Below are positions 1-64,000 of a stretch of DNA of 64,000 bases, piece by piece (within the stretch, counting starts at the first letter, position 1; each line of letters starts with the position of its first letter). The position numbers and the translations under genes are program-made. The stretch comes from Actinomycetota bacterium (GTDB taxonomy: Bacteria; Actinomycetota; Acidimicrobiia; Acidimicrobiales; Ilumatobacteraceae), in the NCBI GenBank assembly GCA_016213625.1, contig JACQZZ010000035.1, positions 62,001-126,000 on the forward strand. Reading direction: 5' to 3'. The notes below the pieces were generated by a model. The model was not told where the DNA came from. It searched no databases and was given only the letters and a program-made list of their open reading frames with translations.

Positions 1-1
1 G

Positions 2-1120
2 GTCACCCGCACCATCGCGCTCACCCGCGGCCCGCAGCGCACCGTCAGCCCGGTGGCGCAGTACCCCGACGACATCCCCAAGGCCGCCAAGGTGGAGCTG
101 CTGCAGCGCATGGACCAGGCGGCCCGCGGCGCCGGTGGCTCCATCGTGCAGGTGAGCGCCGGGTACGGCGACAGCCACAAGCACATCCTGGTGGCCAACA
201 CCGATGGCGTGTTCATCACCGACGAGCAGGTGCGCACCCTGGTGCGCGTCAGCGTCGTGGCCGACGGCGACACCGGCATGCAGACCGGGTATCAGAGCGC
301 CGGCCACACCATCGGCTTCGAACTGTTCGGCCAGGTCGACGTGGAGGATCTGGCACGCGACGCTGCCCGTCAGGCGCTCACCAAGCTCAACGCGCGTCCC
401 GCCCCCAGCGGTGCGTTGCCGGTGGTCATCAAGCGCGGCAGTGGTGGCGTGCTGTTCCACGAGGCGTGTGGTCACGGCCTCGAGGCCGATCTGGTGGCCA
501 AGGGTGGCAGCGTCTACCGCGGCAAGCAGGGCGAACTCGTCGCCTCGCCGCTGGTCACGCTCGTCGACGACGGCACGATGACCGGCGAGTGGGGCGCCAT
601 CTCGTACGACGACGAGGGCCACGCCAGCCAGTACAACGTGCTCATCCAGGACGGCGTGCTCACCGACTACATGTGGGACTACCTCCGGGCCAAGAAGGAG
701 GGTCGTCCGCAGAGCGGCAACGGCCGCCGGCAGAGCTACCAGCACCTACCGATGGTGCGCATGACCAACACCTACGTGCTGAACGGCACCGAGGAACCCG
801 ACGACATCGTGCGGGCCACGGAGTACGGCGTGTACGTGGCCAAGCTCGGTGGCGGCAGCGTGAACACCGCCTCGGGCGACTTCGTGTTCGGCATGACCGA
901 GGCCTACCTCATCGAGGACGGACAGATCACCGAGCCGCTACGCGAGGGCAACCTCATCGGCAACGGACCGCAGGTGCTGCTCGACATCGACCTGTTGGGC
1001 AACGACTTCGCGATGGGCAACCCGGGCACGTGCGGCAAGGACGGTCAGGGCGTGCCGGTCGGCGACGGCCAACCCACGCTGCGGGTGAAGAGCCTCACCA
1101 TCGGCGGGACCGCGGCATGA
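2..1120 (+). CDS. tldD: TldD-family metalloprotease, 5' end outside window
   Basis: The frame is open from the window edge, so the N-terminal part lies upstream; about 370 residues are visible against roughly 480 in full TldD proteins. The metal motif HEACGHGLE (HExxxH) is present, followed by the conserved C-terminal stretches typical of TldD, including the Gly-rich GGGSVNTASGDF and GNPGTCGKDGQ segments. TldD pairs with TldE/PmbA to form a cytoplasmic heterodimeric zinc protease that clips unfolded peptides and some RiPP precursors. The partner gene follows with an ATGA overlap, so the two are translationally coupled. The substrate here is unknown. Family assignment is secure; function in this organism is inferred. 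Confidence 0.93.
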   Translation, partial: VTRTIALTRGPQRTVSPVAQYPDDIPKAAKVELLQRMDQAARGAGGSIVQVSAGYGDSHKHILVANTDGVFITDEQVRTLVRVSVVADGDTGMQTGYQSAGHTIGFELFGQVDVEDLARDAARQALTKLNARPAPSGALPVVIKRGSGGVLFHEACGHGLEADLVAKGGSVYRGKQGELVASPLVTLVDDGTMTGEWGAISYDDEGHASQYNVLIQDGVLTDYMWDYLRAKKEGRPQSGNGRRQSYQHLPMVRMTNTYVLNGTEEPDDIVRATEYGVYVAKLGGGSVNTASGDFVFGMTEAYLIEDGQITEPLREGNLIGNGPQVLLDIDLLGNDFAMGNPGTCGKDGQGVPVGDGQPTLRVKSLTIGGTAA

Positions 1121-2460
1121 GCGAGGAACTGCAGGAACTGGCCGACCGTGTGGTCGCGCAAGCGCACGCCGGCGAGCAGGTGGAGGCGTACGTGTCGCGC
1201 GATGTCGAGACCGACATCCGTGTGTACGGCGGCGAGGTCGAGCACTTCGTCAGCGCACAGAGCGAGGGCATCGGCATCCGCGTCATCAAGGACGGGCGCA
1301 CGGGCTTCGCCTATGCGGGCACGCTCGATCCCACCGCCATCGCCGAGGTGCTGGCCGAAGCGCGCGACAACGTCGCGTTCGGCACGCCCGACGAGTGGGC
1401 GGGCCTGGCCGAGCCCGACGGCGTCGAGATGGTGCCGCAGGAGCTGTGGAACGAAGCGCTCGCCGACTACGCCACCGATCGCAAGATCGCGCTGGCCAAG
1501 GAGCTCGAGCGGCTCACGCTCGCGGGCGATTCGCGAGTGCGAGTCGACGACGCCAACTACGCCGATGTCGCTGTCGAGAGCGCGGTGGCCTCCACCACCG
1601 GGTTGCGCCGAGCGGGTCGCGAGAACGGGTGCTACGTCAGCGTCAGCACCCTGGCCGACGACGGCGACGAGACGCAGACCGGGTTCGGCTTCAGCGTCGG
1701 CCGGTCGCCCGACGAGTTCGACCTGCACAAGGCCGCAACCGAGGCCGCCGATCGCGCCACTCGGCTGTTGGGCGCCACCAAGCCGTCCAGCAAGCGGGTC
1801 ACCGTGGTGTTCGACCCGTATGTCACGGCGATGCTGCTCGGCATCATCTCCAGCACGCTCAACGGCGAGGCCGTCGCCAAGGGTCGCAGCCTGTTCAAGG
1901 ACCGCGTGGGCGACACCGTGGCCAGCCCACTGTTCACACTGGTCGACGACCCCACCAACCCGCTGGCCTACACCGCCACCGATCTCGACGGCGAGGGCCT
2001 GGCTGCCCGGCGCAACAGCCTCATCACCGATGGCGTGTTGCAGGGTTTCGTGCACAACAGCTACAGCGCCCGCCGTGCCGGCACGAAGAGCACCGGCAAC
2101 GCGGTACGCGGCGGGTTCAAGGGCACGCCCGGTGTCGGGTGCCTGGCGCTGCAGTTGCAGCCCGGTACCCGCGATCAGGCGGCCATCGTTGCCGACGTCG
2201 ACGACGGTGTGCTCATCCAGACCGTGCAGGGGCTGCACAGTGGCGTGAACCCCATCAGTGGCGACTTCTCCGTCGGGGCCAGCGGCCTGGTCATCAACAA
2301 CGGCACGGTCGGCGCGCCCATCCGCGAGTTCACGCTCGCGTCCACCCTGCAGCGCATGCTGCTCGACGTGGTGGAGGTGGGCGGCGATGTCGACTGGCTG
2401 CCCATGCGCGCGGCCGGTGTCAGCCTGGTGATCCGCGACATCACACTGTCGGGCGCCTGA
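1117..2460 (+). CDS. tldE: TldE/PmbA-family protein, partner of TldD
   Basis: A 447-residue protein that starts on an ATG overlapping the tldD stop (ATGA). Its N-terminal half has the alternating beta-strand pattern of the family (ETDIRVYGGEVEHF) and its C-terminal half carries the conserved SGDFSVGASG element. Unlike TldD it lacks HExxxH, as expected for the non-catalytic subunit that completes the TldD cavity. The length is normal for the family. The 3' end overlaps the convergent gene on the other strand by 20 bases. The start is fixed by the overlap and by the absence of a better upstream start in this frame. Confidence 0.93.
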   Translation: MSEELQELADRVVAQAHAGEQVEAYVSRDVETDIRVYGGEVEHFVSAQSEGIGIRVIKDGRTGFAYAGTLDPTAIAEVLAEARDNVAFGTPDEWAGLAEPDGVEMVPQELWNEALADYATDRKIALAKELERLTLAGDSRVRVDDANYADVAVESAVASTTGLRRAGRENGCYVSVSTLADDGDETQTGFGFSVGRSPDEFDLHKAATEAADRATRLLGATKPSSKRVTVVFDPYVTAMLLGIISSTLNGEAVAKGRSLFKDRVGDTVASPLFTLVDDPTNPLAYTATDLDGEGLAARRNSLITDGVLQGFVHNSYSARRAGTKSTGNAVRGGFKGTPGVGCLALQLQPGTRDQAAIVADVDDGVLIQTVQGLHSGVNPISGDFSVGASGLVINNGTVGAPIREFTLASTLQRMLLDVVEVGGDVDWLPMRAAGVSLVIRDITLSGA

Positions 2461-3262
2461 GGGCTTCCTCCACCGATCGGCAGGTGATGCCGAGTGCGGC
2501 GGCCTTGCTGGTGTCGAGCACCACCCGCGCGGGACGATGCTGGCCACTCTCGGCCAGCGTGGTGGTGAGCAGCCGAGTCTCGTCGAGGCTCAGATGGCGA
2601 GCGAAGGCGGCAGCGAGTTCGGCGCGGCTCAACACCTGCGGCCCTGCGACGTGCAGCGGGCCGTCGACCTCGGGCATCTCGGCCAGACGGATCAAGGCGT
2701 CGGCCACGTCGGCCGCGTGCACGGGGCAGCGGTACTCGTCGGTGAAGTACGTCGTCGGTTGCCCGCCCGTGAGCGCCTCGGTCACTGCGTGCTGACCGGG
2801 CGACAGCTGGTCGGTGCCGTACAACAGCGAAGTGCGCACCATGACGGCATTCGGGTGCGCTCGATGGACCTCGAGCTCGGCCTCGGCCTTCCACTTGCCG
2901 TAGTCCATGGTGGCGTCGGGTACGTCGATCTCGGTGTACGGCGTGTCGCGTCCGGCGAACACGACGTCGGTGGACAGGTGGATGAGTCGCGCTCCTGCGG
3001 CCGCCGCTGCCGACGCCACATTGCGGCTGCCGTCGACGATGGCACGACGATCGTCGCGCCGGTAGGCGAGGTGGACCACCACGTCGGGCTCCCACGAGCG
3101 CATCTCGTGCCGCACACGCTCGAGGTTGCACACGTCGAGCGAGGAGTGCGGCGGCGCGAACACCTGCCACCCCTGCTCGCGGTGGGACATTAGGTGTCGG
3201 CCCAGGAAGCCGGAGGCCCCGGTGATCATCAGCGTGCCCTTGTTGCGCCGGAACAATCGCAT
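2441..3262 (-). CDS. NAD(P)-dependent sugar epimerase/reductase (RmlD-like, extended SDR)
   Basis: A 273-residue protein with a Rossmann nucleotide site near the N terminus (ITGASGFLGRHL, GxxGxxG type), the STDVVF strand and the catalytic YGKWK (YxxxK) motif, which place it in the extended short-chain dehydrogenases. The best match by eye is dTDP-4-dehydrorhamnose reductase (RmlD); sugar substrate and pathway cannot be read from the sequence, and no other rhamnose gene is adjacent. The start ATG has no Shine-Dalgarno sequence, but TAGGGT sits 7 bases upstream, suggesting a leaderless message. The 3' end overlaps tldE convergently. Confidence 0.82.
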   Translation of the reverse strand: MRLFRRNKGTLMITGASGFLGRHLMSHREQGWQVFAPPHSSLDVCNLERVRHEMRSWEPDVVVHLAYRRDDRRAIVDGSRNVASAAAAAGARLIHLSTDVVFAGRDTPYTEIDVPDATMDYGKWKAEAELEVHRAHPNAVMVRTSLLYGTDQLSPGQHAVTEALTGGQPTTYFTDEYRCPVHAADVADALIRLAEMPEVDGPLHVAGPQVLSRAELAAAFARHLSLDETRLLTTTLAESGQHRPARVVLDTSKAAALGITCRSVEEALRRPTV

Positions 3263-3269
3263 CCGGCGA

Positions 3270-3275
3270 ACCCTA
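3270..3275 (-). promoter_or_regulatory. -10-like TAGGGT, leaderless start of the SDR gene
   Basis: TAGGGT ends 7 bases before the ATG at 3262, fitting TANNNT spacing for transcription starting at or next to the start codon. No Shine-Dalgarno sequence lies between. Confidence 0.45.
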
Positions 3276-3368
3276 GGCGGACCGCGTGACGACCTGCTCG
3301 ACCCTGCGAGTCGTTCGCCCGGTCATGCACGCAGATCGGCAGATGTGTGCGGGTCAACGAGTTGGGGA

Positions 3369-3650
3369 TCAGGTGTCGGCGTCGTCGGTGCCGCCGTGGC
3401 CAAAGAAGTGGTGATGCTCCAGCTTCCACACAAGCGGCATCGCAATGGCCAGAGCGACCACAGCACCGATCCAGCCGAAGATGACTCCGACGATCCCCAC
3501 GATGGCGACCGTCAGGAGGAGTTGGCGGCGCGCTGCATCGGACTTGGCGTACGGGAGCACCTTCAATCCGGCGTCGGGATTCGACCGGATGTCGTCCATC
3601 GCTCGCTGGTTGCCACGATCGAGCCAGCCGATGAGGCGATGTCGCGCCAT
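3369..3650 (-). CDS. Small membrane protein of unknown function
   Basis: A 93-residue protein. A basic N-terminal half (GWLDRGNQRAMDDIRSNPD) precedes a hydrophobic stretch at about residues 40-75 (LLLTVAIVGIVGVIFGWIGAVV), long enough for one or two membrane segments, and a His/Asp-rich tail (EHHHFFGHGG). I chose the ATG at 3650 because GGAAGG stands 4 bases upstream; an in-frame ATG 39 bases further up lacks such a site. I do not recognise the family. The His-rich tail could bind metal, but that is speculation. No clear operon partner. Confidence 0.6.
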   Translation of the reverse strand: MARHRLIGWLDRGNQRAMDDIRSNPDAGLKVLPYAKSDAARRQLLLTVAIVGIVGVIFGWIGAVVALAIAMPLVWKLEHHHFFGHGGTDDADT

Positions 3651-3870
3651 CACGCCTTCCGCCCTGATCGCTTCACCATGGGCGCACATTGCCTCAACTC
3701 AGCTGGGATGTCCAGCGAGCAGATCGGCAGCTCTGCGCTCGATCTGGGTGCATCCACGCGACCCCGGGGTGGCATGGAAGCACCCAGAAGCTTGATCTGC
3801 TCGACCTGTCGCGGCCTGATCACGGCGGACACTGGTCGCCGCGTGACGAGTTCGGGCGGAAGGCTCGCGG

Positions 3871-3876
3871 TACGGT
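3871..3876 (+). promoter_or_regulatory. -10-like TACGGT, leaderless start of PHP gene
   Basis: TACGGT ends 8 bases before the GTG at 3885. The 235 bases between the divergent start at 3650 and this gene hold nothing else I recognise. Confidence 0.45.
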
Positions 3877-3884
3877 GGACGGTC

Positions 3885-4598
3885 GTGCCGGCACCCCATC
3901 CCGAGGCCATCGAGCGTCATCCGCATCTGGCCGAGCCGTTGCCGGCCGGGTGGGTGCGCGTCGATCTGCACAGCCACACGATGTGGAGCGGCGACAGCAC
4001 CACCACGCCCGACGAAGTGGCCGAGTCGGTGGTGGCCAGCGGTATCGACGTGCTGTGCATCACCGATCACAACGCCATTCGTGGTGCCGTCGAGTTGAGC
4101 GGCTCGCTGCCGTGCCGGGTGATCGTGGGCGAGGAGCTGCGCACGCATGCCGGCGAGATCATCGGGCTGTTCCTCAACGAGCGCATCCCGATGGGCACGC
4201 CGCCGGCCGAGGCGGCGAGGACGATCCGTGAGCAGGGTGGCGTGGTCTACGTGCCGCACCCGTTCGACCCGATGCGGCGCAACATGGCCGAGCCCGCGCT
4301 GTACGAACTGGCCCACGCCGGGCTGCTCGACGCGGTGGAGGTGTTCAACGCCAAGACCTCGTTGCGCAGCCTGAACGAGCGGGCCGCCCACTTCGCGCAG
4401 GAGTTCGACCTGGCGGCCGGAGCCGGCAGCGACGGGCACGTGCCGAACGCCCTGGGTGCCGCCTACGTCGAGATGCCCGACTTCGACGGCCCCGCCGACT
4501 TCCTGTCCAAACTGCGCCAGGGTCGCATCGTGGGCCACCACTGGGACGAGCACCGGCCCTGGTCGCCGCGCATCCTCCCCAGCGTGTCCACCGAGTAG
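3885..4598 (+). CDS. PHP-domain metal-dependent phosphoesterase
   Basis: A 237-residue protein carrying the ordered motifs of the PHP (polymerase and histidinol phosphatase) superfamily: DLHSHTMWSGDS near residue 26, ITDHN near 50, GEELRTH near 80, HPFDP near 123 and GSDGH near 180. These His/Asp/Glu residues bind two or three metal ions in PHP phosphoesterases; known relatives hydrolyse nucleoside 3',5'-bisphosphates or short oligonucleotides. The substrate cannot be told here. The frame stays open far upstream, but that extension lacks family similarity, and the GTG at 3885 directly follows a TANNNT promoter. uppP follows after 11 bases, so the two could be co-transcribed. Confidence 0.85.
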   Translation: MPAPHPEAIERHPHLAEPLPAGWVRVDLHSHTMWSGDSTTTPDEVAESVVASGIDVLCITDHNAIRGAVELSGSLPCRVIVGEELRTHAGEIIGLFLNERIPMGTPPAEAARTIREQGGVVYVPHPFDPMRRNMAEPALYELAHAGLLDAVEVFNAKTSLRSLNERAAHFAQEFDLAAGAGSDGHVPNALGAAYVEMPDFDGPADFLSKLRQGRIVGHHWDEHRPWSPRILPSVSTE

Positions 4599-4609
4599 AA
4601 CTGCATCCC

Positions 4610-5446
4610 GTGCCCATCATCCACGCCATCGTGCTCGGTCTCGTCCAGGGACTCGCCGAGTTCCTGCCCATCTCGTCGAGCGGACACCTGCTCATCGTGC
4701 CGTGGCTGTTCGGGTGGAACGACTTCGTCGACCCGTCCATCGAGAAGGCGTTCGACGTGGCGCTGCACCTCGGCACGCTCGTGGCCGTGTGCGCCTACTT
4801 CCGCAAGGACCTCGTGGTCTACGTGCGCGAGGGCCTTCGGCTGGTGGTGAAACGCGAGAAGCCGGTGAACCCCGAGGGTCGCCTCGCATGGCTGCTGGTG
4901 CTGTCGTCCATCCCCGCCGCGATGGTCGGCGCGGTGGCCGAGAAGACCATCGACGAGAAGTTGGGCACGCCGTTGCTCATCGCCGCCTCCCTCGTGGTGT
5001 TCGGCTTGCTGCTGCTCTGGGCCGACCGGCGCAAGGGCGATCGCGTGCTCGACGAGTACACGATGGCCGACTCGCTGAAGGTGGGCGCAGCGCAGGTGCT
5101 GGCCCTGAACCCGGGCACGTCGCGCAGCGGCATCACCATCACCGCTGCTCGCTACTTGGGCTTCAATCGCGACTCGGCAGCGAGGGCCAGCTTCCTGATG
5201 GCCATCCCGGTGACGGCCGGCGCGGTGGCGTTCAAGCTGTTCAAGCTGTTCAAGGACGGCATCCCCGAGGGCCTGGCCATCCCGATGGCGGTGGGCATCA
5301 TCACGTCGGGCATCTCCGGCTGGTTCGCCGTGTGGGGCACCCTGAAGCTGGTGCGCACCCGCACGTTCACGCCGTTCGTCATCTACCGGTTCGTGCTGGC
5401 GGGCCTCATCGTGGTGCTGGTGATCACGGGCTTCCGATCCGCCTAG
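4610..5446 (+). CDS. uppP: Undecaprenyl-diphosphate phosphatase (UppP/BacA)
   Basis: A 278-residue integral membrane enzyme that dephosphorylates undecaprenyl diphosphate so the lipid carrier can be reused in cell-wall synthesis. Both diagnostic motifs are present: the Glu-rich N-terminal motif with E17 and PISSSGH (20-26), and the LNPGTSRSG motif at about residues 166-174. About eight hydrophobic segments fit the family, and the length is typical. It starts on GTG 11 bases after the PHP gene. Its TAG stop forms the first three bases of the promoter-like hexamer of the next gene. Confidence 0.95.
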   Translation: MPIIHAIVLGLVQGLAEFLPISSSGHLLIVPWLFGWNDFVDPSIEKAFDVALHLGTLVAVCAYFRKDLVVYVREGLRLVVKREKPVNPEGRLAWLLVLSSIPAAMVGAVAEKTIDEKLGTPLLIAASLVVFGLLLLWADRRKGDRVLDEYTMADSLKVGAAQVLALNPGTSRSGITITAARYLGFNRDSAARASFLMAIPVTAGAVAFKLFKLFKDGIPEGLAIPMAVGIITSGISGWFAVWGTLKLVRTRTFTPFVIYRFVLAGLIVVLVITGFRSA

Positions 5447-5449
5447 CCT
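5444..5449 (+). promoter_or_regulatory. -10-like TAGCCT overlapping the uppP stop codon
   Basis: TAGCCT begins with the TAG stop of uppP and ends 6 bases before the GTG of the pirin gene, suggesting a leaderless start for the latter. Confidence 0.45.
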
Positions 5450-5455
5450 GACGGG

Positions 5456-6502
5456 GTGAGCTCCCTCGTCGTCCAGACCGTGCCCCTGGGTTTCCAGTGG
5501 GCCACCGCCGATCCGTTCCTGTTCTGCGTGCACCATCTCGACCACTACCCGGCGGGGAACGCCGAGTTCGGGCCGCAGGCGTCGCTGGCCGGTCGCAACA
5601 TCGGCAGCGATTTCGAGCCGAAGGACGGCTGGCGGATGTACCACGGCAGCACCGTGCCCGGCTTCCCCGAGCACCCGCACCGCGGGTTCGAGACCATCAC
5701 CTTCGCCCGGAAGGGATTCATCGACCACAGCGACTCCATGGGTGCCGCCGCTCGTTTCGGCCGCGGCGACGTGCAGTGGATGACCGCGGGCGCCGGCGTG
5801 GTGCACAGCGAGATGTTCCCCCTGCTGTCGGCCACCGACGACAACACGGTCGAGCTGTTCCAGATCTGGATGAACCTGCCGGCGGCCGACAAGATGGTCG
5901 AGCCGTACTTCACCATGCTGTGGGCCGAGTCCATCCCGTCGCACCGCCACGTCGACGCAGCGGGTGCGGGCACCACCGTCACCGTCATCGCCGGCACCTT
6001 CGAGGGCCTCGTGCCGCCCACGCCGCCGCCGGCCTCGTGGGCCTCGCGTGCCGAGGCCGATGTGGCCATCTGGCACCTGGTGATGGAGCCGGGCGCCGAC
6101 ATCTCGCTGCCGCCGGCCGCGAGCGACGACACGGTGCGGGTGCTGTACGTGTTCGAAGGCTCAGTGGCCGTCGACGGCCAGCATGCCGACACCGACACCG
6201 GCGTGGTGGTGGAATCAGCGGTGGCGGCGCCCCTGGTGGCCGGGCCGAGCGGTGCGGAGATCCTGATGCTGCAGGCGCGCCCCATCGGTGAGCCGGTGGC
6301 GCAGTACGGACCGTTCGTGATGAACACCCAGCAGGAGATCGAGCAGGCGTTCGCCGACTATCGGGCCACGGGGTTCGGTGGGTGGCCGTGGGAGCGTCCC
6401 GATCCGGTGCACGGCGGCGACGCGGTGCGCTTCGCCCGGCACGCCGACGGCCGGCGCGAGGTGCCTCAGGCCGACGGCGCGGGCGTGGCGAAGTCGTCGT
6501 AG
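5456..6502 (+). CDS. Pirin-family bicupin protein
   Basis: A 348-residue protein with the pirin N-terminal cupin signature: HPHRGFET supplies metal-binding His residues near residue 64, and the paired AGAGVVHSE motif follows near 105. Pirins bind Fe(II) and act as quercetin-type dioxygenases or redox-responsive regulators; which applies here is unknown. The C-terminal cupin (about 190-290) is more divergent, and the protein is longer than usual because of an extension rich in Gly, Trp and Arg. Start GTG is supported by TAGCCT 6 bases upstream. The 3' end overlaps the convergent AhpD-like gene by 37 bases. Confidence 0.85.
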   Translation: MSSLVVQTVPLGFQWATADPFLFCVHHLDHYPAGNAEFGPQASLAGRNIGSDFEPKDGWRMYHGSTVPGFPEHPHRGFETITFARKGFIDHSDSMGAAARFGRGDVQWMTAGAGVVHSEMFPLLSATDDNTVELFQIWMNLPAADKMVEPYFTMLWAESIPSHRHVDAAGAGTTVTVIAGTFEGLVPPTPPPASWASRAEADVAIWHLVMEPGADISLPPAASDDTVRVLYVFEGSVAVDGQHADTDTGVVVESAVAAPLVAGPSGAEILMLQARPIGEPVAQYGPFVMNTQQEIEQAFADYRATGFGGWPWERPDPVHGGDAVRFARHADGRREVPQADGAGVAKSS

Positions 6503-6834
6503 GCGGCGAGGGCCCGCGGGCCGTACACGGTGGCGGGGCCACCGTTCATGAGGATGGCGACACCGATGGTCTCGGCCACCTCGGCGCGGGTGGCGCCCTT
6601 CTTGAACGCACCTCGTGCGTGTGAGGCGATGCAGCCGTCGCAGCGCTGGCTGACGGCGATGGCCAGCGCGATGAGCTCCTTCGTCTTGCCGTCCACGGCA
6701 CCCGGCGCCATGGCCGCGTCGTGGAGTTCGGCGAAGCCCTTCATCACGTCGGGGATGGCCTGGCGCATCTCGCGGGCGAGCGGTGCCAGCTCTCGCTGCA
6801 CGTCGAGGCCCCATTGGTGTGCGTGATCACTCAT
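6466..6834 (-). CDS. AhpD-like / carboxymuconolactone decarboxylase family protein
   Basis: A 122-residue protein with the AhpD-like CMD fold and the redox motif CDGCIASH (CxxCxxxH), the pattern of the peroxidatic cysteine pair and proton-relay histidine in small AhpD-type peroxidases. It probably reduces peroxides or handles reactive sulfur or oxygen species. The start ATG lies inside an interrupted palindrome (ATACCC ... GGGTAT) resembling operators of the CsoR/CstR repressor family. It is divergent from a PLP enzyme of sulfur amino-acid metabolism, in keeping with a sulfur or redox role. The 3' end overlaps the pirin gene. Confidence 0.85.
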   Translation of the reverse strand: MSDHAHQWGLDVQRELAPLAREMRQAIPDVMKGFAELHDAAMAPGAVDGKTKELIALAIAVSQRCDGCIASHARGAFKKGATRAEVAETIGVAILMNGGPATVYGPRALAAYDDFATPAPSA

Positions 6835-6848
6835 ACCCCCAAGGGTAT
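6832..6848 (-). promoter_or_regulatory. CsoR/CstR-type operator-like palindrome over the AhpD-like start
   Basis: On the minus strand the sequence reads ATACCC, then TTGG, then GGGTATG, the C-tract/G-tract arrangement known for CsoR-family (CsoR, CstR, FrmR) operators. It covers the ATG at 6834 and contains TACCCT, a TANNNT hexamer 7 bases before the ATG. It may therefore be both -10 element and operator; the promoter reading alone is the simpler alternative. Confidence 0.4.
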
Positions 6849-6850
6849 CC

Positions 6851-6878
6851 TGGTCCTGGCGGGAAGCGCCAGGGACCA
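6851..6878 (+). other. Hairpin in the leader of the PLP-enzyme gene
   Basis: TGGTCCTGGCG (6851-6861) can pair with CGCCAGGGACCA (6867-6878) with one bulged base and a GGAAG loop. It has no T-tract, so it is not a normal terminator. It lies 22 bases before the ATG at 6900 and could affect transcript stability or initiation; function unknown. Confidence 0.35.
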
Positions 6879-6899
6879 TGGACCCGATAGAACCGTGGA

Positions 6900-7973
6900 A
6901 TGCATCCCGCAACCGTCGCAGTGTCCACCGGTCGTCCCGAAGGGGTCGGCCAGCCGCTGAACCACCCCATCGTGCTCGCCAGCAACTTCCGTGGCGAGGC
7001 GGGCGACTACTCCCGCACACACGGCACGCCCACGTGGCATGCGCTCGAGGCCGCCGTGGGCGCGCTGGAGGGCGGCGACGCACTGGCCTTCTCGTCGGGC
7101 ATGGCCGCCGCGGCCGGCGCGCTGTTCGCCCTGGCACCACGGGTGCTCGTGCTGCCGACCAACTCGTACCTCGGCGTGCGTTCATTGGTGGCCGACCTGG
7201 TGGAGCAGGGCCGTCTGGAGGTGAGGTTCGTCGACATCGCCGACACCTCCGCGGTGGTGGCCGCCACGCAGGGCGCAGACCAGCAACCGGCCGACACGGT
7301 GTGGGTGGAGACGCCCACCAATCCCACCCTCGACGTCGCCGACGTGCCCGCCATCTGCGCAGCCGCGGCGGCAGCCGGCGCCAAGGTCGTGGTGGACAAC
7401 ACGTTCGCCACCCCGGTGTGTGCGCAGCCGTTGGGCGACGGCGCCACCATCGTGGTGCACAGCGGCACCAAGTTCATCGGTGGCCACAGCGATCTGCTGA
7501 TGGGGCTCGCCATCACGGCCGATCGGGCGGTGTACGACCGGCTGCACCACACGCGGCTGGTGAACGGCAGCACCCCCGGCGCGCTGGAAGCATTCCTCGC
7601 CCTCCGCGGTCTGCGCACCCTGCCGCTGCGGATGGAGCGGGCACAGCAGAACGCGGTGGAACTCGTCGACCGGCTGCGTGCTCACCCGGCGGTGCACGCG
7701 GTGCGCTATCCGGGCTTCGGCGCGATGGTGTCGTTCGAGCTCGTCGGCGGTGCCGAGGCCGCCGACGCCGCATGTCGTGCCGTGCAGTTGGTGGTCCCGG
7801 CCACCAGCCTCGGCGGGGTGGAGACCACGATGGAACGCCGTCAGAAGTACGCCGGCGACGCGCACGTGCCGCCCGGGCTCATCCGCATGAGCGTGGGCAT
7901 CGAGCACGTCGACGATGTGTGGGCCGACCTGGCCCAGGCGTTGGACTACTCGCCCAGTCCCAGCGCGTCGTAG
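6900..7973 (+). CDS. PLP-dependent Cys/Met-metabolism enzyme (cystathionine gamma-synthase/lyase family)
   Basis: A 357-residue fold-type I PLP enzyme. The PLP lysine lies in HSGTKFIGGH near residue 190, preceded by WVETPTNPTLDVADV and VVDNTFATP, hallmarks of the trans-sulfuration family (cystathionine gamma-synthase, gamma- and beta-lyases, methionine gamma-lyase). It is slightly shorter than typical members. Sequence alone does not settle which reaction it performs. Its start region faces the AhpD-like gene across a CsoR/CstR-like palindrome. The 3' end overlaps the convergent acyl-CoA synthetase by 28 bases. Confidence 0.85.
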   Translation: MHPATVAVSTGRPEGVGQPLNHPIVLASNFRGEAGDYSRTHGTPTWHALEAAVGALEGGDALAFSSGMAAAAGALFALAPRVLVLPTNSYLGVRSLVADLVEQGRLEVRFVDIADTSAVVAATQGADQQPADTVWVETPTNPTLDVADVPAICAAAAAAGAKVVVDNTFATPVCAQPLGDGATIVVHSGTKFIGGHSDLLMGLAITADRAVYDRLHHTRLVNGSTPGALEAFLALRGLRTLPLRMERAQQNAVELVDRLRAHPAVHAVRYPGFGAMVSFELVGGAEAADAACRAVQLVVPATSLGGVETTMERRQKYAGDAHVPPGLIRMSVGIEHVDDVWADLAQALDYSPSPSAS

Positions 7974-9580
7974 GCGAGCGCCTTGGCGGCCTTGTAGTCG
8001 GCCTTGCCGTTGGGTGCACGCGGCACCTGGCTCACGAACACGACGCGCTTGGGCGCCTTGTAGTGGGCCAGGTCGCCCTTCACGCCGGCGATCACCGCGG
8101 CCTCGTCGGGTTCGGCTCCGTCGGCCAGTGAGGCCACGGCGGTGACTGCCTGCCCGAAGCGCTCGTCGTCGATACCCACCACGAGGCAGTCGACCACGCC
8201 ATCGACGCGCTTCACGGCCTCCTCCACCTCTTCGGGGAAGATCTTCTCGCCGCCGGAGTTGATGACCTGGCTGCCGCGTCCGAGCAGGATGAGCGAACCG
8301 TCGGCGGCCACCATGGCCATGTCGCCGGGGAACGAGTAGCGCACGCCGTCGATGGTGCGGAAGGTGCGGGCCGACTTCTCGGTGTCCTCGAAGTAGCCCA
8401 GCGGCACCATGCCGCCCGCCGCCACCATGCCCACTTCCTCGGAGCCGGGCGTCACCTCGCGGTCGTCGTCGGTGAACACCTTGGTGGTGGGGTTGCGGGT
8501 GAACTTGGCGGTGCTCGGCGGCACACCCTTCATCGAGATGCTGTTGCCCATGCTGCCCTCGGACGAGCCGATGGCGTCGAGCAGGATGACCTGTTCGATG
8601 CGGTCGAGCAGCGCCTCCTTCACCTCCGCGGTCCACATCACGCCGGAGGAGATGATCATCTTCAGGCTCGACAGGTCGTAGGGGTTGCCCGCCTCGATGG
8701 CCGCGTCGATGGCGGCGATGATGGGCTTCGAGAACGCGTCGCCGACGATGGTCATGTTGGTGACCTTCTCGCGCTGGATGGTGGTGAGGATCTCGTCGGC
8801 ATCGAGCGAACGGCTCTCGAGGGTGACGACGCGAGCGCCGCCCAGCTGCGGGATCATCGCGCCCAACCACACACCGGTGCCGTGCATCAACGGCGCACAC
8901 GGCATCGAGATGAGCGCACCGCCACCGGCGACGACCTCGGCCACCATCGGTGCGATGTCGGCGGCGTCGGTGGGCGGCGTGAGCCCGATGAGCGGGAACC
9001 CGAGCGTGGCGAAGGCACGGGTGAGGCCGCCCATGTCGTACATCACGCCCTTGGGCATGCCGGTGGTGCCACCGGTGTAGAGCATGTAGACGTCGTCCTC
9101 GCTGCGCTCGATGCGCGGCATCGGCGCCGTGTTGGCGATGACCTCTTCGTAGCGACGCGCGGTGGCCACCTGTCCGTCGCCGCCGTCGTCGACCTCGATG
9201 AGCAGCTTCAGCTTCGGCAGGCGCGCCGTGATGCGATCGACGCGGTCGCCGAGGGACGAGTGGAAGACGAGCGCCTCCGCGTCGGCGTTGTCGAGCAGGT
9301 ACACCAGCTCCTCGTCGAGGTAGCGATAGTTCACGTTGATGGGCACGCCGCGCATCTTGAAGGCGCCGAAGTGAGCCTCCAGGTACTCGTTGCCGTTGTA
9401 GAGGTACAGGCCGATCTTGGAATCGGGCCCGAGCCCGGCGGCGGTGTACGCGGCCGCGATGCGGGCGGCCCGGTCCTCGTACTCGCGCCACGTGAAGCGA
9501 CGTTGTCCATGCACGACGGCGACGTCGTCGGGCAGCGTGTCGGCGATGGATTCCCAGACTGAGGCGAAGTGATACTCCAT
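7946..9580 (-). CDS. Acyl-CoA synthetase (AMP-dependent, ANL superfamily)
   Basis: A 544-residue adenylating enzyme. It carries the P-loop-like YTGGTTGMPKG near residue 162, the GSSEG element, the GD near FPGDMA, and the C-terminal APNGKADYKAAK with the catalytic lysine. It would activate a carboxylic acid with ATP to acyl-AMP and transfer it to CoA; chain-length preference is not readable. The frame is open far upstream, but the ATG at 9580 matches the family N terminus and has TACCAT 6 bases upstream. The VOC gene ends 14 bases before it on the same strand. Confidence 0.9.
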   Translation of the reverse strand: MEYHFASVWESIADTLPDDVAVVHGQRRFTWREYEDRAARIAAAYTAAGLGPDSKIGLYLYNGNEYLEAHFGAFKMRGVPINVNYRYLDEELVYLLDNADAEALVFHSSLGDRVDRITARLPKLKLLIEVDDGGDGQVATARRYEEVIANTAPMPRIERSEDDVYMLYTGGTTGMPKGVMYDMGGLTRAFATLGFPLIGLTPPTDAADIAPMVAEVVAGGGALISMPCAPLMHGTGVWLGAMIPQLGGARVVTLESRSLDADEILTTIQREKVTNMTIVGDAFSKPIIAAIDAAIEAGNPYDLSSLKMIISSGVMWTAEVKEALLDRIEQVILLDAIGSSEGSMGNSISMKGVPPSTAKFTRNPTTKVFTDDDREVTPGSEEVGMVAAGGMVPLGYFEDTEKSARTFRTIDGVRYSFPGDMAMVAADGSLILLGRGSQVINSGGEKIFPEEVEEAVKRVDGVVDCLVVGIDDERFGQAVTAVASLADGAEPDEAAVIAGVKGDLAHYKAPKRVVFVSQVPRAPNGKADYKAAKALAYDALGLGE

Positions 9581-9586
9581 GGCCGG

Positions 9587-9592
9587 ATGGTA
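9587..9592 (-). promoter_or_regulatory. -10-like TACCAT, leaderless start of acyl-CoA synthetase
   Basis: TACCAT ends 6 bases before the ATG at 9580; no Shine-Dalgarno sequence is present. Confidence 0.42.
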
Positions 9593-9594
9593 GG

Positions 9595-10088
9595 TCACCC
9601 CACCGACTTGCCGTACATCTCTCCCAGCGGATCGCTGATCAGCTCGAGGCGCTCGCCGTCGGGTCCACGGAAGTAGAGCGACGACCCGTCGACGTGGGCG
9701 ACCTCGATGCCGGCCGCCTCGAGGCGTGCCTTGGCTGCCTCCCACTCGCTGCGCTCCATGGAGATGGCCAGGTGGTGATGGCCGCCGAGCACCTCCATGT
9801 ACGGGCCGAGGTCGAGGCCGGGCAGGTCGAAGTAGGCGAGACAGTTGCCGTGGCCGATGTCGAAGAAGAAGTGGGTGGAGCCCTCGTAGTCGCGGTTCTC
9901 GAACATCTCGATCACCGGGAAGCCGAGGATGCCGTCGTAGAACTTCACCGTGCGCTCGACGTCGCTGCAGATGTGGGCGGCGTGGTGCACGCCTCGCGCC
10001 GACGACGCAGGTCGTTCGCCGCGGGGCTTGATGTACTGCGCCGCCAACTCCTGTCGACGTGCCGTCAATGCCTCGCGTTCTGTGTCGT

Positions 10089-10104
<16 letters not shown>
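9595..10104 (-). CDS. VOC-family (glyoxalase/dioxygenase-fold) protein
   Basis: A 169-residue protein with one vicinal-oxygen-chelate domain after a 35-residue N-terminal extension. Metal-ligand candidates are the His of GVHHAAHI (about residue 40), the His in GGHHHLAIS, and the Glu in GERLELIS near the C terminus, giving the His/His/Glu pattern of the fold. Substrate unknown; possibilities include ring-cleavage dioxygenase, glyoxalase-type isomerase or resistance protein. It overlaps the upstream pirin gene by 16 bases and precedes the acyl-CoA synthetase, so co-transcription is likely. Confidence 0.82.
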
Positions 10105-10789
<685 letters not shown>

Positions 10790-10793
<4 letters not shown>

Positions 10794-12604
10794 GGAGTTG
10801 CTCCTCTCGGGCGGGCGACGTCTTCGATCATCGGCCACAGCGCATCGCTGTCGAAGCCGAGAGCCCAGAATGCCACGCCGCCGATGCGCTCGCTGCGGGC
10901 CAGGTCGACGCGGGCTCGGGCACCTTCCTCGTCGATGAAGTGGACCTGGCGGCGCTGTGTGCAGGAGGCGCCTGTGTCGGTGACCTCCAGGTCGTAGGCG
11001 AACGTCGCCTCCTGGGTGGTCGGATCGTGCACCGGGGTGGCGCCCCGCTTGGCGATCAGTTCGTCCATGTTCCGCATGGTGGTCTCCACCGTGCCCTCGG
11101 CGGAGGTGGGGCAGGTGCCGGTGGTGCCGACCACCCAGTTGCGCCCATAGAGGCCGATGCCCAACACGAGCTTGGTGTCGTCGCCGACCGCCTTCTTCGC
11201 TGCGCGCACGGCGGTGCGGACCCATTCGTACGGGGCGATCGGCCCGGGCTCGCCGACGCTGTAGTCGTAGCCCATGATGCGAATTCGATCGACGATGTCG
11301 CCCATCGCGGCGTAGTCGTACACCCAGTACCCGCTGTCGCCGTTGCGCTCGCTGTCGTAGATGGGTGGCACGCTGACCGTGAGCACCTTGCCCGCTGCGT
11401 GCAGTCGCTCTGCCAGCGCGTCGAGGAAGGCGACCCAATTGGCGCGGGTGGCCTCCCACGAGGCGCGGTCGTCGGCGAAGGCGAACTGCTCGTAGTCCAG
11501 GTCGATGCCGTCGAACTGGTTCGACTCCACCAGGTTCACGATGGCGGCGATGTGTGCATCACGTTGTTCGGGCGAGGCCAGCACCGCCGCCATGCCCCCG
11601 GCGGGCATGCCGTCGGAGATGGACGGCACCATGGCACCACCGGTGTCGGTGATGGCGGCGATGAGTGGCAGCGACTGGTCGGCGCCGATGGTGCCCGCGA
11701 GTCCGATGGTCGTGGCGTCGGTGGCCTCGTACCAGAACGGCGACACCTCGTGCAGGAGCGCACCGTGCGCCTGCACCGATGGTGTGGCGGTGTCGAGTGC
11801 CCAGTAGGGCGCCCACGCGCTGAAGGGGATGTCGACGAGTGGCGGCGGTGCGTCGGGTGTGCGGAGCGCGAAGGCCGCAGCTGCGCCACCGCCGGCGATG
11901 GCCACCAGGGCGACCAACGGGACCCAGGGGCGTCGCTTCTTCCGGTGGGTGGCCTCGGCGGCGAGCCCGAGCTCGGCCTTCGGGATCTCGACCAGCGAGC
12001 GATAGCGGGTGTAGCCCTTGCCCTCGGGGATGTCGACCACGTTGGGGATCGCGAACGTGTGGCACCCGGCGGCGACGGCGCTCTTCACGCCCGTTGGCGA
12101 GTCCTCGATGGCCACGCAGTCCTTCGCCCGCACGCCGAGTGCGGCCGCGGCGGCGAGGTAGGGCTCGGGGTGCGGCTTGCCGTTGGTCACCTCGTCGCCC
12201 GTGATGACCACGGTGAACGAGCCGGGCGGCAGCGACTTCACGATGGCCTCGGCGAACCGCCGCCAACTCATCGTGACCAGCGCGGTGGGGATGCCGGCGG
12301 CGCGCAGCTGGGCCAGCAGGTCCTTGGCACCCGGGCGCCACGGCACGTTGCGCTGCACCCGCAGGATCACGCCGTCGAGCAGCCGGTTGACGATGTCGTC
12401 GATGGGCAGGTCGACCCCGCCGCGGTCGCGGATGATCGCGGCCGAGTCGCGGAGGTCCTTGCCGACCAGAGAATGCGCCTTCTCGTCGCTCCACTCACCG
12501 CCGAACTCGGCGACCAGTTCGTACTCGGTCTCGATCCAGTACGGCTCGGTGTCGACGATGGTGCCGTCCATGTCCCAGAGGACGGCGGCGGGATGGGCAC
12601 TCAC
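10790..12604 (-). CDS. HAD-family hydrolase fused to membrane-anchored GH18 glycosidase
   Basis: A continuous 604-residue frame with two unrelated halves. Residues 1 to about 220 form a beta-phosphoglucomutase-like HAD phosphatase: DMDGT (D11, D13), VTMSW, GKPHPEPY and AIEDSPTGV. A basic RKKRRPW stretch then leads into a hydrophobic segment (about 225-247) rich in Ala/Gly/Val, giving N-in/C-out topology. The rest is a GH18 TIM barrel like YaaH/chitinase with the catalytic DGIDLDYE (DxxDxDxE) at about 364-371. The phosphatase would be cytoplasmic and the glycosidase extracytoplasmic. GTG start; TAGGGT lies 9 bases upstream. I know of no standard enzyme with this architecture. Confidence 0.88.
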
Positions 12605-12630
12605 AATGGGGAGACCCTAGCGGCGGGGTG
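12602..12630. other. Short gap between OYE-type and HAD-GH18 genes
   Basis: Only the leaderless promoter element of the HAD-GH18 gene is seen here. It marks the end of the mycofactocin unit; no terminator hairpin is present. Confidence 0.4.
12614..12619 (-). promoter_or_regulatory. -10-like TAGGGT, leaderless start of HAD-GH18 gene
   Basis: TAGGGT ends 9 bases before the GTG at 12604. It lies in the 26-base gap after the upstream oxidoreductase gene, so the fusion probably has its own promoter. Confidence 0.45.
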
Positions 12631-14520
12631 TCAGAGCGACAGGGCAGCTCGGCGGCCCTCGAGCACGGCTTCGAGGATGGTGCGCGGGGCAACACAGTCA
12701 CCTGCCTGGTACTGAGCGTCGGGGAGTGGCTCGGTGGGCAGGCGGAATCCGCAATCCACGACCGCGACGCATTCCACCGTGCGGCGCTCTCCGCTGAACC
12801 GGTCTTCCAGTTCCACCTCACCGGGGCGCACCACCCGCAGCAGGGAACGCCGCTCGATGCGTGCCCCTCGCTGGGCCAGGCGGGTGTTGGCCGGTGCGAG
12901 GTCGCCGGTGCGGGACAGCTCGTTGCCGGCGATCTGGTCCTGGGTGACCAGCACCGCCCGATCACCGAGCTGCTCGGCGAGTGCCACGGCGATGGGCCCA
13001 CCGATGGGGTCGAACAGCACGATCGCGCCCGCCACCGGCCAGGGTGCATCGGCACCGTGGAACACGGCCTGCCACGCGTCGAGCACGTCGACCACCGTTG
13101 CCCCATCGGCCACCTGGAACGGCACGGTGCCCGGCACGGCGCCGGTGCACTGCACGATCACTTCGTCGGCGGTGGCGTCGATGCGGTCACTGCGCAGTTC
13201 GACGCGCACGCCGGCGTCCTCCACGGCTCGGGCCAACCAGTCGACCAACGGTGCGGCGTGGGGCAGCAATGCCGCGACACCACCGAGCTGGTCGGAGCGC
13301 TCGACGAGGCGGACGTGGTGACCGCGGGTGGCTGCGATGCGAGCGGTCTCCATGCCCGCCACGCCGCCGCCGACGATGACGACGTCGCGGGGACGCGGCG
13401 AGACGGCGAGCCAGTTCGGGTCGTCGGTCTCGTGGCCGCTGGAGGGTTCCCCGACGCAGGTGACGATGGGGTTGCGCCCGTCGCGCACCTGACACGTCTG
13501 ATTGCAACGGATGCAGGGGCGGATGCGATCGATGAGCTTGTCGGCCAACTTCTCGACCAGGTCGGGGTCGGCGATCTGGCCGCGGGTGATCTCGGCGGCG
13601 TCGGCCACCTTCTCGGCGAGCGCCCAACCGGCGGTGGCCACGTCGAGCGAGCCCTGCAGGAACACGGGAGTGGTGGGCAGCACCGCCTTCACGGCCTGGC
13701 AGACCGCGATGTTGAAGCCCGGCGGCTCGTGGAAGTCGGGGCGGGTCTTCTCGACGGAGAAGATGGAGCCACGCACCACCACCACGTAGTCGATGCCCTC
13801 GGCCACCAGTTCGGCGGCGATGGCAGGCGCCATCTCGGGCGTGATGCCGGCCCACGGGGCCAGCTCGTCACACGACAGACGCAGGCCGACCACGGCGTCG
13901 CCCACGGCGGCGCGCACTACGCGGATGACCTGCTTGGCGAACAGCGTGCGCTCTGCCCATTCGTCGCCGCGGTGATTGGTGAGGCCGCTGAGGAACTGCC
14001 GCACCAGGCTGTGCTGCCCGGCGTTGATCTCCACCCCGTCGCATCCGGCTGCCACCGCAGTGGCCGCGGCGTCGGCGAAGCCCTGCACGACCGCGGCGAT
14101 GTCGTCGGCCTCCATCCACTTCGGCACTTCGCGAGCATTCACCTCGGGCACCCGGCTGGGGGCCCACAGCTCGCGCTGGCTGTACGCGCTGCTGCCTTGC
14201 CCACCGGCGTGGTCGAGCGAGGCGAGAACGGTGGCGCCGTGTGCATGACAGGCGGTGGCGATGGCCGCCCAGCCATCGGCACACGCGGACGCCAATGGTG
14301 CGCGTTCGTACGGCCAGTCGCTGGGGTGCACGCTGGCGCCCTCGGTCACGATGACGCCGCAACCGCCTCTCGCCCGCCGCTCGTAGTACGCGGTGTGGCG
14401 CGCGGTGAAGCGACGGTGGTCGTCACCGAGATTGGTGACGTGGGGCCCGAACATCACCCGGTTGCGGGCGGTGACGCTGCCCAGCTGCAAGGGCGCGAGC
14501 AACGGCATGGTCAGTTGCAC
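12631..14520 (-). CDS. Mycofactocin-associated FadH/OYE-family oxidoreductase
   Basis: A protein of up to 629 residues built like 2,4-dienoyl-CoA reductase: an FMN-binding old-yellow-enzyme barrel, an iron-sulfur motif CIRCNQTC plus a later Cys (CxxCxxxC-x11-C, near 336-355), then a Rossmann domain with VIVGGGVAGMETAR. Such proteins recur beside mycofactocin genes, and mftA, mftB and mftC lie just upstream on this strand. It probably transfers hydride between NAD(P)H and an enone or the cofactor system; the precise role is not established. GTG at 14520 and ATG at 14508 are both possible starts. Confidence 0.85.
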   Translation of the reverse strand: MQLTMPLLAPLQLGSVTARNRVMFGPHVTNLGDDHRRFTARHTAYYERRARGGCGVIVTEGASVHPSDWPYERAPLASACADGWAAIATACHAHGATVLASLDHAGGQGSSAYSQRELWAPSRVPEVNAREVPKWMEADDIAAVVQGFADAAATAVAAGCDGVEINAGQHSLVRQFLSGLTNHRGDEWAERTLFAKQVIRVVRAAVGDAVVGLRLSCDELAPWAGITPEMAPAIAAELVAEGIDYVVVVRGSIFSVEKTRPDFHEPPGFNIAVCQAVKAVLPTTPVFLQGSLDVATAGWALAEKVADAAEITRGQIADPDLVEKLADKLIDRIRPCIRCNQTCQVRDGRNPIVTCVGEPSSGHETDDPNWLAVSPRPRDVVIVGGGVAGMETARIAATRGHHVRLVERSDQLGGVAALLPHAAPLVDWLARAVEDAGVRVELRSDRIDATADEVIVQCTGAVPGTVPFQVADGATVVDVLDAWQAVFHGADAPWPVAGAIVLFDPIGGPIAVALAEQLGDRAVLVTQDQIAGNELSRTGDLAPANTRLAQRGARIERRSLLRVVRPGEVELEDRFSGERRTVECVAVVDCGFRLPTEPLPDAQYQAGDCVAPRTILEAVLEGRRAALSL

Positions 14521-14547
14521 TCGTTCATTTCACTCACCCCGCCGACG

Positions 14548-15132
14548 CTAGTCGGGTCGGGACGTGGAGAGCTCAGTGCCGCGGAGCAGCCGTTTGATGT
14601 TGCTGCCGTGGCGCAGCAGGAGCAGTGCGTTGATCGCGATCATCGTGGCGATCTCCCAGCGGGGAACGTGGAACAGCAACGCCAGCACCGGCAGGCCGAT
14701 GATGAGCGCGATCGATGCCACCGACGACTTCTTGGTGAGCTTCAACACGGCGATCCAGACCACACCGAGGATCGCCGAGATGGCCGGCTGCATGACGAAC
14801 ATCGCTCCCGCCATGGTGGCGACGCCCTTGCCACCCTTGAAGCGTCGCGTCACCGGGAACATGTGACCCAGCACGCTCGCGGCGATCATCGCGTACGCCA
14901 CCTTGTCGTCGCCGGCCACGAACGTGCCCACCAACGCGGGGATGATGCCCTTCAGCGCGTCGAGCGCGAAGACGGTGATGCCCCACTTGCGGCCCATGAC
15001 GCGCGAGACGTTGCTGGCGCCCGGGTTCCCCGAGCCGACCTTGGTGATGTCGATGCCGCGGCTGCGGGCCACCATGACCGCGCTGGGGAACGTGCCCAGG
15101 AAGTACGACGGAACGATCAGCAACCACCACAT
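14548..15132 (-). CDS. plsY: Glycerol-3-phosphate acyltransferase PlsY
   Basis: A 194-residue membrane enzyme that transfers acyl groups from acyl-phosphate to glycerol-3-phosphate, the first step of phospholipid synthesis in most bacteria. All three cytoplasmic motifs are visible: GSGNPGASNVSR, the GLGHMFP-like ASVLGHMFPV with FKGGKGVAT, and the later conserved loop near RWEIAT. About five hydrophobic segments fit the family. It is wedged between mftC and the OYE-type gene on the same strand, an unexpected place for a lipid gene. A promoter-like TAACGT overlaps the mftC stop and ends 9 bases before the ATG. Confidence 0.93.
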   Translation of the reverse strand: MWWLLIVPSYFLGTFPSAVMVARSRGIDITKVGSGNPGASNVSRVMGRKWGITVFALDALKGIIPALVGTFVAGDDKVAYAMIAASVLGHMFPVTRRFKGGKGVATMAGAMFVMQPAISAILGVVWIAVLKLTKKSSVASIALIIGLPVLALLFHVPRWEIATMIAINALLLLRHGSNIKRLLRGTELSTSRPD

Positions 15133-15141
15133 CAGTGGTGC

Positions 15142-15147
15142 ACGTTA
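15142..15147 (-). promoter_or_regulatory. -10-like TAACGT overlapping the mftC stop codon
   Basis: TAACGT starts with the TAA stop of mftC and ends 9 bases before the plsY ATG, suggesting that plsY has its own leaderless start. Confidence 0.42.
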
Positions 15148-16269
15148 GGTGAGGACGGGCCGTCGATCGGGCTTGGTGTGATCCGCGGCGGGCCGCGGCT
15201 TCAGCAACACGGGAACAGCGGCCAGCTCGGCCAGCGCCACCTCACCGTCGCCGCCCACGCACTCGGGGTCGGGACCGTCGAGCGGCAGGCCGGTGAAGAA
15301 CTTGGCGGCCATGCAGCCGCCCTGGCACGCGTCGAACGCGCCGCAGCTCGCGCACGCACCGGCCGATTGCGGCTCGCGGAGCGAGGTGAACAGTTCGCTC
15401 TGCTTCCACACCGCGCTGAACCCACCGGGGTCGCGCACGTTGCCGGCACGGAACTCGTCGTGGATGACGAATGGACACGCGTACACGTCGCCCACCGGGT
15501 CGATGAGACACACCACTCGACCGGCACCACACATGTTGAGTCCGGGCAACGGGTCGCCCAGCGCGTTGAGGTGGAAGAACGAGTCGCCCGTGAGCACGCC
15601 CTCGCCGTGCGCCATGAGCCACTGGTAGATCTCGCGCTGCTGGGCGTTGGTGGGGTGGAGGTGGTCCCAGCTGTCGACCCCGCGGCCGCTGGGGCGCAGG
15701 CGGGTGACACGGAGTTGCGCGCCATAGCTGTCGGCCAACGCCTTGAACTGATTCAGCTGCGGCACGTTCTGGCGGGTGACGACGACGCTGATCTTGAACG
15801 GCCCGAAGTCGGCGGCCGCCAGGTTGTCCATCGCCCGCCGGGCCATGTCGTAGCTGCCCGCGCCGCGCACCGCGTCGTTGGTGGCGGCATCGACGCCGTC
15901 GAGGCTGATCTGGATGTCCAGGTAGTCCATGCCCGCCAGCCGCCGGGCCTTCTCGGCGTCGATGAACGCGCCGTTCGTGGAGAACTTCACGCCGATGCCC
16001 TGGGCCACCGAGTACTCGACCAGCTCGAAGAAGTCGCGGCGCACCATGGGCTCGCCGCCACCGATGTTGATGTAGAAGACCTGCAGGTCGCGCAACTCGT
16101 CGATGACCCGTTTGGCTTCGGCGGTGGACAGCTCGTGCGGATCGCGCTGGCCCGACGATGACAGGCAGTGGACACACTGCAGGTTGCACGCGTACGTGAG
16201 CTCCCACGTGAGGCAGATGGGTGCGTCGAGCCCGCTCTTGAGCTGGTTGACCAGTGACTCAGCGCTCAT
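15145..16269 (-). CDS. mftC: Mycofactocin radical SAM maturase MftC
   Basis: A 374-residue radical SAM enzyme with the SAM cluster motif CNLQCVHC (C28, C32, C35), the GGGEP motif, and a C-terminal SPASM-type Cys-rich region (CGAGRVVC, CPF, then CASCGAFDACQGGC). In mycofactocin synthesis MftC oxidatively decarboxylates the C-terminal tyrosine of the MftA peptide and crosslinks it to the neighbouring valine. The identification rests on the directly preceding mftB and the precursor mftA with its IDGMCGVY tail. The ATG overlaps the mftB stop by 11 bases. No mftD, mftE, mftF or mftR is visible nearby, so the remaining steps must be encoded elsewhere. Confidence 0.93.
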   Translation of the reverse strand: MSAESLVNQLKSGLDAPICLTWELTYACNLQCVHCLSSSGQRDPHELSTAEAKRVIDELRDLQVFYINIGGGEPMVRRDFFELVEYSVAQGIGVKFSTNGAFIDAEKARRLAGMDYLDIQISLDGVDAATNDAVRGAGSYDMARRAMDNLAAADFGPFKISVVVTRQNVPQLNQFKALADSYGAQLRVTRLRPSGRGVDSWDHLHPTNAQQREIYQWLMAHGEGVLTGDSFFHLNALGDPLPGLNMCGAGRVVCLIDPVGDVYACPFVIHDEFRAGNVRDPGGFSAVWKQSELFTSLREPQSAGACASCGAFDACQGGCMAAKFFTGLPLDGPDPECVGGDGEVALAELAAVPVLLKPRPAADHTKPDRRPVLT

Positions 16270-16555
16270 CGGTGGTGCGCTCCCTGACGATGTCGGAGTT
16301 CAAGAGTGACTCGAACGCCTTGGCGAACGACGGCCAGCGTCGCTGGTCGACACCACACGCCTCCAGCGTGTCGGCGAGCGTGGCGTGCTGCGACAGCGCG
16401 CGGGCGACCGCGACCATGTCGGTGTGCTGCAGGAACACGAGCCGGCGATTGCCGTAGTGGTACACGAGGGCACCGAACGGCTCGGGGCGAACCGCGGCCT
16501 GCGGGTGCAGTTCGAGCGAACGACCCAGCAGATCGTTCAGCAGATCAGTAGACAC
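16259..16555 (-). CDS. mftB: Mycofactocin precursor-binding chaperone MftB
   Basis: A 98-residue protein with the winged-helix-like RiPP recognition fold expected for MftB (RPEPFGALVYHYGNRRL followed by two helical stretches). MftB holds the leader of MftA and presents it to MftC. The GTG start at 16555 lies inside the last codons of mftA, overlapping by 11 bases, and no better start exists without running through mftA in another frame. Its end overlaps mftC by 11 bases. The three genes are therefore translationally coupled. Cytoplasmic. Confidence 0.9.
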   Translation of the reverse strand: MSTDLLNDLLGRSLELHPQAAVRPEPFGALVYHYGNRRLVFLQHTDMVAVARALSQHATLADTLEACGVDQRRWPSFAKAFESLLNSDIVRERTTDER

Positions 16556-16652
16556 CGCACATGCCGTCGATGGAGATCTCCTCCACCAACAGCTCTTCCT
16601 CGACCAGGGGCTCCTGGTCGGCGGTGGTCTCGGTGACGACGTCGTGCTCCAT
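16545..16652 (-). CDS. mftA: Mycofactocin precursor peptide MftA
   Basis: A 35-residue acidic peptide that ends in IDGMCGVY, the conserved C-terminal core of mycofactocin precursors whose last Val-Tyr pair becomes the redox cofactor. The leader is rich in Glu and Val (LVEEELLVEEIS), as usual. The gene is too short for many gene callers. The ATG at 16652 has no Shine-Dalgarno sequence but stands 7 bases after TACGCT, suggesting a leaderless transcript. mftB starts within its last four codons. The match to the family core is essentially diagnostic. Confidence 0.95.
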   Translation of the reverse strand: MEHDVVTETTADQEPLVEEELLVEEISIDGMCGVY

Positions 16653-16659
16653 TCGTCCG

Positions 16660-16665
16660 AGCGTA
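16660..16665 (-). promoter_or_regulatory. -10-like TACGCT, promoter of mftA
   Basis: TACGCT ends 7 bases before the mftA ATG, in the 30-base gap after the patatin-like gene. It is the only promoter-like element I see for the mftABC unit. Confidence 0.45.
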
Positions 16666-16682
16666 ACGCAGCCCGCGACCGT

Positions 16683-19556
16683 TCACGCCCTCGGGCGGGC
16701 GGGACCCAGCCAACGGGCCGGCAGCCGGCCGATGAGGATCGGCAGCACGAGAATGGCGACCACCCAGGCCAGCCACATCGAGTGGAACGGCCACGCCGTG
16801 GGCCATGGTTCGGCGTCCTTCGGATCGCTCGCGACATGGGCGATCCATCCGTACCACGCCGCGGCGACGGCCGACATGGCGACGGCAACGGGGAACGCCA
16901 TCCAGAAGAACAACGAGAACGCCGCCATGCCTGCGGCCGCGGCCGGCACCACCCACACCCAGGGCACGCCACCGGACGCCTGCAGCCAGTCGTGATGGAT
17001 GGTGAACCACAGGCCCGCCGCGACACCGGCGAGCGCGAGCAGGTAGGGCGGGCCGGTGCGTGGCCACCGCCGGATCGGCTTGATGCCGAACTCGACCAGT
17101 GCGGTCACCGCCAGGCAGAGCACCACGCCGCCGTACCACCAGGCCCAGCGTTCGGTGGCGCCGTCCTGACGCGAGGCGGCCAGGACACACAGCGTCCATG
17201 CCATCGCAGCGGTGGCCCAGCGTCCGGCCAATGCGAAGCCGGCGAGGGCGAGCACGACGGGTCGCAGCAGCACCAGCGCCGCCTTCTTCGCCGGGGGCTG
17301 GTTCACTGCGACCACCCGGGTGGCGGTGATCGCGGCCTTGATGGTGGTGCTGGTGAGTCGTCGCCCGCCCAGGAGCGACACCAGTCGACGATCGAGTTTG
17401 GCCCACTGCTCGAACGGTTCCTCCGTGGCGAACTCGGCCAGGAGTTGGCGCTGACGTTCCTCGATCAGCCAGTCGCGGATGGCCTTCTGCGTGGTGGTGT
17501 TGGACCGGAGGTGCTCGGGGAGGAACGAGTGGGCGCTGCGCAGCGATGCGACCGCATCGTCGTCGAGTACCGCGTCGACGAGCGCGGGCACGCTGTCGAG
17601 CCGTCCCCAGCGGAGGTCGTTTCCCCGCCAACGACGGTCGAAGAATGCGCCGAGGTGATGGAGCTGCTTCCCGGCGATGCGGTCGCCGAAGCGCCGACGA
17701 TTGGCGGCAGCGGCTCCGGGGGTGTCCCCGACGAACTTCCGCGATGCCATCGTGTCCACGTTGCCGGCGATGCGCACGAAGTCGATGTGCAGATCGCTGG
17801 CGATGGGTTCGGCGCGGAGCGGAAGGAGGGCATCGGCCACCTCGCGGGCGGCGTTCGAGCGGTTGGGTTGTTGCGTCAGCCATCGCAGCACACGACACCC
17901 GAGGCCGTCGCCTTCTGCGGGCTGCAGCGACGACAGCGCATGTGCGAGGAGTTGCTCCAGTTCACCCAGCAGCGTGCGGCCGCCGACGCGAGGTTCGGGC
18001 AGCTCCCACGACGCCAGGCCGCGCCACACCGCATCGCCGAGATCGTTGGGCACCGTGAAGGCGGCGAGTTCGGCGTAGGAGCGTTCGAGGCGCTCGGCAG
18101 GTGCGGCGGCCGTGTCGGCCGAACCGTCGAGCATGCGGCCCAGCTGGAAGCTCGTGACGAGGTGGCAGACGAGTTGGAGCTCGTTCAGGTGATGCAAGGT
18201 GGGACCGAGATCCAGGCTCGATGACTCCTGCAACGCCATGCGTGTCACCCGCTGCATCGCCGACACCGTGCGGTGCACTCGGTCGGCGACCAAGATGTTC
18301 GGATTCGCATCGACCACATCGCGAAAGGCATGTGCGAGGGCGTCCTTGGTGACGGTGTCGTCGGGCGAGTCCAGCAGCGGAGCCACCCGCGGGTGAGCGG
18401 GCGCGTGCCAGAGCAGCTCCGAGGCGGGGTCGACCGCTGCCCGCAACAGTTGGGCTGCGGTCATCGCTCGCACCTGCCCTGACGCGGCGGTCGCGCCCGC
18501 GTCGATGGCGCCGCCGAGCACGCGCTCGAGCGCCACCCTGGCCTGTGCGTCGCGGCGAGCGACGGCATCGTTGTGGTGCCGCAGCAGCTCGATGTCTTCG
18601 CGGATGGTCTCGGAGCGCTTGCCTGAGAAGCTGCGCGCCACCTTCACCACGGTGTCGGGGTCGGCCGGCGGGGCACCGGGGGCGCTGCCGTCGCCACCAG
18701 GGTCGGGGTGCAGATACAGGAGCACTCGTCGCGTGCGACCGGTGGCCGGGATGTGCGAGATGGCGCGGATCGCACGGCCGATGGGCACGTTGTCGATCAC
18801 CCCGCCGTCCATGATCTCCACCGAGTCACGGTCGTCGCGGAACGCACCGACGAGGCGGCTGCCGAACGTGTCGCGTCGGAACGTGACGGGTTCGAACAGG
18901 CCCGGCAGGCTCGACGTCGCGCGGCCGATGGACGCGAGCGCGGTGAGGTTGTCGACGACGTTGGGCCAGTCGGTGAAGCCGTCGAGTCCCCGGCTCGCCG
19001 GACCGCGACGCGCGACGTGGAAGTAGGCGTCGCTGCGCGATTCCATGATGGGCGCTCCGGGCACATCGCGCATGGCGACCGCGTTGCCGCGCACGAGTGT
19101 GGCGCTGGCGAACACGGCGAGAGCCTGTGTGGGCGCGTCGCCCGTCCGCTCGCGTTCGGCATCCTCGAGCGCGTCGTGCAGACGGTGCAGGAAGTACTGC
19201 CCGTCGAGGACGGACCGCCGATCGCGCGAGAGCGCGACCGAGGGAGGCTTCACCAACTGCTCGATGTCGGCGGCGTCCATCCACAATGCGAAGAACTTCT
19301 CGAACGGACGGTTGGCCTGGATGGCGGCTGCGAGCATCACCGCGTTCAGGCCACCGGCGCTCGCGCCCGCCATCACGTCGACCTGTGCCGAGCGTTGATA
19401 GTCGGCCGCCTCGAGGAGCTCCCCCCAGAATCCTTCACCGCGACGCAGTTCATCGATCTCCGCCACGGCACCGCCGATCCACACGCAGAGGCTGACGCCG
19501 CCGTTCATGGACAGGGCGAAGCGAAGCTGACGCCGCTGGGCGTCGTCGGGTCCCAT
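16683..19556 (-). CDS. Patatin-like phospholipase with C-terminal membrane region
   Basis: A 957-residue protein. The N-terminal 300 residues form a patatin domain with the nucleophile elbow GASAGG (about 62-67) and the catalytic Asp in MDGGVIDN (near 248), giving the Ser-Asp dyad of this lipid acyl hydrolase family. It resembles the long patatin-related proteins of actinobacteria and cyanobacteria. A long helical middle follows. After about residue 740 there are six or more hydrophobic segments, so it should be membrane-anchored. Substrate unknown. It sits 30 bases upstream of mftA on the same strand but is probably a separate unit because mftA has its own promoter-like hexamer. Confidence 0.82.
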   Translation of the reverse strand: MGPDDAQRRQLRFALSMNGGVSLCVWIGGAVAEIDELRRGEGFWGELLEAADYQRSAQVDVMAGASAGGLNAVMLAAAIQANRPFEKFFALWMDAADIEQLVKPPSVALSRDRRSVLDGQYFLHRLHDALEDAERERTGDAPTQALAVFASATLVRGNAVAMRDVPGAPIMESRSDAYFHVARRGPASRGLDGFTDWPNVVDNLTALASIGRATSSLPGLFEPVTFRRDTFGSRLVGAFRDDRDSVEIMDGGVIDNVPIGRAIRAISHIPATGRTRRVLLYLHPDPGGDGSAPGAPPADPDTVVKVARSFSGKRSETIREDIELLRHHNDAVARRDAQARVALERVLGGAIDAGATAASGQVRAMTAAQLLRAAVDPASELLWHAPAHPRVAPLLDSPDDTVTKDALAHAFRDVVDANPNILVADRVHRTVSAMQRVTRMALQESSSLDLGPTLHHLNELQLVCHLVTSFQLGRMLDGSADTAAAPAERLERSYAELAAFTVPNDLGDAVWRGLASWELPEPRVGGRTLLGELEQLLAHALSSLQPAEGDGLGCRVLRWLTQQPNRSNAAREVADALLPLRAEPIASDLHIDFVRIAGNVDTMASRKFVGDTPGAAAANRRRFGDRIAGKQLHHLGAFFDRRWRGNDLRWGRLDSVPALVDAVLDDDAVASLRSAHSFLPEHLRSNTTTQKAIRDWLIEERQRQLLAEFATEEPFEQWAKLDRRLVSLLGGRRLTSTTIKAAITATRVVAVNQPPAKKAALVLLRPVVLALAGFALAGRWATAAMAWTLCVLAASRQDGATERWAWWYGGVVLCLAVTALVEFGIKPIRRWPRTGPPYLLALAGVAAGLWFTIHHDWLQASGGVPWVWVVPAAAAGMAAFSLFFWMAFPVAVAMSAVAAAWYGWIAHVASDPKDAEPWPTAWPFHSMWLAWVVAILVLPILIGRLPARWLGPARPRA

Positions 19557-19597
19557 TCGGGCATTGTGGCCCAGATTCGGTCGCTGTCAATCGCCGC

Positions 19598-19603
19598 TAG
19601 CGT
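19598..19603 (+). promoter_or_regulatory. -10-like TAGCGT upstream of helicase gene
   Basis: TAGCGT ends 10 bases before the GTG at 19614, supporting that start over an in-frame GTG at 19566. Confidence 0.4.
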
Positions 19604-19613
19604 GGCGTCCCCT

Positions 19614-21548
19614 GTGACGTCGGACGAGATTTTCGATCCGTTCCCCGAACTGCGCGCGGAACGTGAGTACTTGACGTTTTCGCGCGCCTCGCGAGACCGA
19701 ATGGTCGAGAAGTTCCTCGCGCTCGACCCCGATGCGTCGGCCGACGAGATCACCAAGGAGTACATCGAGGTCACGGTCGCCGAGGCGTTGGAAGACCTTC
19801 GCACGCCGGGCGCGGGTGAGTTCTTCGGGCGCATCACCGAGGAAGGCGTCGCGGGCGACCAGTGGTACATCGGTCGTCGGCACATCGAGGACGAACGACA
19901 CGAACCGGTCGTCGTCGACTGGCGAGCACCCATCGCCGCGCCCTTCTATCGCGCCACGCACGCCGACTCCTTCGGGCTCGCGCACCGGCGCCGGTTCACC
20001 CTGGCCGATGGCGACCTCACCGCGTACCTCGACGAGCAACTCGACGATCCCGATCACGACACGGCAGGCTCGGGCATCCCCGATCCCGTGCTGGCCGAGA
20101 TCGGCGCGGCTCGTACCGGTGCGATGCGCGAGATCGTCGCCACCATCCAGGCCGAGCAGGACGTCGTCATCCGTGCGCCGCTGCAGCAGGTGCTGGTGGT
20201 GCAGGGCGGTCCCGGCACCGGCAAGACCGCGGTCGGTCTGCACCGCGCCGCGTTCTTGCTGTTCGAGCACCGTCGGCGACTTGTGCGCGACGGCGTGCTG
20301 GTGGTTGGTCCCAACAGAGTGTTCCTCGACTACATCGGCAACGTGCTGCCGTCACTCGGTGAGCGCAGCGTGCAGCAGCGCACCGCGCTCGACCTGTGTG
20401 TGCCGAAGGTGGAGATCACGGGTGTCGACTCGACCGACGAGCGTCGGCGCAAGGGCAGCGAGGCCATGCTGGCCGAGCTGGAGGCAGCGAGCACACAGCA
20501 CGTGACGGTGCCGCCCGAGGATCTGCGCATCCCGCTGGGGGCCCGAACGCTGGTCATCACACGCGATGAGATCGGGGAGTGGTTCGAGCAGGCGTTGCAC
20601 GCCACTGCGCCGGTGAACAAGCGCCGCGACTCGCTGAAGGGACTGGTACAGCGCGACATGCTGCGCCGGTACGACCGCGACGACGTGTGGGAGAAGGCGC
20701 CGGCACTGCGCGCCGCGCTCACCAAGGCGTGGCCCACCGCACAGCCGATCAAGTTGATCGACTCGCTGCTGCCCGGCCCGAGTGGCAAGCGGCGCCGGTG
20801 GACCCTGGCCGATCAGTTCCTGGTCGACGAGGCCAACTCGCTGTTGGTGGGCACGCCGTTCACCTACGGACACGTGGTGGTCGACGAGTCGCAGGACCAC
20901 AGCGCGGTCGCGCTGCGGTGCATCGGTCGACGCAGCCCGGGCGGATCGATGACCATCCTCGGCGATCTGGCGCAGAGCACCACCCCGGCCGGGCAACAGG
21001 ACTGGGACGACGTGGTGCGCCTCCTGCGCGCCGAGGCTGCCGAGGTGGCCCATCTCACCATCGGCTACCGCGTGCCGGCACCCATCCTCGACGTGGCCAA
21101 TCGGCTCCTTCCGTTCACCGGCGTCACCACACAGGCGAGCCGTTCGGTGCGTGCCGAGGGTGATGCGCCGTCGCTGCGCTTGGTGGATGCGGACGAACTC
21201 GCTGCAGCGGTGGCCGCGGAGGTGCGCGATGTCCGTCATCGGCACCACAACAGCGGGGTCGTCGCGCCCGAAGCGCTGTTCCCCGCCATCGCCGACGCGT
21301 TGGAATCCATCGGGTTGCGCGCTGTCGACCGTGTGCACGACCTGGGCCACGACGACGTCCCGGTGGTCCACGCGGAAGCCGTGAAAGGCCTCGAGTTCGA
21401 TGGCGTGGTGGTGGTGAACCCGCACGAGATCTTCGACGGCACCGAGCGCGGTGCCCGCCTGCTCTATGTGGCGATGACCCGAGCCGTGCAGGTGCTGCAC
21501 TTCGTGGCGTCGGCCCCGCTCCCCCGGGCACTCGACGGCACTGCCTGA
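19614..21548 (+). CDS. HelD-like UvrD/Rep superfamily ATPase
   Basis: A 644-residue SF1-type ATPase without obvious nuclease. Walker A is GGPGTGKT at about 198-206; the DEAD-like VDESQD and the C-terminal LLYVAMTRA motif (motif VI) follow. The N-terminal helical region plus the HEPVVVDWRAPIAAPFYRA block is typical of HelD, which binds RNA polymerase and uses ATP to free it from stalled or nucleic-acid-bound states; the length fits the actinobacterial type. Some HelD proteins give rifampicin tolerance, which is not inferable here. GTG at 19614 is preferred because of the upstream TAGCGT. Confidence 0.85.
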   Translation: MTSDEIFDPFPELRAEREYLTFSRASRDRMVEKFLALDPDASADEITKEYIEVTVAEALEDLRTPGAGEFFGRITEEGVAGDQWYIGRRHIEDERHEPVVVDWRAPIAAPFYRATHADSFGLAHRRRFTLADGDLTAYLDEQLDDPDHDTAGSGIPDPVLAEIGAARTGAMREIVATIQAEQDVVIRAPLQQVLVVQGGPGTGKTAVGLHRAAFLLFEHRRRLVRDGVLVVGPNRVFLDYIGNVLPSLGERSVQQRTALDLCVPKVEITGVDSTDERRRKGSEAMLAELEAASTQHVTVPPEDLRIPLGARTLVITRDEIGEWFEQALHATAPVNKRRDSLKGLVQRDMLRRYDRDDVWEKAPALRAALTKAWPTAQPIKLIDSLLPGPSGKRRRWTLADQFLVDEANSLLVGTPFTYGHVVVDESQDHSAVALRCIGRRSPGGSMTILGDLAQSTTPAGQQDWDDVVRLLRAEAAEVAHLTIGYRVPAPILDVANRLLPFTGVTTQASRSVRAEGDAPSLRLVDADELAAAVAAEVRDVRHRHHNSGVVAPEALFPAIADALESIGLRAVDRVHDLGHDDVPVVHAEAVKGLEFDGVVVVNPHEIFDGTERGARLLYVAMTRAVQVLHFVASAPLPRALDGTA

Positions 21549-21602
21549 CGGGGGTGACCATCGCCCCTAGGTGATGCAGGAGGCCCGGCGCACGCTGAAG
21601 GT

Positions 21603-23417
21603 GTGGACCGGCGCTGGATGCACGTGGGCCTGGTGGTGTTGCTCGGGGTCGCGATCGTCGGTGTGGTGGCTGCGACGAGGGAACCTCGACCGCGCGACTC
21701 CGTTCCTCTCGCGATCGACGGTGTACACGGCAATTGGACCGTCGGCCCCTTCGTGCTCGACGCCTCGACCACGATCGGATCTGCCGGTGGGGTTCTGAAG
21801 GTCGCCGATGGCGAGCTGGCGGGGCTTACCCTCACCGTGCCGAGCGGGGCGTTGGCCGATGGCACGACGACCACCGTCGAGCACGCGGCGATCCTCGGTC
21901 ACAGCTGGGGTGCTGCCGTGCAGCCCGTGACACCGGCGATCAGGATCGAGATCGGGTCGCAGTACTCCGAACGATTGCTCACTGTGTCGGTGCCGCTCGA
22001 CCTGTCGACGGGCGAACTCGCGATGGGCTTGTACGTGGCCGACGATGGCACGCTCGAGGGCATGCCGCTCGCCGGTGGTGACCAGCGGATGCTCGACGTG
22101 GCGACTCGGCACTTCTCCACCTGGTTCGTCTCGAAGTATCTGCCGTCCGAACTCCCCGACGAGATCTACACCGGCTACCAGATGGCGCGCGACAACTGGC
22201 AGTTCGAGAACAACGGCAGCTTCGTGGAGCCCAACGGCATCTGCGCCGGCATGGTGCTGACGAGTGCCTGGTACTACCTCGAGCACTTCAAGAACATCGA
22301 CGGGGCGGTGTCGCTCTACAACCAGTTCGACTACCCGCACGGACCGTCGACGACAGGATTCGACCTCGACGACGCGCACGCCTACCGGTTCGCGTCGATG
22401 GTGCAGTCCGACATGGCTGGTTGGGTGGGCGACTGGGCGACGTCGTTCAGACAGGCGAGGTTCACCGCGGCCCAGAATTGGCAGTTCCATGCCTTCCGCT
22501 ACGCGATGTACCTGACCGGCGAACCGCAGTACGTGACCATGGCTGACTGGTCCCGACGCGGCCATGCGGTGCTCGCCTACGGGGCAACGATGGGAGAGCG
22601 GTTGGTGCAACAGGCCAACAGTTCGGTGTGGCATGCGGGCGGTGAGCTGTGGATTGCCGATCCCAACTACCCACGCCAATTGAACAGCATCACGTTCGAC
22701 GCGCAGACCAACGAGTTCGTGCCGTACAGCACAGCGTTGCGCGCCGATGGGGATCCTGATGCATTTCCCTACATCGGATATGGAGCGAAGTCGGCGTTCG
22801 CCAACTGGCCGCAGATCGCGACGAGGTACACCCAGATGCTCGACGGCACGATCGGGGCGGGCATGTTCCCGTCGATCATCGTGTACCAGTGGATCGTCGA
22901 CCCGGCGACGGGTGCGGGCAACTGGTACCCGACGTCGAATCCCGTGGTGGAGCCCGACGGCACGGTGACCCTGGGGTTCACGGTGACTGGATTGCAGGTG
23001 GGTGCTCGAATCAACGCGTTCGTGTTCGAGCCTGCGGCCACGAGGTACCTCGATGACAGCAAGGCGACGGCCGTCGACAGCAGCGGCACCGGCACCATCA
23101 CGAAGGTCGCTGTCGTGAGCCCAGGTCTGGCCGGGCACACCTACAAGGTGGTGGTGATGGCCGAGGCGCCGGCCGGCGACCAGGGCACGCTCGAGATGTC
23201 GTGGGTGGATGCGATCCCGCTCGAGGTGACTGCGCCACCGCCGCCCACCACCGTGGTCACCGTGCCACCGACCGACGCCCCGACGGTGCCTCCCACCGTC
23301 GGTCCGACGACTCCGCCACCGCAGGTGCCGACGACGCTCTATCCGTGCCCGGAGCAGTGCCCGCCGGGAATCCTCGGGGTGGAATGCAGCCTGCACTGCG
23401 GCTCGATCTCCGAATGA
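21603..23417 (+). CDS. Secreted protein with papain-fold-like triad and Cys-rich tail
   Basis: A 604-residue protein with an N-terminal signal/anchor segment (about 7-24). The N-terminal region is beta-rich. A central segment has NGICAGM (Cys near 214), RRGHAVLAYG (His near 320) and IADPNYP (Asp near 353): the order and spacing of a papain/C39-like Cys-His-Asp triad, suggesting a cysteine peptidase or peptidase-like fold. Two beta-sandwich-like stretches follow, then a Thr/Pro-rich linker (about 545-585) and a final segment with four cysteines (PCPEQC ... ECSLHC). I do not recognise a named family; activity is inferred from motif order only. Confidence 0.68.
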   Translation: MDRRWMHVGLVVLLGVAIVGVVAATREPRPRDSVPLAIDGVHGNWTVGPFVLDASTTIGSAGGVLKVADGELAGLTLTVPSGALADGTTTTVEHAAILGHSWGAAVQPVTPAIRIEIGSQYSERLLTVSVPLDLSTGELAMGLYVADDGTLEGMPLAGGDQRMLDVATRHFSTWFVSKYLPSELPDEIYTGYQMARDNWQFENNGSFVEPNGICAGMVLTSAWYYLEHFKNIDGAVSLYNQFDYPHGPSTTGFDLDDAHAYRFASMVQSDMAGWVGDWATSFRQARFTAAQNWQFHAFRYAMYLTGEPQYVTMADWSRRGHAVLAYGATMGERLVQQANSSVWHAGGELWIADPNYPRQLNSITFDAQTNEFVPYSTALRADGDPDAFPYIGYGAKSAFANWPQIATRYTQMLDGTIGAGMFPSIIVYQWIVDPATGAGNWYPTSNPVVEPDGTVTLGFTVTGLQVGARINAFVFEPAATRYLDDSKATAVDSSGTGTITKVAVVSPGLAGHTYKVVVMAEAPAGDQGTLEMSWVDAIPLEVTAPPPPTTVVTVPPTDAPTVPPTVGPTTPPPQVPTTLYPCPEQCPPGILGVECSLHCGSISE

Positions 23418-23438
23418 GTCGGGCGGCCGGAGCATCGA

Positions 23439-23882
23439 TCAGGCCTGGAGGACCACCATGAACTGACCGCCGCCGGGCTCGGACGACGCGCGCACCGCCA
23501 GGTCGGGGGCGAGGCGAGACAAGCGATCGGCGAGCCACGCGGCAGCGTCGTCGGCATCCGACTTCGTGGGGCAGCGAGCCACCACCGATCGACCGCCCTT
23601 GCGCTGCAGCATCTCGGCGGTCTCGAACAGCGGGGCCGGGTCCAACACGAACAGGTGCTCGGCCCAGGGGACCACCGGAGCGACGGCGCCCTTCCGGGTG
23701 TTGCACCCGCGGTGGGCGAGTCGCTCGTGGGCCACGCCCTTGGCCTTGCTCTTCGCCTTGGTGACGATGGCATCGACGCTCGGGCCGCGCGGGTCGTTCA
23801 CCGACATCTGCGGGTCGACGGGTTCGTCGCACAGCCAGCAGCGCCAGCCATCGCGGTCGCCCACCTCATCGACTCGGCTCAC
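23439..23882 (-). CDS. HNH-nuclease-like protein
   Basis: A 147-residue protein. WRCWLCDEP provides a CxxC zinc pair near residue 15, and LAHRGCNTRKGA (near 68) matches the C-terminal part of the HNH finger (HxxCNxxKG). The central catalytic His is not obvious between them, so activity is uncertain. The last 70 residues form a separate small alpha/beta region. The GTG start overlaps the stop of the DUF4287 gene (GTGA), so both are probably co-expressed. Candidate roles are DNA nicking or repair; no restriction or toxin partner is visible. Confidence 0.7.
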   Translation of the reverse strand: MSRVDEVGDRDGWRCWLCDEPVDPQMSVNDPRGPSVDAIVTKAKSKAKGVAHERLAHRGCNTRKGAVAPVVPWAEHLFVLDPAPLFETAEMLQRKGGRSVVARCPTKSDADDAAAWLADRLSRLAPDLAVRASSEPGGGQFMVVLQA

Positions 23883-24091
23883 TTCGCGGCGTCCTCGGCC
23901 AGGGTGTACGCGACGAGCGCGTTGGCGTGGCCGTGACCCATGACGTGCTCGGTCTTCAACAGGTTGACGAGCTCCATGTGCTTGAGCGCGGGGTGCTGGC
24001 GGATGACTGCCTGCCACTCGCTGATCGGGCGGCCGTACTTCTTCTCGATCGACGGGAAGTACGAGGCCGGGCCGGTGACCTTGTCTGCCAT
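23879..24091 (-). CDS. DUF4287 small protein
   Basis: A 70-residue protein resembling the DUF4287 family: SYFPSIEKKYGRPISEWQ followed by a helical KHMELVNLLKTEHVMGHGHANALV segment. Function unknown; homologues often occur alone or joined to DUF5655-type domains. It has one of the clearest Shine-Dalgarno sites in the window, AAGGAG five bases before the ATG, unlike its many leaderless-looking neighbours. The stop overlaps the HNH gene start. Confidence 0.85.
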   Translation of the reverse strand: MADKVTGPASYFPSIEKKYGRPISEWQAVIRQHPALKHMELVNLLKTEHVMGHGHANALVAYTLAEDAAK

Positions 24092-24149
24092 GACGTCTCC
24101 TTCGGGTAGAGCGGAGTCCGAGCGTACGCCGTCGTGGTAAGCCTGCGCG

Positions 24150-25085
24150 ATGGACGACATCGTGTACCTCACCGAGGCCGACGTGCGGATGCTCACCGAC
24201 ATGGCGACATTGCGCGAGCACCTGCGCGTCGCGTTCGGACTGTTCTCGGCGGGGAAGGCCGACGTGCCGCCGCGCATCGCGGCGCGCTCGGCCGACGGGT
24301 TGCTGGCGGCGATGCCCGGCTATCTGGAGGGTGTGGGACTGGTGGTCAAGGCGGTCAGCGTGTTCGCCGGCAACCACGGCACCGACATCCCGTCGCACCA
24401 GGGATTGATCATCGTGTGCGATGAGCACACGGGCACGCCCCTCGCCGTGATGGACGGTGCGTCGGTCACCGCGCTGCGCACGGCCGCCAGCGCGGCGGTC
24501 GCCGCGGACCTGCTCGCTCGCCAGGACTCGACCGTGCTCGCCATCATCGGGGGTGGTGTGCAGGGGCACTCGCACCTGCAGGCGTTCGCCGGCATCCGGC
24601 CGTGGTCGTCGGTGCGCGTGGCATCGCGTTCGAAGGGGTCGGCGTTCGCGCTCGCCGCCCGTCACCCGTCGGCAAAGGCGATGTCGTTCGAGGAGGCGGT
24701 ACGCGGCGCCGACGTGGTGTGCCTCACCACCGACGCCGACGAGCCGGTCATCGACCCGGCGTGGGTGTCGCCCGGCGCGCACGTGGGCAGCGTGGGCAAC
24801 CGCGCGGAGCTGCATGCTGGGTTCCTCGGCGGCACGGTGTTCGTGGAGTGGACGGGCGCCGCCGCATCGCCGCCGCCGGCCGGCGCGACGGAGTTGCAGG
24901 GCATCGACCTCGCCCGGGTGGTGGAGATCGGCCGTGTCGTGAACGGGGACCACCGAGGCCGGAGCGACCACGACGAGGTCACGGTGTACAAGAGCACCGG
25001 CCATGCCATCGAGGACGCCGCTGCCGCGAGGCTGGTGCTCGACGCTGCCATCGAGACCGGGGTGGGGCTGCGACTTCCCCGCTGA
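24150..25085 (+). CDS. Ornithine cyclodeaminase / mu-crystallin family protein
   Basis: A 311-residue protein of the OCD/mu-crystallin family, which includes ornithine cyclodeaminase, alanine dehydrogenase and ketimine reductases. The NAD(P) site is IIGGGVQGHSHLQAF, about residue 130. Upstream, VVKAVSVF and TGTPLAVMDGASVTALRTAASAA match the substrate-binding part. Exact reaction not determined. ATG at 24150 fits the family N terminus. It ends 92 bases before the first alcohol dehydrogenase, whose promoter lies in that gap. Confidence 0.87.
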   Translation: MDDIVYLTEADVRMLTDMATLREHLRVAFGLFSAGKADVPPRIAARSADGLLAAMPGYLEGVGLVVKAVSVFAGNHGTDIPSHQGLIIVCDEHTGTPLAVMDGASVTALRTAASAAVAADLLARQDSTVLAIIGGGVQGHSHLQAFAGIRPWSSVRVASRSKGSAFALAARHPSAKAMSFEEAVRGADVVCLTTDADEPVIDPAWVSPGAHVGSVGNRAELHAGFLGGTVFVEWTGAAASPPPAGATELQGIDLARVVEIGRVVNGDHRGRSDHDEVTVYKSTGHAIEDAAAARLVLDAAIETGVGLRLPR

Positions 25086-25120
25086 GCACGTCCGCATGGT
25101 GCCCGGGGTGGTGGGCGCGT

Positions 25121-25126
25121 TATGGT
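25121..25126 (+). promoter_or_regulatory. -10-like TATGGT of first alcohol dehydrogenase
   Basis: The block CGTTATGGTGCGCC here recurs almost unchanged before the second dehydrogenase (CGTTATGGTGCACC at 26357-26370). TATGGT fits TANNNT. Unlike the leaderless genes, a 51-base leader follows. Confidence 0.5.
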
Positions 25127-25177
25127 GCGCCACGCAGCGCGGACCCGCTGCATTGCCTGAACACACCGGGGGTAACC

Positions 25178-26308
25178 GTGAAGACCAAGGCCGCAATTCT
25201 TCGTGCTCGCAACACGCCGTGGAGCGTGGAGGAGATCGAGCTCGATCCGCCGAAGGCCGGCGAAGTGCTCGTCAAGATCGTCGCCAGCGGCATGTGCCAC
25301 AGCGACGAGCACCTCATGACCGGCGACCTCGCTGGCGCCACCCCCGAGCCGCCGCTCATCGGTGGCCACGAGGGCGCGGGCGTGGTGCTCGAAGTGGGTC
25401 CCGGGGTGTTCAGCGTCGTCCCGGGCGATCACGTGGTGTTCGGCTTCGTGCCGGCGTGTGGTCGGTGCCCCAGCTGCGCCAGCGGCCACAGCAACCTGTG
25501 CGACATGGGTGCCATCACCGCCACCGGCATGCAGCTCAGCGACGGCACCGCCCGCCACCACGACAAGGACGGCAACGACCTCGCGCTCGGCATCGGGGCG
25601 CTCGGCACCTTCGCCCACCACACGGTGGTGCACGAGGCCAGCTGCATCAAGATCGACAAGGACCTGCCGCTCGACAAGGCCTGCCTGCTCGGCTGCGGCG
25701 TCGTCACCGGTTGGGGCTCGGCCGTGTACGCCGCCGACGTGCAGCCCGGCGACATGGTGGCCGTGGTCGGCTGCGGCGGCATCGGCAGCAACGCCATCCA
25801 GGGCGCCAAGCTCGCCGGCGCCGCGGTCATCGCCGCCATCGACCCCATCGAGTTCAAGCGCGAGAAGGCCATGGAGTTCGGCGCGACGCACACCCACGCG
25901 TCCATCCAGGACGCGATGGCGGCGCTGGGCGACACCACCTGGAGTCGTGGCTTCGACAAGGTCATCATGACCTGCGGCGTCGGCAACGGCGACGTGCTCG
26001 GCGAGGCGTTCTGGCTGGGTGGCAAGCGCAGCAAGATCGTCGTCACCAACATCCACCCGGTGGGCGAGGCCAGCATCGCCATCCCGGCCGCGTTCCTCAC
26101 CGTGTTCGAGAAGCAGCTCATCGGCTCGCTGTTCGGTTCGGGCAACCCGCGCAAGGACATCCCGCGCCTGCTCGAGCTGTACACGCAGGGCCAGCTCGAT
26201 CTCGACGGCCTCGTCACCAAGACGTACCCGATCGAGGGCATCAACGACGGCTACGACGCGATGAACGCCGGCGAGAACATCCGCGGCGTGCTCGTGTACG
26301 AGCACTGA
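25178..26308 (+). CDS. Zinc alcohol dehydrogenase, NDMA-dependent (mycofactocin-linked) type
   Basis: A 376-residue medium-chain dehydrogenase. Catalytic zinc ligands: C40 (GMCHSDEH), H64-E65 (GGHEGAG) and the Cys in LGCGVVTGWG. Structural zinc: C94, C97, C100, C108. The NAD site is VVGCGGIGSNAIQGA. Overall sequence and length match the alcohol dehydrogenases known to hold NAD tightly, which need an external electron acceptor in vitro (NDMA) and mycofactocin in vivo. mftABC lies 9 kb away in this window. GTG start follows GGGGGT. A second paralogue follows after a strong terminator. Confidence 0.9.
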   Translation: MKTKAAILRARNTPWSVEEIELDPPKAGEVLVKIVASGMCHSDEHLMTGDLAGATPEPPLIGGHEGAGVVLEVGPGVFSVVPGDHVVFGFVPACGRCPSCASGHSNLCDMGAITATGMQLSDGTARHHDKDGNDLALGIGALGTFAHHTVVHEASCIKIDKDLPLDKACLLGCGVVTGWGSAVYAADVQPGDMVAVVGCGGIGSNAIQGAKLAGAAVIAAIDPIEFKREKAMEFGATHTHASIQDAMAALGDTTWSRGFDKVIMTCGVGNGDVLGEAFWLGGKRSKIVVTNIHPVGEASIAIPAAFLTVFEKQLIGSLFGSGNPRKDIPRLLELYTQGQLDLDGLVTKTYPIEGINDGYDAMNAGENIRGVLVYEH

Positions 26309-26323
26309 CCAGTCCTGTCGGAG

Positions 26324-26356
26324 GGGCGCCCGGGCACGATGGCCCGGGCGCCCTTT
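26324..26356 (+). terminator. Rho-independent terminator after first alcohol dehydrogenase
   Basis: A perfect 12-bp stem (GGGCGCCCGGGC with GCCCGGGCGCCC), a 6-base loop ACGATG, and a following TTTCGTT. It separates the two dehydrogenase genes; the promoter of the second begins right at its T-tract. Confidence 0.85.
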
Positions 26357-26359
26357 CGT

Positions 26360-26365
26360 TATGGT
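26360..26365 (+). promoter_or_regulatory. -10-like TATGGT of second alcohol dehydrogenase
   Basis: Same CGTTATGGTGC context as before the first dehydrogenase, directly downstream of the terminator and followed by a 37-base leader ending in GGGGGTAGAG before the ATG. Confidence 0.5.
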
Positions 26366-26402
26366 GCACCCATTCGCCAGTCGTGACCGTGGGGGTAGAG
26401 CG

Positions 26403-27551
26403 ATGAAGTGTCGAGCAGCCGTGTTGCACGGGGTGGGCCAGCAGTGGCAGATCGAGGAACTCACGGTCGACCCGCCGATCGCCGGTGAGGTGCTCGTGAA
26501 GTGGAGCGTGGCCGGCCTGTGCCACAGCGACGAGCACTTCGTCACCGGCGACATGGTGCCGCCCGCCGAGATGCTCGAGGCCGCCGGCATGCCACCGTTC
26601 TTCCCGGTGATCGCCGGGCACGAGGGCTCGGGTGTCATCGTCGAGGTGGGCCCGGGTGTCACGAGCGTGGCGGTCGGCGATCACGTGTCGGCCAGCTTCA
26701 TCCCGTCGTGCGGTCGTTGCCGCTACTGCAGCAGCGGTCGCCAGAACCTCTGCGACGCAGGTGCCGGCGCCATGGGCAAGGGCCAGATCTCCGACGGCAC
26801 GGTGCGTCACTTCGTGAACGGTGAACCGGTCACGATGATGGCCAAGCTGGGCACGTTCGCCGAGTACAGCTGCGTGTCGGAGGCCTCGGTCATCAAGGTC
26901 GACGCCGACCTGCCGCTCGACGCGGTCGCGCTGGTCAGCTGCGGCGTGGCCACCGGCTGGGGGTCCGCCACCAAGCGCGCCGACGTGCGTCCCGGCGACA
27001 CCGTCGTGGTCGTGGGCATCGGTGGTATCGGCATCAACGCGGTGCAGGGCGCGGCAATGGCCGGTGCCAAGCGCGTCATCGCGGTCGATCCCGTGGAGTT
27101 CAAGCGCGAGACGGCGATGGAGATGGGCGCCACGCACACCTTCGCCTCCATGGAGGAGGCGTTCCCCGTGGTCACCGAACTCACCGAAGGGCAGATGGCC
27201 GACAAGGTGATCATGACCCCTGGCGTGATGTACGGGAACCTCATGCAGTTGGGCACGGCACTCGCCGGCAAGGGCGGCACCATCGTGGTCACCGCGGTGG
27301 CACCCATCACCCAGACCGAGAGCTCGGTGAACCTGTTCGAGCTGGCGATGTACAACAAGGAGATCAAGGGCACCATCTTCGGCTCCCTCAATCCGCGCAG
27401 CGACATCCCGAACCTGCTGTCGCTGTATCGCGAGGGGCAGCTCAAGCTCGACGAGCTGATCACCCGCCGCTATTCGCTCGATCAGATCAACGAGGGCTAC
27501 CAGGCGATGCGCGACGGTCAGAACATTCGCGGCGTCATCGTGTATGACTGA
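26403..27551 (+). CDS. Zinc alcohol dehydrogenase, NDMA-dependent type, paralogue 2
   Basis: A 382-residue paralogue of the preceding gene. Zinc ligands are conserved: C40 (GLCHSDEH), H73-E74 (AGHEGSG), and four Cys in SCGRCRYCSSGRQNLC. The NAD site reads VVGIGGIGINAVQGA. Differences from the first copy (an insertion MVPPAEMLEAAGMPP, a divergent C-terminal third) suggest a different substrate range rather than a recent duplication. ATG at 26403 has a purine-rich site; an upstream in-frame ATG would fall inside the promoter. The MoxR gene begins 5 bases after its stop, so the three may form one unit. Confidence 0.9.
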   Translation: MKCRAAVLHGVGQQWQIEELTVDPPIAGEVLVKWSVAGLCHSDEHFVTGDMVPPAEMLEAAGMPPFFPVIAGHEGSGVIVEVGPGVTSVAVGDHVSASFIPSCGRCRYCSSGRQNLCDAGAGAMGKGQISDGTVRHFVNGEPVTMMAKLGTFAEYSCVSEASVIKVDADLPLDAVALVSCGVATGWGSATKRADVRPGDTVVVVGIGGIGINAVQGAAMAGAKRVIAVDPVEFKRETAMEMGATHTFASMEEAFPVVTELTEGQMADKVIMTPGVMYGNLMQLGTALAGKGGTIVVTAVAPITQTESSVNLFELAMYNKEIKGTIFGSLNPRSDIPNLLSLYREGQLKLDELITRRYSLDQINEGYQAMRDGQNIRGVIVYD

Positions 27552-27556
27552 GTTCC

Positions 27557-28495
27557 ATGACTGTACAACAGGGTCTGATGCAGCGGGTGCACACCCGCGT
27601 GGTGGGCCGGGCCCGAGAGATCGAACTGGTGGTGGCCGCGTGGGCCGCCGATCGACACGTGCTGCTCGAAGGGCCTCCCGGTACGGGCAAGAGCACGTTG
27701 CTGCGCGCCGTCGCCGGAGAGCTGGGCCTCGGGTTCGAGTTCGTGGAGGGCAACGCCGAGCTCACCCCGGCGCGTCTCGTCGGGCACTTCGATCCGGCAC
27801 GTGTGCTCACCGACGGCTACGACCCCGAGGTGTTCGTCGACGGGCCGCTCGTCACCGCGATGCGCGACGGGTCCTTGCTCTACGTGGAGGAGATCAACCG
27901 CATTCCGGAGGAGACACTCAACGTGCTCATCACGGTGATGAGCGAGCGTGAACTGCACGTCCCCCGCCTGGGTCGCGTGGCCGCAGCGCACGGCTTCCGT
28001 CTCGTGGCGGCGATGAACCCGTTCGACGCCATCGGCACCGCGCGCATCAGCAGCGCCGTGTACGACCGCGTGTGCCGTCTGTCGGTCGACTACCAGGACG
28101 CGCCCGACGAGGCGTCCATCGTGCACAGCGCGCTGCCGCACGCGAAGGTCGATCCGGTGTGGCTGCACAACGTGGTCGACGTAGTGCGTCGCACTCGCAC
28201 CCACCCCGACGTGCGCATCGGCTCGTCGGTGCGCGGCGCCATCGACACGGTGGCCGTGGCCACCTCGCTCGCCGGCCTGCGCGGTTCGTCGCCGCAGGAC
28301 CCCGCTGTGGGACTCGATGCCGCGCTGGTCGCGCTCAGCGGCCGGCTCCGCCTGCGCGAGGGCTGCAACCGCAGTGCCGAGACCATCGTCACCGAGATCT
28401 GGACCGAGGTGTTCGGCACCCAGCCCGAGAAGGGTGACGGGGGCGGCGGCGAGGGAAAAGCCCTCGCCCCGACGGGGGCCACGACCGCCAGTTGA
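27557..28495 (+). CDS. MoxR-family AAA+ ATPase
   Basis: A 312-residue AAA+ ATPase with Walker A GPPGTGKS (39-46), Walker B-like LLYVEEINR (near 110), the sensor 1 region VAAMNPFD and a C-terminal lid. It resembles MoxR/NorQ/CbbQ proteins, which team with a VWA protein to remodel or insert metal into enzymes such as methanol dehydrogenase, nitric oxide reductase and CO dehydrogenase. The VWA partner follows with a TTGA overlap. Position right after the two alcohol dehydrogenases makes them plausible clients; that is inference. Confidence 0.9.
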   Translation: MTVQQGLMQRVHTRVVGRAREIELVVAAWAADRHVLLEGPPGTGKSTLLRAVAGELGLGFEFVEGNAELTPARLVGHFDPARVLTDGYDPEVFVDGPLVTAMRDGSLLYVEEINRIPEETLNVLITVMSERELHVPRLGRVAAAHGFRLVAAMNPFDAIGTARISSAVYDRVCRLSVDYQDAPDEASIVHSALPHAKVDPVWLHNVVDVVRRTRTHPDVRIGSSVRGAIDTVAVATSLAGLRGSSPQDPAVGLDAALVALSGRLRLREGCNRSAETIVTEIWTEVFGTQPEKGDGGGGEGKALAPTGATTAS

Positions 28496-29430
28496 GTCCT
28501 CCGCCCTCCGTGAAGGAGGGCGACGAGGCCGATGCCGAGGTGGCCAAGAACCAGAAGAAGACCACGTCGAGGCGCGACCTGGCGAAGAACCCGCGGTTCG
28601 AGCAGGTGTCGCCAGAGGTGGGTGAACTGGACGAGGACGCCATCGACGAGGGGTTGCGCGACGACCCCGACGAGACGTTGTCGATGCTGGCCGACCTGGT
28701 GGGCGCCACCGACGAGAAGCTGCGCGCGCTGGCGCGTCGGCTCGCAGGTCGGCTGTTCCTCGACGTGGCTCGTCGCGGACCGGTGCGCCCGCGTGGCATT
28801 GGCACGCTCACCGAGATGCCGTACCGGCCCGACGGCGGCGACCTCGACATCGACGCCAGCCTGGAGGCCATCGTCGAGGCCGGCCGAGGTGCCATCGACG
28901 TGGAACGGTTGAAGGTGCGCGGCTGGGTGAAGCCAGGCACCGCGCTGTGCCTGCTGGTGGATCGCAGCGGGTCGATGGGTGGCAAGCCGCTGGCCACTGC
29001 CGCGGTGGCTGCGGCCACGGTGGCATGCCGCTCGCCGCAGGACTACAGCGTGCTCGCGTTCGGCAAGGACGTGGTGGTGTGCAAGGGGCAGCAGACACCG
29101 AAGCCCAGCGACCTCGTCGTCACCGACTTGCTGTCGCTCCGCGGCTACGGCACCACCGACCTGGCCGGGGCGCTGCACATCGCGGGCGATCAACTCCGCC
29201 GCAGCAACGCCGGCCGCAAGGTGGTGGTCGTGCTCAGCGACTGTCGCAGCACGGTCGACGGCGACCCGGTGGCGGCGGCGGCGGGTCTCGACGAGGTGGT
29301 GGTCATCGCCCCCGAGAGCGACGACGACGAGGCACAAGCGTTCGCCGCCCGCGTGGGCGCCCGCATCACCACGGTGGGCGGACCGTCGGAAGTGGCCGAC
29401 GCCATCGGTCGAGTCCTCGACCGCACCTAG
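28492..29430 (+). CDS. VWA-domain protein, partner of MoxR ATPase
   Basis: A 312-residue protein. The N-terminal 130 residues are charged and helical. A von Willebrand A domain follows with an intact MIDAS metal site: DRSGS (D157, S159, S161 by position), the Thr in YGTTD, and VVLSDC. No signal peptide or membrane segment, so cytoplasmic, as for CoxE/NorD-type partners of MoxR ATPases. The start is TTG overlapping the ATPase stop (TTGA), which couples translation. It ends 4 bases before a convergent gene. Confidence 0.88.
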   Translation: MSPPPSVKEGDEADAEVAKNQKKTTSRRDLAKNPRFEQVSPEVGELDEDAIDEGLRDDPDETLSMLADLVGATDEKLRALARRLAGRLFLDVARRGPVRPRGIGTLTEMPYRPDGGDLDIDASLEAIVEAGRGAIDVERLKVRGWVKPGTALCLLVDRSGSMGGKPLATAAVAAATVACRSPQDYSVLAFGKDVVVCKGQQTPKPSDLVVTDLLSLRGYGTTDLAGALHIAGDQLRRSNAGRKVVVVLSDCRSTVDGDPVAAAAGLDEVVVIAPESDDDEAQAFAARVGARITTVGGPSEVADAIGRVLDRT

Positions 29431-29434
29431 GGGT

Positions 29435-30751
29435 TCAGCAGACCACGTCTTCGCTGGGGACGATGTCGCCCTTCACGTTCTCCTCCGGGCCGACCACGGT
29501 GGTCTCCGTCAAGGGTGCTGTCGTTGGGGCCGCGGTGGGGGTCACGGAGGTGGTGGAACCGCCCGCCGCAGAGGTGGTGGTGGTCGCCGTCGTGGTGGTG
29601 GTGGTGGTGGTCTCGAACACCTGCGTGGGTGCCGCTGCCAGCGGGGCGAGCCCCTGGAACATGGCCAGGATGGCCTTCATGTTGTCGCCGTTCACCTTCG
29701 GCTGCAGCACCGAATTGCCGCTCACCGTCATCGGGCTGGCCTCGATCTGGTAGGTGGTGATGCCCTTGGGGTCCACATCGCGCAGCACGCCGGCGAACTT
29801 CAGCATGTCGTTCACCGTGAAGCCGTCCTCGGTGACGATGTCGGTCTGCAGCGACTTGATGAGCGCCTGCGCCACCGCGGGGTCGAACAAGCCCTTGTTC
29901 AACGCCGACTGCAGCACGCGGCGCAGGAAGTCCTGTTGACGCGAGATGCGGCCGAGGTCGCTGGCGCGGTCCTCGTGCGTCTCGCCCGCCTCGTCGACCC
30001 ACTTGAGGTGACGAGAACGCACGTAGGCGAGTGCCTCGTCGCCACCGAAGGTGTGGCAGCCGGCGGTCGGGATGTCGATGCCCACATTGCGATCGAGCAC
30101 CGGTGTGTCGAACGGCACCGCCACACCACCGACGGCGTCGACGATGCGCTTGAACGCACAGAAGTCGACCTGGATGTAGTGGTCGACGACGATGCCGAAG
30201 TTGTCGTACAACGTCTGCGCGAGCACGGAGTAGTCGTCCTTGACGTAGGCGCTGTTGATGCGGCTCTTGCCCTTGCCGGGAATCTGCACCCACAGGTCGC
30301 GGGGGAACGACAGCACCGCGGCGCGCCGCGTGCTGGGGTCGACGCGCATGACCATGATGGTGTCGCTGCGGTTGCCGATGTTCTGGCGGTCGGGGTCGGC
30401 GGCGCCTGCCCACGGTGAGTTCAGGTCGACGCAGGCGTTGGCATCGGAGCCGGTGATGAGGAAGTTCTTTGCCTCTGGGTCGGCGGTCGGGAAGGTGCCG
30501 GGCGTGGTGCTCGGAGTGGCGGCGCCCGGCACGGTGGAGGCGGGAGCGACAGAGCCCGTGGACAGGGAGGTGTTCACCTCGACCTTGGCGGTCTGCAGAC
30601 GGTTGTCGAGCTGTCGCTTGCCGTACAACAGCACGCCGGCACCGGCGATGCAGGCGATGACCACAACGATGTTGAGGGCGAGGATGGCCTTCTGCGCGGT
30701 GGTGTGACGGGTGTGAAAGGGCGCCGGCTGATCGGCGACGGGGGTGTCCAT
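29435..30751 (-). CDS. LytR-CpsA-Psr (LCP) family cell-wall ligase
   Basis: A 438-residue protein: short cytoplasmic N terminus, one membrane segment (about 22-45), a Thr/Pro-rich linker, then an LCP domain with NRSDTIMVMRVDP, LSFPRDLWV, RINSAY and VRSRH, the Asp and Arg residues that bind the polyprenyl-pyrophosphate donor. LCP enzymes attach wall polymers such as arabinogalactan or teichoic acid to peptidoglycan outside the membrane. The tail carries a run of Thr (encoded by repeated ACC) and further Thr/Ser-rich sequence. ATG at 30751 follows TAGCCT by 10 bases. Confidence 0.92.
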   Translation of the reverse strand: MDTPVADQPAPFHTRHTTAQKAILALNIVVVIACIAGAGVLLYGKRQLDNRLQTAKVEVNTSLSTGSVAPASTVPGAATPSTTPGTFPTADPEAKNFLITGSDANACVDLNSPWAGAADPDRQNIGNRSDTIMVMRVDPSTRRAAVLSFPRDLWVQIPGKGKSRINSAYVKDDYSVLAQTLYDNFGIVVDHYIQVDFCAFKRIVDAVGGVAVPFDTPVLDRNVGIDIPTAGCHTFGGDEALAYVRSRHLKWVDEAGETHEDRASDLGRISRQQDFLRRVLQSALNKGLFDPAVAQALIKSLQTDIVTEDGFTVNDMLKFAGVLRDVDPKGITTYQIEASPMTVSGNSVLQPKVNGDNMKAILAMFQGLAPLAAAPTQVFETTTTTTTTATTTTSAAGGSTTSVTPTAAPTTAPLTETTVVGPEENVKGDIVPSEDVVC

Positions 30752-30761
30752 GGCGAGTCGA

Positions 30762-30767
30762 AGGCTA
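30762..30767 (-). promoter_or_regulatory. -10-like TAGCCT of LCP gene
   Basis: TAGCCT ends 10 bases before the ATG at 30751. The divergent mscS-like gene has its own hexamer 20 bases away, so this is a compact bidirectional promoter. Confidence 0.42.
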
Positions 30768-30786
30768 CCCCTTGCGCGTTCTTCGT

Positions 30787-30792
30787 TATCGT
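30787..30792 (+). promoter_or_regulatory. -10-like TATCGT of MscS-like gene
   Basis: TATCGT ends 6 bases before the GTG at 30799, suggesting a leaderless start. Confidence 0.45.
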
Positions 30793-30798
30793 CGCGGC

Positions 30799-31671
30799 GT
30801 GCTGTCGAACGAAACCCCGGCGTGGCTCGTGCGCGTCGACGAGTTGCATCTGCTCGTGCCGCTGCGCATCGCCTTCGCCCTGCTGTTCGCGTATGTGCTC
30901 ACGTTGTTGGTCCAGCGGGCCGTCCGCCGGTTCGTGAAACGGACCATCGAACTGCCAGGTGTCGACAAGGCGCGAGCCGATTCGCGCCAGCGGGCATTGG
31001 CGGGCGCGCTCCGCGGTGCACTCATCGGCGTCATCTGGACCATCGCGTGCATCACCATCATCGGCGAGTTGGGCATCAACATCGGCGCGTTCGTGGCCAC
31101 GGCCACGGTCGTCGGTGGCGCCGTCGCGTTCGGTGCGCAGCAGCTGGTGCGCGACGTCATCGCCGGTCTGTTCGTGCTCTCCGAGGACCAGTACGGCGTG
31201 GGCGACCAGGTCGATCTCGGCCACGCGTCGGGCACCGTCGAGCGCATCACCCTGCGGTCGGTGCGCCTGCGCGACGGCATGGGTGGCATCTGGCACGTCC
31301 CCCACGGCGGGGTGCTCAGGGTGGCGAACCTGTCGAAGGCGTCGATGGCCGTGCTCGATCTGGAAGTCGCGCGCACGATGACCCTCGCCGAGCTCGACGC
31401 CGAGGCGGCGGCGTTGTGCGACCTGCTGGTGGCCGACCCGGTGGCGGGCGAGAACCTCGTCGACACGCCTCGGCCCGTCGGACTCGTCAACGTCACCGAC
31501 GATCGGCTGGTGTACCGCATCGCTGTCAGCACGGTGTCGGGCACACAGGACGCGGTGAAGCGCCGGATGCGCATCCTCGCCCTGCAGGCGTTCGAGGCCG
31601 GTCGGCTCGATGCCCCCTCCGCGGCGGCCCCCATCGTGCAGGTGCACGCGGTGCCGCCGACCGAGGAGTGA
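30799..31671 (+). CDS. Small-conductance mechanosensitive channel (MscS family)
   Basis: A 290-residue membrane protein. Hydrophobic segments at about 20-38 and 72-90 precede the pore-lining helix and MscS signature: GAFVATATVVGGAVAFGAQQ, then LVRDVIAGLFVLSEDQYGVGDQVDL, the start of the cytoplasmic beta domain. It should open under membrane tension and release solutes on osmotic downshock. It is of the small type with few membrane helices. The GTG start follows TATCGT; its end is 7 bases from the convergent valS stop. Confidence 0.9.
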   Translation: MLSNETPAWLVRVDELHLLVPLRIAFALLFAYVLTLLVQRAVRRFVKRTIELPGVDKARADSRQRALAGALRGALIGVIWTIACITIIGELGINIGAFVATATVVGGAVAFGAQQLVRDVIAGLFVLSEDQYGVGDQVDLGHASGTVERITLRSVRLRDGMGGIWHVPHGGVLRVANLSKASMAVLDLEVARTMTLAELDAEAAALCDLLVADPVAGENLVDTPRPVGLVNVTDDRLVYRIAVSTVSGTQDAVKRRMRILALQAFEAGRLDAPSAAAPIVQVHAVPPTEE

Positions 31672-31678
31672 CGACCCG

Positions 31679-34240
31679 CTAGCTGGGCTCCGCCGGTGCC
31701 AGAGTGACGGCCACCGACAGGGTGTCGGCGTCGGCCCACTGGAGCTCGGCCACCGAGCCGGCGTCCGACAGGTCGACCTGCGCGGCGCGCACGAGGGCGA
31801 GGACGTCGGCGGGTCCACTGACCACGGCCAGTGACACGGCGGCCTTCTGGCTGGCCTTGGCCTCGGTCTTGGCACGACGGATGGCGGCGAGCACTTCGCT
31901 CACCGGTTCCAGCATGGACGCGTCGCGGTCGGTGCCCGCGGTGGGCCACGACTGGGAGTGGACCGAGCCTTCCTGCCACCAGCTCCACACCTCGTCGGTG
32001 ACGAACGGCAGGAACGGGGCGAACAGACGGTGCACCGTGTGCAGGGCAGCTCGCAACGCGGCGAGTGCTGATGCCTGACCGGCCTCGCCGTGGACGGCGT
32101 AGGCGCGGCCCTTGACCAGCTCGACGTAGTCGTCGCAGAACCACCAGAAGAACTGCTCGACGAGCTCGAGCGCGCGTGCGTAGTCGAAGCCCTCGAACGC
32201 GTCGGTGGCATCGGCGACCACGCCATCGAGGCGGGCGAGCATCGCCAGGTCGATGGCTTCGGTGGCGGCAGCGCCGGGGGTGGGCTCGCCGAAGGACAGC
32301 ACGAACTTGGTGGCGTTGAGCAGCTTGGTGGCCAACTTGCGGCCGATCTTCATCTGCCCCTCGTCGAGTGCGGTGTCGACCCCCGGGCGACCGCTCGCCG
32401 ACCAGTAGCGAATGGCGTCGGTGCCGTACTGCTCGAGGAGGTGCATCGGGGTGACCACGTTGCCCTTGCTCTTCGACATCTTCTTGCGGTCGGGGTCGAG
32501 GATCCAGCCGCTGAGCGCAGCGTTGTGCCACGGTGCCATGCCGTGCTCGTGGTGGCTGCGCACCATCGTGGCGAACAGCCAGGTGCGGATGATGTCGTGG
32601 CCCTGCGGCCGCACGTCGTAGGGGAAGACCTGGCCGAAGACCGACTCGTCGCCCTCTTCCCATCCGCCGGCGATGTGCGGCGTGAGGGACGACGTGGCCC
32701 ACGTGTCCATCACGTCGGGGTCGCCGATGAACCCGCCGGGCACGCCGCGCTGGTCGTTGGTGAAGCCCTCGGGGCAGTCGGTGCTGGGGTCCACCGGCAA
32801 GCGGTGCTCGGCGGGCACGAGCACGTCGTCGTGGTTCGGGTTGCCGTCGGCGTCGAGCCGGTACCACAGCGGGATCGGCACGCCGAAGAACCGCTGGCGG
32901 CTGACCAGCCAGTCGCCGTTCAGGCCGCCCACCCAGTTGTCGTAGCGGTGCTGCATGTACGGCGGGTGCCACGTGAGCTCGCCACCGCGAGTCACGAGGG
33001 CGTCGCGCAGCTCGGTGTCGCGGCCGCCGTTGCGGATGTACCACTGTCGGGTGGCGACGATCTCGAGCGGTCGGTGCCCGCGTTCGTAGAACTTCACCGG
33101 ATGGGTGATGGGCCGTGCCTCGCCGAGCATCTCGCCCGACGCCTGCAGCAGCTCGACCATCTTCTTCTGCGCCTGTTTCGGGGCGAGGCCAGCGATCTGC
33201 GCGTACGCCTCCTGGCCCTCGGGCGCGGTGATCCACCCCGGGCACTCGGTGGCGAAGCGACCGTCGAACCCGATGAGCGCCCGCGACGGGAGGTTCAGCT
33301 CGCGCCACCAGGTGACGTCGGTGACGTCGCCGAAGGTGCAGATCATCGCGATGCCCGTGCCCTTCTCGGGGTCGGCCAACGGGTGGGCCAACACGGGCAC
33401 TTCGACGTGGAAGATGGGCGTGCGCACGGTGGTGCCGAAGTACGGCTGGAACCGCGCATCGTCGGGGTGCGCCACCATGGCCACGCAGCTGGCGAGCAAC
33501 TCGGGGCGGGTGGTGTCGATGACCAGATCGCCACCGACGTCGCCCTCCGACACGGTGCGGTGGAACGCCACCTGGTGGTAGGCGCCCGGCATGTCGCGGT
33601 CTTCCATCTCGGCCTGCGCGACGGCAGTGCGCTCGTCGATGTCGTACAACGTGGGCGCGTCCTGCTGGTAGGCCTCGCCTCGCTCGAGGTTTCGCAGGAA
33701 CGCACGCTGGCTGACGCGGCGGGCGCGCTCGCCGATGGTGGTGTACAGCAGCGACCAGTCGACACTGAGGCCGAGGCGTCGGAACAGTTCCTCGAACACC
33801 TGCTCGTCGAGCAGCGTGATCTCGCGGCAGAGTTCGACGAAGTTCGGCCGGCTCACCGGGATCGCGCGGTGGTCCTTCGGCACGTCGCCGTTGAACGGCG
33901 CGATGAACGACGGGTCGTGCGGCAGCGACGGATCGCATCGCACACCGGTGACGTTCTGCACGCGGCGCTCGGTGGCCAGACCGTTGTCGTCGAACCCGAT
34001 GGGGTAGAAGACCTGCTTGCCGCGCATGCGCTGGAAGCGGGCGATGGTGTCGGTGTGCGTGTAGCTGAACACGTGACCGATGTGCAGCGACCCGCTGACG
34101 GTGGGCGGCGGCGTGTCGATGGCGAATACCTGGTCGCGACTCGCGGAACGGTCGAAGCGGTAGGTGCCATCGGCTTCCCACTGCTGCATCCAGCGTGTCT
34201 CGATGCCGTCGAGGGACGGCTTGTCAGGGATGTTCGCCAT
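31679..34240 (-). CDS. valS: Valine--tRNA ligase
   Basis: An 853-residue class I aminoacyl-tRNA synthetase. HIGH is intact at 53-56 (GSLHIGHV) and KMSKS near residue 590 (DRKKMSKSKGN). Between them lies the CP1 editing domain, with the WYIRNGG and TRHATGAD-like regions of ValS. Slightly shorter than E. coli ValS, with a reduced C-terminal coiled coil. No tRNA gene or T-box is visible upstream. ATG start with TAGCCT 9 bases upstream, so probably leaderless; a hairpin terminator for the preceding gene lies just beyond. Confidence 0.95.
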   Translation of the reverse strand: MANIPDKPSLDGIETRWMQQWEADGTYRFDRSASRDQVFAIDTPPPTVSGSLHIGHVFSYTHTDTIARFQRMRGKQVFYPIGFDDNGLATERRVQNVTGVRCDPSLPHDPSFIAPFNGDVPKDHRAIPVSRPNFVELCREITLLDEQVFEELFRRLGLSVDWSLLYTTIGERARRVSQRAFLRNLERGEAYQQDAPTLYDIDERTAVAQAEMEDRDMPGAYHQVAFHRTVSEGDVGGDLVIDTTRPELLASCVAMVAHPDDARFQPYFGTTVRTPIFHVEVPVLAHPLADPEKGTGIAMICTFGDVTDVTWWRELNLPSRALIGFDGRFATECPGWITAPEGQEAYAQIAGLAPKQAQKKMVELLQASGEMLGEARPITHPVKFYERGHRPLEIVATRQWYIRNGGRDTELRDALVTRGGELTWHPPYMQHRYDNWVGGLNGDWLVSRQRFFGVPIPLWYRLDADGNPNHDDVLVPAEHRLPVDPSTDCPEGFTNDQRGVPGGFIGDPDVMDTWATSSLTPHIAGGWEEGDESVFGQVFPYDVRPQGHDIIRTWLFATMVRSHHEHGMAPWHNAALSGWILDPDRKKMSKSKGNVVTPMHLLEQYGTDAIRYWSASGRPGVDTALDEGQMKIGRKLATKLLNATKFVLSFGEPTPGAAATEAIDLAMLARLDGVVADATDAFEGFDYARALELVEQFFWWFCDDYVELVKGRAYAVHGEAGQASALAALRAALHTVHRLFAPFLPFVTDEVWSWWQEGSVHSQSWPTAGTDRDASMLEPVSEVLAAIRRAKTEAKASQKAAVSLAVVSGPADVLALVRAAQVDLSDAGSVAELQWADADTLSVAVTLAPAEPS

Positions 34241-34249
34241 AGTTCGCCA

Positions 34250-34255
34250 AGGCTA
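34250..34255 (-). promoter_or_regulatory. -10-like TAGCCT of valS
   Basis: TAGCCT ends 9 bases before the valS ATG, immediately after the terminator hairpin of the fasciclin gene. Confidence 0.45.
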
Positions 34256-34260
34256 CCGAA

Positions 34261-34309
34261 ACGACCGGCCCGCGGCCCCTGCCGTTTGGCGGGGTCGCGG
34301 GCCGGTCGT
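34261..34309 (-). terminator. Hairpin terminator after fasciclin gene
   Basis: Long GC-rich inverted repeat: 34261-34283 pairs with 34288-34309 around a 4-base loop (GTTT on the plus strand), with two or three imperfections. On the minus strand it is followed by a short TTTCGG. It lies between the fasciclin stop and the valS promoter. Confidence 0.7.
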
Positions 34310-34352
34310 CCGGGGAGGGATGGGAGGGAGGAGAATGAGAGGGCTGTGTGGA

Positions 34353-34985
34353 TCAGAGGTTCACGGGAATGAGCACACGGTTGATGCCGTGGGCGATGCC
34401 GTTCGAGGCCTTGATGTTGGGGAAGATCACTCGGGGGTCACGGAGGTCGGGGTCGCCGTCCATCAGGATGACCCGGTTCTTGCCCTGCACGTCGACCGTG
34501 ATGATGTTGCCCTGCAGGGTCTTCAGCTCGGCGCCATCCGACTTGGTGGCCGCCTTGTAGTCCACTCGGGCGCCGGGGACGATGTGGTACGTCAGCACGG
34601 TCTTCACCGTGTCGGTGCCCAGCGTGGCCACCGCGGCGAACACGTCGCTCTCCTTGAAGACCTTCTTACCGGTGAGGTCCTTCACCAGGAGGCGGAAGGC
34701 GTAGTCGGTGGGCAGGAACACGGTGTAGTCACCCGGGTTGCTGGCGGCCTCGACCAGGTCGGGGAACAGCAACAGGGCCTGGGTGACGATGTCGAAGTCG
34801 TTGGGGTTCCGGTCGAAGCCGTTGGCTGCGTCCTTCTTGCTGTCGGACAGCAGGATCTGGGCGAGCGACAGGTTCGAGGTGTTCTTGGCGGGGGCGGCCT
34901 GCACCATCGCAGGGATGGCGACGGCGGCGGCCATGCTGATGCCGAGGGCGGCGAGCAGGCGGCGGGCGAGCGGGGTGCGCTGCAT
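34353..34985 (-). CDS. Secreted fasciclin (FAS1) domain protein
   Basis: A 210-residue protein with a Sec signal peptide (ARRLLAALGISMAAAVAIPAM, cleaved near AQA/AAPA at about residue 32). One FAS1 domain follows: NPGDYTVFLPTDYAFRLL early, VLTYHIVPGARV in the middle and GIAHGINRVLIP at the end, the H1 and H2 boxes of the fold. FAS1 proteins mediate adhesion or matrix contact. Start ATG at 34985 is chosen for AAGGAG 7 bases upstream; the frame extends further up without a signal peptide. The leader contains a (TGGGG)4 run on the opposite strand. Confidence 0.88.
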   Translation of the reverse strand: MQRTPLARRLLAALGISMAAAVAIPAMVQAAPAKNTSNLSLAQILLSDSKKDAANGFDRNPNDFDIVTQALLLFPDLVEAASNPGDYTVFLPTDYAFRLLVKDLTGKKVFKESDVFAAVATLGTDTVKTVLTYHIVPGARVDYKAATKSDGAELKTLQGNIITVDVQGKNRVILMDGDPDLRDPRVIFPNIKASNGIAHGINRVLIPVNL

Positions 34986-34998
34986 TGGAGGACTCCTT

Positions 34999-35020
34999 GG
35001 TGGGGTGGGGTGGGGTGGGG
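34999..35020 (+). repeat. (TGGGG)4 G-run, potential quadruplex
   Basis: Four consecutive GGGG runs separated by single T bases on the plus strand, directly upstream of the fasciclin ribosome-binding site. The mRNA of that gene carries the complementary CCCCA repeat. Such spacing is ideal for a parallel G-quadruplex in the template strand. Between here and cysS (35021-35122) an AT-richer patch near 35034-35046 probably holds the fasciclin promoter. Confidence 0.55.
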
Positions 35021-35122
35021 CTTCGGGAGGGCATTTAGTACTCAATGACCACTGCTCCTACTTCGGAGTCGCCGCACCGCCGGATGGGTGGAAACCTCGG
35101 GTTCTTCCACGGACCCACCTCG

Positions 35123-35128
35123 TAGGCT
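35123..35128 (+). promoter_or_regulatory. -10-like TAGGCT of cysS
   Basis: TAGGCT ends 8 bases before the ATG at 35137; no Shine-Dalgarno sequence. Confidence 0.45.
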
Positions 35129-35136
35129 GTCGACCC

Positions 35137-36492
35137 ATGCTGCACCTGTACGACTCCGCCACCCGAGAGGTACGTGAGCTCGCCCTGCGCGAGCCCGGCA
35201 CGGTGAGCATCTACCTGTGTGGCCCCACGGTGTACGGCCCGCCCCACCTCGGTCACGGCCGGGCCACGCTCGTCTACGACGTGCTGCGGCGGTATCTCGA
35301 GTGGACCGGACTGCACGTCCGGTTGGCCAGCAACATCACCGACATCGACGACAGCATCATCAACCGCGCCAACCGCGAGAACCGGCCGTGGCAGGACATC
35401 ACGCACAAGTGCGAGGCGGTGTGGTTCGAGGCGATGGGGAAGTTGGGAGTCGCCCGGCCCAGCGACGTGCCCCACGCCACCGAGTACGTCGAGCAGATGG
35501 TCGCGATGATCGGCGAACTCGTCGACATCGGGCGCGCCTACAACACCGACGACGGTGTGTACCTCAGCGTCGAATCTGTGGAGGACTACGGCCTCCTGGC
35601 CAATCAGCGCCTCAGCGACATGATCGAGGGCGGCGGCGATCGCGAAGTGTTCGGTGCCGGCAACAAGCGCCACCCGGCCGACTTCGTGCTGTGGAAGCTG
35701 GCGAAGCCCGGTGAGCCGTCGTGGCCGTCGCCGTGGGGTGATGGTCGTCCGGGGTGGCACAGCGAGTGCGTGGTGATGAGCCTCGATCTGTTGGGCGAGG
35801 GATTCGACCTGCACTGCGGTGGCATGGACCTGAAGTTCCCCCACCACGAGAACGAGCGGGCGCAGGCGGTCGCGCTCGGCAAGCGGTTCGCCAACCACTG
35901 GATGCACAACGGCTTCGTGGTCGACGCCGAGGGCGAGAAGATGTCGAAGAGCCTCGGCAACGTGGCCAACCTGCTCGATCTGATGGAGCAGTACGACCCG
36001 CGTGCGTACCGCATGCTGTTGTTGCAGTCGCACTATCGCGGCCCGGTCACGGTGGGGCAGGACAACATCGACGCTGCGGTGAACTCGCTCGCCGGCCTCG
36101 ATGCGTTCGCGGCCCGCACGTCGTCGATCGACGTGGCCGAACCCGATGCCGACGTGTTGGCCAAGTTCCGCGATCGCATGGACGACGACCTCGACACGCC
36201 GGCTGCCACGGCCCTGCTGTTCGACACGGTGCGCCGCGCCAACATCGCCGTCGATGCGGAGGCGCCCGAGGCCGGGTCGCTCATCGCTGCGGTGCACGAG
36301 ATGTGCACGGCCTTCGGCCTGGTGCTGAACGCCGGCGGCGACGTGCCCGCCGACATCGCGGCGAAAGCCGCCGCGCTCGACGCTGCCCGTGCCGCGAAGG
36401 ACTTCGCCACCGCCGACGCCCTCCGCGCCGAACTGCAGGCCGATGGCTGGACCGTCGAGACCACCAAGACCGGCACCCAAGTCCGCCGCTGA
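35137..36492 (+). CDS. cysS: Cysteine--tRNA ligase
   Basis: A 451-residue class I synthetase. HLGH (37-40) is the HIGH motif and EKMSKS (near 267-271) the KMSKS loop. The zinc site that recognises cysteine is formed by C28 (YLCGPTVYG), the Cys in WHSECV, the His of LHCGGMDL and the Glu/His in PHHENE. The C-terminal anticodon-binding helical region is present, which favours CysS over the shorter mycothiol ligase MshC. Promoter-like TAGGCT 8 bases upstream. It is followed after 20 bases by a palindromic element. Confidence 0.94.
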   Translation: MLHLYDSATREVRELALREPGTVSIYLCGPTVYGPPHLGHGRATLVYDVLRRYLEWTGLHVRLASNITDIDDSIINRANRENRPWQDITHKCEAVWFEAMGKLGVARPSDVPHATEYVEQMVAMIGELVDIGRAYNTDDGVYLSVESVEDYGLLANQRLSDMIEGGGDREVFGAGNKRHPADFVLWKLAKPGEPSWPSPWGDGRPGWHSECVVMSLDLLGEGFDLHCGGMDLKFPHHENERAQAVALGKRFANHWMHNGFVVDAEGEKMSKSLGNVANLLDLMEQYDPRAYRMLLLQSHYRGPVTVGQDNIDAAVNSLAGLDAFAARTSSIDVAEPDADVLAKFRDRMDDDLDTPAATALLFDTVRRANIAVDAEAPEAGSLIAAVHEMCTAFGLVLNAGGDVPADIAAKAAALDAARAAKDFATADALRAELQADGWTVETTKTGTQVRR

Positions 36493-36512
36493 CCCCAACC
36501 GCCTTCCGCCAT

Positions 36513-36557
36513 CGCTGTCACGGATCCCCTCGCTCAGCGAGTGGATCCATGCCTGCG
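36513..36557. repeat. Palindromic element, left copy, before the DUF559 gene
   Basis: Core GGATCCCCTCGC (36522-36533), loop TCA, then GCGAGTGGATCC (36537-36548): 11 of 12 pairs match, with partial pairing in the flanks. The core is nearly the same as that of the perfect palindrome at 37506-37550 on the other side of the gene. Confidence 0.7.
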
Positions 36558-36591
36558 GTGTGGTGTCACACCCCTCCGTCACAGTCCTCGG

Positions 36592-37500
36592 ATGGATACG
36601 CGCTTTCGATCCATTGCGGCCGTCGCCGCCAGTCAGCACTCCGTCGTCTCCACCGACCAACTCACCCGACTCGGGCTGAGTCAGCAGGCTCGCTCCCGCT
36701 GGGTGGCGAAAGGTGCGCTCGAGCAACTCGGGCCACGGTCATTCGCCATCGCCGGTTCTGACGACACCTGGTTGCGGCGGCTCGCAGGGGCATTCCTCGA
36801 TCTCGAGGGTGCGGGCGTCGTCGCCGGCCGAAGTGGCGCACGTTTGATGTCGCTCGATGGGTTCACGGCGGACGTCCCGGAGCTGTTGGTGCCGCGAGCC
36901 TTTCGAAACCGGTCGATCTCGGGCGTGCTGCGGTCCACATCGCTGCCCATCGAGTCTCGGGACGTGCAGCGCATCGGGATGTTCGTCGTTGCTCGAGCCG
37001 AGCGACTCATCCTCGACGGCCCGCTCTTCGGCTTCGGCCGCGCTGAGATCGAGAATGCCATCGACTCGTCGATCAGACGACGGCTCGTGTCCGAGCAACG
37101 GCTCCGAACGCGGGTCATCGCGGACCACAGGAGCGGTGTGAATGGCAGCCGCACCCTGCTCGACGCGTTGGTCGACTCCGGCGGCGAAAGCCGTTTGGAG
37201 CGGATGTTCCTCCAACTGTGTCGAGCGGCGCGGCTGCCGCGCCCCATCGTGCAGAAGTCGTATCGAGAGGGCGGCCGAACGATCGCGCGGGTCGATGCCG
37301 AGTTCCCGGGCGACATCGTGGTCGAGGTGGCCGGCCACGGTACGCACGCCACGCGACAACAACGTCAGCGCGACGCGCAACGTCACACTGAGCTCACCCT
37401 GCGTGGAAAGCGGGTCCTCACGTTCACCTACGAGGATGTGCGCGATCGTCCTGATTGGGTGATCCGGGTCCTCCTCGTGGCCCTTCGAGCGGCCGCATAG
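36592..37500 (+). CDS. AbiEi-like N-terminal / DUF559 (Vsr-like nuclease fold) protein
   Basis: A 302-residue protein. Residues 1-60 resemble the winged-helix domain of AbiEi-type antitoxins (AASQHSVVSTDQLTRLGLS, then RWVAKGALEQLGPRSFAI). The last 110 residues match DUF559, an endonuclease-like fold related to Vsr: SRLERMFLQLC, then ARVDAEFPGDIVVEVAGHGTH and RVLTFTYEDV. A key Asp/Glu pair of that fold is kept. No toxin gene is adjacent. The gene is framed by two near-identical palindromes, the right one only 5 bases after its stop, which gives it the look of a small mobile unit. Start chosen at 36592, beyond the left palindrome. Confidence 0.75.
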   Translation: MDTRFRSIAAVAASQHSVVSTDQLTRLGLSQQARSRWVAKGALEQLGPRSFAIAGSDDTWLRRLAGAFLDLEGAGVVAGRSGARLMSLDGFTADVPELLVPRAFRNRSISGVLRSTSLPIESRDVQRIGMFVVARAERLILDGPLFGFGRAEIENAIDSSIRRRLVSEQRLRTRVIADHRSGVNGSRTLLDALVDSGGESRLERMFLQLCRAARLPRPIVQKSYREGGRTIARVDAEFPGDIVVEVAGHGTHATRQQRQRDAQRHTELTLRGKRVLTFTYEDVRDRPDWVIRVLLVALRAAA

Positions 37501-37505
37501 GCGAG

Positions 37506-37550
37506 CGCAGTCACGGATCCACTCGGGAATCGAGTGGATCCGTGACTGCG
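37506..37550. repeat. Perfect 20-bp-arm palindrome, right copy, after the DUF559 gene
   Basis: CGCAGTCACGGATCCACTCG, loop GGAAT, then its exact reverse complement. No T-tract follows, so it is not a standard terminator. It shares its core with the element at 36513-36557. Confidence 0.85.
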
Positions 37551-37589
37551 GTCGGGTTGCGGGGTGAATCTCCGATAGAACGGTGAATC

Positions 37590-38780
37590 GTGTCAGGCCG
37601 CGGCGAGAGAGGGGAGCGCACCCCGTTCCCCAAGGGGTACTGGACCATCTGGACCACGGTCGCGCTCGACCTGGTGGGGTTCGGCATCGTCGTGCCCATC
37701 CTCGGCGTCTATGCCGAGCGGTTCGGGGCGTCGGGGTATGCGGTGGGCTGGCTGTTCGCCACCTTCTCGCTCGCCCAGTTCGTATTCGCGCCCCTGCTGG
37801 GTCGGTTGAGCGACCGCATCGGGCGCAAGCCGGTCATCGTCATCTCGCTCATCGGCACCGCGATCGGCAGCTTCGTCACCGGCGCGGCCGGCGCGCTCTG
37901 GGTGTTGTTCCTCGGCCGCGCCATCGACGGTGCGAGTGGCGCCAGCCTCTCTGTCGCGCAGGCTGCGGTGGCCGACATGGCCGAGCCGGCGCAGCGGCCC
38001 CGGCTGGTGGGCATGCTCGGCGCCGCCTTCGGCGTGGGGTTCGTCCTCGGCCCGGCCATCGGTGGTCTCGCGTCGCTCGGCGGTCCGCACGTGCCGTTCT
38101 ACGTGGCGGGTGCGCTGGCCACCATCAACGCCGTCGCCGCCATCATCCGCCTTCCCGAGACCAAGCGGGCGGCCGCACCGCCCCGTCGCCGAGGGTTCGC
38201 CTTCCCCACGGAACCGGCGCTGCGCCGGTTGGCGCTGCTCGGGTTCCTCACCACGTTCGCGTTCGTCGCCTTCGAGGCCACGTTCTCGCTCTTCGGCAGT
38301 GCTCGCTTCGACCTCACCGAAGGCTCGACGGCTGCGGTGTTCCTCGGCATCGGTCTGGTGCTCGTGCTCATCCAGGGCGGTGGCTTCGGCAGGCTGGCCG
38401 AGCGGGTGGGCGTGCCCACGCTCTACACGATGGGCCTCGGTGCGGTGGCCGTTGGCCTGGTGGTGGTGGGGATCTCGAAGGGCTGGCCGCTGCTGTTGCT
38501 GGGCCTGCTGTTCGTGTCGGTCGGGCAGGGTGTCGCGTCCCCGTCGCTCACCGAGCTGGTGAACCGCGCCGCAGGTGAAGAGAACCGTGGTGAGGCGATG
38601 GGATTCCAGCAGTCGTCGTACGCGATGGCTCGAGTGTTCGGCCCGCCGCTCGCGGGGTCGGCGTTCGATCGCATGGGTGTGTGGAGCCCGATGGTGCTCG
38701 GTGGGGTCATCACCGGTGTCGCGGCGCTGCTGGCCGTCGGCTGGGGCATGCACCGACCGGTGACCGCTTCGGCGAGTTGA
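37590..38780 (+). CDS. Major facilitator superfamily transporter (DHA1/TetA-like)
   Basis: A 396-residue membrane protein with about twelve hydrophobic segments. The MFS motif A is clear between helices 2 and 3 (GRLSDRIGRKPVI), and the helix-5 motif C type sequence GVGFVLGPAIGG marks a drug:proton antiporter of the DHA1 group, close in pattern to TetA/MdtG. Efflux substrate unknown. GTG at 37590 is the apparent start. The acyltransferase gene begins about 24 bases after it on the same strand. Confidence 0.9.
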   Translation: MSGRGERGERTPFPKGYWTIWTTVALDLVGFGIVVPILGVYAERFGASGYAVGWLFATFSLAQFVFAPLLGRLSDRIGRKPVIVISLIGTAIGSFVTGAAGALWVLFLGRAIDGASGASLSVAQAAVADMAEPAQRPRLVGMLGAAFGVGFVLGPAIGGLASLGGPHVPFYVAGALATINAVAAIIRLPETKRAAAPPRRRGFAFPTEPALRRLALLGFLTTFAFVAFEATFSLFGSARFDLTEGSTAAVFLGIGLVLVLIQGGGFGRLAERVGVPTLYTMGLGAVAVGLVVVGISKGWPLLLLGLLFVSVGQGVASPSLTELVNRAAGEENRGEAMGFQQSSYAMARVFGPPLAGSAFDRMGVWSPMVLGGVITGVAALLAVGWGMHRPVTASAS

Positions 38781-38803
38781 CCCCTGCGAGACTGGTGGTC
38801 ACC

Positions 38804-40936
38804 GTGACCGATGTGCAGCAACACCCCGCGCTGGCCCGATTGATCCGGCTGGAGCGCCGACAGGCCGACCGGCCGTCGATGGGGTATCAGCCCAGCCTCG
38901 ACGGCGTGCGCGCGTTCTCGGTGATCGCCGTCATCCTCTATCACGCCGGGTTCTCGTGGATGTCGGGCGGATTCTTCGGCGTCGAGGTGTTCTTCGTCGT
39001 CTCCGGCTTCCTCATCACGTCGCTGCTCATCGAGGAGCGCGATCGCGCCAACAAGGTCGACCTGTGGCAGTTCTGGGTGCGCCGCTGGCGTCGACTGCTG
39101 CCGGCGCTGTTCACCATGTTGGTCGTCATCGGTGTGTGGGCAGTGTTCTGGGGCTCGGCCGAGCAGCACACGCAGATGCGGCGCGACTACCCGTGGGGCA
39201 TCTTCTACCTCGCCAACTGGGGCCAGATCTTCAGCGAGGTGTCGTACTTCAGTGGCACGCCCACGCTGTTCCGTCACCTGTGGAGCCTGGCGGTGGAGGA
39301 GCAGTGGTACCTCATCTGGCCGGTGGTGTTCATCGCGATCGCACGGCGCCCCGAGCACGACCGCCAGCGCGGCCGAGCGCTCGTGGCCGTGTCGGGTGCG
39401 GTGATGGTGGGCACCGCCATCGCGTACGCCGCGGGTTGGCCGACGAGGTTCTTCAACCCGTTCACGATGTCGATGCAGCCGGTCGACACCACCAACTTCC
39501 TGTACCTCAGCACGTTCACCCGCTCCAGTGGGCTACTGCTGGGCGCGGCGATGGCCTTCCTGTGGCGACCGTGGCGGGTGATCGAACCTCGCCGACAGAA
39601 GGCGGGGAAGTCGCTCGACCTCATCGCCCTGGGTGGCGTGGCGCTGTTGTTCTTCGCGTTCGTCACCGGTCACGTCGTCGACGGGGCAACGTACACGTGG
39701 ATGCTGCCGATGGTGACACTCGCTTCGGCCGCCATCGTCGGTGTGGTGGTGCACCCGTGGGCGGTGGGCGCCAGGGCGGTGTTCGGTGCCAAGCCGATGG
39801 TGGAGATCGGCAAGCGTTCGTACGGCCTGTACCTGTGGACGTGGCCCATCAGCCGCATCTGCGACGCCTACACGGGTTCGTGGTCGCGGTTCATCCTCGC
39901 GATGGCCATTGCCATCCCGGTGAGCGAGGCCTGTTATCGCTGGGTCGAGACGCCCATTCGCAAGGGCGCGCTGGGCCGTTGGTGGAAGTCACGCGAGCGA
40001 ACCGACTGGAGACTCGTCACGTCGTGCGTCGGCGTGAGTGTCATCGTGCTCGGCGGCTCGCTCGCCGCGTTCTATCGCTCGGCCGACAGCACGTTCGACG
40101 CTGCGGCCGACCGAGGCAACCAGGACGTCGTGTTCGACCCGAACGCGATCGCCACCACGGTCGTCTCGTCGGCGGCGACGACACCCGTGGTCGACTCGTC
40201 GGTGGCCGTGGCGCCGTCGTCAACGCTCGCGCTGCCGATCGTGCCCGCCACCACGGCGACGCTGCCGCGCAGCGTCGTCATCGTCGGCGACTCGATGGCG
40301 TATTCGCTGTGGAAGAACCTGCCCGGTGGCATCGAGAGCACGTTCACCGCCACCGACGGTTCGGTGGAAGGCTGCAGCGTGTACGACAGCGGCAAGGCCG
40401 TGTCGTCGCGCGACGGCTACACCCGCAACTTCTCCAACTGCGGCGGCTGGGACGCCAAGTGGGCCGCGGCCGCGCAGCAGAACGGTGCCGAGGTGGCCCT
40501 CGTGGTGATCGGCGCGTGGGATGTCTTCGACGTCACGATCGACAGTGCGTCGCTGCCGTTCGGATCGGCAGGGAACGACGCACGCTTCACGGCCGGTGTG
40601 CAGAAGGGCATCGATGCGCTCACCGGCGCGGGCAGCAAGGTGGCGCTGTTGGAGATCGCGTGCATGCGTCCCCAGGACGTGAAAGGCGCCGGCGTGCCCG
40701 CGCTGCCCGAGCGCGGCATGGACGATCGGGTGGGCCACCTGAACGATCTGCTCCGCCAGGTCGCCGCCACCAACTCGGCCACCACGACGTTCGTGACCGG
40801 CCCGCCCGAGTACTGCCAGGAGCCCATTGCCAGCGACCTCGCGTACCGCTGGGATGGCGTGCACGCCTACAAGCCCGGCGCCAAGCTCACCTTCGAAGCC
40901 ATCGCCAACCAGCTGCTCGCCATCCCCGTGGGCTGA
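38804..40936 (+). CDS. Acyltransferase-3 / SGNH fusion (OafA-like surface O-acyltransferase)
   Basis: A protein of about 710 residues. The first 400 form an acyltransferase-3 membrane domain: SLDGVRAFSVIAVILYHAGF with its catalytic-type His, FFGVEVFFVVSGFLI, and R/E-rich loops, with about ten hydrophobic segments. A Ser/Thr-rich linker (about 450-480) leads to an extracytoplasmic SGNH domain with VGDSMAY (Ser near 496) and the C-terminal DGVH (near 685). Such fusions O-acetylate peptidoglycan or surface polysaccharide. GTGs at 38795, 38804 and 38813 are all possible starts; I took the middle one. Confidence 0.87.
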   Translation: MTDVQQHPALARLIRLERRQADRPSMGYQPSLDGVRAFSVIAVILYHAGFSWMSGGFFGVEVFFVVSGFLITSLLIEERDRANKVDLWQFWVRRWRRLLPALFTMLVVIGVWAVFWGSAEQHTQMRRDYPWGIFYLANWGQIFSEVSYFSGTPTLFRHLWSLAVEEQWYLIWPVVFIAIARRPEHDRQRGRALVAVSGAVMVGTAIAYAAGWPTRFFNPFTMSMQPVDTTNFLYLSTFTRSSGLLLGAAMAFLWRPWRVIEPRRQKAGKSLDLIALGGVALLFFAFVTGHVVDGATYTWMLPMVTLASAAIVGVVVHPWAVGARAVFGAKPMVEIGKRSYGLYLWTWPISRICDAYTGSWSRFILAMAIAIPVSEACYRWVETPIRKGALGRWWKSRERTDWRLVTSCVGVSVIVLGGSLAAFYRSADSTFDAAADRGNQDVVFDPNAIATTVVSSAATTPVVDSSVAVAPSSTLALPIVPATTATLPRSVVIVGDSMAYSLWKNLPGGIESTFTATDGSVEGCSVYDSGKAVSSRDGYTRNFSNCGGWDAKWAAAAQQNGAEVALVVIGAWDVFDVTIDSASLPFGSAGNDARFTAGVQKGIDALTGAGSKVALLEIACMRPQDVKGAGVPALPERGMDDRVGHLNDLLRQVAATNSATTTFVTGPPEYCQEPIASDLAYRWDGVHAYKPGAKLTFEAIANQLLAIPVG

Positions 40937-40940
40937 CGAG

Positions 40941-43043
40941 CTACTCGCGGTGGTCGGCGGTGCAGGCGATGCCGGCGCACACGTCGATCAGGGTGTCCTC
41001 GAAGAGGAAGCTCGCCTTCTGCACCCGCACGTCGGCGTCGGCGCGAGGGTCCTCGTGCGAGTCGTCGCCCACGCGGGGTGGCAGGTTCTCGAAGGGAATG
41101 GGCTCCATCCCGGAGTCCCAGACCACGATGGCCGAGCCGTCGGACGGGTAGGTGGTGGACTCGAGGCCCCAACCCGGCTCGACCTCCTGCCAGCGACCGT
41201 CGGCCGCGACGGGGCGATGGATGGTGGCGCCGATGGTGCGAGCCTCGACCATCGCCGACAGCTCGGTCACCTGGTGGTCACCGAACGCGACGTGCAACAG
41301 CACGGGCTTGGCCGGCGTGTTCGGGTACGGGTCGGCGGTCAGGTGCTGCACGTAGCCGCTGCCCTCGCCGCGGTCCCACAGCATCTGCACGATGCCGAAG
41401 ATGAGCGGCCGATCGAGCTGGCTCGGGTACGCCGGCTCCATCACGGCGAGGTAGTCGTCGAAGTCGACCGAGCGGGGGAGCAGCATGCTGTAGTTCATAC
41501 CCGGCACGCCGAGCACGGCACGCTCGATGTCGGGTGACACCGCGGCGAGCATCGCGCCCATGATGCCGCCCTGACTGTTGCCGTCGTAGTCGAGGTGCGT
41601 GGTGTCGATGAGCGGCGTGCCGTCGGCGCGTCGGAAGTTCGGGTCGTCGCCCAGGCCACCGGCGCGGGTCATCAGTCGACCGAGGAAGATCTGGTTCAGC
41701 ACGCCCTGCTGCAGCCGGTCGGCCATCGTGGGGAAGTTGCTGAACTCCACCAGCGTCGCGGCCGCGTTGCCGATGTCGTCCTCGCTCATGCCGGCCCACT
41801 TGGTGGCGCAGTGCACCACGTTGTGCTCGTTCGACATGGCGCGCACGTTGCCGGCGTCGATCTCGTGGTGGTCGCCGAGCAGGCCGTGCCCGTACTCCAC
41901 GAGGTGTGCCGGCTCGGTGCCGGTCATGGTGGCGACGCTGATGTTGCACACGAACGGCGCTTCCAACGTGGGATTGACGCCGTTGATCTCGGGCAACGAG
42001 TCCACGTCGTCGCTGGCGTAGTTGAACGCGTTGCCGGGCCCGCCGTCGCCGGTGAGGAAGTTCGGCATGGTGAACGTGCCGTCGATCTGCAGCGCGATGT
42101 TGTCGTCGCTGTTCGGGGTGATGGTGGTGATGGTGTACGCCGGCGCTGCGTCGCCGAGTTGCTCGAGCGCCACGTCGCGGATGTGGAGCATGCGTTCGCT
42201 GACGCTGCGGGTGCTGGCCACCGTGAAGCCCCACGCGATCTGCAGGTCGTCGCGGGCGACTCCGGCGGATTCGAGTGCTCCGATGGTGGCGTCCATGTCG
42301 GCCCGACGCGCCTCGATGGAGTCGATCGTGGTGGTGAGGTTGTCGCGGTACACGCGGAATGTCGCCGACGGTTCGATGGCCGTGCCCGTCGTGTCGACCA
42401 TGCCGCGCAGGCCCACCGCGAACGAGTGGCCCTCCGGCAGCGAGATCGCCGGGCGAATGGTGAGCAGGCGATCGGCGGGTTCCTCGGCGTGGGCGTCGAG
42501 CTCGGCCCACAGCGGCACGCGTTCTCCGGTGTCGGTGTCGACCAGCACCACCGTCGCGTCGTCGGCCAGCGACGCGCCGATGTCGGTCCACGGCGGCAAC
42601 TTCGACGCCTCGCCGTCGAGGTCGGCCAGGTAGACCAGCAGCGGAGTGTTCGGGCTGAAGCCGTCGTTGCGGTTCCACTCCGTGGGGTCCACCACCACGC
42701 CCGACTCGTTGACGGGCATGCCGTCCTTCGGGAAGTTGACGCGGAGGCCGGTGTCGGTCGCTGCGTCGGCCTGCGTGTAGGCGTTGCTGGGGAAGGGCAG
42801 CAGGCAGCGAGTGGTGTCGAGCGGATCACACCCCGAGCCTCCGGCGTCGACCGCGGCCTGCACCTCGGCCACCGTCGCGGCATCGGCCTCGGTGGGTGGG
42901 GGCAGCGTGGTGGTGGGCGCGTCGGTGGATACCGGTGCCGACGTGTCGGCCGCGACGGTGGTGTCGCTGCTCGACGAACCGCTGTCGCTGCACGCCGCGA
43001 GCAGCATGGCCGCGCTGATGATCACCGTGAAACTTCGTCGCAT
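40941..43043 (-). CDS. Lipoprotein with alpha/beta-hydrolase (lipase-like) domain
   Basis: A 700-residue lipoprotein: the signal peptide ends in the lipobox LLAAC (Cys 18), then a Ser/Thr/Asp-rich spacer. The N-terminal part (about 75-330) is beta-rich and resembles the N-terminal region of bacterial virulence-factor-type lipases. The nucleophile elbow GNSQGG (Ser near 489) identifies an alpha/beta hydrolase core; FGDHQV near 610 is a candidate for the Asp/His part of the triad. Substrate unknown, probably an ester at the cell surface. ATG at 43043 has GGGGGA upstream. It ends 4 bases from the convergent acyltransferase. Confidence 0.8.
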   Translation of the reverse strand: MRRSFTVIISAAMLLAACSDSGSSSSDTTVAADTSAPVSTDAPTTTLPPPTEADAATVAEVQAAVDAGGSGCDPLDTTRCLLPFPSNAYTQADAATDTGLRVNFPKDGMPVNESGVVVDPTEWNRNDGFSPNTPLLVYLADLDGEASKLPPWTDIGASLADDATVVLVDTDTGERVPLWAELDAHAEEPADRLLTIRPAISLPEGHSFAVGLRGMVDTTGTAIEPSATFRVYRDNLTTTIDSIEARRADMDATIGALESAGVARDDLQIAWGFTVASTRSVSERMLHIRDVALEQLGDAAPAYTITTITPNSDDNIALQIDGTFTMPNFLTGDGGPGNAFNYASDDVDSLPEINGVNPTLEAPFVCNISVATMTGTEPAHLVEYGHGLLGDHHEIDAGNVRAMSNEHNVVHCATKWAGMSEDDIGNAAATLVEFSNFPTMADRLQQGVLNQIFLGRLMTRAGGLGDDPNFRRADGTPLIDTTHLDYDGNSQGGIMGAMLAAVSPDIERAVLGVPGMNYSMLLPRSVDFDDYLAVMEPAYPSQLDRPLIFGIVQMLWDRGEGSGYVQHLTADPYPNTPAKPVLLHVAFGDHQVTELSAMVEARTIGATIHRPVAADGRWQEVEPGWGLESTTYPSDGSAIVVWDSGMEPIPFENLPPRVGDDSHEDPRADADVRVQKASFLFEDTLIDVCAGIACTADHRE

Positions 43044-43119
43044 GACGTCCCCCTGGTTGTCCCCGATCGTCACTTTGTCACGGATGCATGTTGGAAATCG
43101 GGGTGGACGTGCGGGTATG

Positions 43120-43135
43120 GTTACCCACGAGTAAC
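43120..43135. promoter_or_regulatory. GTTAC-n6-GTAAC inverted repeat in divergent promoter region
   Basis: GTTAC, spacer CCACGA, GTAAC; 12 of 16 positions are symmetric. It lies between the lipase-like lipoprotein and the acyl-CoA dehydrogenase, which are divergent, and could be a TetR-type operator for fatty-acid genes. No regulator is adjacent. Confidence 0.4.
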
Positions 43136-43170
43136 TTGTCGCTCACTTTCCTTCTCCACGAGGTGCATCC

Positions 43171-44379
43171 ATGGCCGATTTCTCGCTCAACGAAGACCAG
43201 CTGCAGATCCAGAAGTGGGTCCACGACTTCGCCGAGAACGTCATCCGTCCCGCCGGTCACGAATGGGACGAGCGCGAGGAGTTCCCGTATCCCATCGTGC
43301 AGCAGGCCGCCGAGATCGGCCTGTACGGTTGGGAGTTCCTGATGAGCACCTTCAGCGACCCCACGGGGCTCACGCTGCCGGTGTGCATCGAAGAGATCTT
43401 CTGGGGCGACGCCGGAATCGGCATGGCCATCATGGGTTCGGCCCTCGCCGCGGCCGGCATCAGCGGCAACGGCACGCCCGAACAGGTGATGGAGTGGGTG
43501 CCGCAGTGCTACGGCGACGCCAAGGACATCAAGCTCGGGGCGTTCTGCGTCAGTGAGCCCGACGCCGGTTCCGACGTGTCGTCGTTGCGCACCCGTGCGG
43601 TGTACGACGAGGCGAACGACGAATGGGTGCTGAACGGCACCAAGGCGTGGATCACCAACGGTGGCATCGCCGACGTGCACGTCGTGGTCGCCGCGGTCGA
43701 CCCCGAGCTGAAGGGTCGCGGTCAGGCGAGCTTCATCGTGCCGCCCGGCACCAAGGGCCTCAGCCAGGGTCAGAAGTACATGAAGCACGGCATCAAGGCG
43801 TCGCACACCGCGGAAGTGGTGCTCGACGACGTGCGCGTGCCGGGCAGCTGCCTGCTCGGTGGCAAGGAGAAGCTCGACGCCAAGCTTGCCCGTGCCCGCG
43901 AGCGCGGCACCAGCGGCGAGAAGCAGCCGGCCATGGCCACCTTCGAGGCGACCCGCCCCAGCGTGGGGGCGCAGGCGCTGGGCATCGCCCGCGCGGCCTA
44001 CGAGTACTCGCTCGACTACGCCAAGGAGCGCAAGGCGTTCGGCAAGCCGATCATCCAGCACCAGGCCATCGCCTTCAAGCTGGCCAACATGGCCACCGAG
44101 ATCGATGCCGCCCGTCTGCTCATCTGGCGTGCGGCGTGGCTGGCCCGCAACGGCGGCTTCACCCACGGCGAAGGCTCGATGAGCAAGTACAAGGCCAGCG
44201 AAGTGGCCGTGCGGGTCACCGAGGACGCCATCCAGATCCTCGGCGGCTACGGCTACACCCGTGAGTACCCGGTCGAGCGCTGGCACCGCGACGCGAAGAT
44301 CCACACGATCTTCGAGGGCACCAGCGAGATCCAGCAGCTGGTGATCGCCCGTGCGATCTCCGGCATGCGCATCGAGTGA
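43171..44379 (+). CDS. Acyl-CoA dehydrogenase
   Basis: A 402-residue flavoprotein of the acyl-CoA dehydrogenase family: helical N-terminal domain, middle beta domain with CVSEPDAGSDVSS and WVLNGTKAWITNGG, and a C-terminal four-helix domain with QILGGYGYTREYPVER and TIFEGTSEIQ. The Glu of IFEGTSE is at the place of the catalytic base of MCAD/SCAD-type enzymes. It oxidises an acyl-CoA at the alpha-beta bond and passes electrons to ETF. Chain specificity not readable. The last 20 bases of the gene, including the stop, recur at 47040-47059. Confidence 0.93.
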   Translation: MADFSLNEDQLQIQKWVHDFAENVIRPAGHEWDEREEFPYPIVQQAAEIGLYGWEFLMSTFSDPTGLTLPVCIEEIFWGDAGIGMAIMGSALAAAGISGNGTPEQVMEWVPQCYGDAKDIKLGAFCVSEPDAGSDVSSLRTRAVYDEANDEWVLNGTKAWITNGGIADVHVVVAAVDPELKGRGQASFIVPPGTKGLSQGQKYMKHGIKASHTAEVVLDDVRVPGSCLLGGKEKLDAKLARARERGTSGEKQPAMATFEATRPSVGAQALGIARAAYEYSLDYAKERKAFGKPIIQHQAIAFKLANMATEIDAARLLIWRAAWLARNGGFTHGEGSMSKYKASEVAVRVTEDAIQILGGYGYTREYPVERWHRDAKIHTIFEGTSEIQQLVIARAISGMRIE

Positions 44380-44380
44380 C
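44361..44380 (+). repeat. Direct repeat, copy A (3' end of acyl-CoA dehydrogenase gene)
   Basis: cggcatgcgcatcgagtgac is identical to 47040-47059. Similarity extends to about 37 bases upstream-inclusive, and ctcacgcc follows both copies (directly here, after 7 extra bases there). Confidence 0.75.
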
Positions 44381-44418
44381 CTCACGCCGACTGCTCGAGG
44401 GTGAGTCGGTCGACGTAG

Positions 44419-45540
44419 CTATTTCGGCGATGGCGGTGCTTCTCGCCGCTTGGCCATCCAGATGGCCATGAGGAGCACCTGGTAGACGGCGGCGACTAGG
44501 GCGAGTCCGATGGCGCCGAGCGACACGCGTACAGGGTCGACCATCGCGACGACGAGCATCACCGCGAACGCCACCGTCACTAGTGCCGAGATGCTCTCCA
44601 GCGTCAACTGCGCCCATCTCCATGGCGCGCGATTGCGCAGGGGCTGTAGGAACAGGCCAGGGAGGCTGCTCCTGCCGATCGCCACGATCGCTGTGCGCGA
44701 GAGTGCCCGCCGGATCTGCCGCGGAAGGCTGCGTACCAGGACGACTGCGACCACGGCGAGCGCGAGGAGTAGGCCGACTGGCCACAGTTGAACGTGCCGG
44801 TGTTGTTCGGCGACCACGGCGACGATCGTGAGCGCGAGCAAGACCACCGAATAGACCTGGACTTGGGCCAGTAGGGCTGTCCGCTCGAGGTTCGACACCG
44901 GCAACTGCTGCGGGTTGAGCGAGACGGATCGACCGAAGTGGAACAAAGCTCCGACGTCACTCGCTCGTTGGGAACAGACCACGCCGAGGTTGTTGTGCGC
45001 AGTCCACGAACTCGGATCGAGCTGCCGTGCTCGCGTGAACGACGCACGGGCCGCCCGCATATCGTGGAATCGGAGTGCCACGAGTCCCGCGCTCTCATGC
45101 GTGGCGGGGTCGTTCGGTGCGAGGCGGACAGCCTCGCGGGCAGCTTTCGTAGCCCCTTCCTCGAGGCCCAATTTCGAGCAGATACCCGCTAGGTGCGTCA
45201 GGTTCAAGACCTCGTTCGGGGCCACCTCGACGGCTCTCCTCGCGGTCGTCAACGCGCCGGCTCGCGCTCCGATTCGCAGTTGGTACTCGGCGCTGAGTCG
45301 GAGGGCCATGGCACTGTCGGGTTTGAGCTCGAGTGCTTGCACGATCGCGCCATAGGCGTCGGACACCTGATCGAGAATGAGATGGCAGTGCGCCTTGACG
45401 CACCAGGCTCCGACGTGCCGCGGGTCAGCCGCCAGCGCGGTGTGACACGCCTCGAGGGCGTCCTTCGTTCGTCCGAGCTCGAGGTATCGCGAAGCGACCT
45501 GCACCGAGCTCGCAGCCTGGATTCGACCACGATCGTTCAA
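44419..45540 (-). CDS. TPR-repeat protein with C-terminal membrane segments
   Basis: A 373-residue protein. Residues 1-190 contain about five tetratricopeptide repeats (for example RYLELGRTKDALEACHTALAADP and LVALRFHDMRAARASFTRARQLDP). The C-terminal half has four hydrophobic segments in two pairs (VVLLALTIVAVVAE, VGLLLALAVVAVVLV, then ITALVTVAFAVMLVV-like and ALVAAVYQVLLMAIW), placing the repeats in the cytoplasm or at the membrane face. TTG at 45540 overlaps the stop of the AAA+ gene (TTGA); a GTG at 45504 is the alternative. It is probably a membrane platform for the AAA+ protein; no closer family recognised. Confidence 0.7.
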   Translation of the reverse strand: MNDRGRIQAASSVQVASRYLELGRTKDALEACHTALAADPRHVGAWCVKAHCHLILDQVSDAYGAIVQALELKPDSAMALRLSAEYQLRIGARAGALTTARRAVEVAPNEVLNLTHLAGICSKLGLEEGATKAAREAVRLAPNDPATHESAGLVALRFHDMRAARASFTRARQLDPSSWTAHNNLGVVCSQRASDVGALFHFGRSVSLNPQQLPVSNLERTALLAQVQVYSVVLLALTIVAVVAEQHRHVQLWPVGLLLALAVVAVVLVRSLPRQIRRALSRTAIVAIGRSSLPGLFLQPLRNRAPWRWAQLTLESISALVTVAFAVMLVVAMVDPVRVSLGAIGLALVAAVYQVLLMAIWMAKRREAPPSPK

Positions 45541-46796
45541 CGACGTCCCAGCCGCCTCAGGTGTGCCCCGAGTTCGTCGTAGTCGCCGGACGAGTTTGCG
45601 TAGGTGGCGTAGTTGCGGGCAGTGTCGAACCAGGCGTCGAGGCTCGGCTTCACTGCGGCCAGTGCTCGCTCGAGGTGTTGCTGCGTCACCGGTTGGAGCT
45701 CGCCGGTGCGGAACGCCTCGGACATCGCGCCTTCGACGGCGTCGTCGCACACGAGCTTCAGGTCGGCACCCGAGTAGCCATCGGCGGCTTTCGCGATCTT
45801 GTCGAGGTTCAATCGCTCGACGGGTCGACCACGCAGGTGCAGTTCGAGGATCGCCTTTCGTGCGTCGTGATCGGGCGGGAGCACCAGCACCGTTCGATCG
45901 AAACGTCCGGGTCGACGCAGAGCTGGGTCGACGTCCCACGGCTGGTTGGTCGCAGCGAGAATGAAAAGACCCTCGTTGCTCGCGCCGATGCCGTCCAGTT
46001 CGGACAGCATCACCGCAACGACGTTGTGCAGAGTGCCCCCTTGTTGTCGCACTCGGGCCATGCCGAGCGCGTCCACCTCGTCGAAGAACAGAACACTTGG
46101 CCGGAGCCGCCGCGCTTCCTCGAACACCTCGTGGAGGTTTCGTTCACTCTCTCCGTAGAACGCGCTGATGATGTCGTGGATTGCTACCGGCAGGAAGTTC
46201 GCTCCGAGTTCCCCGGCGATTGCTCGGGCGAGGAACGTCTTGCCGCAGCCAGGCGGTCCCCACAGAAGAAGGCCGCCGCGAACGGTCTTCCCGTACGCGA
46301 TCTGGAGATCGGGACGCTGCAACGGCTCGAGGAAGGATGACCGAATGCGACGCTTGACACTGTCGAGGCCCGCGACGTCGGCGAGTCGCACGAATTCCTG
46401 ATCATGCTGTCGCTGGACATCGCGCACGAATTGGTCGACGGGATCGCCGAACACGTCGAGTGGTTCCGCGGATGGGGCCGCCGCGGCTGCCCGCTCTGCC
46501 AACGGCTGCGGGCGAGTGTCGACCGGTGTTGCCAGCGGCGACATGGCGTCTGCCAGCATGCGTGTGGTCGCGGCTCGTCCAGGTTGCCCCGCCGCGTCGC
46601 ACACATCGGCGACCAGACGAAGTACCGCGGGATCGTTCGGTGCCTCCTGCAGCAGCGTGTCGCAATGTGTGAGCGCCGACTCAGCGTCGCCACCATCGAG
46701 CAGCGTCCGCACGAGATGAGTCCGTACGAGGGTCGCCGACGGTTGCGCACGCAGCACCTGTTCCAACGCTTCGACGATGTCGCGGTCCGCGGCCAC
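45537..46796 (-). CDS. AAA+ ATPase with N-terminal TPR-like region
   Basis: A 419-residue protein. Residues 1-85 form two TPR-like helical hairpins; about 130-400 is a classical AAA module of the Cdc48/FtsH/katanin type with Walker A GPPGCGKT (near 180-187), Walker B VLFFDEVDA, the pore-loop-like FYGESERN and the second region of homology ending in RRPGRFDR (two arginine fingers). It likely forms a hexameric unfoldase or remodeller. The TPR-membrane gene overlaps its stop. GTG start, with TAGAGT 6 bases upstream. Together they form a two-gene module between two copies of a direct repeat. Confidence 0.83.
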   Translation of the reverse strand: MAADRDIVEALEQVLRAQPSATLVRTHLVRTLLDGGDAESALTHCDTLLQEAPNDPAVLRLVADVCDAAGQPGRAATTRMLADAMSPLATPVDTRPQPLAERAAAAAPSAEPLDVFGDPVDQFVRDVQRQHDQEFVRLADVAGLDSVKRRIRSSFLEPLQRPDLQIAYGKTVRGGLLLWGPPGCGKTFLARAIAGELGANFLPVAIHDIISAFYGESERNLHEVFEEARRLRPSVLFFDEVDALGMARVRQQGGTLHNVVAVMLSELDGIGASNEGLFILAATNQPWDVDPALRRPGRFDRTVLVLPPDHDARKAILELHLRGRPVERLNLDKIAKAADGYSGADLKLVCDDAVEGAMSEAFRTGELQPVTQQHLERALAAVKPSLDAWFDTARNYATYANSSGDYDELGAHLRRLGRR

Positions 46797-46802
46797 GCAG
46801 GC

Positions 46803-46808
46803 ACTCTA
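46803..46808 (-). promoter_or_regulatory. -10-like TAGAGT of AAA+ gene, overlapping a stop codon
   Basis: TAGAGT ends 6 bases before the GTG at 46796 and begins with the TAG stop of the small upstream ORF. Confidence 0.45.
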
Positions 46809-47051
46809 GGTCGAATGGGGGTGTGTCGGGCGACCCACACGCGAGTCGAATGAGTCGTTCGTGTCCGCTGATCGAGTGATCACGTCGTGGATGCTCAGAA
46901 ACCAGAAGTCGAGCGGCGGTACCGCGGCGCCCGGCACCTTCGCGCCGTCGGCGTCGATGCGCAGCGCCACCATCGCAAGATGGTTGGGGTCAGCGGCGAA
47001 CTCCTCCGTCTCGACTTCGTCCATGGCCCGCGCGATCAGCGGCATGCGCAT
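46806..47051 (-). CDS. Hypothetical small protein
   Basis: An 81-residue frame with protein-like composition in its middle (LAMVALRIDADGAKVPGAAVPPLDFWFLSIHDVI) and no membrane segment or recognisable motif. Its start codon lies within the direct-repeat copy B, so its N terminus may be accidental; a GAGGAA sits 12 bases upstream of the first ATG, and another ATG is at 47045. Position directly upstream of the AAA+ gene on the same strand would allow co-transcription. Real gene status is uncertain. Confidence 0.42.
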   Translation of the reverse strand: MRMPLIARAMDEVETEEFAADPNHLAMVALRIDADGAKVPGAAVPPLDFWFLSIHDVITRSADTNDSFDSRVGRPTHPHST

Positions 47052-47059
47052 CGAGTGAC
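47040..47059 (+). repeat. Direct repeat, copy B (remnant of acyl-CoA dehydrogenase 3' end)
   Basis: Identical over 20 bases to 44361-44380. Read in the plus direction, the preceding codons give ARAISGMRIE then stop, exactly the C terminus of the acyl-CoA dehydrogenase, although the rest of that gene is absent here. Confidence 0.75.
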
Positions 47060-47067
47060 GCGATTCC

Positions 47068-47547
47068 TCACGCCTTCGTCTTGAGTGCGTTCCAACCGAT
47101 GAGCACAGCCATCACCGCTGCGGAGCCCAGGCCGTACCAGAGCAGGTCGATGGCCTCGCCGCCCTTGGCCAGTTTCTCCAGGAACTTGATCCCGATCACC
47201 AGCACGATGACGTCGACGATCTTCGCCTTCAAGTCCGACAGGTTGCGGATGACCAGCCAGTCGGGGAGCTGCACGTCGCCGATGAACAACTCGTAGAGCC
47301 CGATTGCGGTGATCAGGAGCACGGTGCCGACGAGGTAGAGGTCGAGCACCTGCAGCAGCTCCACCACGGTGTCGTCCTGCTGCCACGCCTCGGTACGAAT
47401 CAGATCGTCGACGAACTCGACCGTGATGGCGATGGCCCAGCCGAACGTGGCGATGGCCTGCACGCCGATGCCCACCACGGCGATGATCACGAGGTAACGG
47501 AGTTTCCCCAGCAGCGGCGCCATCGGGCTGGAGAGTAGTGCAGACAT
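47068..47547 (-). CDS. YqhA/UPF0114-family membrane protein
   Basis: A 159-residue integral membrane protein with about three or four hydrophobic segments (YLVIIAVVGIGVQAIATFGWAI, LYLVGTVLLITAIGLYELFIG, IVDVIVLVIGIKFLEKL, YGLGSAAVMAVLIGW). The GLYELFIG and LPDWLVIRNLSDLKAK segments are characteristic of YqhA/UPF0114. Function unknown. ATG at 47547. Its stop lies 8 bases beyond direct-repeat copy B, i.e. at the edge of the inserted TPR/AAA+ segment. Confidence 0.82.
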   Translation of the reverse strand: MSALLSSPMAPLLGKLRYLVIIAVVGIGVQAIATFGWAIAITVEFVDDLIRTEAWQQDDTVVELLQVLDLYLVGTVLLITAIGLYELFIGDVQLPDWLVIRNLSDLKAKIVDVIVLVIGIKFLEKLAKGGEAIDLLWYGLGSAAVMAVLIGWNALKTKA

Positions 47548-47611
47548 CTTCGAGAGGTGGGCCAGTGCCTGCCGGTGCGCCTCGTTCCCTGACGCCGTTC
47601 GGCATCACCAC

Positions 47612-47617
47612 TACGGT
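47612..47617 (+). promoter_or_regulatory. -10-like TACGGT of YfhO-like gene
   Basis: TACGGT ends 6 bases before the GTG at 47624; no Shine-Dalgarno sequence. Confidence 0.45.
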
Positions 47618-47623
47618 GTCGCC

Positions 47624-49960
47624 GTGGACGACGAGGCGGAGGTCGACGACGCAGTCGAACCGGAGGTCATCGAGCCCGCACCGGTGTCGTCAACGCGACG
47701 GCTGGCGCTCGGGCTGTTCGTCACGCTGACGGTCGCCACCTTGCCGTACGTCGAGGTGCTGCGCGGCACGCGCTCGGCGATGTACGGCGACGTGAACGAT
47801 CTGCACGTGCCGCTCTATCTGGCGGCGTGGCGCAACATCGGCAACGGCAACCTTCCGTTCTGGTCGCACGGCACCTTCGCCGGCCAGAACCTGGCGGGGT
47901 CCGGACAGTCGGCGATGTTCTACCCCGTGAACGTGCTGTTCGGTTGGTTCGAGCCGGTCACCGCCTATCGCTGGTGGTTGTTGCTCCACGTGTGGATTGC
48001 CGCCTCGGGTGCATTCCTGTGGGCATGGTGGAGGTGGCGGTCCGTGGTCGGTGCCACCGTCGCCGGCTTCGCCTATGCGTTGAACGGCTTCATCGTGCTC
48101 CACATCGTGCACATGCCGTTCGTCGCGGCGGCGGCGTGGATCCCCTTCGTGTTCCTCGGCGCGGAGTTGTTGATCGAGCGCTGGACGCTGCCGCGCGTCG
48201 CCCTGTGCGCGGGAACGATCGCGGCGGTGTCCGTGTCCGGACACGGACAGGGTCTGTGGCTCACGCTGGTGGGTGTCTCTCTGCTGGTCGTCGCCCAGTT
48301 GGTGCGCAGCGGGCGCGGCGTGTGGCCATGGGCGCGCGTCGGCGGCGCGATGGCCATCGGAGTGTGTCTCGGTGCCGTACAGACCCTGCCGCAGTACCTG
48401 TTCAGCCGCACCAGCGCGCGAGCGACGCTCGACGCCGAGGGGGCGTTCGAGTTGGCGTCGAAGCCGCGCCATCTGCTCACGCTGGTGAGGCCGCACCTGA
48501 TGGGTGGTGGGTCGGACATCCCCGGCATGTCGGGCGAGTGGACCGGCGGCGACATCTACCACGAGGTGGCGAACTACGCGGGTGTCTCGGTGGTGCTGCT
48601 GGCGTGCATCGGTGTCGCCCGGCATTGGCGCGACCGGCGGGTGATCGGGATGGTGATCATCAGCGTCGTCGCCCTCGTCACCGCCGTCGCCGACGCCACG
48701 CCATTCGGTCGCGTGGTGTTCGCGGTGGTGCCCATGGCCGGCACCTTCCGCGGGTGGGGTCGCAACCTGGTGTTGCTGAACGCGGCCGTCGCGTGCCTGG
48801 CGGCGTTGGGTGTCCGCGAGGCGATGACGCTGTCGCGACAGGCGCTGGGCCGTGTGGTGGTGGTCGTGTCGGTGGCGGCGTTGGCCATGCGTCTGCTCCC
48901 GCTGGTGACCGACCTGGACGGCACGATCGCCCCCGGTGGCGCGGTGGCGGCTGTCGGAATCCCGATGGTGCTGCTGTTCGCCACACTCGGCGCTGTGGCC
49001 CTCGCCGTGTGGCGACCCACGATCGGCGCGATCGCACTGGTCGTGGTCTGTGCGCTCGACATGGTCTCCTTCACGGTCGCATCACCGTGGCGCACCGAGG
49101 GACGGAGCGCGGAGTATCTCGACGCGTTCTATGGCGACCCGGAGCCGGTGTTCGGCAACCCGGCAGATGAGCCCGGCGGTGTGGATCGGTGGGTGAGCGA
49201 CACGTACGTGTTCCGAATGGTGTCGTTGGTGAAGGACATCCAGGGCATCAACGGGTACGACTCGCTCTTCCAGAAGGAGTTCTCGGAGACGGCGGCCGAC
49301 TTCGCCTTCGACGGCTACCCGCGCCGCGGTGACTTCTGGGAGCCCGGGTGGTTGTCGGATGTGTTGCGCGTGACCACGCTCGTCGCCACCCCAGAGGTGG
49401 AGCCCACCGACGATGCGTGGGTGCGCGAACAGGAGGTCGAGGGCACCGACTTCGTGCGTTGGACTCGCGCACCGCGACTCGACGAGGCGTATCTGGTGGG
49501 CGACGTGCGGGTTGCCACGCTCGACGAGATCCGCGATCGGTTGCGTGCCGACGACACCGATCTGGTCACCACGGCCTGGGTGGAGGACGATCGAATCGGC
49601 GAGCTCGATCGGCCCGGCTCCGTCGGCACGGCGTCGGGTTCGATGGACGAAGCCGGTCGTGGCATCTACACCGTCGACGCCTCGAGCGACGCCCTGCTCG
49701 TCGTCGCGTACGGATGGTTGAAGGGGTGGGAAGCCACGGTCGACGGCGAGGACGTCCCCGTCGTGCGCACGAATGGGTTGGTGCTCGGCGTCCCGGTACC
49801 GGCGGGTCGTCACGTCGTCCGGTTCCGCTTCGAGCCTCCGGGCCTCCGGGTGGGCCTGCTGCTCGCGGCGCTCGGGTTGCTCGCCGCCGTCACCCCATCG
49901 GTGGTGCGGGTGTGGCGCCGGCGTCGCTCCGGCCACGAGGCCGATCCGGTCGACGCCTAA
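47624..49960 (+). CDS. YfhO-like multi-spanning membrane protein
   Basis: A 778-residue protein with about twelve hydrophobic segments in the first 490 residues and one more near the C terminus (LLLAALGLLAAVTPSVV), around a soluble domain of some 240 residues. The early loop DVNDLHVPLYLAAW with FWSHGTFAGQNL resembles the GT-C-type YfhO family, whose members act on lipid-linked sugars, for example in glycosylating teichoic acids. The conserved Asp in GDVNDLH would be the catalytic candidate. Role here unknown. Its TAA stop is shared with the promoter-like hexamer of the next gene. Confidence 0.78.
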   Translation: MDDEAEVDDAVEPEVIEPAPVSSTRRLALGLFVTLTVATLPYVEVLRGTRSAMYGDVNDLHVPLYLAAWRNIGNGNLPFWSHGTFAGQNLAGSGQSAMFYPVNVLFGWFEPVTAYRWWLLLHVWIAASGAFLWAWWRWRSVVGATVAGFAYALNGFIVLHIVHMPFVAAAAWIPFVFLGAELLIERWTLPRVALCAGTIAAVSVSGHGQGLWLTLVGVSLLVVAQLVRSGRGVWPWARVGGAMAIGVCLGAVQTLPQYLFSRTSARATLDAEGAFELASKPRHLLTLVRPHLMGGGSDIPGMSGEWTGGDIYHEVANYAGVSVVLLACIGVARHWRDRRVIGMVIISVVALVTAVADATPFGRVVFAVVPMAGTFRGWGRNLVLLNAAVACLAALGVREAMTLSRQALGRVVVVVSVAALAMRLLPLVTDLDGTIAPGGAVAAVGIPMVLLFATLGAVALAVWRPTIGAIALVVVCALDMVSFTVASPWRTEGRSAEYLDAFYGDPEPVFGNPADEPGGVDRWVSDTYVFRMVSLVKDIQGINGYDSLFQKEFSETAADFAFDGYPRRGDFWEPGWLSDVLRVTTLVATPEVEPTDDAWVREQEVEGTDFVRWTRAPRLDEAYLVGDVRVATLDEIRDRLRADDTDLVTTAWVEDDRIGELDRPGSVGTASGSMDEAGRGIYTVDASSDALLVVAYGWLKGWEATVDGEDVPVVRTNGLVLGVPVPAGRHVVRFRFEPPGLRVGLLLAALGLLAAVTPSVVRVWRRRRSGHEADPVDA

Positions 49961-49963
49961 CGT
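49958..49963 (+). promoter_or_regulatory. -10-like TAACGT overlapping the YfhO-like stop codon
   Basis: TAACGT begins with the TAA stop of the preceding gene and ends 7 bases before the ATG at 49971. Confidence 0.45.
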
Positions 49964-49970
49964 CCGCACC

Positions 49971-50483
49971 ATGCCCAAGCTCACCGACGCCGAAGTCCAG
50001 ACCTTCCTGCACGAGCCAGGTCACCTGGCGCGCATCGGCACCGTCGACGCCGATGGCATGCCCAGAGTGCTGCCGCTGTGGTTCATCGTGGAGGGCGACG
50101 ACCTGTTGTTCACGCCCCGCTCGCCGGCCATCATCTGGCAGAACATCCAGCGCGACCCGCGAGCGGGCATCTCGATCGACGAGGACGCCACCCCGTGGCG
50201 CAAGGTGTCGGTACAGGGGCGCGTGCACGTGCTGCACCAGCCCGGCGACGACGACGCGTGGCGCGACATCTATCGACGGATCGCCAAGCGGTACGTGCCG
50301 GCCGACGCTGCCGACGCGTACGTCGACGGCACCGACGACCAACCTCGTGCGCTCTGCTCGGTGTGGCTCGCCGACCCGTCCACCAAGGTCGTCACCTGGC
50401 GGATGCCGGTGCGTGGCGAAGACGGTCGCGGGGTGTGGGCGAAGCGCTACTACCTCCCGGGCACGAAGTGGGCGAGCGAGTGA
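49971..50483 (+). CDS. Pyridoxamine-5'-phosphate-oxidase-fold (F420/FMN) protein
   Basis: A 170-residue split-barrel protein: LARIGTVDADGMPRVLPLWFIVEGDDLLF then NIQRDPRAGISIDEDATPWRKVSVQGRV are the typical strands that bind a flavin or coenzyme F420 phosphate in PPOX-type oxidoreductases and deazaflavin reductases. In actinobacteria such proteins often reduce F420-dependent substrates or biliverdin; which cofactor is used cannot be settled by eye. ATG with TAACGT 7 bases upstream. It ends 7 bases from the convergent lipoprotein gene. Confidence 0.85.
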   Translation: MPKLTDAEVQTFLHEPGHLARIGTVDADGMPRVLPLWFIVEGDDLLFTPRSPAIIWQNIQRDPRAGISIDEDATPWRKVSVQGRVHVLHQPGDDDAWRDIYRRIAKRYVPADAADAYVDGTDDQPRALCSVWLADPSTKVVTWRMPVRGEDGRGVWAKRYYLPGTKWASE

Positions 50484-50490
50484 GAGGCGC

Positions 50491-51042
50491 TCAGCCGCCG
50501 AGCGCCGCCAGATCGATGCCGCACTCGGTGAACATGGCGAACAGGTCCTCGACCTCCGAGAACGGGTCGACGCTGTCGTCGCCGGTGATGCTCGCCGCGA
50601 ATGCCGAACGGAACTGTTCGTTGGCCGCGAACGAGTCGCCCAGACACTTCGCCTGATCGGAGGGGATCGACACGCTGGGGTCCTGGCTGAACGCCGAGGC
50701 CATCATCTCCCCGAAGTCGAAGCACTTGCCGTCGAACACGAGAGCAGCGATCGCCTGCGCCTTGGCCTCGGGCAGCTCCTCGAGCGTGAGGTCGCCGTTG
50801 GCCAGGTCGGCAGGCTCGACTCCTGCCGCCTCGAACCCATCGACCCCGACGATCGAGACCAGGTTCTCGGCCATGCACTGCGCCTGCGGCTTGGTGAGTG
50901 GCATCGACTCATCGGTCTCGAACGAACTCATCATCGAGTCGACATACGGCTGCTCGGCGGCGCTGGCGCCGCCGCTGCTGTCGTCGCCGCAGGCCACCAA
51001 GCCCACCATCGCCACACCCAACAGCACCTTTGCGATCCGCAT
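50491..51042 (-). CDS. Small lipoprotein of unknown function
   Basis: A 183-residue protein with a lipoprotein signal peptide ending in the lipobox LVAC (Cys 18) and a short Gly/Ser linker. The mature part is acidic and helical with four Cys residues (QCMAEN, GKCFDF, AKCLGDSF, TECGID) that look like two similar units of about 70 residues, each with C-x-(EN or DS) near a helix start. I do not recognise the family. ATG at 51042 is supported by AAGGAG six bases upstream. Expected at the outer face of the membrane. Confidence 0.75.
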   Translation of the reverse strand: MRIAKVLLGVAMVGLVACGDDSSGGASAAEQPYVDSMMSSFETDESMPLTKPQAQCMAENLVSIVGVDGFEAAGVEPADLANGDLTLEELPEAKAQAIAALVFDGKCFDFGEMMASAFSQDPSVSIPSDQAKCLGDSFAANEQFRSAFAASITGDDSVDPFSEVEDLFAMFTECGIDLAALGG

Positions 51043-51160
51043 GGCGGACTCCTTCCGCTGGCACCACGGTGAACTGTTCACCACCATCAGCGTAGGAGCA
51101 CTCGCCGACGGTGGTCAGGGGCGTAGGTCCCTGCCGCTGACCAGGAATGGAAGCGGGTCG

Positions 51161-51457
51161 CTACAGGTCTGCCACCTGCAACGTCACGTCCACGATGGCG
51201 CCCTCCTGCAGGCCTTCCGCCACGCGCACGGCCTTCTTCACGGGAAGGACATACGACTCCGCCTTCGAGTCGGGGAACAGCGACGTGCTCCACGTGGTGC
51301 CGCCCACGGTGACGTGCACGCGCACCGAGCCGAACCCTCGCTGGACCGTGGTGGTCCGTTCGTCGATCTCGTCGGCCTGCTCGAACGGCAGCGTCACGAA
51401 GTGCCACGGGCTGTCGCCCTTGTACCGCCACAGCGGAGCGGAGAAGCGATAGGTCAC
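51161..51457 (-). CDS. DUF1905 domain protein
   Basis: A 98-residue protein that consists of one DUF1905 beta-barrel-like domain: APLWRYKGDSPWHFVTLP at the start and GFGSVRVHVTVGGTTWSTSLFPD in the middle. Function unknown; the domain is often fused to a bacteriocin-protection YdeI-like domain, which is absent here. GTG start with TAGTCT 6 bases upstream, whose TAG is the stop of the CopC-CopD gene. It is therefore downstream of the copper operon but may be transcribed separately. Confidence 0.83.
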   Translation of the reverse strand: MTYRFSAPLWRYKGDSPWHFVTLPFEQADEIDERTTTVQRGFGSVRVHVTVGGTTWSTSLFPDSKAESYVLPVKKAVRVAEGLQEGAIVDVTLQVADL

Positions 51458-51463
51458 CTGCGC

Positions 51464-51469
51464 AGACTA
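51464..51469 (-). promoter_or_regulatory. -10-like TAGTCT overlapping the CopC-CopD stop codon
   Basis: TAGTCT begins with the TAG stop of the upstream gene and ends 6 bases before the GTG at 51457. Confidence 0.42.
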
Positions 51470-53194
51470 TTGGGCGCTGCGGACGAACCTGGCGGCGGCG
51501 AGCACGAGCACGGCCCAACCCATCGCGAGCCAGAGGACCCATGGGCCGAGGTCCTGATCCGACACCACGGTGTGGGCTCGCGGCACGGGAGCCGCACTGA
51601 CGGCGAGTGTTCCCTGGAACGTCGGCACCGCGAGTGCGGCGCGTTCGATCGTCGCCTCGAGGCGGTAGCGGCCGGGCGAGGGGAGGCGCAGTGAGTCCCA
51701 TTCCACCACCCCGTTCTGCGGCGTTCCCGTGAGCTCGGAGACGGTCGCTCCCGATGCGTCGATCACCTTCACGGTCACGGTGCCGATGGGTCCCGGGGCA
51801 GGGCGGCGTGTGTCGAGCAGGCGCAGCTGCAGAAGGTTCGCGCCTGGCTGCGCCGGCTCGACCGAGGCACTGGCCGTGAGGTCGGCGAGGTCGGCGGTCA
51901 CCACCTGCGGAGGGACATCGACCAGCGGGGTGAACTGCTCGCCGACGGCCGGCGCCCTGCCGGTGAGGAATCCGGCCACCACCACCACGGCCAGCACGAG
52001 CACCAACTCGGCACCGAGCAGTCGCCCGTGCGGAGAACGATGTTGGGCCACGCGCTCGGCCGCCAGCAGACCGGCGACGGCCAGGAGCCCGAGCGCTGCC
52101 ACCTTCACGAGCAGCACTCGTCCGTAGTCCGTGCTGAACAGCGCCGTGATGGTCGCGACCGTTCGGCCCGCGAGCAGCAGCCCGGTCAATCCCGTGAGCG
52201 CGAGACCGATCGCCGCGCATCGACTGACCGGCTTCCACAGCCTGCCGCCGTGGTCGTCGTTGCGGCGAGTCACCAACCACGCCACGCCCACCGTGCCCAC
52301 CCACGTGCACAGCGCGCCGAGGTGTGCGGCTCGCAAGGCGAGCCCGACGAGCGCATTGCCGCCGACCCCAGCGTGTCCTCCCGTGGCAGCGGGCACCACG
52401 AACCACGCCCAGCAGGCTCCGACGACGCGCAGCAGGAAGTGCTGCGAGCGGTCGTCGGCCGCGCGTTGCAGCATCCGGCCACCGAACCAAGCGCCGATCG
52501 CGAGTTGCGAGCCGATGAGTGCTCGCCGACCAGGGTCGCTCCCGGTGAGGAGTTCGAACCAACGAATCGAACCCCAACCGACGGTGGCCGCATCCACGAG
52601 CAGCAACGCGATCCAACCGACCGCAAGGGCGATCGCCGAGTAGCGGGTGATGGTGACGACCCGAGCACGTGTGAGTGCTCCGGTGTCGGTTCGCCGGATC
52701 AGCACGAGCAGCAGTGCGGCGCCACCACCCATCAACAGGGCGATGTCGCACAGGCCGCGCAGCAGTGATGACCAGGAGGAGTCACCGATCTGTTCGGCGT
52801 CGACCGACGGCGGCGCGGCGACACCGACCCCGAAGCTGATGGAGCCGACCGTGCGGTGCAGATCGGCGGGATCCACGACGGAGAATCGGAGGATGTAGGC
52901 GCCCTTGGCGAGCGCGGGAAGCGTCACCGTGAGCACGGAGTCGTCGGCGCCCGAGCGCACCACCAGGTTGTCGCTGCGCTCTGTCCCGAGCGACAGCAGG
53001 GTGACGGTGCTCGCCTCGGCGAGCACTTCCTCGCTGAAGTCGAGCGACACCTGCGACGGCGCTCGGTCCAACACCGTGCCATCGATGGGGTCCGACGCCT
53101 CGAACGAAGCGTGGGCGAACGCGGGCGTCGCCGGCGCGAGCGCCACGAGCGCCGCGAGGGTGGCGAGGCAGACCGCTGCCCACCGGTGCTTCAC
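51467..53194 (-). CDS. CopC-CopD fusion, copper binding and transport protein
   Basis: A 575-residue protein. The signal peptide ends at PAFA so that the mature chain starts with His 28 (HASF), the N-terminal copper ligand of CopC. The CopC domain (28 to about 125) keeps a second His in DLHRTVGS. Eight hydrophobic segments of a CopD domain follow (about 145-450), then a further extracytoplasmic beta domain and a final membrane helix. It probably binds copper outside and imports it, here most likely to supply or protect the oxidases encoded upstream. GTG start overlaps the preceding stop (GTGA). Confidence 0.9.
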   Translation of the reverse strand: MKHRWAAVCLATLAALVALAPATPAFAHASFEASDPIDGTVLDRAPSQVSLDFSEEVLAEASTVTLLSLGTERSDNLVVRSGADDSVLTVTLPALAKGAYILRFSVVDPADLHRTVGSISFGVGVAAPPSVDAEQIGDSSWSSLLRGLCDIALLMGGGAALLLVLIRRTDTGALTRARVVTITRYSAIALAVGWIALLLVDAATVGWGSIRWFELLTGSDPGRRALIGSQLAIGAWFGGRMLQRAADDRSQHFLLRVVGACWAWFVVPAATGGHAGVGGNALVGLALRAAHLGALCTWVGTVGVAWLVTRRNDDHGGRLWKPVSRCAAIGLALTGLTGLLLAGRTVATITALFSTDYGRVLLVKVAALGLLAVAGLLAAERVAQHRSPHGRLLGAELVLVLAVVVVAGFLTGRAPAVGEQFTPLVDVPPQVVTADLADLTASASVEPAQPGANLLQLRLLDTRRPAPGPIGTVTVKVIDASGATVSELTGTPQNGVVEWDSLRLPSPGRYRLEATIERAALAVPTFQGTLAVSAAPVPRAHTVVSDQDLGPWVLWLAMGWAVLVLAAARFVRSAQ

Positions 53195-53655
53195 TCGAGG
53201 ACCACTCCCTCGAGCAGCAGGCGGCCGACGCGAACGGTGACCGCGTCGCCCTCGTGCAGCCCTCCCGAAGTGTTGGCCAGCAGCACGAAGCCGCGCTGAC
53301 CTTCAGTGGGAACGCGATGAGTGTGACCGTGGCCCGAGAGCCCGGGCGTGTCGAAGGTGGTGCCGTGAGCCTCGATGACGGGCGACGTGTCGTCGTTGGC
53401 GATGCCCGCCGCCTTGCCCCCGTCGAGCACCTGGTACTGGATCTCGACCATGCCATTGGCGGCGGTCATGTAAGCACCGAGCACTCGGATGCCGAACTCG
53501 TCCTCGATGGTGGCCGAGCGGGGCACCTCGTACGTGCCACGGGCTCCCTCGGAAGCCGAGGTCCGCTGCGACGAGATCCATGCCCCCGCACTGATGGCCA
53601 GCATGCCGGCCATCAGCGCGAGGAGCACCTTGATGGGAGATCGCACCCAGGTCAT
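53191..53655 (-). CDS. Small anchored protein of the copper operon, unknown family
   Basis: A 154-residue protein with an N-terminal membrane anchor or uncleaved signal (about 7-27) and an all-beta extracytoplasmic part. A notable GHGHTHR segment near residue 108 provides three histidines in six residues and could bind copper. Its ATG lies 2 bases after the stop of the third oxidase-like gene, and its stop overlaps the CopC-CopD start, so it is firmly part of the operon. It may be a copper chaperone or assembly factor for the oxidases; that is inference from context only. Confidence 0.75.
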   Translation of the reverse strand: MTWVRSPIKVLLALMAGMLAISAGAWISSQRTSASEGARGTYEVPRSATIEDEFGIRVLGAYMTAANGMVEIQYQVLDGGKAAGIANDDTSPVIEAHGTTFDTPGLSGHGHTHRVPTEGQRGFVLLANTSGGLHEGDAVTVRVGRLLLEGVVLE

Positions 53656-53657
53656 GA

Positions 53658-56396
53658 TCAGGCCGGCACCTGCACCATGGCCGCGGGGCCCCACCCGGCC
53701 ACGGGATCGTGCGCCCGCACCCACACCTGGGTGCCGGTGGGGCCCCAGCCACTGTTGCGGAGGACGTTGAACGACGTGGACGTGAGGTTCACCGATGTGC
53801 CGGTGCCCGGCGCTGCCGCCGAACCGACCGACCACTCGATGCGATCCACCTCGCCGCCGGTGGCCGGCACCACGGTGCCGGTGAGCCGCTGGCGATTCGG
53901 GTTCGGCCCGTTGGGCACCTTGGCCAGGGTCAGCGTCCCGAGGACGGGCTTGCCGTACGCCACCGGACTCGACTGGCCGAGGCTGTCGACCAGCGTGACG
54001 GCGATGTTCTCCTCGGCACCGATGGTGATGCCGGACAGGGTGACGTTCAGTGATTGCGTGGGATCGCCGGCGGGCATCGGGATGGCCGTGGTGACCGCAC
54101 CGATGGTGTAGGTGCCACCGGTGATGGTGACGCCCGTGCCGAACGCCTGGCCGGTGATGATGACGTCGGGTCCGGTCACGAACACGTCGGTCACCCGGGG
54201 CAGCGAGTTCACGGTGCGCAACGTGGTCGCCACCGTGTCGGGGGCACCCCAGTTGCCGGCGAGGTCGCGGCCATGGATCCAGATGTCGTGATCGCCGGGG
54301 GTGAGCGATGCCACCGAGGCGAGCGGGATGTCGGCGTAGACGTCCTCCTCCGGCGAGTCGAGGTTGCCGTCGACCGGCGTGAAGAGGAACCCGTTGCCGT
54401 TGTCGGCGGCGGACAGCGGCAACGTCTGCTGACCGTCGTCGATGAAGCCCTCGACCTCGGCGATGCCCGAGCCCGGGTCGGTGCCGATGAGCGGGTCGCT
54501 CAGATGGGCGGTGATCCGCACCACGGGAAGGTAGGTGTCGACGGTGGGGAACGCCATCGTGCCGTCGTTGTCGTTGGGCGACACGTCACCGGCCGACACG
54601 GTGGGGGCGCTCTTGTCCACCACGAGTTCGCCGATGCCGCACAGGGGGGTCACACCGTCGCCGATGTTGCTCCACATCCCGCGCTGGTCCATTGCCTGGA
54701 CGTTCACCTCGTGGCGTCCTTCCGCCAATGCTGCGACGTCGACAGCCGGGATGGCGGCCGTGACCGCCACGACGGGGCCGGGGCCGTTCGAGAACATCGA
54801 GACGCCACCCGCTCCGAGGTCCGGGCACTGGTCGATCGAGTAGACCGCATCGGTCACCAAGCCGGTGCCGGTGAGGGTGCTGTCGGCCGTGGCGCCGATG
54901 ACGACGTCCTCGGAACCGTTGGAGTAGATCGGGTCGACGTCGACCGGGCTGATGGCCGGGCCGGCACGATCGATGGTGAATGCGATGCCGGCCGGGTCGC
55001 CGTACGTCGCGCCGTCGGTCGACCACTGCACCCACAGGATGTGGCTGCCGTTGACCAGACCGCTGAGGGTGGCGACGTCGACGACATCGGCACCGCTGAG
55101 GTCGAGTGTGGTGGTCACCACGCCCGGGTCGTCGATCGACCATTGGGCGGCGGTGGTACCGGCGGGCACCGTGTAGGTGAACGGCATCGGCACACCGCCG
55201 TTGGTCTCGTCGTCACCGGCGGCGATGTTCACCTCACCGACGGGCTGACCCGGCACGCTGACCGGACCCCACACCGTGAGGAACGTGAGTGCCGGATCGG
55301 CGCTCACCTGGCCGGGCTGGCGCGACTGGTCGGCCAACGCGTAGCGGAAGCCGGCCTTGGACTCGAGCGGGATCTGCACCATCACGTCGGCCGTCTGGCC
55401 CACGTTGAGCGGCACGGTCACGTCGTCGGAGCCGTGCACCAACGCCTCGCCGTCGCGGCCGATCGTGCGCTGGTGAGCACCGACGAGACCCATCGAGTGA
55501 TCCGCCAGGCCGAGGTTCACGTAGCGCAACAGGATGTTGGCACCGGGGAAGCCGTCGATCACCTGGGTGGCCGGGTATGCCCGGCCGTTCACCAGGTGGG
55601 CGTCGGGTCGGTAGTTGGTCATGTCGAAACCGAGCGGGTCGGCGGCGAGATCCATGTCGATCTCGTTGGTGGCCAGGATGGCTTCACCGTGGAACGTGTC
55701 GGTGCCCACCGAGTAGCCGGCGGAGCCGTTGCCGCCGGTGAGCGGGTCGCCGTATGCGCAGCCCATGAACTCCTGCGGTACGCCGAGCGCGCAGCCGGCC
55801 GGGTTCGGCCGCACCACCACGGTGCCGGCGAGGCCCATCGCGATCTGGCGGGCACCCTGCGGGCTGAGCTCGCTGGCGCTGTACACCGATGTCCCGGCGT
55901 TGCCGGCGGTGAACGTGTAGGTCGCGTCGGTGCCGGTCGGCACCACGTTGCGCTCGGCCACCTGCATGCTGCGGGCGGTGAATCCGAGGTCACCGGCGGA
56001 CGTCGGCAGCTGGTTGTGCACCAGCACACTCACCGCGTCGCCGGCTGTGGCCACGATCGTGGGTCCCGGGAGTTGCGGCAGTCCGTCGACGGTGGTGGCG
56101 AAGCCCCACACGGTCACCGTGCCGAGGCCCGGGATGTCGATCGGTGCTTCCTTGGCCCACAGCTCGCAGCTGACCGCGGTGCCGGGCAGGCAGAGCGACG
56201 CAGGGTCGAGCTGCTGGACCGGATAGTCCGCCGGGTCGGTGGCCGAGGTGAAGGCGACGTCGAGGAGACGGCTCTCGATGGTGTCGACGCCGTTCACGTT
56301 GGCGGCGACGACCATGGAGGTCACGCCCATCGCGAGCGCCGTGGCGAGTGCGCCGGCCACCAGGGGCAGGCGTCGGTGTTGCTGTGCGATTCGCAT
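53658..56396 (-). CDS. Multicopper-oxidase-like protein without copper ligands, with Ig-like tail (subunit 3)
   Basis: A 912-residue secreted protein. The signal peptide covers about residues 1-30. Residues 60-370 form two cupredoxin domains homologous to those of the two preceding genes, but each place where HWH, HCH, HPH or HNH would stand holds other residues (for example SVYSASELS in place of the HCH region and LADHSMGLVGAH in place of HPH). After residue 380 come four or more Ig-like beta-sandwich repeats (DRAGPAISPVDVDPIYSN, DKSAPTVSAGDVSPND). It may serve as structural subunit and surface tether. ATG at 56396 has AGGAG 6 bases upstream; an ATG at 56402 is too close to it. Confidence 0.82.
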   Translation of the reverse strand: MRIAQQHRRLPLVAGALATALAMGVTSMVVAANVNGVDTIESRLLDVAFTSATDPADYPVQQLDPASLCLPGTAVSCELWAKEAPIDIPGLGTVTVWGFATTVDGLPQLPGPTIVATAGDAVSVLVHNQLPTSAGDLGFTARSMQVAERNVVPTGTDATYTFTAGNAGTSVYSASELSPQGARQIAMGLAGTVVVRPNPAGCALGVPQEFMGCAYGDPLTGGNGSAGYSVGTDTFHGEAILATNEIDMDLAADPLGFDMTNYRPDAHLVNGRAYPATQVIDGFPGANILLRYVNLGLADHSMGLVGAHQRTIGRDGEALVHGSDDVTVPLNVGQTADVMVQIPLESKAGFRYALADQSRQPGQVSADPALTFLTVWGPVSVPGQPVGEVNIAAGDDETNGGVPMPFTYTVPAGTTAAQWSIDDPGVVTTTLDLSGADVVDVATLSGLVNGSHILWVQWSTDGATYGDPAGIAFTIDRAGPAISPVDVDPIYSNGSEDVVIGATADSTLTGTGLVTDAVYSIDQCPDLGAGGVSMFSNGPGPVVAVTAAIPAVDVAALAEGRHEVNVQAMDQRGMWSNIGDGVTPLCGIGELVVDKSAPTVSAGDVSPNDNDGTMAFPTVDTYLPVVRITAHLSDPLIGTDPGSGIAEVEGFIDDGQQTLPLSAADNGNGFLFTPVDGNLDSPEEDVYADIPLASVASLTPGDHDIWIHGRDLAGNWGAPDTVATTLRTVNSLPRVTDVFVTGPDVIITGQAFGTGVTITGGTYTIGAVTTAIPMPAGDPTQSLNVTLSGITIGAEENIAVTLVDSLGQSSPVAYGKPVLGTLTLAKVPNGPNPNRQRLTGTVVPATGGEVDRIEWSVGSAAAPGTGTSVNLTSTSFNVLRNSGWGPTGTQVWVRAHDPVAGWGPAAMVQVPA

Positions 56397-56405
56397 GGTC
56401 ATCTC

Positions 56406-57821
56406 CTACGCATTCCCGCAATTGGTGGTGTTGGCCGGATCCACTCGGATGAGCGTCAACTGGCCGCCGAAGGCCGCGCCGTAGTTGGTGGCTTCGGCGA
56501 GGTTGTGGTTGTGGGCGACGTGGTAGTACTCGCCGCACACGTTCTTGGCCTGGACCTCCGGGTTGAGGACGCCCTGGCCGCCCAGGTACGGCGAGCCGCT
56601 CCAGTACTCGCCCTCGGTGAGGTTCTTCTGGTCGGGGCCGGGCACGGGTGTGGGGTTGGCCGTGGCCGAGTAGTCCTCGACGTTGGTCCAGGTGAACAGC
56701 GCATCGATGGTGCTGCCCGGATCCACCGTGATGGCGAACTTCTCCATCGAGAGGTCCACCCCGCCGTCACTGAGCAGGCGGCCATCCTTGGCGATCACCT
56801 TCTCGTGGTTGCTGTGAGGGTGGAACGGGTACGGTTCGCCGCCCACGGCGAGGTATCGGATCAGCGCAGGGAGTGGATTGTCGGACTCCGTGGGAGTAGC
56901 ACTGATCTGCAACGGCTCGACGTGGGCGAGCGCACCATACGGCTGGGCGGGAAGCCAGCCGGCCCCGTTGGGAGCGATCGTGTCGGGAAACGACCGTCCG
57001 TTGATGAGGAAGTAGCGAGGTGTGTAGGCCTCGGTGTAGTCCGCCGACTGCAGCACGCCACCCTCCTCGACCGCGTAGTGCACGTCGGGGTCGAGTTCGG
57101 TGAGCAGCACCATGTACTCGTGCTCGGTGCTGTATCGGCTGTTCGGGTCGTCGTACGCGAGGCGGGCGTGTCCCACGCTCTCGCCGAGGAGATCCGAGGT
57201 GTCGGCAGGGGTGGTCGGGTAGACGATGAGCGACCCGACGAGTCCCATCTCGATCTGCAGTTCGGGGTCGGTGCCGCTCTCGTAGAGGTACGTGCCCGGG
57301 TGCCCTGCGGTGAACTTGTAGGTGATCGACCCACCGGGAGCGACGTCGTCGGTGAGCGAGCGGAGGGTGGCAGTCGTCGCCGTCTGATCGAACTGCGCCT
57401 GCGCCGGTGCGCCGTTGGCGGTCACCCCGTCGATGCCGAGGAAGAGCGCCGAGGTGCGCACAGCAAGTTGGTTGCGGAGCGTGACCGTGACGACGTCGCC
57501 CTCGTTCACGCACATCACCGGTCCGGGGTATTGGAACGCCCCGTTGCCGTTGGCGTAGCCCCACATCAGCATGCTGTTGCCGTCGGGCAGGTTGATGATG
57601 CCCTCCTTCGCCGTGAGCACGTAGTTGGCCTGCCCGGGTGTCGCGCCAGTGGGCGGTGTGCACAGCAGGCCCTCGCTCTTGGCGGTGGGGGGCACGGCGC
57701 TCACGGTGTGGTTCGTGGTCAGCGCCGTGGCGCTCGTGAGGCCGGCGATCGCGAGCGCCACAGCGCCCCATCGGCGAGCGCGGCGGTGAGCCGCGGGTCG
57801 GGTGTGGTTCCGGGCAGTCAT
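56406..57821 (-). CDS. Multicopper-oxidase subunit 2, ligands only in second cupredoxin
   Basis: A 471-residue secreted protein (signal peptide about 1-42). The first cupredoxin domain has lost the copper motifs: RTSALFLGID stands where HTLHWHGF is expected, and YESGTDPELQ where YHCHFEDVE is expected. The second domain keeps HPHSNH (H334, H336, H339) and HVAHNH (H434, H437, H439). The pair H437-N-H439 is the usual HCH with Cys replaced by Asn, so this protein can give four trinuclear-cluster histidines but no type 1 copper. The ATG overlaps the stop of subunit 1 (TGATG). The natural reading is that it pairs with subunit 1. Confidence 0.87.
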   Translation of the reverse strand: MTARNHTRPAAHRRARRWGAVALAIAGLTSATALTTNHTVSAVPPTAKSEGLLCTPPTGATPGQANYVLTAKEGIINLPDGNSMLMWGYANGNGAFQYPGPVMCVNEGDVVTVTLRNQLAVRTSALFLGIDGVTANGAPAQAQFDQTATTATLRSLTDDVAPGGSITYKFTAGHPGTYLYESGTDPELQIEMGLVGSLIVYPTTPADTSDLLGESVGHARLAYDDPNSRYSTEHEYMVLLTELDPDVHYAVEEGGVLQSADYTEAYTPRYFLINGRSFPDTIAPNGAGWLPAQPYGALAHVEPLQISATPTESDNPLPALIRYLAVGGEPYPFHPHSNHEKVIAKDGRLLSDGGVDLSMEKFAITVDPGSTIDALFTWTNVEDYSATANPTPVPGPDQKNLTEGEYWSGSPYLGGQGVLNPEVQAKNVCGEYYHVAHNHNLAEATNYGAAFGGQLTLIRVDPANTTNCGNA

Positions 57822-59077
57822 CACGCCTCCACTTCCAGTTCGGTGCGCTGGCCGCCGACCCACTGGTCGGAGCCGTCGAGGTTCCCGCGGTATTTCGTCG
57901 GGTCGGTGTTGAACAACGGGTAGGTGTTGTTGCCGTCGGGCCGCCACTGCGGGGCGACGAAGATCACGTCGCGGCTCTCGCCGGCGCCGATGACGAGCGT
58001 GTCGCTCACCGTGCGCTGATCGGGCGTGAGCCACCGAGCGTCGGAGCCGACGGAGACCAGGTCGATTCCGGGCATCGCCAGCGTCTGCTCCTGGAAGCCG
58101 AGGTTGGCGATGCGCAGGAGGACTCGTTGTCCACCCGTCGCTCGGATCTTCGAGGTCTGCGGTTGGTACTGCAGGTGCTCGAAGCCGACCTGCGGGACGA
58201 GATCGCCCGTGATGTCGTCGCGAACACCGCTGGGGGCCAGCGTGTCGGGATAGGCCCGACCGTTCATCAGCCACACGTCGGGCTTGTAGCTCGTCCAGTC
58301 GGAGGTCTGGATGTGGGCGTCGTTCCAGTGCCCTGCCAGATCGAACTCGGTGAGCATGATCGGCATCTCCACGTCGAACTCCGTGTCGGGGTCGTCGTAG
58401 GCCCAGGCGCTGTTGGCCGCCGGGCGGACGAACACGATGCCGGTCATGCCCATCGTCACGTGCTCGACGTCCTCGAAGTGGCAGTGGTACATGTACGTGC
58501 CGGCGTCCTCGGGACGGAACACGTAGGTGAAGTCACGGCCGATGGGGACCGAGATGGAGGTCTCCGGTACGCCGTCGTAGTAGGGGATGGCGTTGCGGAA
58601 GCCGTGCCAGTGCAGCGTGTGCGAGTCGACGAGGTCGGGACGGGTGAGCAGACCGAGGTTGCTCAGCGTGATCCACACCTCCTCGCCCACCGTGGCCTCG
58701 ATGACCGGAGCACTGATCTGTGCCTTGCCGGCCTGGCTCTGCACGATCGGCCGGTCGAGTCCGGTCACGTCGCGGAAGCCGAAGATGTACGTGTCGAGCG
58801 GAGCCGGCGCGAGCGTGTCGGGGAAGTACGGGTCGATGACCGGCAGCTCCCTGGGCATGCCCGCCCACCCGTCGGTCACCGACAGGGCGAGCTGGCGCAC
58901 GTTCGGGCGATCCACCAGACCGGGCGGCATCTTTCCGCGGGCTCCGGGTGCGGCGGTGGCAGCCATGGCCCCGCCTCCGGCGGCGACGGCTGCGATCGCG
59001 CCGCCTCCGAAGATGAGGAAGTTGCGCCGGGAGAGCACCCGTGGGGTGTCGGCGCCGGTGTCGTGTTCGCGGCTCAC
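57821..59077 (-). CDS. Multicopper-oxidase subunit 1, Tat-exported, ligands only in first cupredoxin
   Basis: A 418-residue protein with a Tat signal (SRRNFLIFGG, residues 16-25). The first cupredoxin holds HWHG (H156, H158) and HCHFEDVEHVTMGM (H198, C199, H200, H206, M211), i.e. four trinuclear-cluster His plus type 1 copper Cys, His and Met, like domain 1 of two-domain oxidases with the type 1 site in that domain. The second cupredoxin lacks HPxH and HxH motifs (FQEQTLAMPGID in their place). It therefore cannot complete a trinuclear site alone. GTG start overlaps the stop of the giant upstream gene (GTGA). Tat export suggests copper loading before secretion. Confidence 0.9.
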   Translation of the reverse strand: MSREHDTGADTPRVLSRRNFLIFGGGAIAAVAAGGGAMAATAAPGARGKMPPGLVDRPNVRQLALSVTDGWAGMPRELPVIDPYFPDTLAPAPLDTYIFGFRDVTGLDRPIVQSQAGKAQISAPVIEATVGEEVWITLSNLGLLTRPDLVDSHTLHWHGFRNAIPYYDGVPETSISVPIGRDFTYVFRPEDAGTYMYHCHFEDVEHVTMGMTGIVFVRPAANSAWAYDDPDTEFDVEMPIMLTEFDLAGHWNDAHIQTSDWTSYKPDVWLMNGRAYPDTLAPSGVRDDITGDLVPQVGFEHLQYQPQTSKIRATGGQRVLLRIANLGFQEQTLAMPGIDLVSVGSDARWLTPDQRTVSDTLVIGAGESRDVIFVAPQWRPDGNNTYPLFNTDPTKYRGNLDGSDQWVGGQRTELEVEA

Positions 59078-62000
59078 AGGTTCCCTCCGAAGAAGTCGTC
59101 CACGCTGATGATGTTGGTGGTGGTGGTCAGGCGGAGACCGATCTGGCCGCCGTCGGCGTTGAGCGCGGGGGTCCATGCCGCTGGAAGTGTTCGGATCCCG
59201 ATGGAGACGTCGTTCCTGAACACCTCGACTCGCCCGTCAGGTCGAGCCTGGACACGCAGGAAGTCGCCGTTGTTGAAATTGGCGTTGATGGACGCCAGGT
59301 AGGTCACGGTGCCGGCCGTGGCGTACCCCACCTGCACGGTGCTGGTCGCGTCGTTGTAACGAACCTCGAGGTACGACTGCGGCGTCGTCCCGACGCTGCC
59401 CTGCGCCTTCAGCATCAGGGCGACACCGGGGTTGCCGCTGGTCGACAGCGTGATCAGTCGGACGCCTGCCTCTTGGTTCGCCCCGAGTGCCGACGTCCAC
59501 AACTCGATGCCGGCGCATCCGTTGCTCTGCGCCCGGTTGTTGCTCAGGCGGAACACCTGGCAGGTGCCGGTGGCGGGCCGGTTGGTCCACGACCCACCGA
59601 GGTTGGAGCTGTTCGCACGGTTGAACCGGTCGAGGAACGTGGCCGGCGGAGCCAGGCGCAGCGGTGCGGTGATCGACGCCGCACTGGCGAACTCGTCGGC
59701 GCCCACGTCGGGGAGCGTGCGAGTGCCGTCGTCGATGTCGGTCGCCGCCGCCTGCACGGTGGTCGGTGAGAACGCCGAGGCTGCCGTCGCCTGTGCGAGA
59801 CCGCCGTCGATGACCCGCTCGGGGCCCGGCCGGGTGGTGCTCAGGCGGTAGTCGGCCAGCTGGCGAATCGGCAGGTCGAGTGTGACGATGGCCGCAGGCC
59901 GGAAGTTCGGGAAGGTGCGCCACGAGGCGATGCTCACCTTCACGTCGTACGGGCTCTTGAAGCCGGCCGGATTGGGTCCGCCCGCCAACAGGTTGTTGCC
60001 GTTGCCCGTGGCGTTGAAGCCGGTGCCCCCGTGGTACAGCGGGCTGCTCGGCGCGGAGTCGTACACCGATCCGAACATCTTCGGCGTGCCGCTGCCGTCG
60101 GTGGTGCCAACGTCCCACGGGAAGATCGGCGATGCGTCACCGGCGAGGCCGATGCCAGTGACGCCGCTCGCCGTCCACGTGCCGGCACGGTTGTCCCAGA
60201 AGATGTTGTTCAACAACACGGGGTTGGAGAACTTCGTCGACCGGGCGAGCCCGCCGAGGCGGTTCAGCCGAGCCTGGAGCAGCGCACTGTTGGCACCGGT
60301 GGAGACGCCGGCCGGTGCGGGCAGGCCGTCACTGGTCATCGCGGTCGCCGTCGTGATGTTCTTCACGATGGTGTTGTTCACGATGCGCACGTCGGGCGTG
60401 TCGTCGATGGCGACGCCGGCACCCTCGTGGGTGGCCACGTTGTTGGCGATGATGTTGTTCGTCACGGTCATCCGGGCGTTGTTCGGCCCGCCTGCCATGA
60501 GGAAGCGAAGTCCGCCGCCGTCGTCGTTCGACAGGTTGGCGACGATCTCGTTGGCATCGACGGTCACCTGACCGGCGCCCGTGCTCAACTGGCCCGTGTT
60601 CGTGGGCAGTTCGCCGGCGATCATCACGCCGCCGCCCTCGTCGTAGGCCTGGTTGAAGCCGATGCGGTTGTGGTCGATGCGGCCGCGCTGGCTGACGCCG
60701 TAGTGGCTGATGCCGCCGCCGTACTCGGCGCTGGAGTTGCCACAGATGTCGTTGCCGGAGATGCGGTAGTCGTCGCTGCCGTAGAAGATGCCGATGGCTC
60801 CGGCGAGGTTGGTGCCGCCGTTGGCCACGATGCGGTTCGACAGGATGCGCACGTTGTCGTTGTGGTTGTCGGGGCTCCCGCCCAGGCTGCTGAGCTCGGG
60901 TGTTCCCACTCGAATCGCCCCACCGAACGTGCCGCCGTTCGACTGGAACACGTTGTTGGAGATGATGGTGTTGTTGGCGTAGGAGTTCAGGAACACGCCG
61001 CCACCCTGCGCTTCGGCGTTCACCGGCTGCGGGTTCGTGACCGGGCCACCACCGATGAAGTTCATGTTGGTGGGTTGGCCCTGCTGGTCGCCGCCGGTGA
61101 TGGTGAATCCGTCGATGGAGGTGGCGAACGAGTTGTTGCCGCTCCCGGCGTTGAACTGGTTCGTCCTCTCCGGCCGGACGTAGATGACCTCACCCTCGGA
61201 CATGGCCGGGTTGCCGGCCACCGGTAGACCTTCGACGAGCGTCTGCCAGTAGTCCTGGTAGGTGGGCGTGCCCTGCTCGTTGACGCTCCAGTAGTAGCGA
61301 CCGTCGATGCGCGAGCCGGGCACCGTGGTGGAGCCTGGGCCCACACCCTGCAGCTTCACCTTGTTGTGGACGACCAGGTTCTCGAAGTAGGCCTGGTCGG
61401 GGTTGAAGTCGGCGTACTGCGCCGCCTCGTTCGGGTAGACCACGATGATGCTGTTGCCGGCCAAGCCGTCGGCGGCTTCGATGGCCCGTTGGATGGCGCG
61501 GGGCCCGCTGCCGTCGATCGGGTCGTTCGCCGGGTTGAACTTGGGGCTCGGCCCGGTGGGCGTCTCGGTGAACGTGCCCACTTCGATGATGCGAGCCGGG
61601 TACCCGCTGCCGATCACGTGGAAGGTGATCGCGTTCGTCGCGGCGACGCCGTTGTCACCACGCACGATGCGCAGTTGCTGCGGCCCGGTGGGTGTGCTCG
61701 CCGGCAACGAGAACGTGATCTGCGTGTCGGACCACGTGGTGGTCAGGTACGAGTTGCCGCCGATGATCAGCGTGCCGGCGGTCGTGCCGAAGTTGCGGCC
61801 CGTGATGGTGAACGTGGGCGAGCCGCCGTTGTTCGGCTTCCTCCAGTACGGGCGGTCGATGCGGAAGAACTCGGGTTGGGTGGCCGGCACGGCGCACGCC
61901 GGCGGATAGACCACCTGTCCGCCGGGCAGCTGGAAGCTGGCCGCCACCCGCGTGGGGGCCTGGTCCACCGGGTGCACCACACCCGGCCAGCCCTGGAAGT

Positions 62001-64000
62001 TGGTGCTGATGGTGCGGTACTGCGGGTTGAAGTTGGCGTTGGGATGTCCCAGCTGTCCCGGGTCGTTGCCGATCAGGCGGAACACGTTCGGGCACACACC
62101 CGACGGGGTGGGGCAGGCGATGGTGTCCGTGGAGGGCAGCAGCATCTCGTAGTAGCCGTTGTAGTCGGACTCGGCCGTGTAGACGAGGCGCCCGCGGTAG
62201 TCGTACGCACCCACCGGCACGTTCGGCATGCCGGCCTTCTCGCCGTACACCGTGCTCTTCGGATCGGTGGAGACGCTGAGGTCGTCGATGATGTAGCCGA
62301 CGAATCGGGTGGGGAGCGGCACGTCGGTGTACACGTGGAAGATGGGCGCGATGGAACGACGCGGCTGCACCTTCACGAGCTTCACGTCGCAGTAGGGGCG
62401 CTCGCTGCCCTGGACGGGGCTCCCGCCGTTGGCCGCGAAGTCGGGGTTGTTGATGTCGTTGACATCGATCATGTGCAGCGCACCGGCGCACGCCGACTCG
62501 GAGGTGTTCTCCGAGTAACCGTTGCCGGTGGTCAGAGGTGCGCCCGGATCCGACGGTGTGCCGTCGGGATCTGCCACCCAGCCCTCCTGGGGAACGTACG
62601 TGTTACCCGTGAAGACGTTGATGGACGCCTCGTCGGTGAACTTGTACAGCGGGCGCGGGTCGGCGGGTGTGCCGAGCACGGTGGTGTCCGCGGGCGGCAC
62701 TGCCTCCACGAGGTAGTCGCCGGTGGTGTCGGTCTCGAACCCGTAGTTGCCGTCGACCTCACCATTGGTGCCGAACTGCACTCCCATCATCGGTGCCTCG
62801 ACGCAGGGGCTGCCGTCGCGGGCTTCGGCGTCGTCGGGGGTGTTGGGCACGAACGGGGGGAGCGCCTGGTTGCTGCTCAGCTGGCCGTCGGCGGTGCGTG
62901 CCGCGCAACCGGTGGGCCGGCTCCAGTGTTCGGTGGCGGTGGCGTCGAGCGGGTCGCACCCGCCCGGCTCGTCCACCGTGCCGTACTCGCTCTCGGGGCG
63001 CACACAGCCGCCGGCGCCGTACTGCTTGATGGCGCCGTTGGCGGCCAGCTCGTAGCTCCCGCCGTTCTTGCGGGGTGTCCACAGCTGCATCTCGACATCG
63101 GGCACGCCCGGCTGCCAGTCCTCGGCGGCTGCGTTGCGGGGGTTCAGTTCGTTGCGGGTGACGTCGTAGCTGACCGTGCCGACGATGCCGCCGTTCTCAC
63201 CCGGGGCGTACGGCTGCACGCCGACGTCGAAGTGACCGCCGAGGCCGAAGATGTTGAGCACGTTCCAGTCGACCTGTCCACTGAGGAAGGTCTTGCTCGT
63301 GGATTCGTTGTTGAGCTTCCACGTGAACCCGACGGTCTTGTAGCCGGGGTGGTACGCCTCGAGGATCAGGAACTGGCCCAGCGGGTAGGCGGCCATCGAC
63401 CAGTTGCCCTCGGGATCGGTGCTGGCCGACGCCGCGCCCTGGTCCTGCAGGGTGTTCACGCGGGTCCGCAGGGTGAGGCCGAAGTTGGGGATGCCCGGCT
63501 CCTCCATGGAGGTGCCGATGCCATCACGCTTGCCGTTGCCATTGCGGTCGAGGAAGACCGAACCGTCGAGGTCGGTGAACCAGCCGGCGAGGGGGAAGGT
63601 GCCGACGTTCACGTTCTGGCCGTTGCGCACGCTGACCTGCACGAAGTCGAGCAGGCGGATCTGCGCTTCGTCCCAGACGGTGAGCGAGTAGGTGCCGTCG
63701 GGAACGTTCGTGATGTCGAAGGTGCCGTCTTCGCGGGCCCGGTCGACGTACACCGCGAGGTCGGTCGACAGTGTCGGGCAGCCGGCGAGGCAGGCGAGCG
63801 ACACCCAGCCGTCCTCGACCGGCTTCTCGTTGACGGTGCTCGTGCCGCCGCCCCAGATGGTGCCGGCGTTGGGCAGACCACCCTGCTGGGCGACGTAGGT
63901 GCGGCCCACCATCAGGCGGCCGGAGATGGTGGCGCCACCGCTGGCGGGCAGTGCGTTCTGGCGCTTCACGTAGCCGAAGTACACGAACGGGGTCGCCTCG
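59074..64000 (-). CDS. Giant secreted modular protein (SdrD-like, TIG, beta-helix, LamG-like), 5' end outside window
   Basis: More than 1640 residues are visible; the frame is open to the window edge, so signal peptide and start lie beyond. In order: SdrD/Cna-B-like beta domains (64000 to about 62000; LDRNGNGKRDG and GIVGTVSYDV), an IPT/TIG domain near 61850-61610 (TFTITGRNFGTTAGTL), a right-handed beta-helix of pectate-lyase type (about 61450-59900; many N-rich turns such as NNTIISNNVFQSNG), and a C-terminal LamG/concanavalin-like domain (about 59640-59080; DRFNRANSSNLGGSW). No catalytic motif is obvious. Its stop overlaps the start of oxidase subunit 1, so it heads or belongs to the copper operon, perhaps as the extracellular scaffold. 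Confidence 0.83.
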   Translation of the reverse strand, partial: EATPFVYFGYVKRQNALPASGGATISGRLMVGRTYVAQQGGLPNAGTIWGGGTSTVNEKPVEDGWVSLACLAGCPTLSTDLAVYVDRAREDGTFDITNVPDGTYSLTVWDEAQIRLLDFVQVSVRNGQNVNVGTFPLAGWFTDLDGSVFLDRNGNGKRDGIGTSMEEPGIPNFGLTLRTRVNTLQDQGAASASTDPEGNWSMAAYPLGQFLILEAYHPGYKTVGFTWKLNNESTSKTFLSGQVDWNVLNIFGLGGHFDVGVQPYAPGENGGIVGTVSYDVTRNELNPRNAAAEDWQPGVPDVEMQLWTPRKNGGSYELAANGAIKQYGAGGCVRPESEYGTVDEPGGCDPLDATATEHWSRPTGCAARTADGQLSSNQALPPFVPNTPDDAEARDGSPCVEAPMMGVQFGTNGEVDGNYGFETDTTGDYLVEAVPPADTTVLGTPADPRPLYKFTDEASINVFTGNTYVPQEGWVADPDGTPSDPGAPLTTGNGYSENTSESACAGALHMIDVNDINNPDFAANGGSPVQGSERPYCDVKLVKVQPRRSIAPIFHVYTDVPLPTRFVGYIIDDLSVSTDPKSTVYGEKAGMPNVPVGAYDYRGRLVYTAESDYNGYYEMLLPSTDTIACPTPSGVCPNVFRLIGNDPGQLGHPNANFNPQYRTISTNFQGWPGVVHPVDQAPTRVAASFQLPGGQVVYPPACAVPATQPEFFRIDRPYWRKPNNGGSPTFTITGRNFGTTAGTLIIGGNSYLTTTWSDTQITFSLPASTPTGPQQLRIVRGDNGVAATNAITFHVIGSGYPARIIEVGTFTETPTGPSPKFNPANDPIDGSGPRAIQRAIEAADGLAGNSIIVVYPNEAAQYADFNPDQAYFENLVVHNKVKLQGVGPGSTTVPGSRIDGRYYWSVNEQGTPTYQDYWQTLVEGLPVAGNPAMSEGEVIYVRPERTNQFNAGSGNNSFATSIDGFTITGGDQQGQPTNMNFIGGGPVTNPQPVNAEAQGGGVFLNSYANNTIISNNVFQSNGGTFGGAIRVGTPELSSLGGSPDNHNDNVRILSNRIVANGGTNLAGAIGIFYGSDDYRISGNDICGNSSAEYGGGISHYGVSQRGRIDHNRIGFNQAYDEGGGVMIAGELPTNTGQLSTGAGQVTVDANEIVANLSNDDGGGLRFLMAGGPNNARMTVTNNIIANNVATHEGAGVAIDDTPDVRIVNNTIVKNITTATAMTSDGLPAPAGVSTGANSALLQARLNRLGGLARSTKFSNPVLLNNIFWDNRAGTWTASGVTGIGLAGDASPIFPWDVGTTDGSGTPKMFGSVYDSAPSSPLYHGGTGFNATGNGNNLLAGGPNPAGFKSPYDVKVSIASWRTFPNFRPAAIVTLDLPIRQLADYRLSTTRPGPERVIDGGLAQATAASAFSPTTVQAAATDIDDGTRTLPDVGADEFASAASITAPLRLAPPATFLDRFNRANSSNLGGSWTNRPATGTCQVFRLSNNRAQSNGCAGIELWTSALGANQEAGVRLITLSTSGNPGVALMLKAQGSVGTTPQSYLEVRYNDATSTVQVGYATAGTVTYLASINANFNNGDFLRVQARPDGRVEVFRNDVSIGIRTLPAAWTPALNADGGQIGLRLTTTTNIISVDDFFGGNL

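Follow-up and report, generated by a model that had tools for sequence, protein, structure and literature searches.

The window analyzed here is a stretch of 64,000 nucleotides from an Actinomycetota bacterium. It contains three adjacent genes on the reverse strand, called S1, S2 and S3 below, each encoding a product with two cupredoxin domains. The genes, their ligand motifs and their neighbors are the following:

59074..64000, past the window end (C2:121077-127151), minus strand: gene of the giant partner protein; 2,025-codon open frame, 4-nt overlap with S1
57821..59077, minus strand: S1, 418 aa; two-cupredoxin protein with a Tat-type signal motif, the sole type 1 site and one half of the trinuclear ligand set
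58604..58621, minus strand: S1 H153 (type 1) and H156-W-H158 (trinuclear); invariant in 88/88 sequences
58445..58486, minus strand: S1 H198-C199-H200, H206 and M211; invariant in 88/88 (M211: 86)
56406..57821, minus strand: S2, 471 aa; two-cupredoxin protein lacking a type 1 site, with a hydrophobic (Sec-like) N-terminus; its domain 2 has the other trinuclear half
56814..56822, minus strand: S2 H334-P-H336; kept in 81/81
56505..56513, minus strand: S2 H437-N-H439; Asn, Ser or Ala at the would-be type 1 Cys position
53658..56402, minus strand: S3, 914 aa; two ligand-free cupredoxin domains up to about residue 385, long C-terminal extension
53191..53655, minus strand: small protein gene, 154 aa, no Pfam match; 2 nt after S3
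51467..53194, minus strand: CopC-CopD fusion (copper handling); 4-nt overlap with the small gene

S1 overlaps S2 by 1 nt and the upstream giant gene by 4 nt (GTGA), while S2 and S3 are 3 nt apart. A previous sequence-only reading had described three adjacent, overlapping genes; the adjacency and the S1/S2 overlap stand, but S2 and S3 do not overlap. The two cupredoxin domains that it assigned to each product are borne out by Pfam, whose Cu-oxidase_3 family matches the first domain of each, and by profile alignments across both domains. S1 and S2 are separate open frames in the listed loci. A frameshifted or misassembled six-domain gene was rejected, because this three-gene layout recurs in many genomes.

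The giant gene, overlooked in the earlier reading, is a fourth constant partner, about as constant as S2 and S3. It lies directly upstream of S1 in 98 of the 99 loci with room for it, a count that leaves out 7 untabulated loci, 4 without room, 3 without the S1 core, and L112. Its product matches CarboxypepD_reg/SdrD_B-like, TIG and right-handed beta-helix families, and is probably a scaffold or anchor. Among 120 loci, tblastn finds relatives of the small protein in 47 others and of the CopC-CopD fusion in 46 others; genes hidden behind long antisense frames (six giants and the small gene of the window) were checked in the same way.

Copper ligands divided between S1 and S2

The motifs HWH (156-158) and HCH (198-200) are found in S1, together with C199, its only cysteine, H206 and M211. 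These residue numbers agree with those given before, to which H153 (in HTLHWHG) has to be added, and the type 1 set is therefore complete: H153, C199, H206 and M211. In a conservation set of 89 rows, one of them partial, H153, H156, H158, H198, C199, H200 and H206 are kept in all 88 rows reaching there, and M211 in 86, the other two having Leu. Type 1 ligands occur in domain 1 of S1 and in neither S2 nor S3. Profile alignments against 3g5w and 2zwn, which we take to be type C two-domain multicopper oxidases, show that the domain 2 ligand motifs are absent from S1 and S3.

These domain 2 motifs align instead with HPH (334-336) and HxH (437-439) of S2. Both had been read correctly, including the Asn in place of the type 1 Cys. 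The S2 set comprises 84 rows, and those not counted for a given ligand end early: H437 is invariant in 81/81 and H439 in 80/80, while the would-be type 1 Cys position is occupied by Ser (61), Asn (18) or Ala (2). The description of S3 as ligand-free holds as well. The window S3 has no HxH anywhere, and although 11 of 75 S3 rows have one somewhere, none holds a ligand set; in three rows the motif is inside the first ~330 residues, one of these being a fragment at a contig end. The type C trait of both trinuclear halves in every chain is thus absent, the domain 1 half being confined to S1 and the domain 2 half to S2, with neither in S3, and the split is conserved in three phyla, Actinomycetota, Chloroflexota and Bacillota.

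The genes also keep together. S2 follows S1 in 84 of 89 scored loci and S3 then follows in 75, the remainder ending at a contig or locus edge. These 89 are the window and 88 of the 89 loci L008-L096; L009, on the opposite strand, was left out, and its genome recurs as L136. Altogether there are 99 distinct S1 sequences, some genomes having been sampled twice. The distance matrices of the three subunits correlate with r of 0.85-0.91 (61 loci). The genome search for co-occurrence that had been proposed covered 299 genomes from a single Bacillota-side phylum: S1 has a strong match in 14, S2 in 13, both in 13, and S2 without S1 in none, where strong means above 360 bits for S1 and above 480 bits for S2, thresholds set after inspection of the score tables. 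The corresponding Fisher p is ~7e-22, or ~6e-21 if the broken S1 of G760 is counted as S1-only. At 1e-20 the S1 profile matches 29/299 genomes, including those with the single-chain family described below and other oxidases, and at 1e-60 the S2 profile matches 14/299, with G635 matched through its S3 gene; that the two profiles cover the same 299 genomes is judged from the genomes listed, which leave out most of the non-matching ones. No relative was found in viral contigs.

Two loci lack S2. In the one with an intact S1 frame (G635/L113), three of the four trinuclear His of S1 are lost (H156Y, H158E, H200Y), and the type 1 site and one trinuclear His are retained (H153, H198, C199, H206, M211). 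This case of S2 loss with trinuclear decay is one assembly. The other, L112, has a broken, possibly misassembled S1 in which the motifs are kept. As to enzyme identity, copper nitrite reductase was rejected, the TIGR02376 scores of the trio (28.4, 39.9 and 19.9 bits) being far under the NCBIfam cut-off of 296.3.

Kinship with two-domain oxidases

For the family profiles of S1, S2 and S3 alike, the top solved-structure match is 3g5w, whose blue-site motif is in domain 1 according to the profile alignment. When single sequences are used as queries in place of profiles, S2 of the window has an ascorbate oxidase as first match and S3 a nitrite reductase. In the tree, S1 forms one branch (100/98) and so does S3 (94/92), while S2 does not (two changes, against one in 32% of bootstrap trees); the root is weak, and the outgroup is a single distant row. 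Four landmarks were verified in all 37 rows of the protein alignment A3.

A single-chain two-domain family stands beside S1 in the tree (100/93). This Bacillota-side sister family (L097-L109, alignment A6) resembles the trio in having HxH and HCH..H..M in domain 1 and HxH and HNH in domain 2, but 12 of its 13 loci have all four HxH, and every ligand, on a single chain. The chains with all ligands have 510-569 aa, whereas in L108 (474 aa) HNH alone is seen; across the 8 aligned sequences the type 1 set does not vary. Another difference from the trio is that no giant-gene match above 90 bits is present in the available DNA of any of the 13 loci, ten of which have at least 4.3 kb upstream.

The sequence-only reading took the trio for the natural breakup of a six-domain oxidase. 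This is not supported, because domain 1 houses the type 1 site, the kin are single two-domain chains, and six-domain proteins have their blue sites elsewhere: as far as the consulted part of PMC3600357 goes, in domains 2, 4 and 6 of the presumed ancestral protein and in domain 2 of the bacterial six-domain oxidases. Descent from a type C homotrimer of two-domain chains, through triplication without fusion, fits these comparisons better, although the root is not firm. In a search of the class Bacilli with the S1 profile (E 1e-15), no open frame exceeded 717 aa, and there is therefore no MnxG-like fusion at that E value.

Proposed subunit arrangement and mechanism

AlphaFold2 gives a pTM of 0.83 for the trio modeled as one chain and of 0.77 for S1 with S2, to be compared with ~0.35 and ~0.5, respectively, which is our own estimate for unpacked subunits. 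In Foldseek searches with the trio model, six-domain chains rank first (ceruloplasmin, factor V/VIII, MnxG), with 1,200-1,400 columns, TM of ~0.2 and rmsd of ~32-36 Å, and S1 with S2 has a TMq of 0.31 against ceruloplasmin. The superposition of the trio speaks, if not decisively, against the ring order S1-S2-S3; by elimination the order would be S1-S3-S2, which places S2 domain 2 beside S1 domain 1, and the value for S1 with S2 is no more decisive. The arrangement may also be other than a ring. In a coupling analysis by DCA (nine residue classes) and MIp (90 loci, Meff 58), inter- and intra-protein scores were equally high, such that the ring orders were inseparable, and MIp favored S1D2-S2D1 as well as S1D1-S2D2; the duplicates L118, L135, L136 and L137 and the S2-less L113 were left out of this set.

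We consider it quite likely that S1, S2 and S3, as diverged type C paralogues, form an obligate heterotrimer whose single trinuclear site lies between domain 1 of S1 and domain 2 of S2. The data establish the gene order, the split of the ligands, its conservation, the co-occurrence and the paralogy; the complex, its stoichiometry and copper loading, the electron path and the export routes are proposals. What is retained of the earlier proposal of an obligate heterotrimer with a single centre is the division of ligands between S1 and S2, the ligand-free third subunit and the obligate multi-subunit oxidase, to which conservation, co-occurrence, the tree and the model pTM point; the six-domain origin is not retained. 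The three chains would be anciently diverged from a type C two-domain enzyme, and the stoichiometry would most likely be 1:1:1, in a six-cupredoxin ring that has just one active centre. Domain 1 of S1 would bind the type 1 copper (H153, C199, H206, M211) and provide half of the trinuclear site (H156, H158, H198, H200), the other half (H334, H336, H437, H439) coming from S2 domain 2 packed onto it, while S3 would bind no copper and close the ring. Electrons from the substrate, perhaps Mn(II), Fe(II) or a phenolic compound as the earlier reading suggested, would pass to the type 1 copper of S1 and via Cys199 to its two neighboring His, and O2 would be reduced at the S1/S2 interface.

The N-termini bear on the place of assembly. 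In Actinomycetota and Chloroflexota, S1 has a Tat-type motif (a rough check for its hydrophobic stretch was positive in only 4 of the Chloroflexota loci, which number 17) and S2 and S3 are mostly Sec-like, and the centre would therefore be completed only beyond the membrane. If the two routes are indeed used outside the Bacillota, the oxidase would be assembled only there, with the giant beta-helix protein as a dedicated partner. The genes of Moorella seem to do without signal peptides.

It is possible, though improbable, that S1 and S2 share the site in something other than a 1:1:1 ring, with S3 as an accessory or scaffold-binding protein, or in a larger assembly (two trimers, or on the giant protein). 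S3 is the fastest-changing subunit (mean distance 0.60 vs 0.47 and 0.49) and, in many loci outside the Bacillota, considerably longer, the giant gene almost matches the trio in constancy, and S1 and S2 reach their pTM by themselves; against this, S3 has the same two-cupredoxin core and comes after S2 wherever there is room for it (75 loci), the trio has the pTM of 0.83, and related two-domain enzymes are trimers, as stated in the portion of PMC13151041 consulted.

We regard it as very unlikely that S1 alone is a blue-copper electron carrier or reductase, with S2 and S3 as separate copper-binding proteins and no common trinuclear site. The full type 1 site kept by L113 and the weak nitrite-reductase similarity would suit such a carrier, but it would not need trinuclear-type His, all eight of which are invariant in the aligned rows; S2 is moreover never found without S1 in the 299 genomes, and the sister family has both ligand halves within one chain. 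A former six-domain chain split into three genes is the least credible alternative and barely worth entertaining. The total of six cupredoxins with one trinuclear site is indeed that of ceruloplasmin, and six-domain chains top the Foldseek list, but the domain 1 type 1 site, the two-domain kin in the tree and among solved structures, and the separate frames of S1 and S2 all argue otherwise.

It is instructive to compare the proposed heterotrimer with known systems. The type C oxidases (3g5w, 2zwn) likewise have two cupredoxins per chain, the first with the type 1 motif and both with HxH pairs, but they are trimers of identical chains, each with every ligand, whereas in the trio the ligands are spread over two of three paralogous chains and at most one site per trimer can form. 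In heterodimeric fungal laccases (POXA3) a second subunit is also present, but there the copper centre is complete within the large subunit. Ceruloplasmin and MnxG (PDB 9bxa) share the six cupredoxins and one trinuclear site, and differ in being one polypeptide with type 1 sites in even-numbered domains (PMC3600357, in part). The manganese oxidase MnxEFG is, like the trio, a multicopper oxidase dependent on other gene products; according to the part of PMC5622069 consulted, the single chain MnxG is its only multicopper oxidase and MnxE and MnxF resemble no characterised protein, whereas in the trio the ligands themselves are divided among chains. A 2026 paper (PMC13151041, in part) describes multicopper oxidases as two-domain trimers or three- or six-domain monomers, the two-domain ones generally having a trinuclear site common to two protomers. 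In the open-licence full text searched, we found no description of such a heteromeric multicopper oxidase. We lean, with some reserve, towards a separate class, an obligate heterotrimer of three paralogues with one trinuclear centre between two of them, tripled but never fused.

If this is true, the trio represents the stage that evolutionary schemes insert between homotrimers of two-domain chains and the six-domain oxidases. As a conserved heteromer that keeps one centre per trimer and has no ligands at its two other D1/D2 interfaces, it would be a natural counterpart of the pre-six-domain step (PMC3600357, in part), which becomes testable as to the benefit of one site of three and the completion of a copper site across differently exported subunits. 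The gene set of giant protein, oxidase trio and copper handling genes is hereby flagged in named soil and thermophilic bacteria, with Kribbella, Terrabacter, Micromonospora and Moorella among the hosts. Read gene by gene, the trio would resemble three degenerate oxidases.

Copper ligands and gene set

The three adjacent two-cupredoxin proteins S1, S2 and S3 had been read from the sequence alone as a split oxidase, and the motif census behind that reading proved correct when the sequences were re-checked. An additional type 1 ligand, H153, was found in S1, which completes the blue copper site. H153, C199, H206 and M211 are assigned to type 1 copper, and the HxH pairs to the trinuclear site, because of the alignments to the solved two-domain multicopper oxidases 3g5w and 2zwn and established motif knowledge. 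The S1 ligands are unchanged in 88/88 sequences (M211 in 86/88) and those of S2 in 81/81 (H439 in 80/80), while no scored S2 sequence has a Cys at the position equivalent to the type 1 Cys. Also invariant in S1 are Glu202 and Glu205 of the HCHFE..EH loop (88/88) and an RPDLxD insertion just before the first ligand motif (before H153; 38 rows), which is absent from 3g5w and 2zwn in the profile alignment. These elements could take part in metal-substrate binding or in a proton relay.

In the mechanism we propose, the substrate would be oxidised at the blue copper of S1, the electrons would pass through Cys199 of S1 to the flanking His residues, and the four-electron reduction of O2 would take place at the S1/S2 interface. 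Blue-copper oxidation, Cys-His transfer and four-electron O2 reduction constitute the ordinary multicopper oxidase cycle, which would here be divided over two polypeptides, with S3 a silent third. It is very likely that S1 and S2 share the trinuclear site, and likely that the three proteins form a 1:1:1 ring. Mn, Fe, Cu and phenols are candidate substrates.

The genes belong to a minus-strand set of six that has the look of a single operon: they are tightly packed, and neighbours either overlap by 1-4 nt or lie 2-3 nt apart. In order of transcription, the set consists of:

59074 to beyond 64000, minus: giant gene, a 2,025-codon open frame
57821-59077, minus: S1
56406-57821, minus: S2
53658-56402, minus: S3
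53191-53655, minus: small 154-aa gene, no Pfam match
51467-53194, minus: CopC-CopD fusion

There is also an open frame at 49773-50483 on the plus strand that, judged by eye, would encode something like a PPOX-type flavin or F420 protein.

Distribution and interdependence of S1 and S2

Scanning bacterial and archaeal genomes yielded 94 S1 relatives. The scored set of 89 loci is made up of 80 of these, eight loci from the family search (L008, L010-L016; L009 was left out) and the window itself. According to the record titles, 50 are from Actinomycetota, 17 from Chloroflexota and 12 from Bacillota. S2 directly follows S1 in 84/89 loci, the other five ending within 305 nt of S1, and S3 follows S2 in 75, a further nine ending within 340 nt of S2. 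At E 1e-60, and with the centre genome counted, matches were found in 3/396 sampled genomes of the window's phylum and in 8/301 from the phylum to which a Chloroflexota locus belongs. By this sampling, the system is rare although widely spread; it is also old and general.

The sequence-only reading had also called for a genome search for gene co-occurrence. Among 299 genomes from the phylum of a Bacillota locus, a strong S1 occurs in 14, a strong S2 in 13 and both in 13, with no case of S2 without S1 (Fisher p about 7e-22, the genomes being treated as independent despite kinship). S1 and S2 are mutually dependent.

Two loci bear on this point. In G635 (L113, 5617-7692, minus), S1 and S3 are present and S2 and the giant gene are missing. 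Its S1 reads HTIYWEG and YHCYFE..EH, such that of the four trinuclear His it keeps H198 and has lost three, with the type 1 ligands all retained. This is a single case in one assembly, yet the sequence pattern is the one predicted by a shared site. In G760 (L112, 4549-6040), S1 lies in two frames and runs into an S3 fragment, with no S2 and with the S1 motifs intact. The broken S1 may reflect a deletion or an assembly fault; should the locus truly hold S1 alone, the predicted motif loss has not taken place in it.

Structure models and origin

In a Peptococcaceae MAG (L070), S1, S2 and S3 lie in one frame and were therefore folded as one chain, with the stops read as residues and an alignment of 37 rows (S1 in 27, S2 in 25, S3 in 14). 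The model has a mean pLDDT of 84.4 and a pTM of 0.83, with disordered linkers; a model of S1 and S2 (27 rows) has 81.4 and 0.77. For unplaced subunits, we estimate from the chain lengths a pTM of about 0.35 and 0.5, respectively. Factor V/VIII, ceruloplasmin and MnxG head the Foldseek list (E as low as 8e-53, alignments of 1,200-1,400 columns), but superposition on them gives a TM of only about 0.2 and an rmsd of about 32-36 Å. The modelled trio shares with these proteins a run of six cupredoxins but arranges them differently in space. A three-membered ring allows two orders, and if the model is a ring, S1-S3-S2 remains, which would set domain 2 of S2 beside domain 1 of S1. The S1 and S2 model has a target-normalised TM of 0.40-0.57 to laccases and similar three-domain oxidases.

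A sister family of single two-domain chains (L097-L109, Bacillota-side genomes) is of type C, with four HxH motifs on one chain, whereas the ligands of the trio are divided between S1 and S2. Its chains have 510-569 aa and carry the four motifs in 12/13 loci, L099 and L100 being near copies; L108 (474 aa) has HNH only. In eight aligned rows, the HxH and HCH..H..M of domain 1 and the HxH and HNH of domain 2 are invariant. The rows read show no obvious signal peptide by eye, and one genome, G797, has a member of this family (L107) as well as the trio (L124).

A tree of 83 rows has S1 (100/98), S3 (94/92) and the sister family (100/100) as single branches, the last joining S1 (100/93), and places S2 in two parts around a weak root. 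Within each paralogue, the Bacillota rows stand apart from those of Actinomycetota and Chloroflexota, so either S1, S2 and S3 had already diverged when these lineages split, or they spread as a group. Their distance matrices agree with r 0.85-0.91 (61 loci; values inflated by related sequences). The profiles of all three families find 3g5w, a two-domain oxidase with the blue-site motif in domain 1, as first match among solved structures; with single window sequences, the first match is 3g5w for S1, ascorbate oxidase for S2 and a nitrite reductase for S3. Both domain 2 ligand motifs of 3g5w align to HPH and HxH in S2 and to lost positions in S1 and S3. Since the sister family adjoins S1, the profiles find 3g5w and these motifs are lost in domain 2 of S1 and S3, our reading, by parsimony on an unrooted tree, is that the trio is a tripled type C enzyme with ligands retained only where one site forms. 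In operation it would resemble a type C two-domain oxidase; strictly it is no member of that class, since the full ligand set is present on none of its chains.

Export and accessory genes

Export signs were read at the N-termini of L008-L096. Ahead of the S1 core, a twin-arginine motif is present in 43/49 Actinomycetota and 17/17 Chloroflexota loci, as compared with 8/48 and 1/16 for S2 and 8/46 and 0/14 for S3. By a crude test, a hydrophobic N-terminal stretch is present in S2 in 48/48 and 16/16, in S3 in 41/46 and 11/14, and in S1 in 40/49 and only 4/17. Outside Bacillota, S1 is thus probably exported folded by Tat, and S2 and S3 unfolded by Sec, in which case the two halves of the shared centre would come together outside the membrane. 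In Bacillota, neither sign was found on any subunit (0/12, 0/11, 0/10), and by eye no obvious signal is seen at the start of the L070, L082 and L083 giant proteins. Several of these hosts (Moorella, Tepidibacillus) form spores. CotA and MnxG have a spore-associated role, and by analogy a similar one is possible for the Bacillota trio.

The giant protein, mostly of 1,500-2,000 residues, is encoded directly before S1 in 98/99 loci with room, in three phyla (91 by gene table and seven by tblastn, some genomes counted twice); the sole exception is L113. Near the sister family, the sequence available gave no match above 90 bits (0/13 loci, of which ten have 4.3 kb or more upstream). The protein gives CarboxypepD_reg/SdrD_B-like, TIG and right-handed beta-helix matches, several below Pfam cut-offs, and one member a weak NosD match; our guess is a scaffold, an anchor or a substrate-capturing surface. 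Relatives of the small 154-aa gene occur in 48/121 loci by tblastn (33 by gene table) and those of CopC-CopD in 47/121 (35 by gene table), the window included in both, and the two genes point to a putative copper supply.
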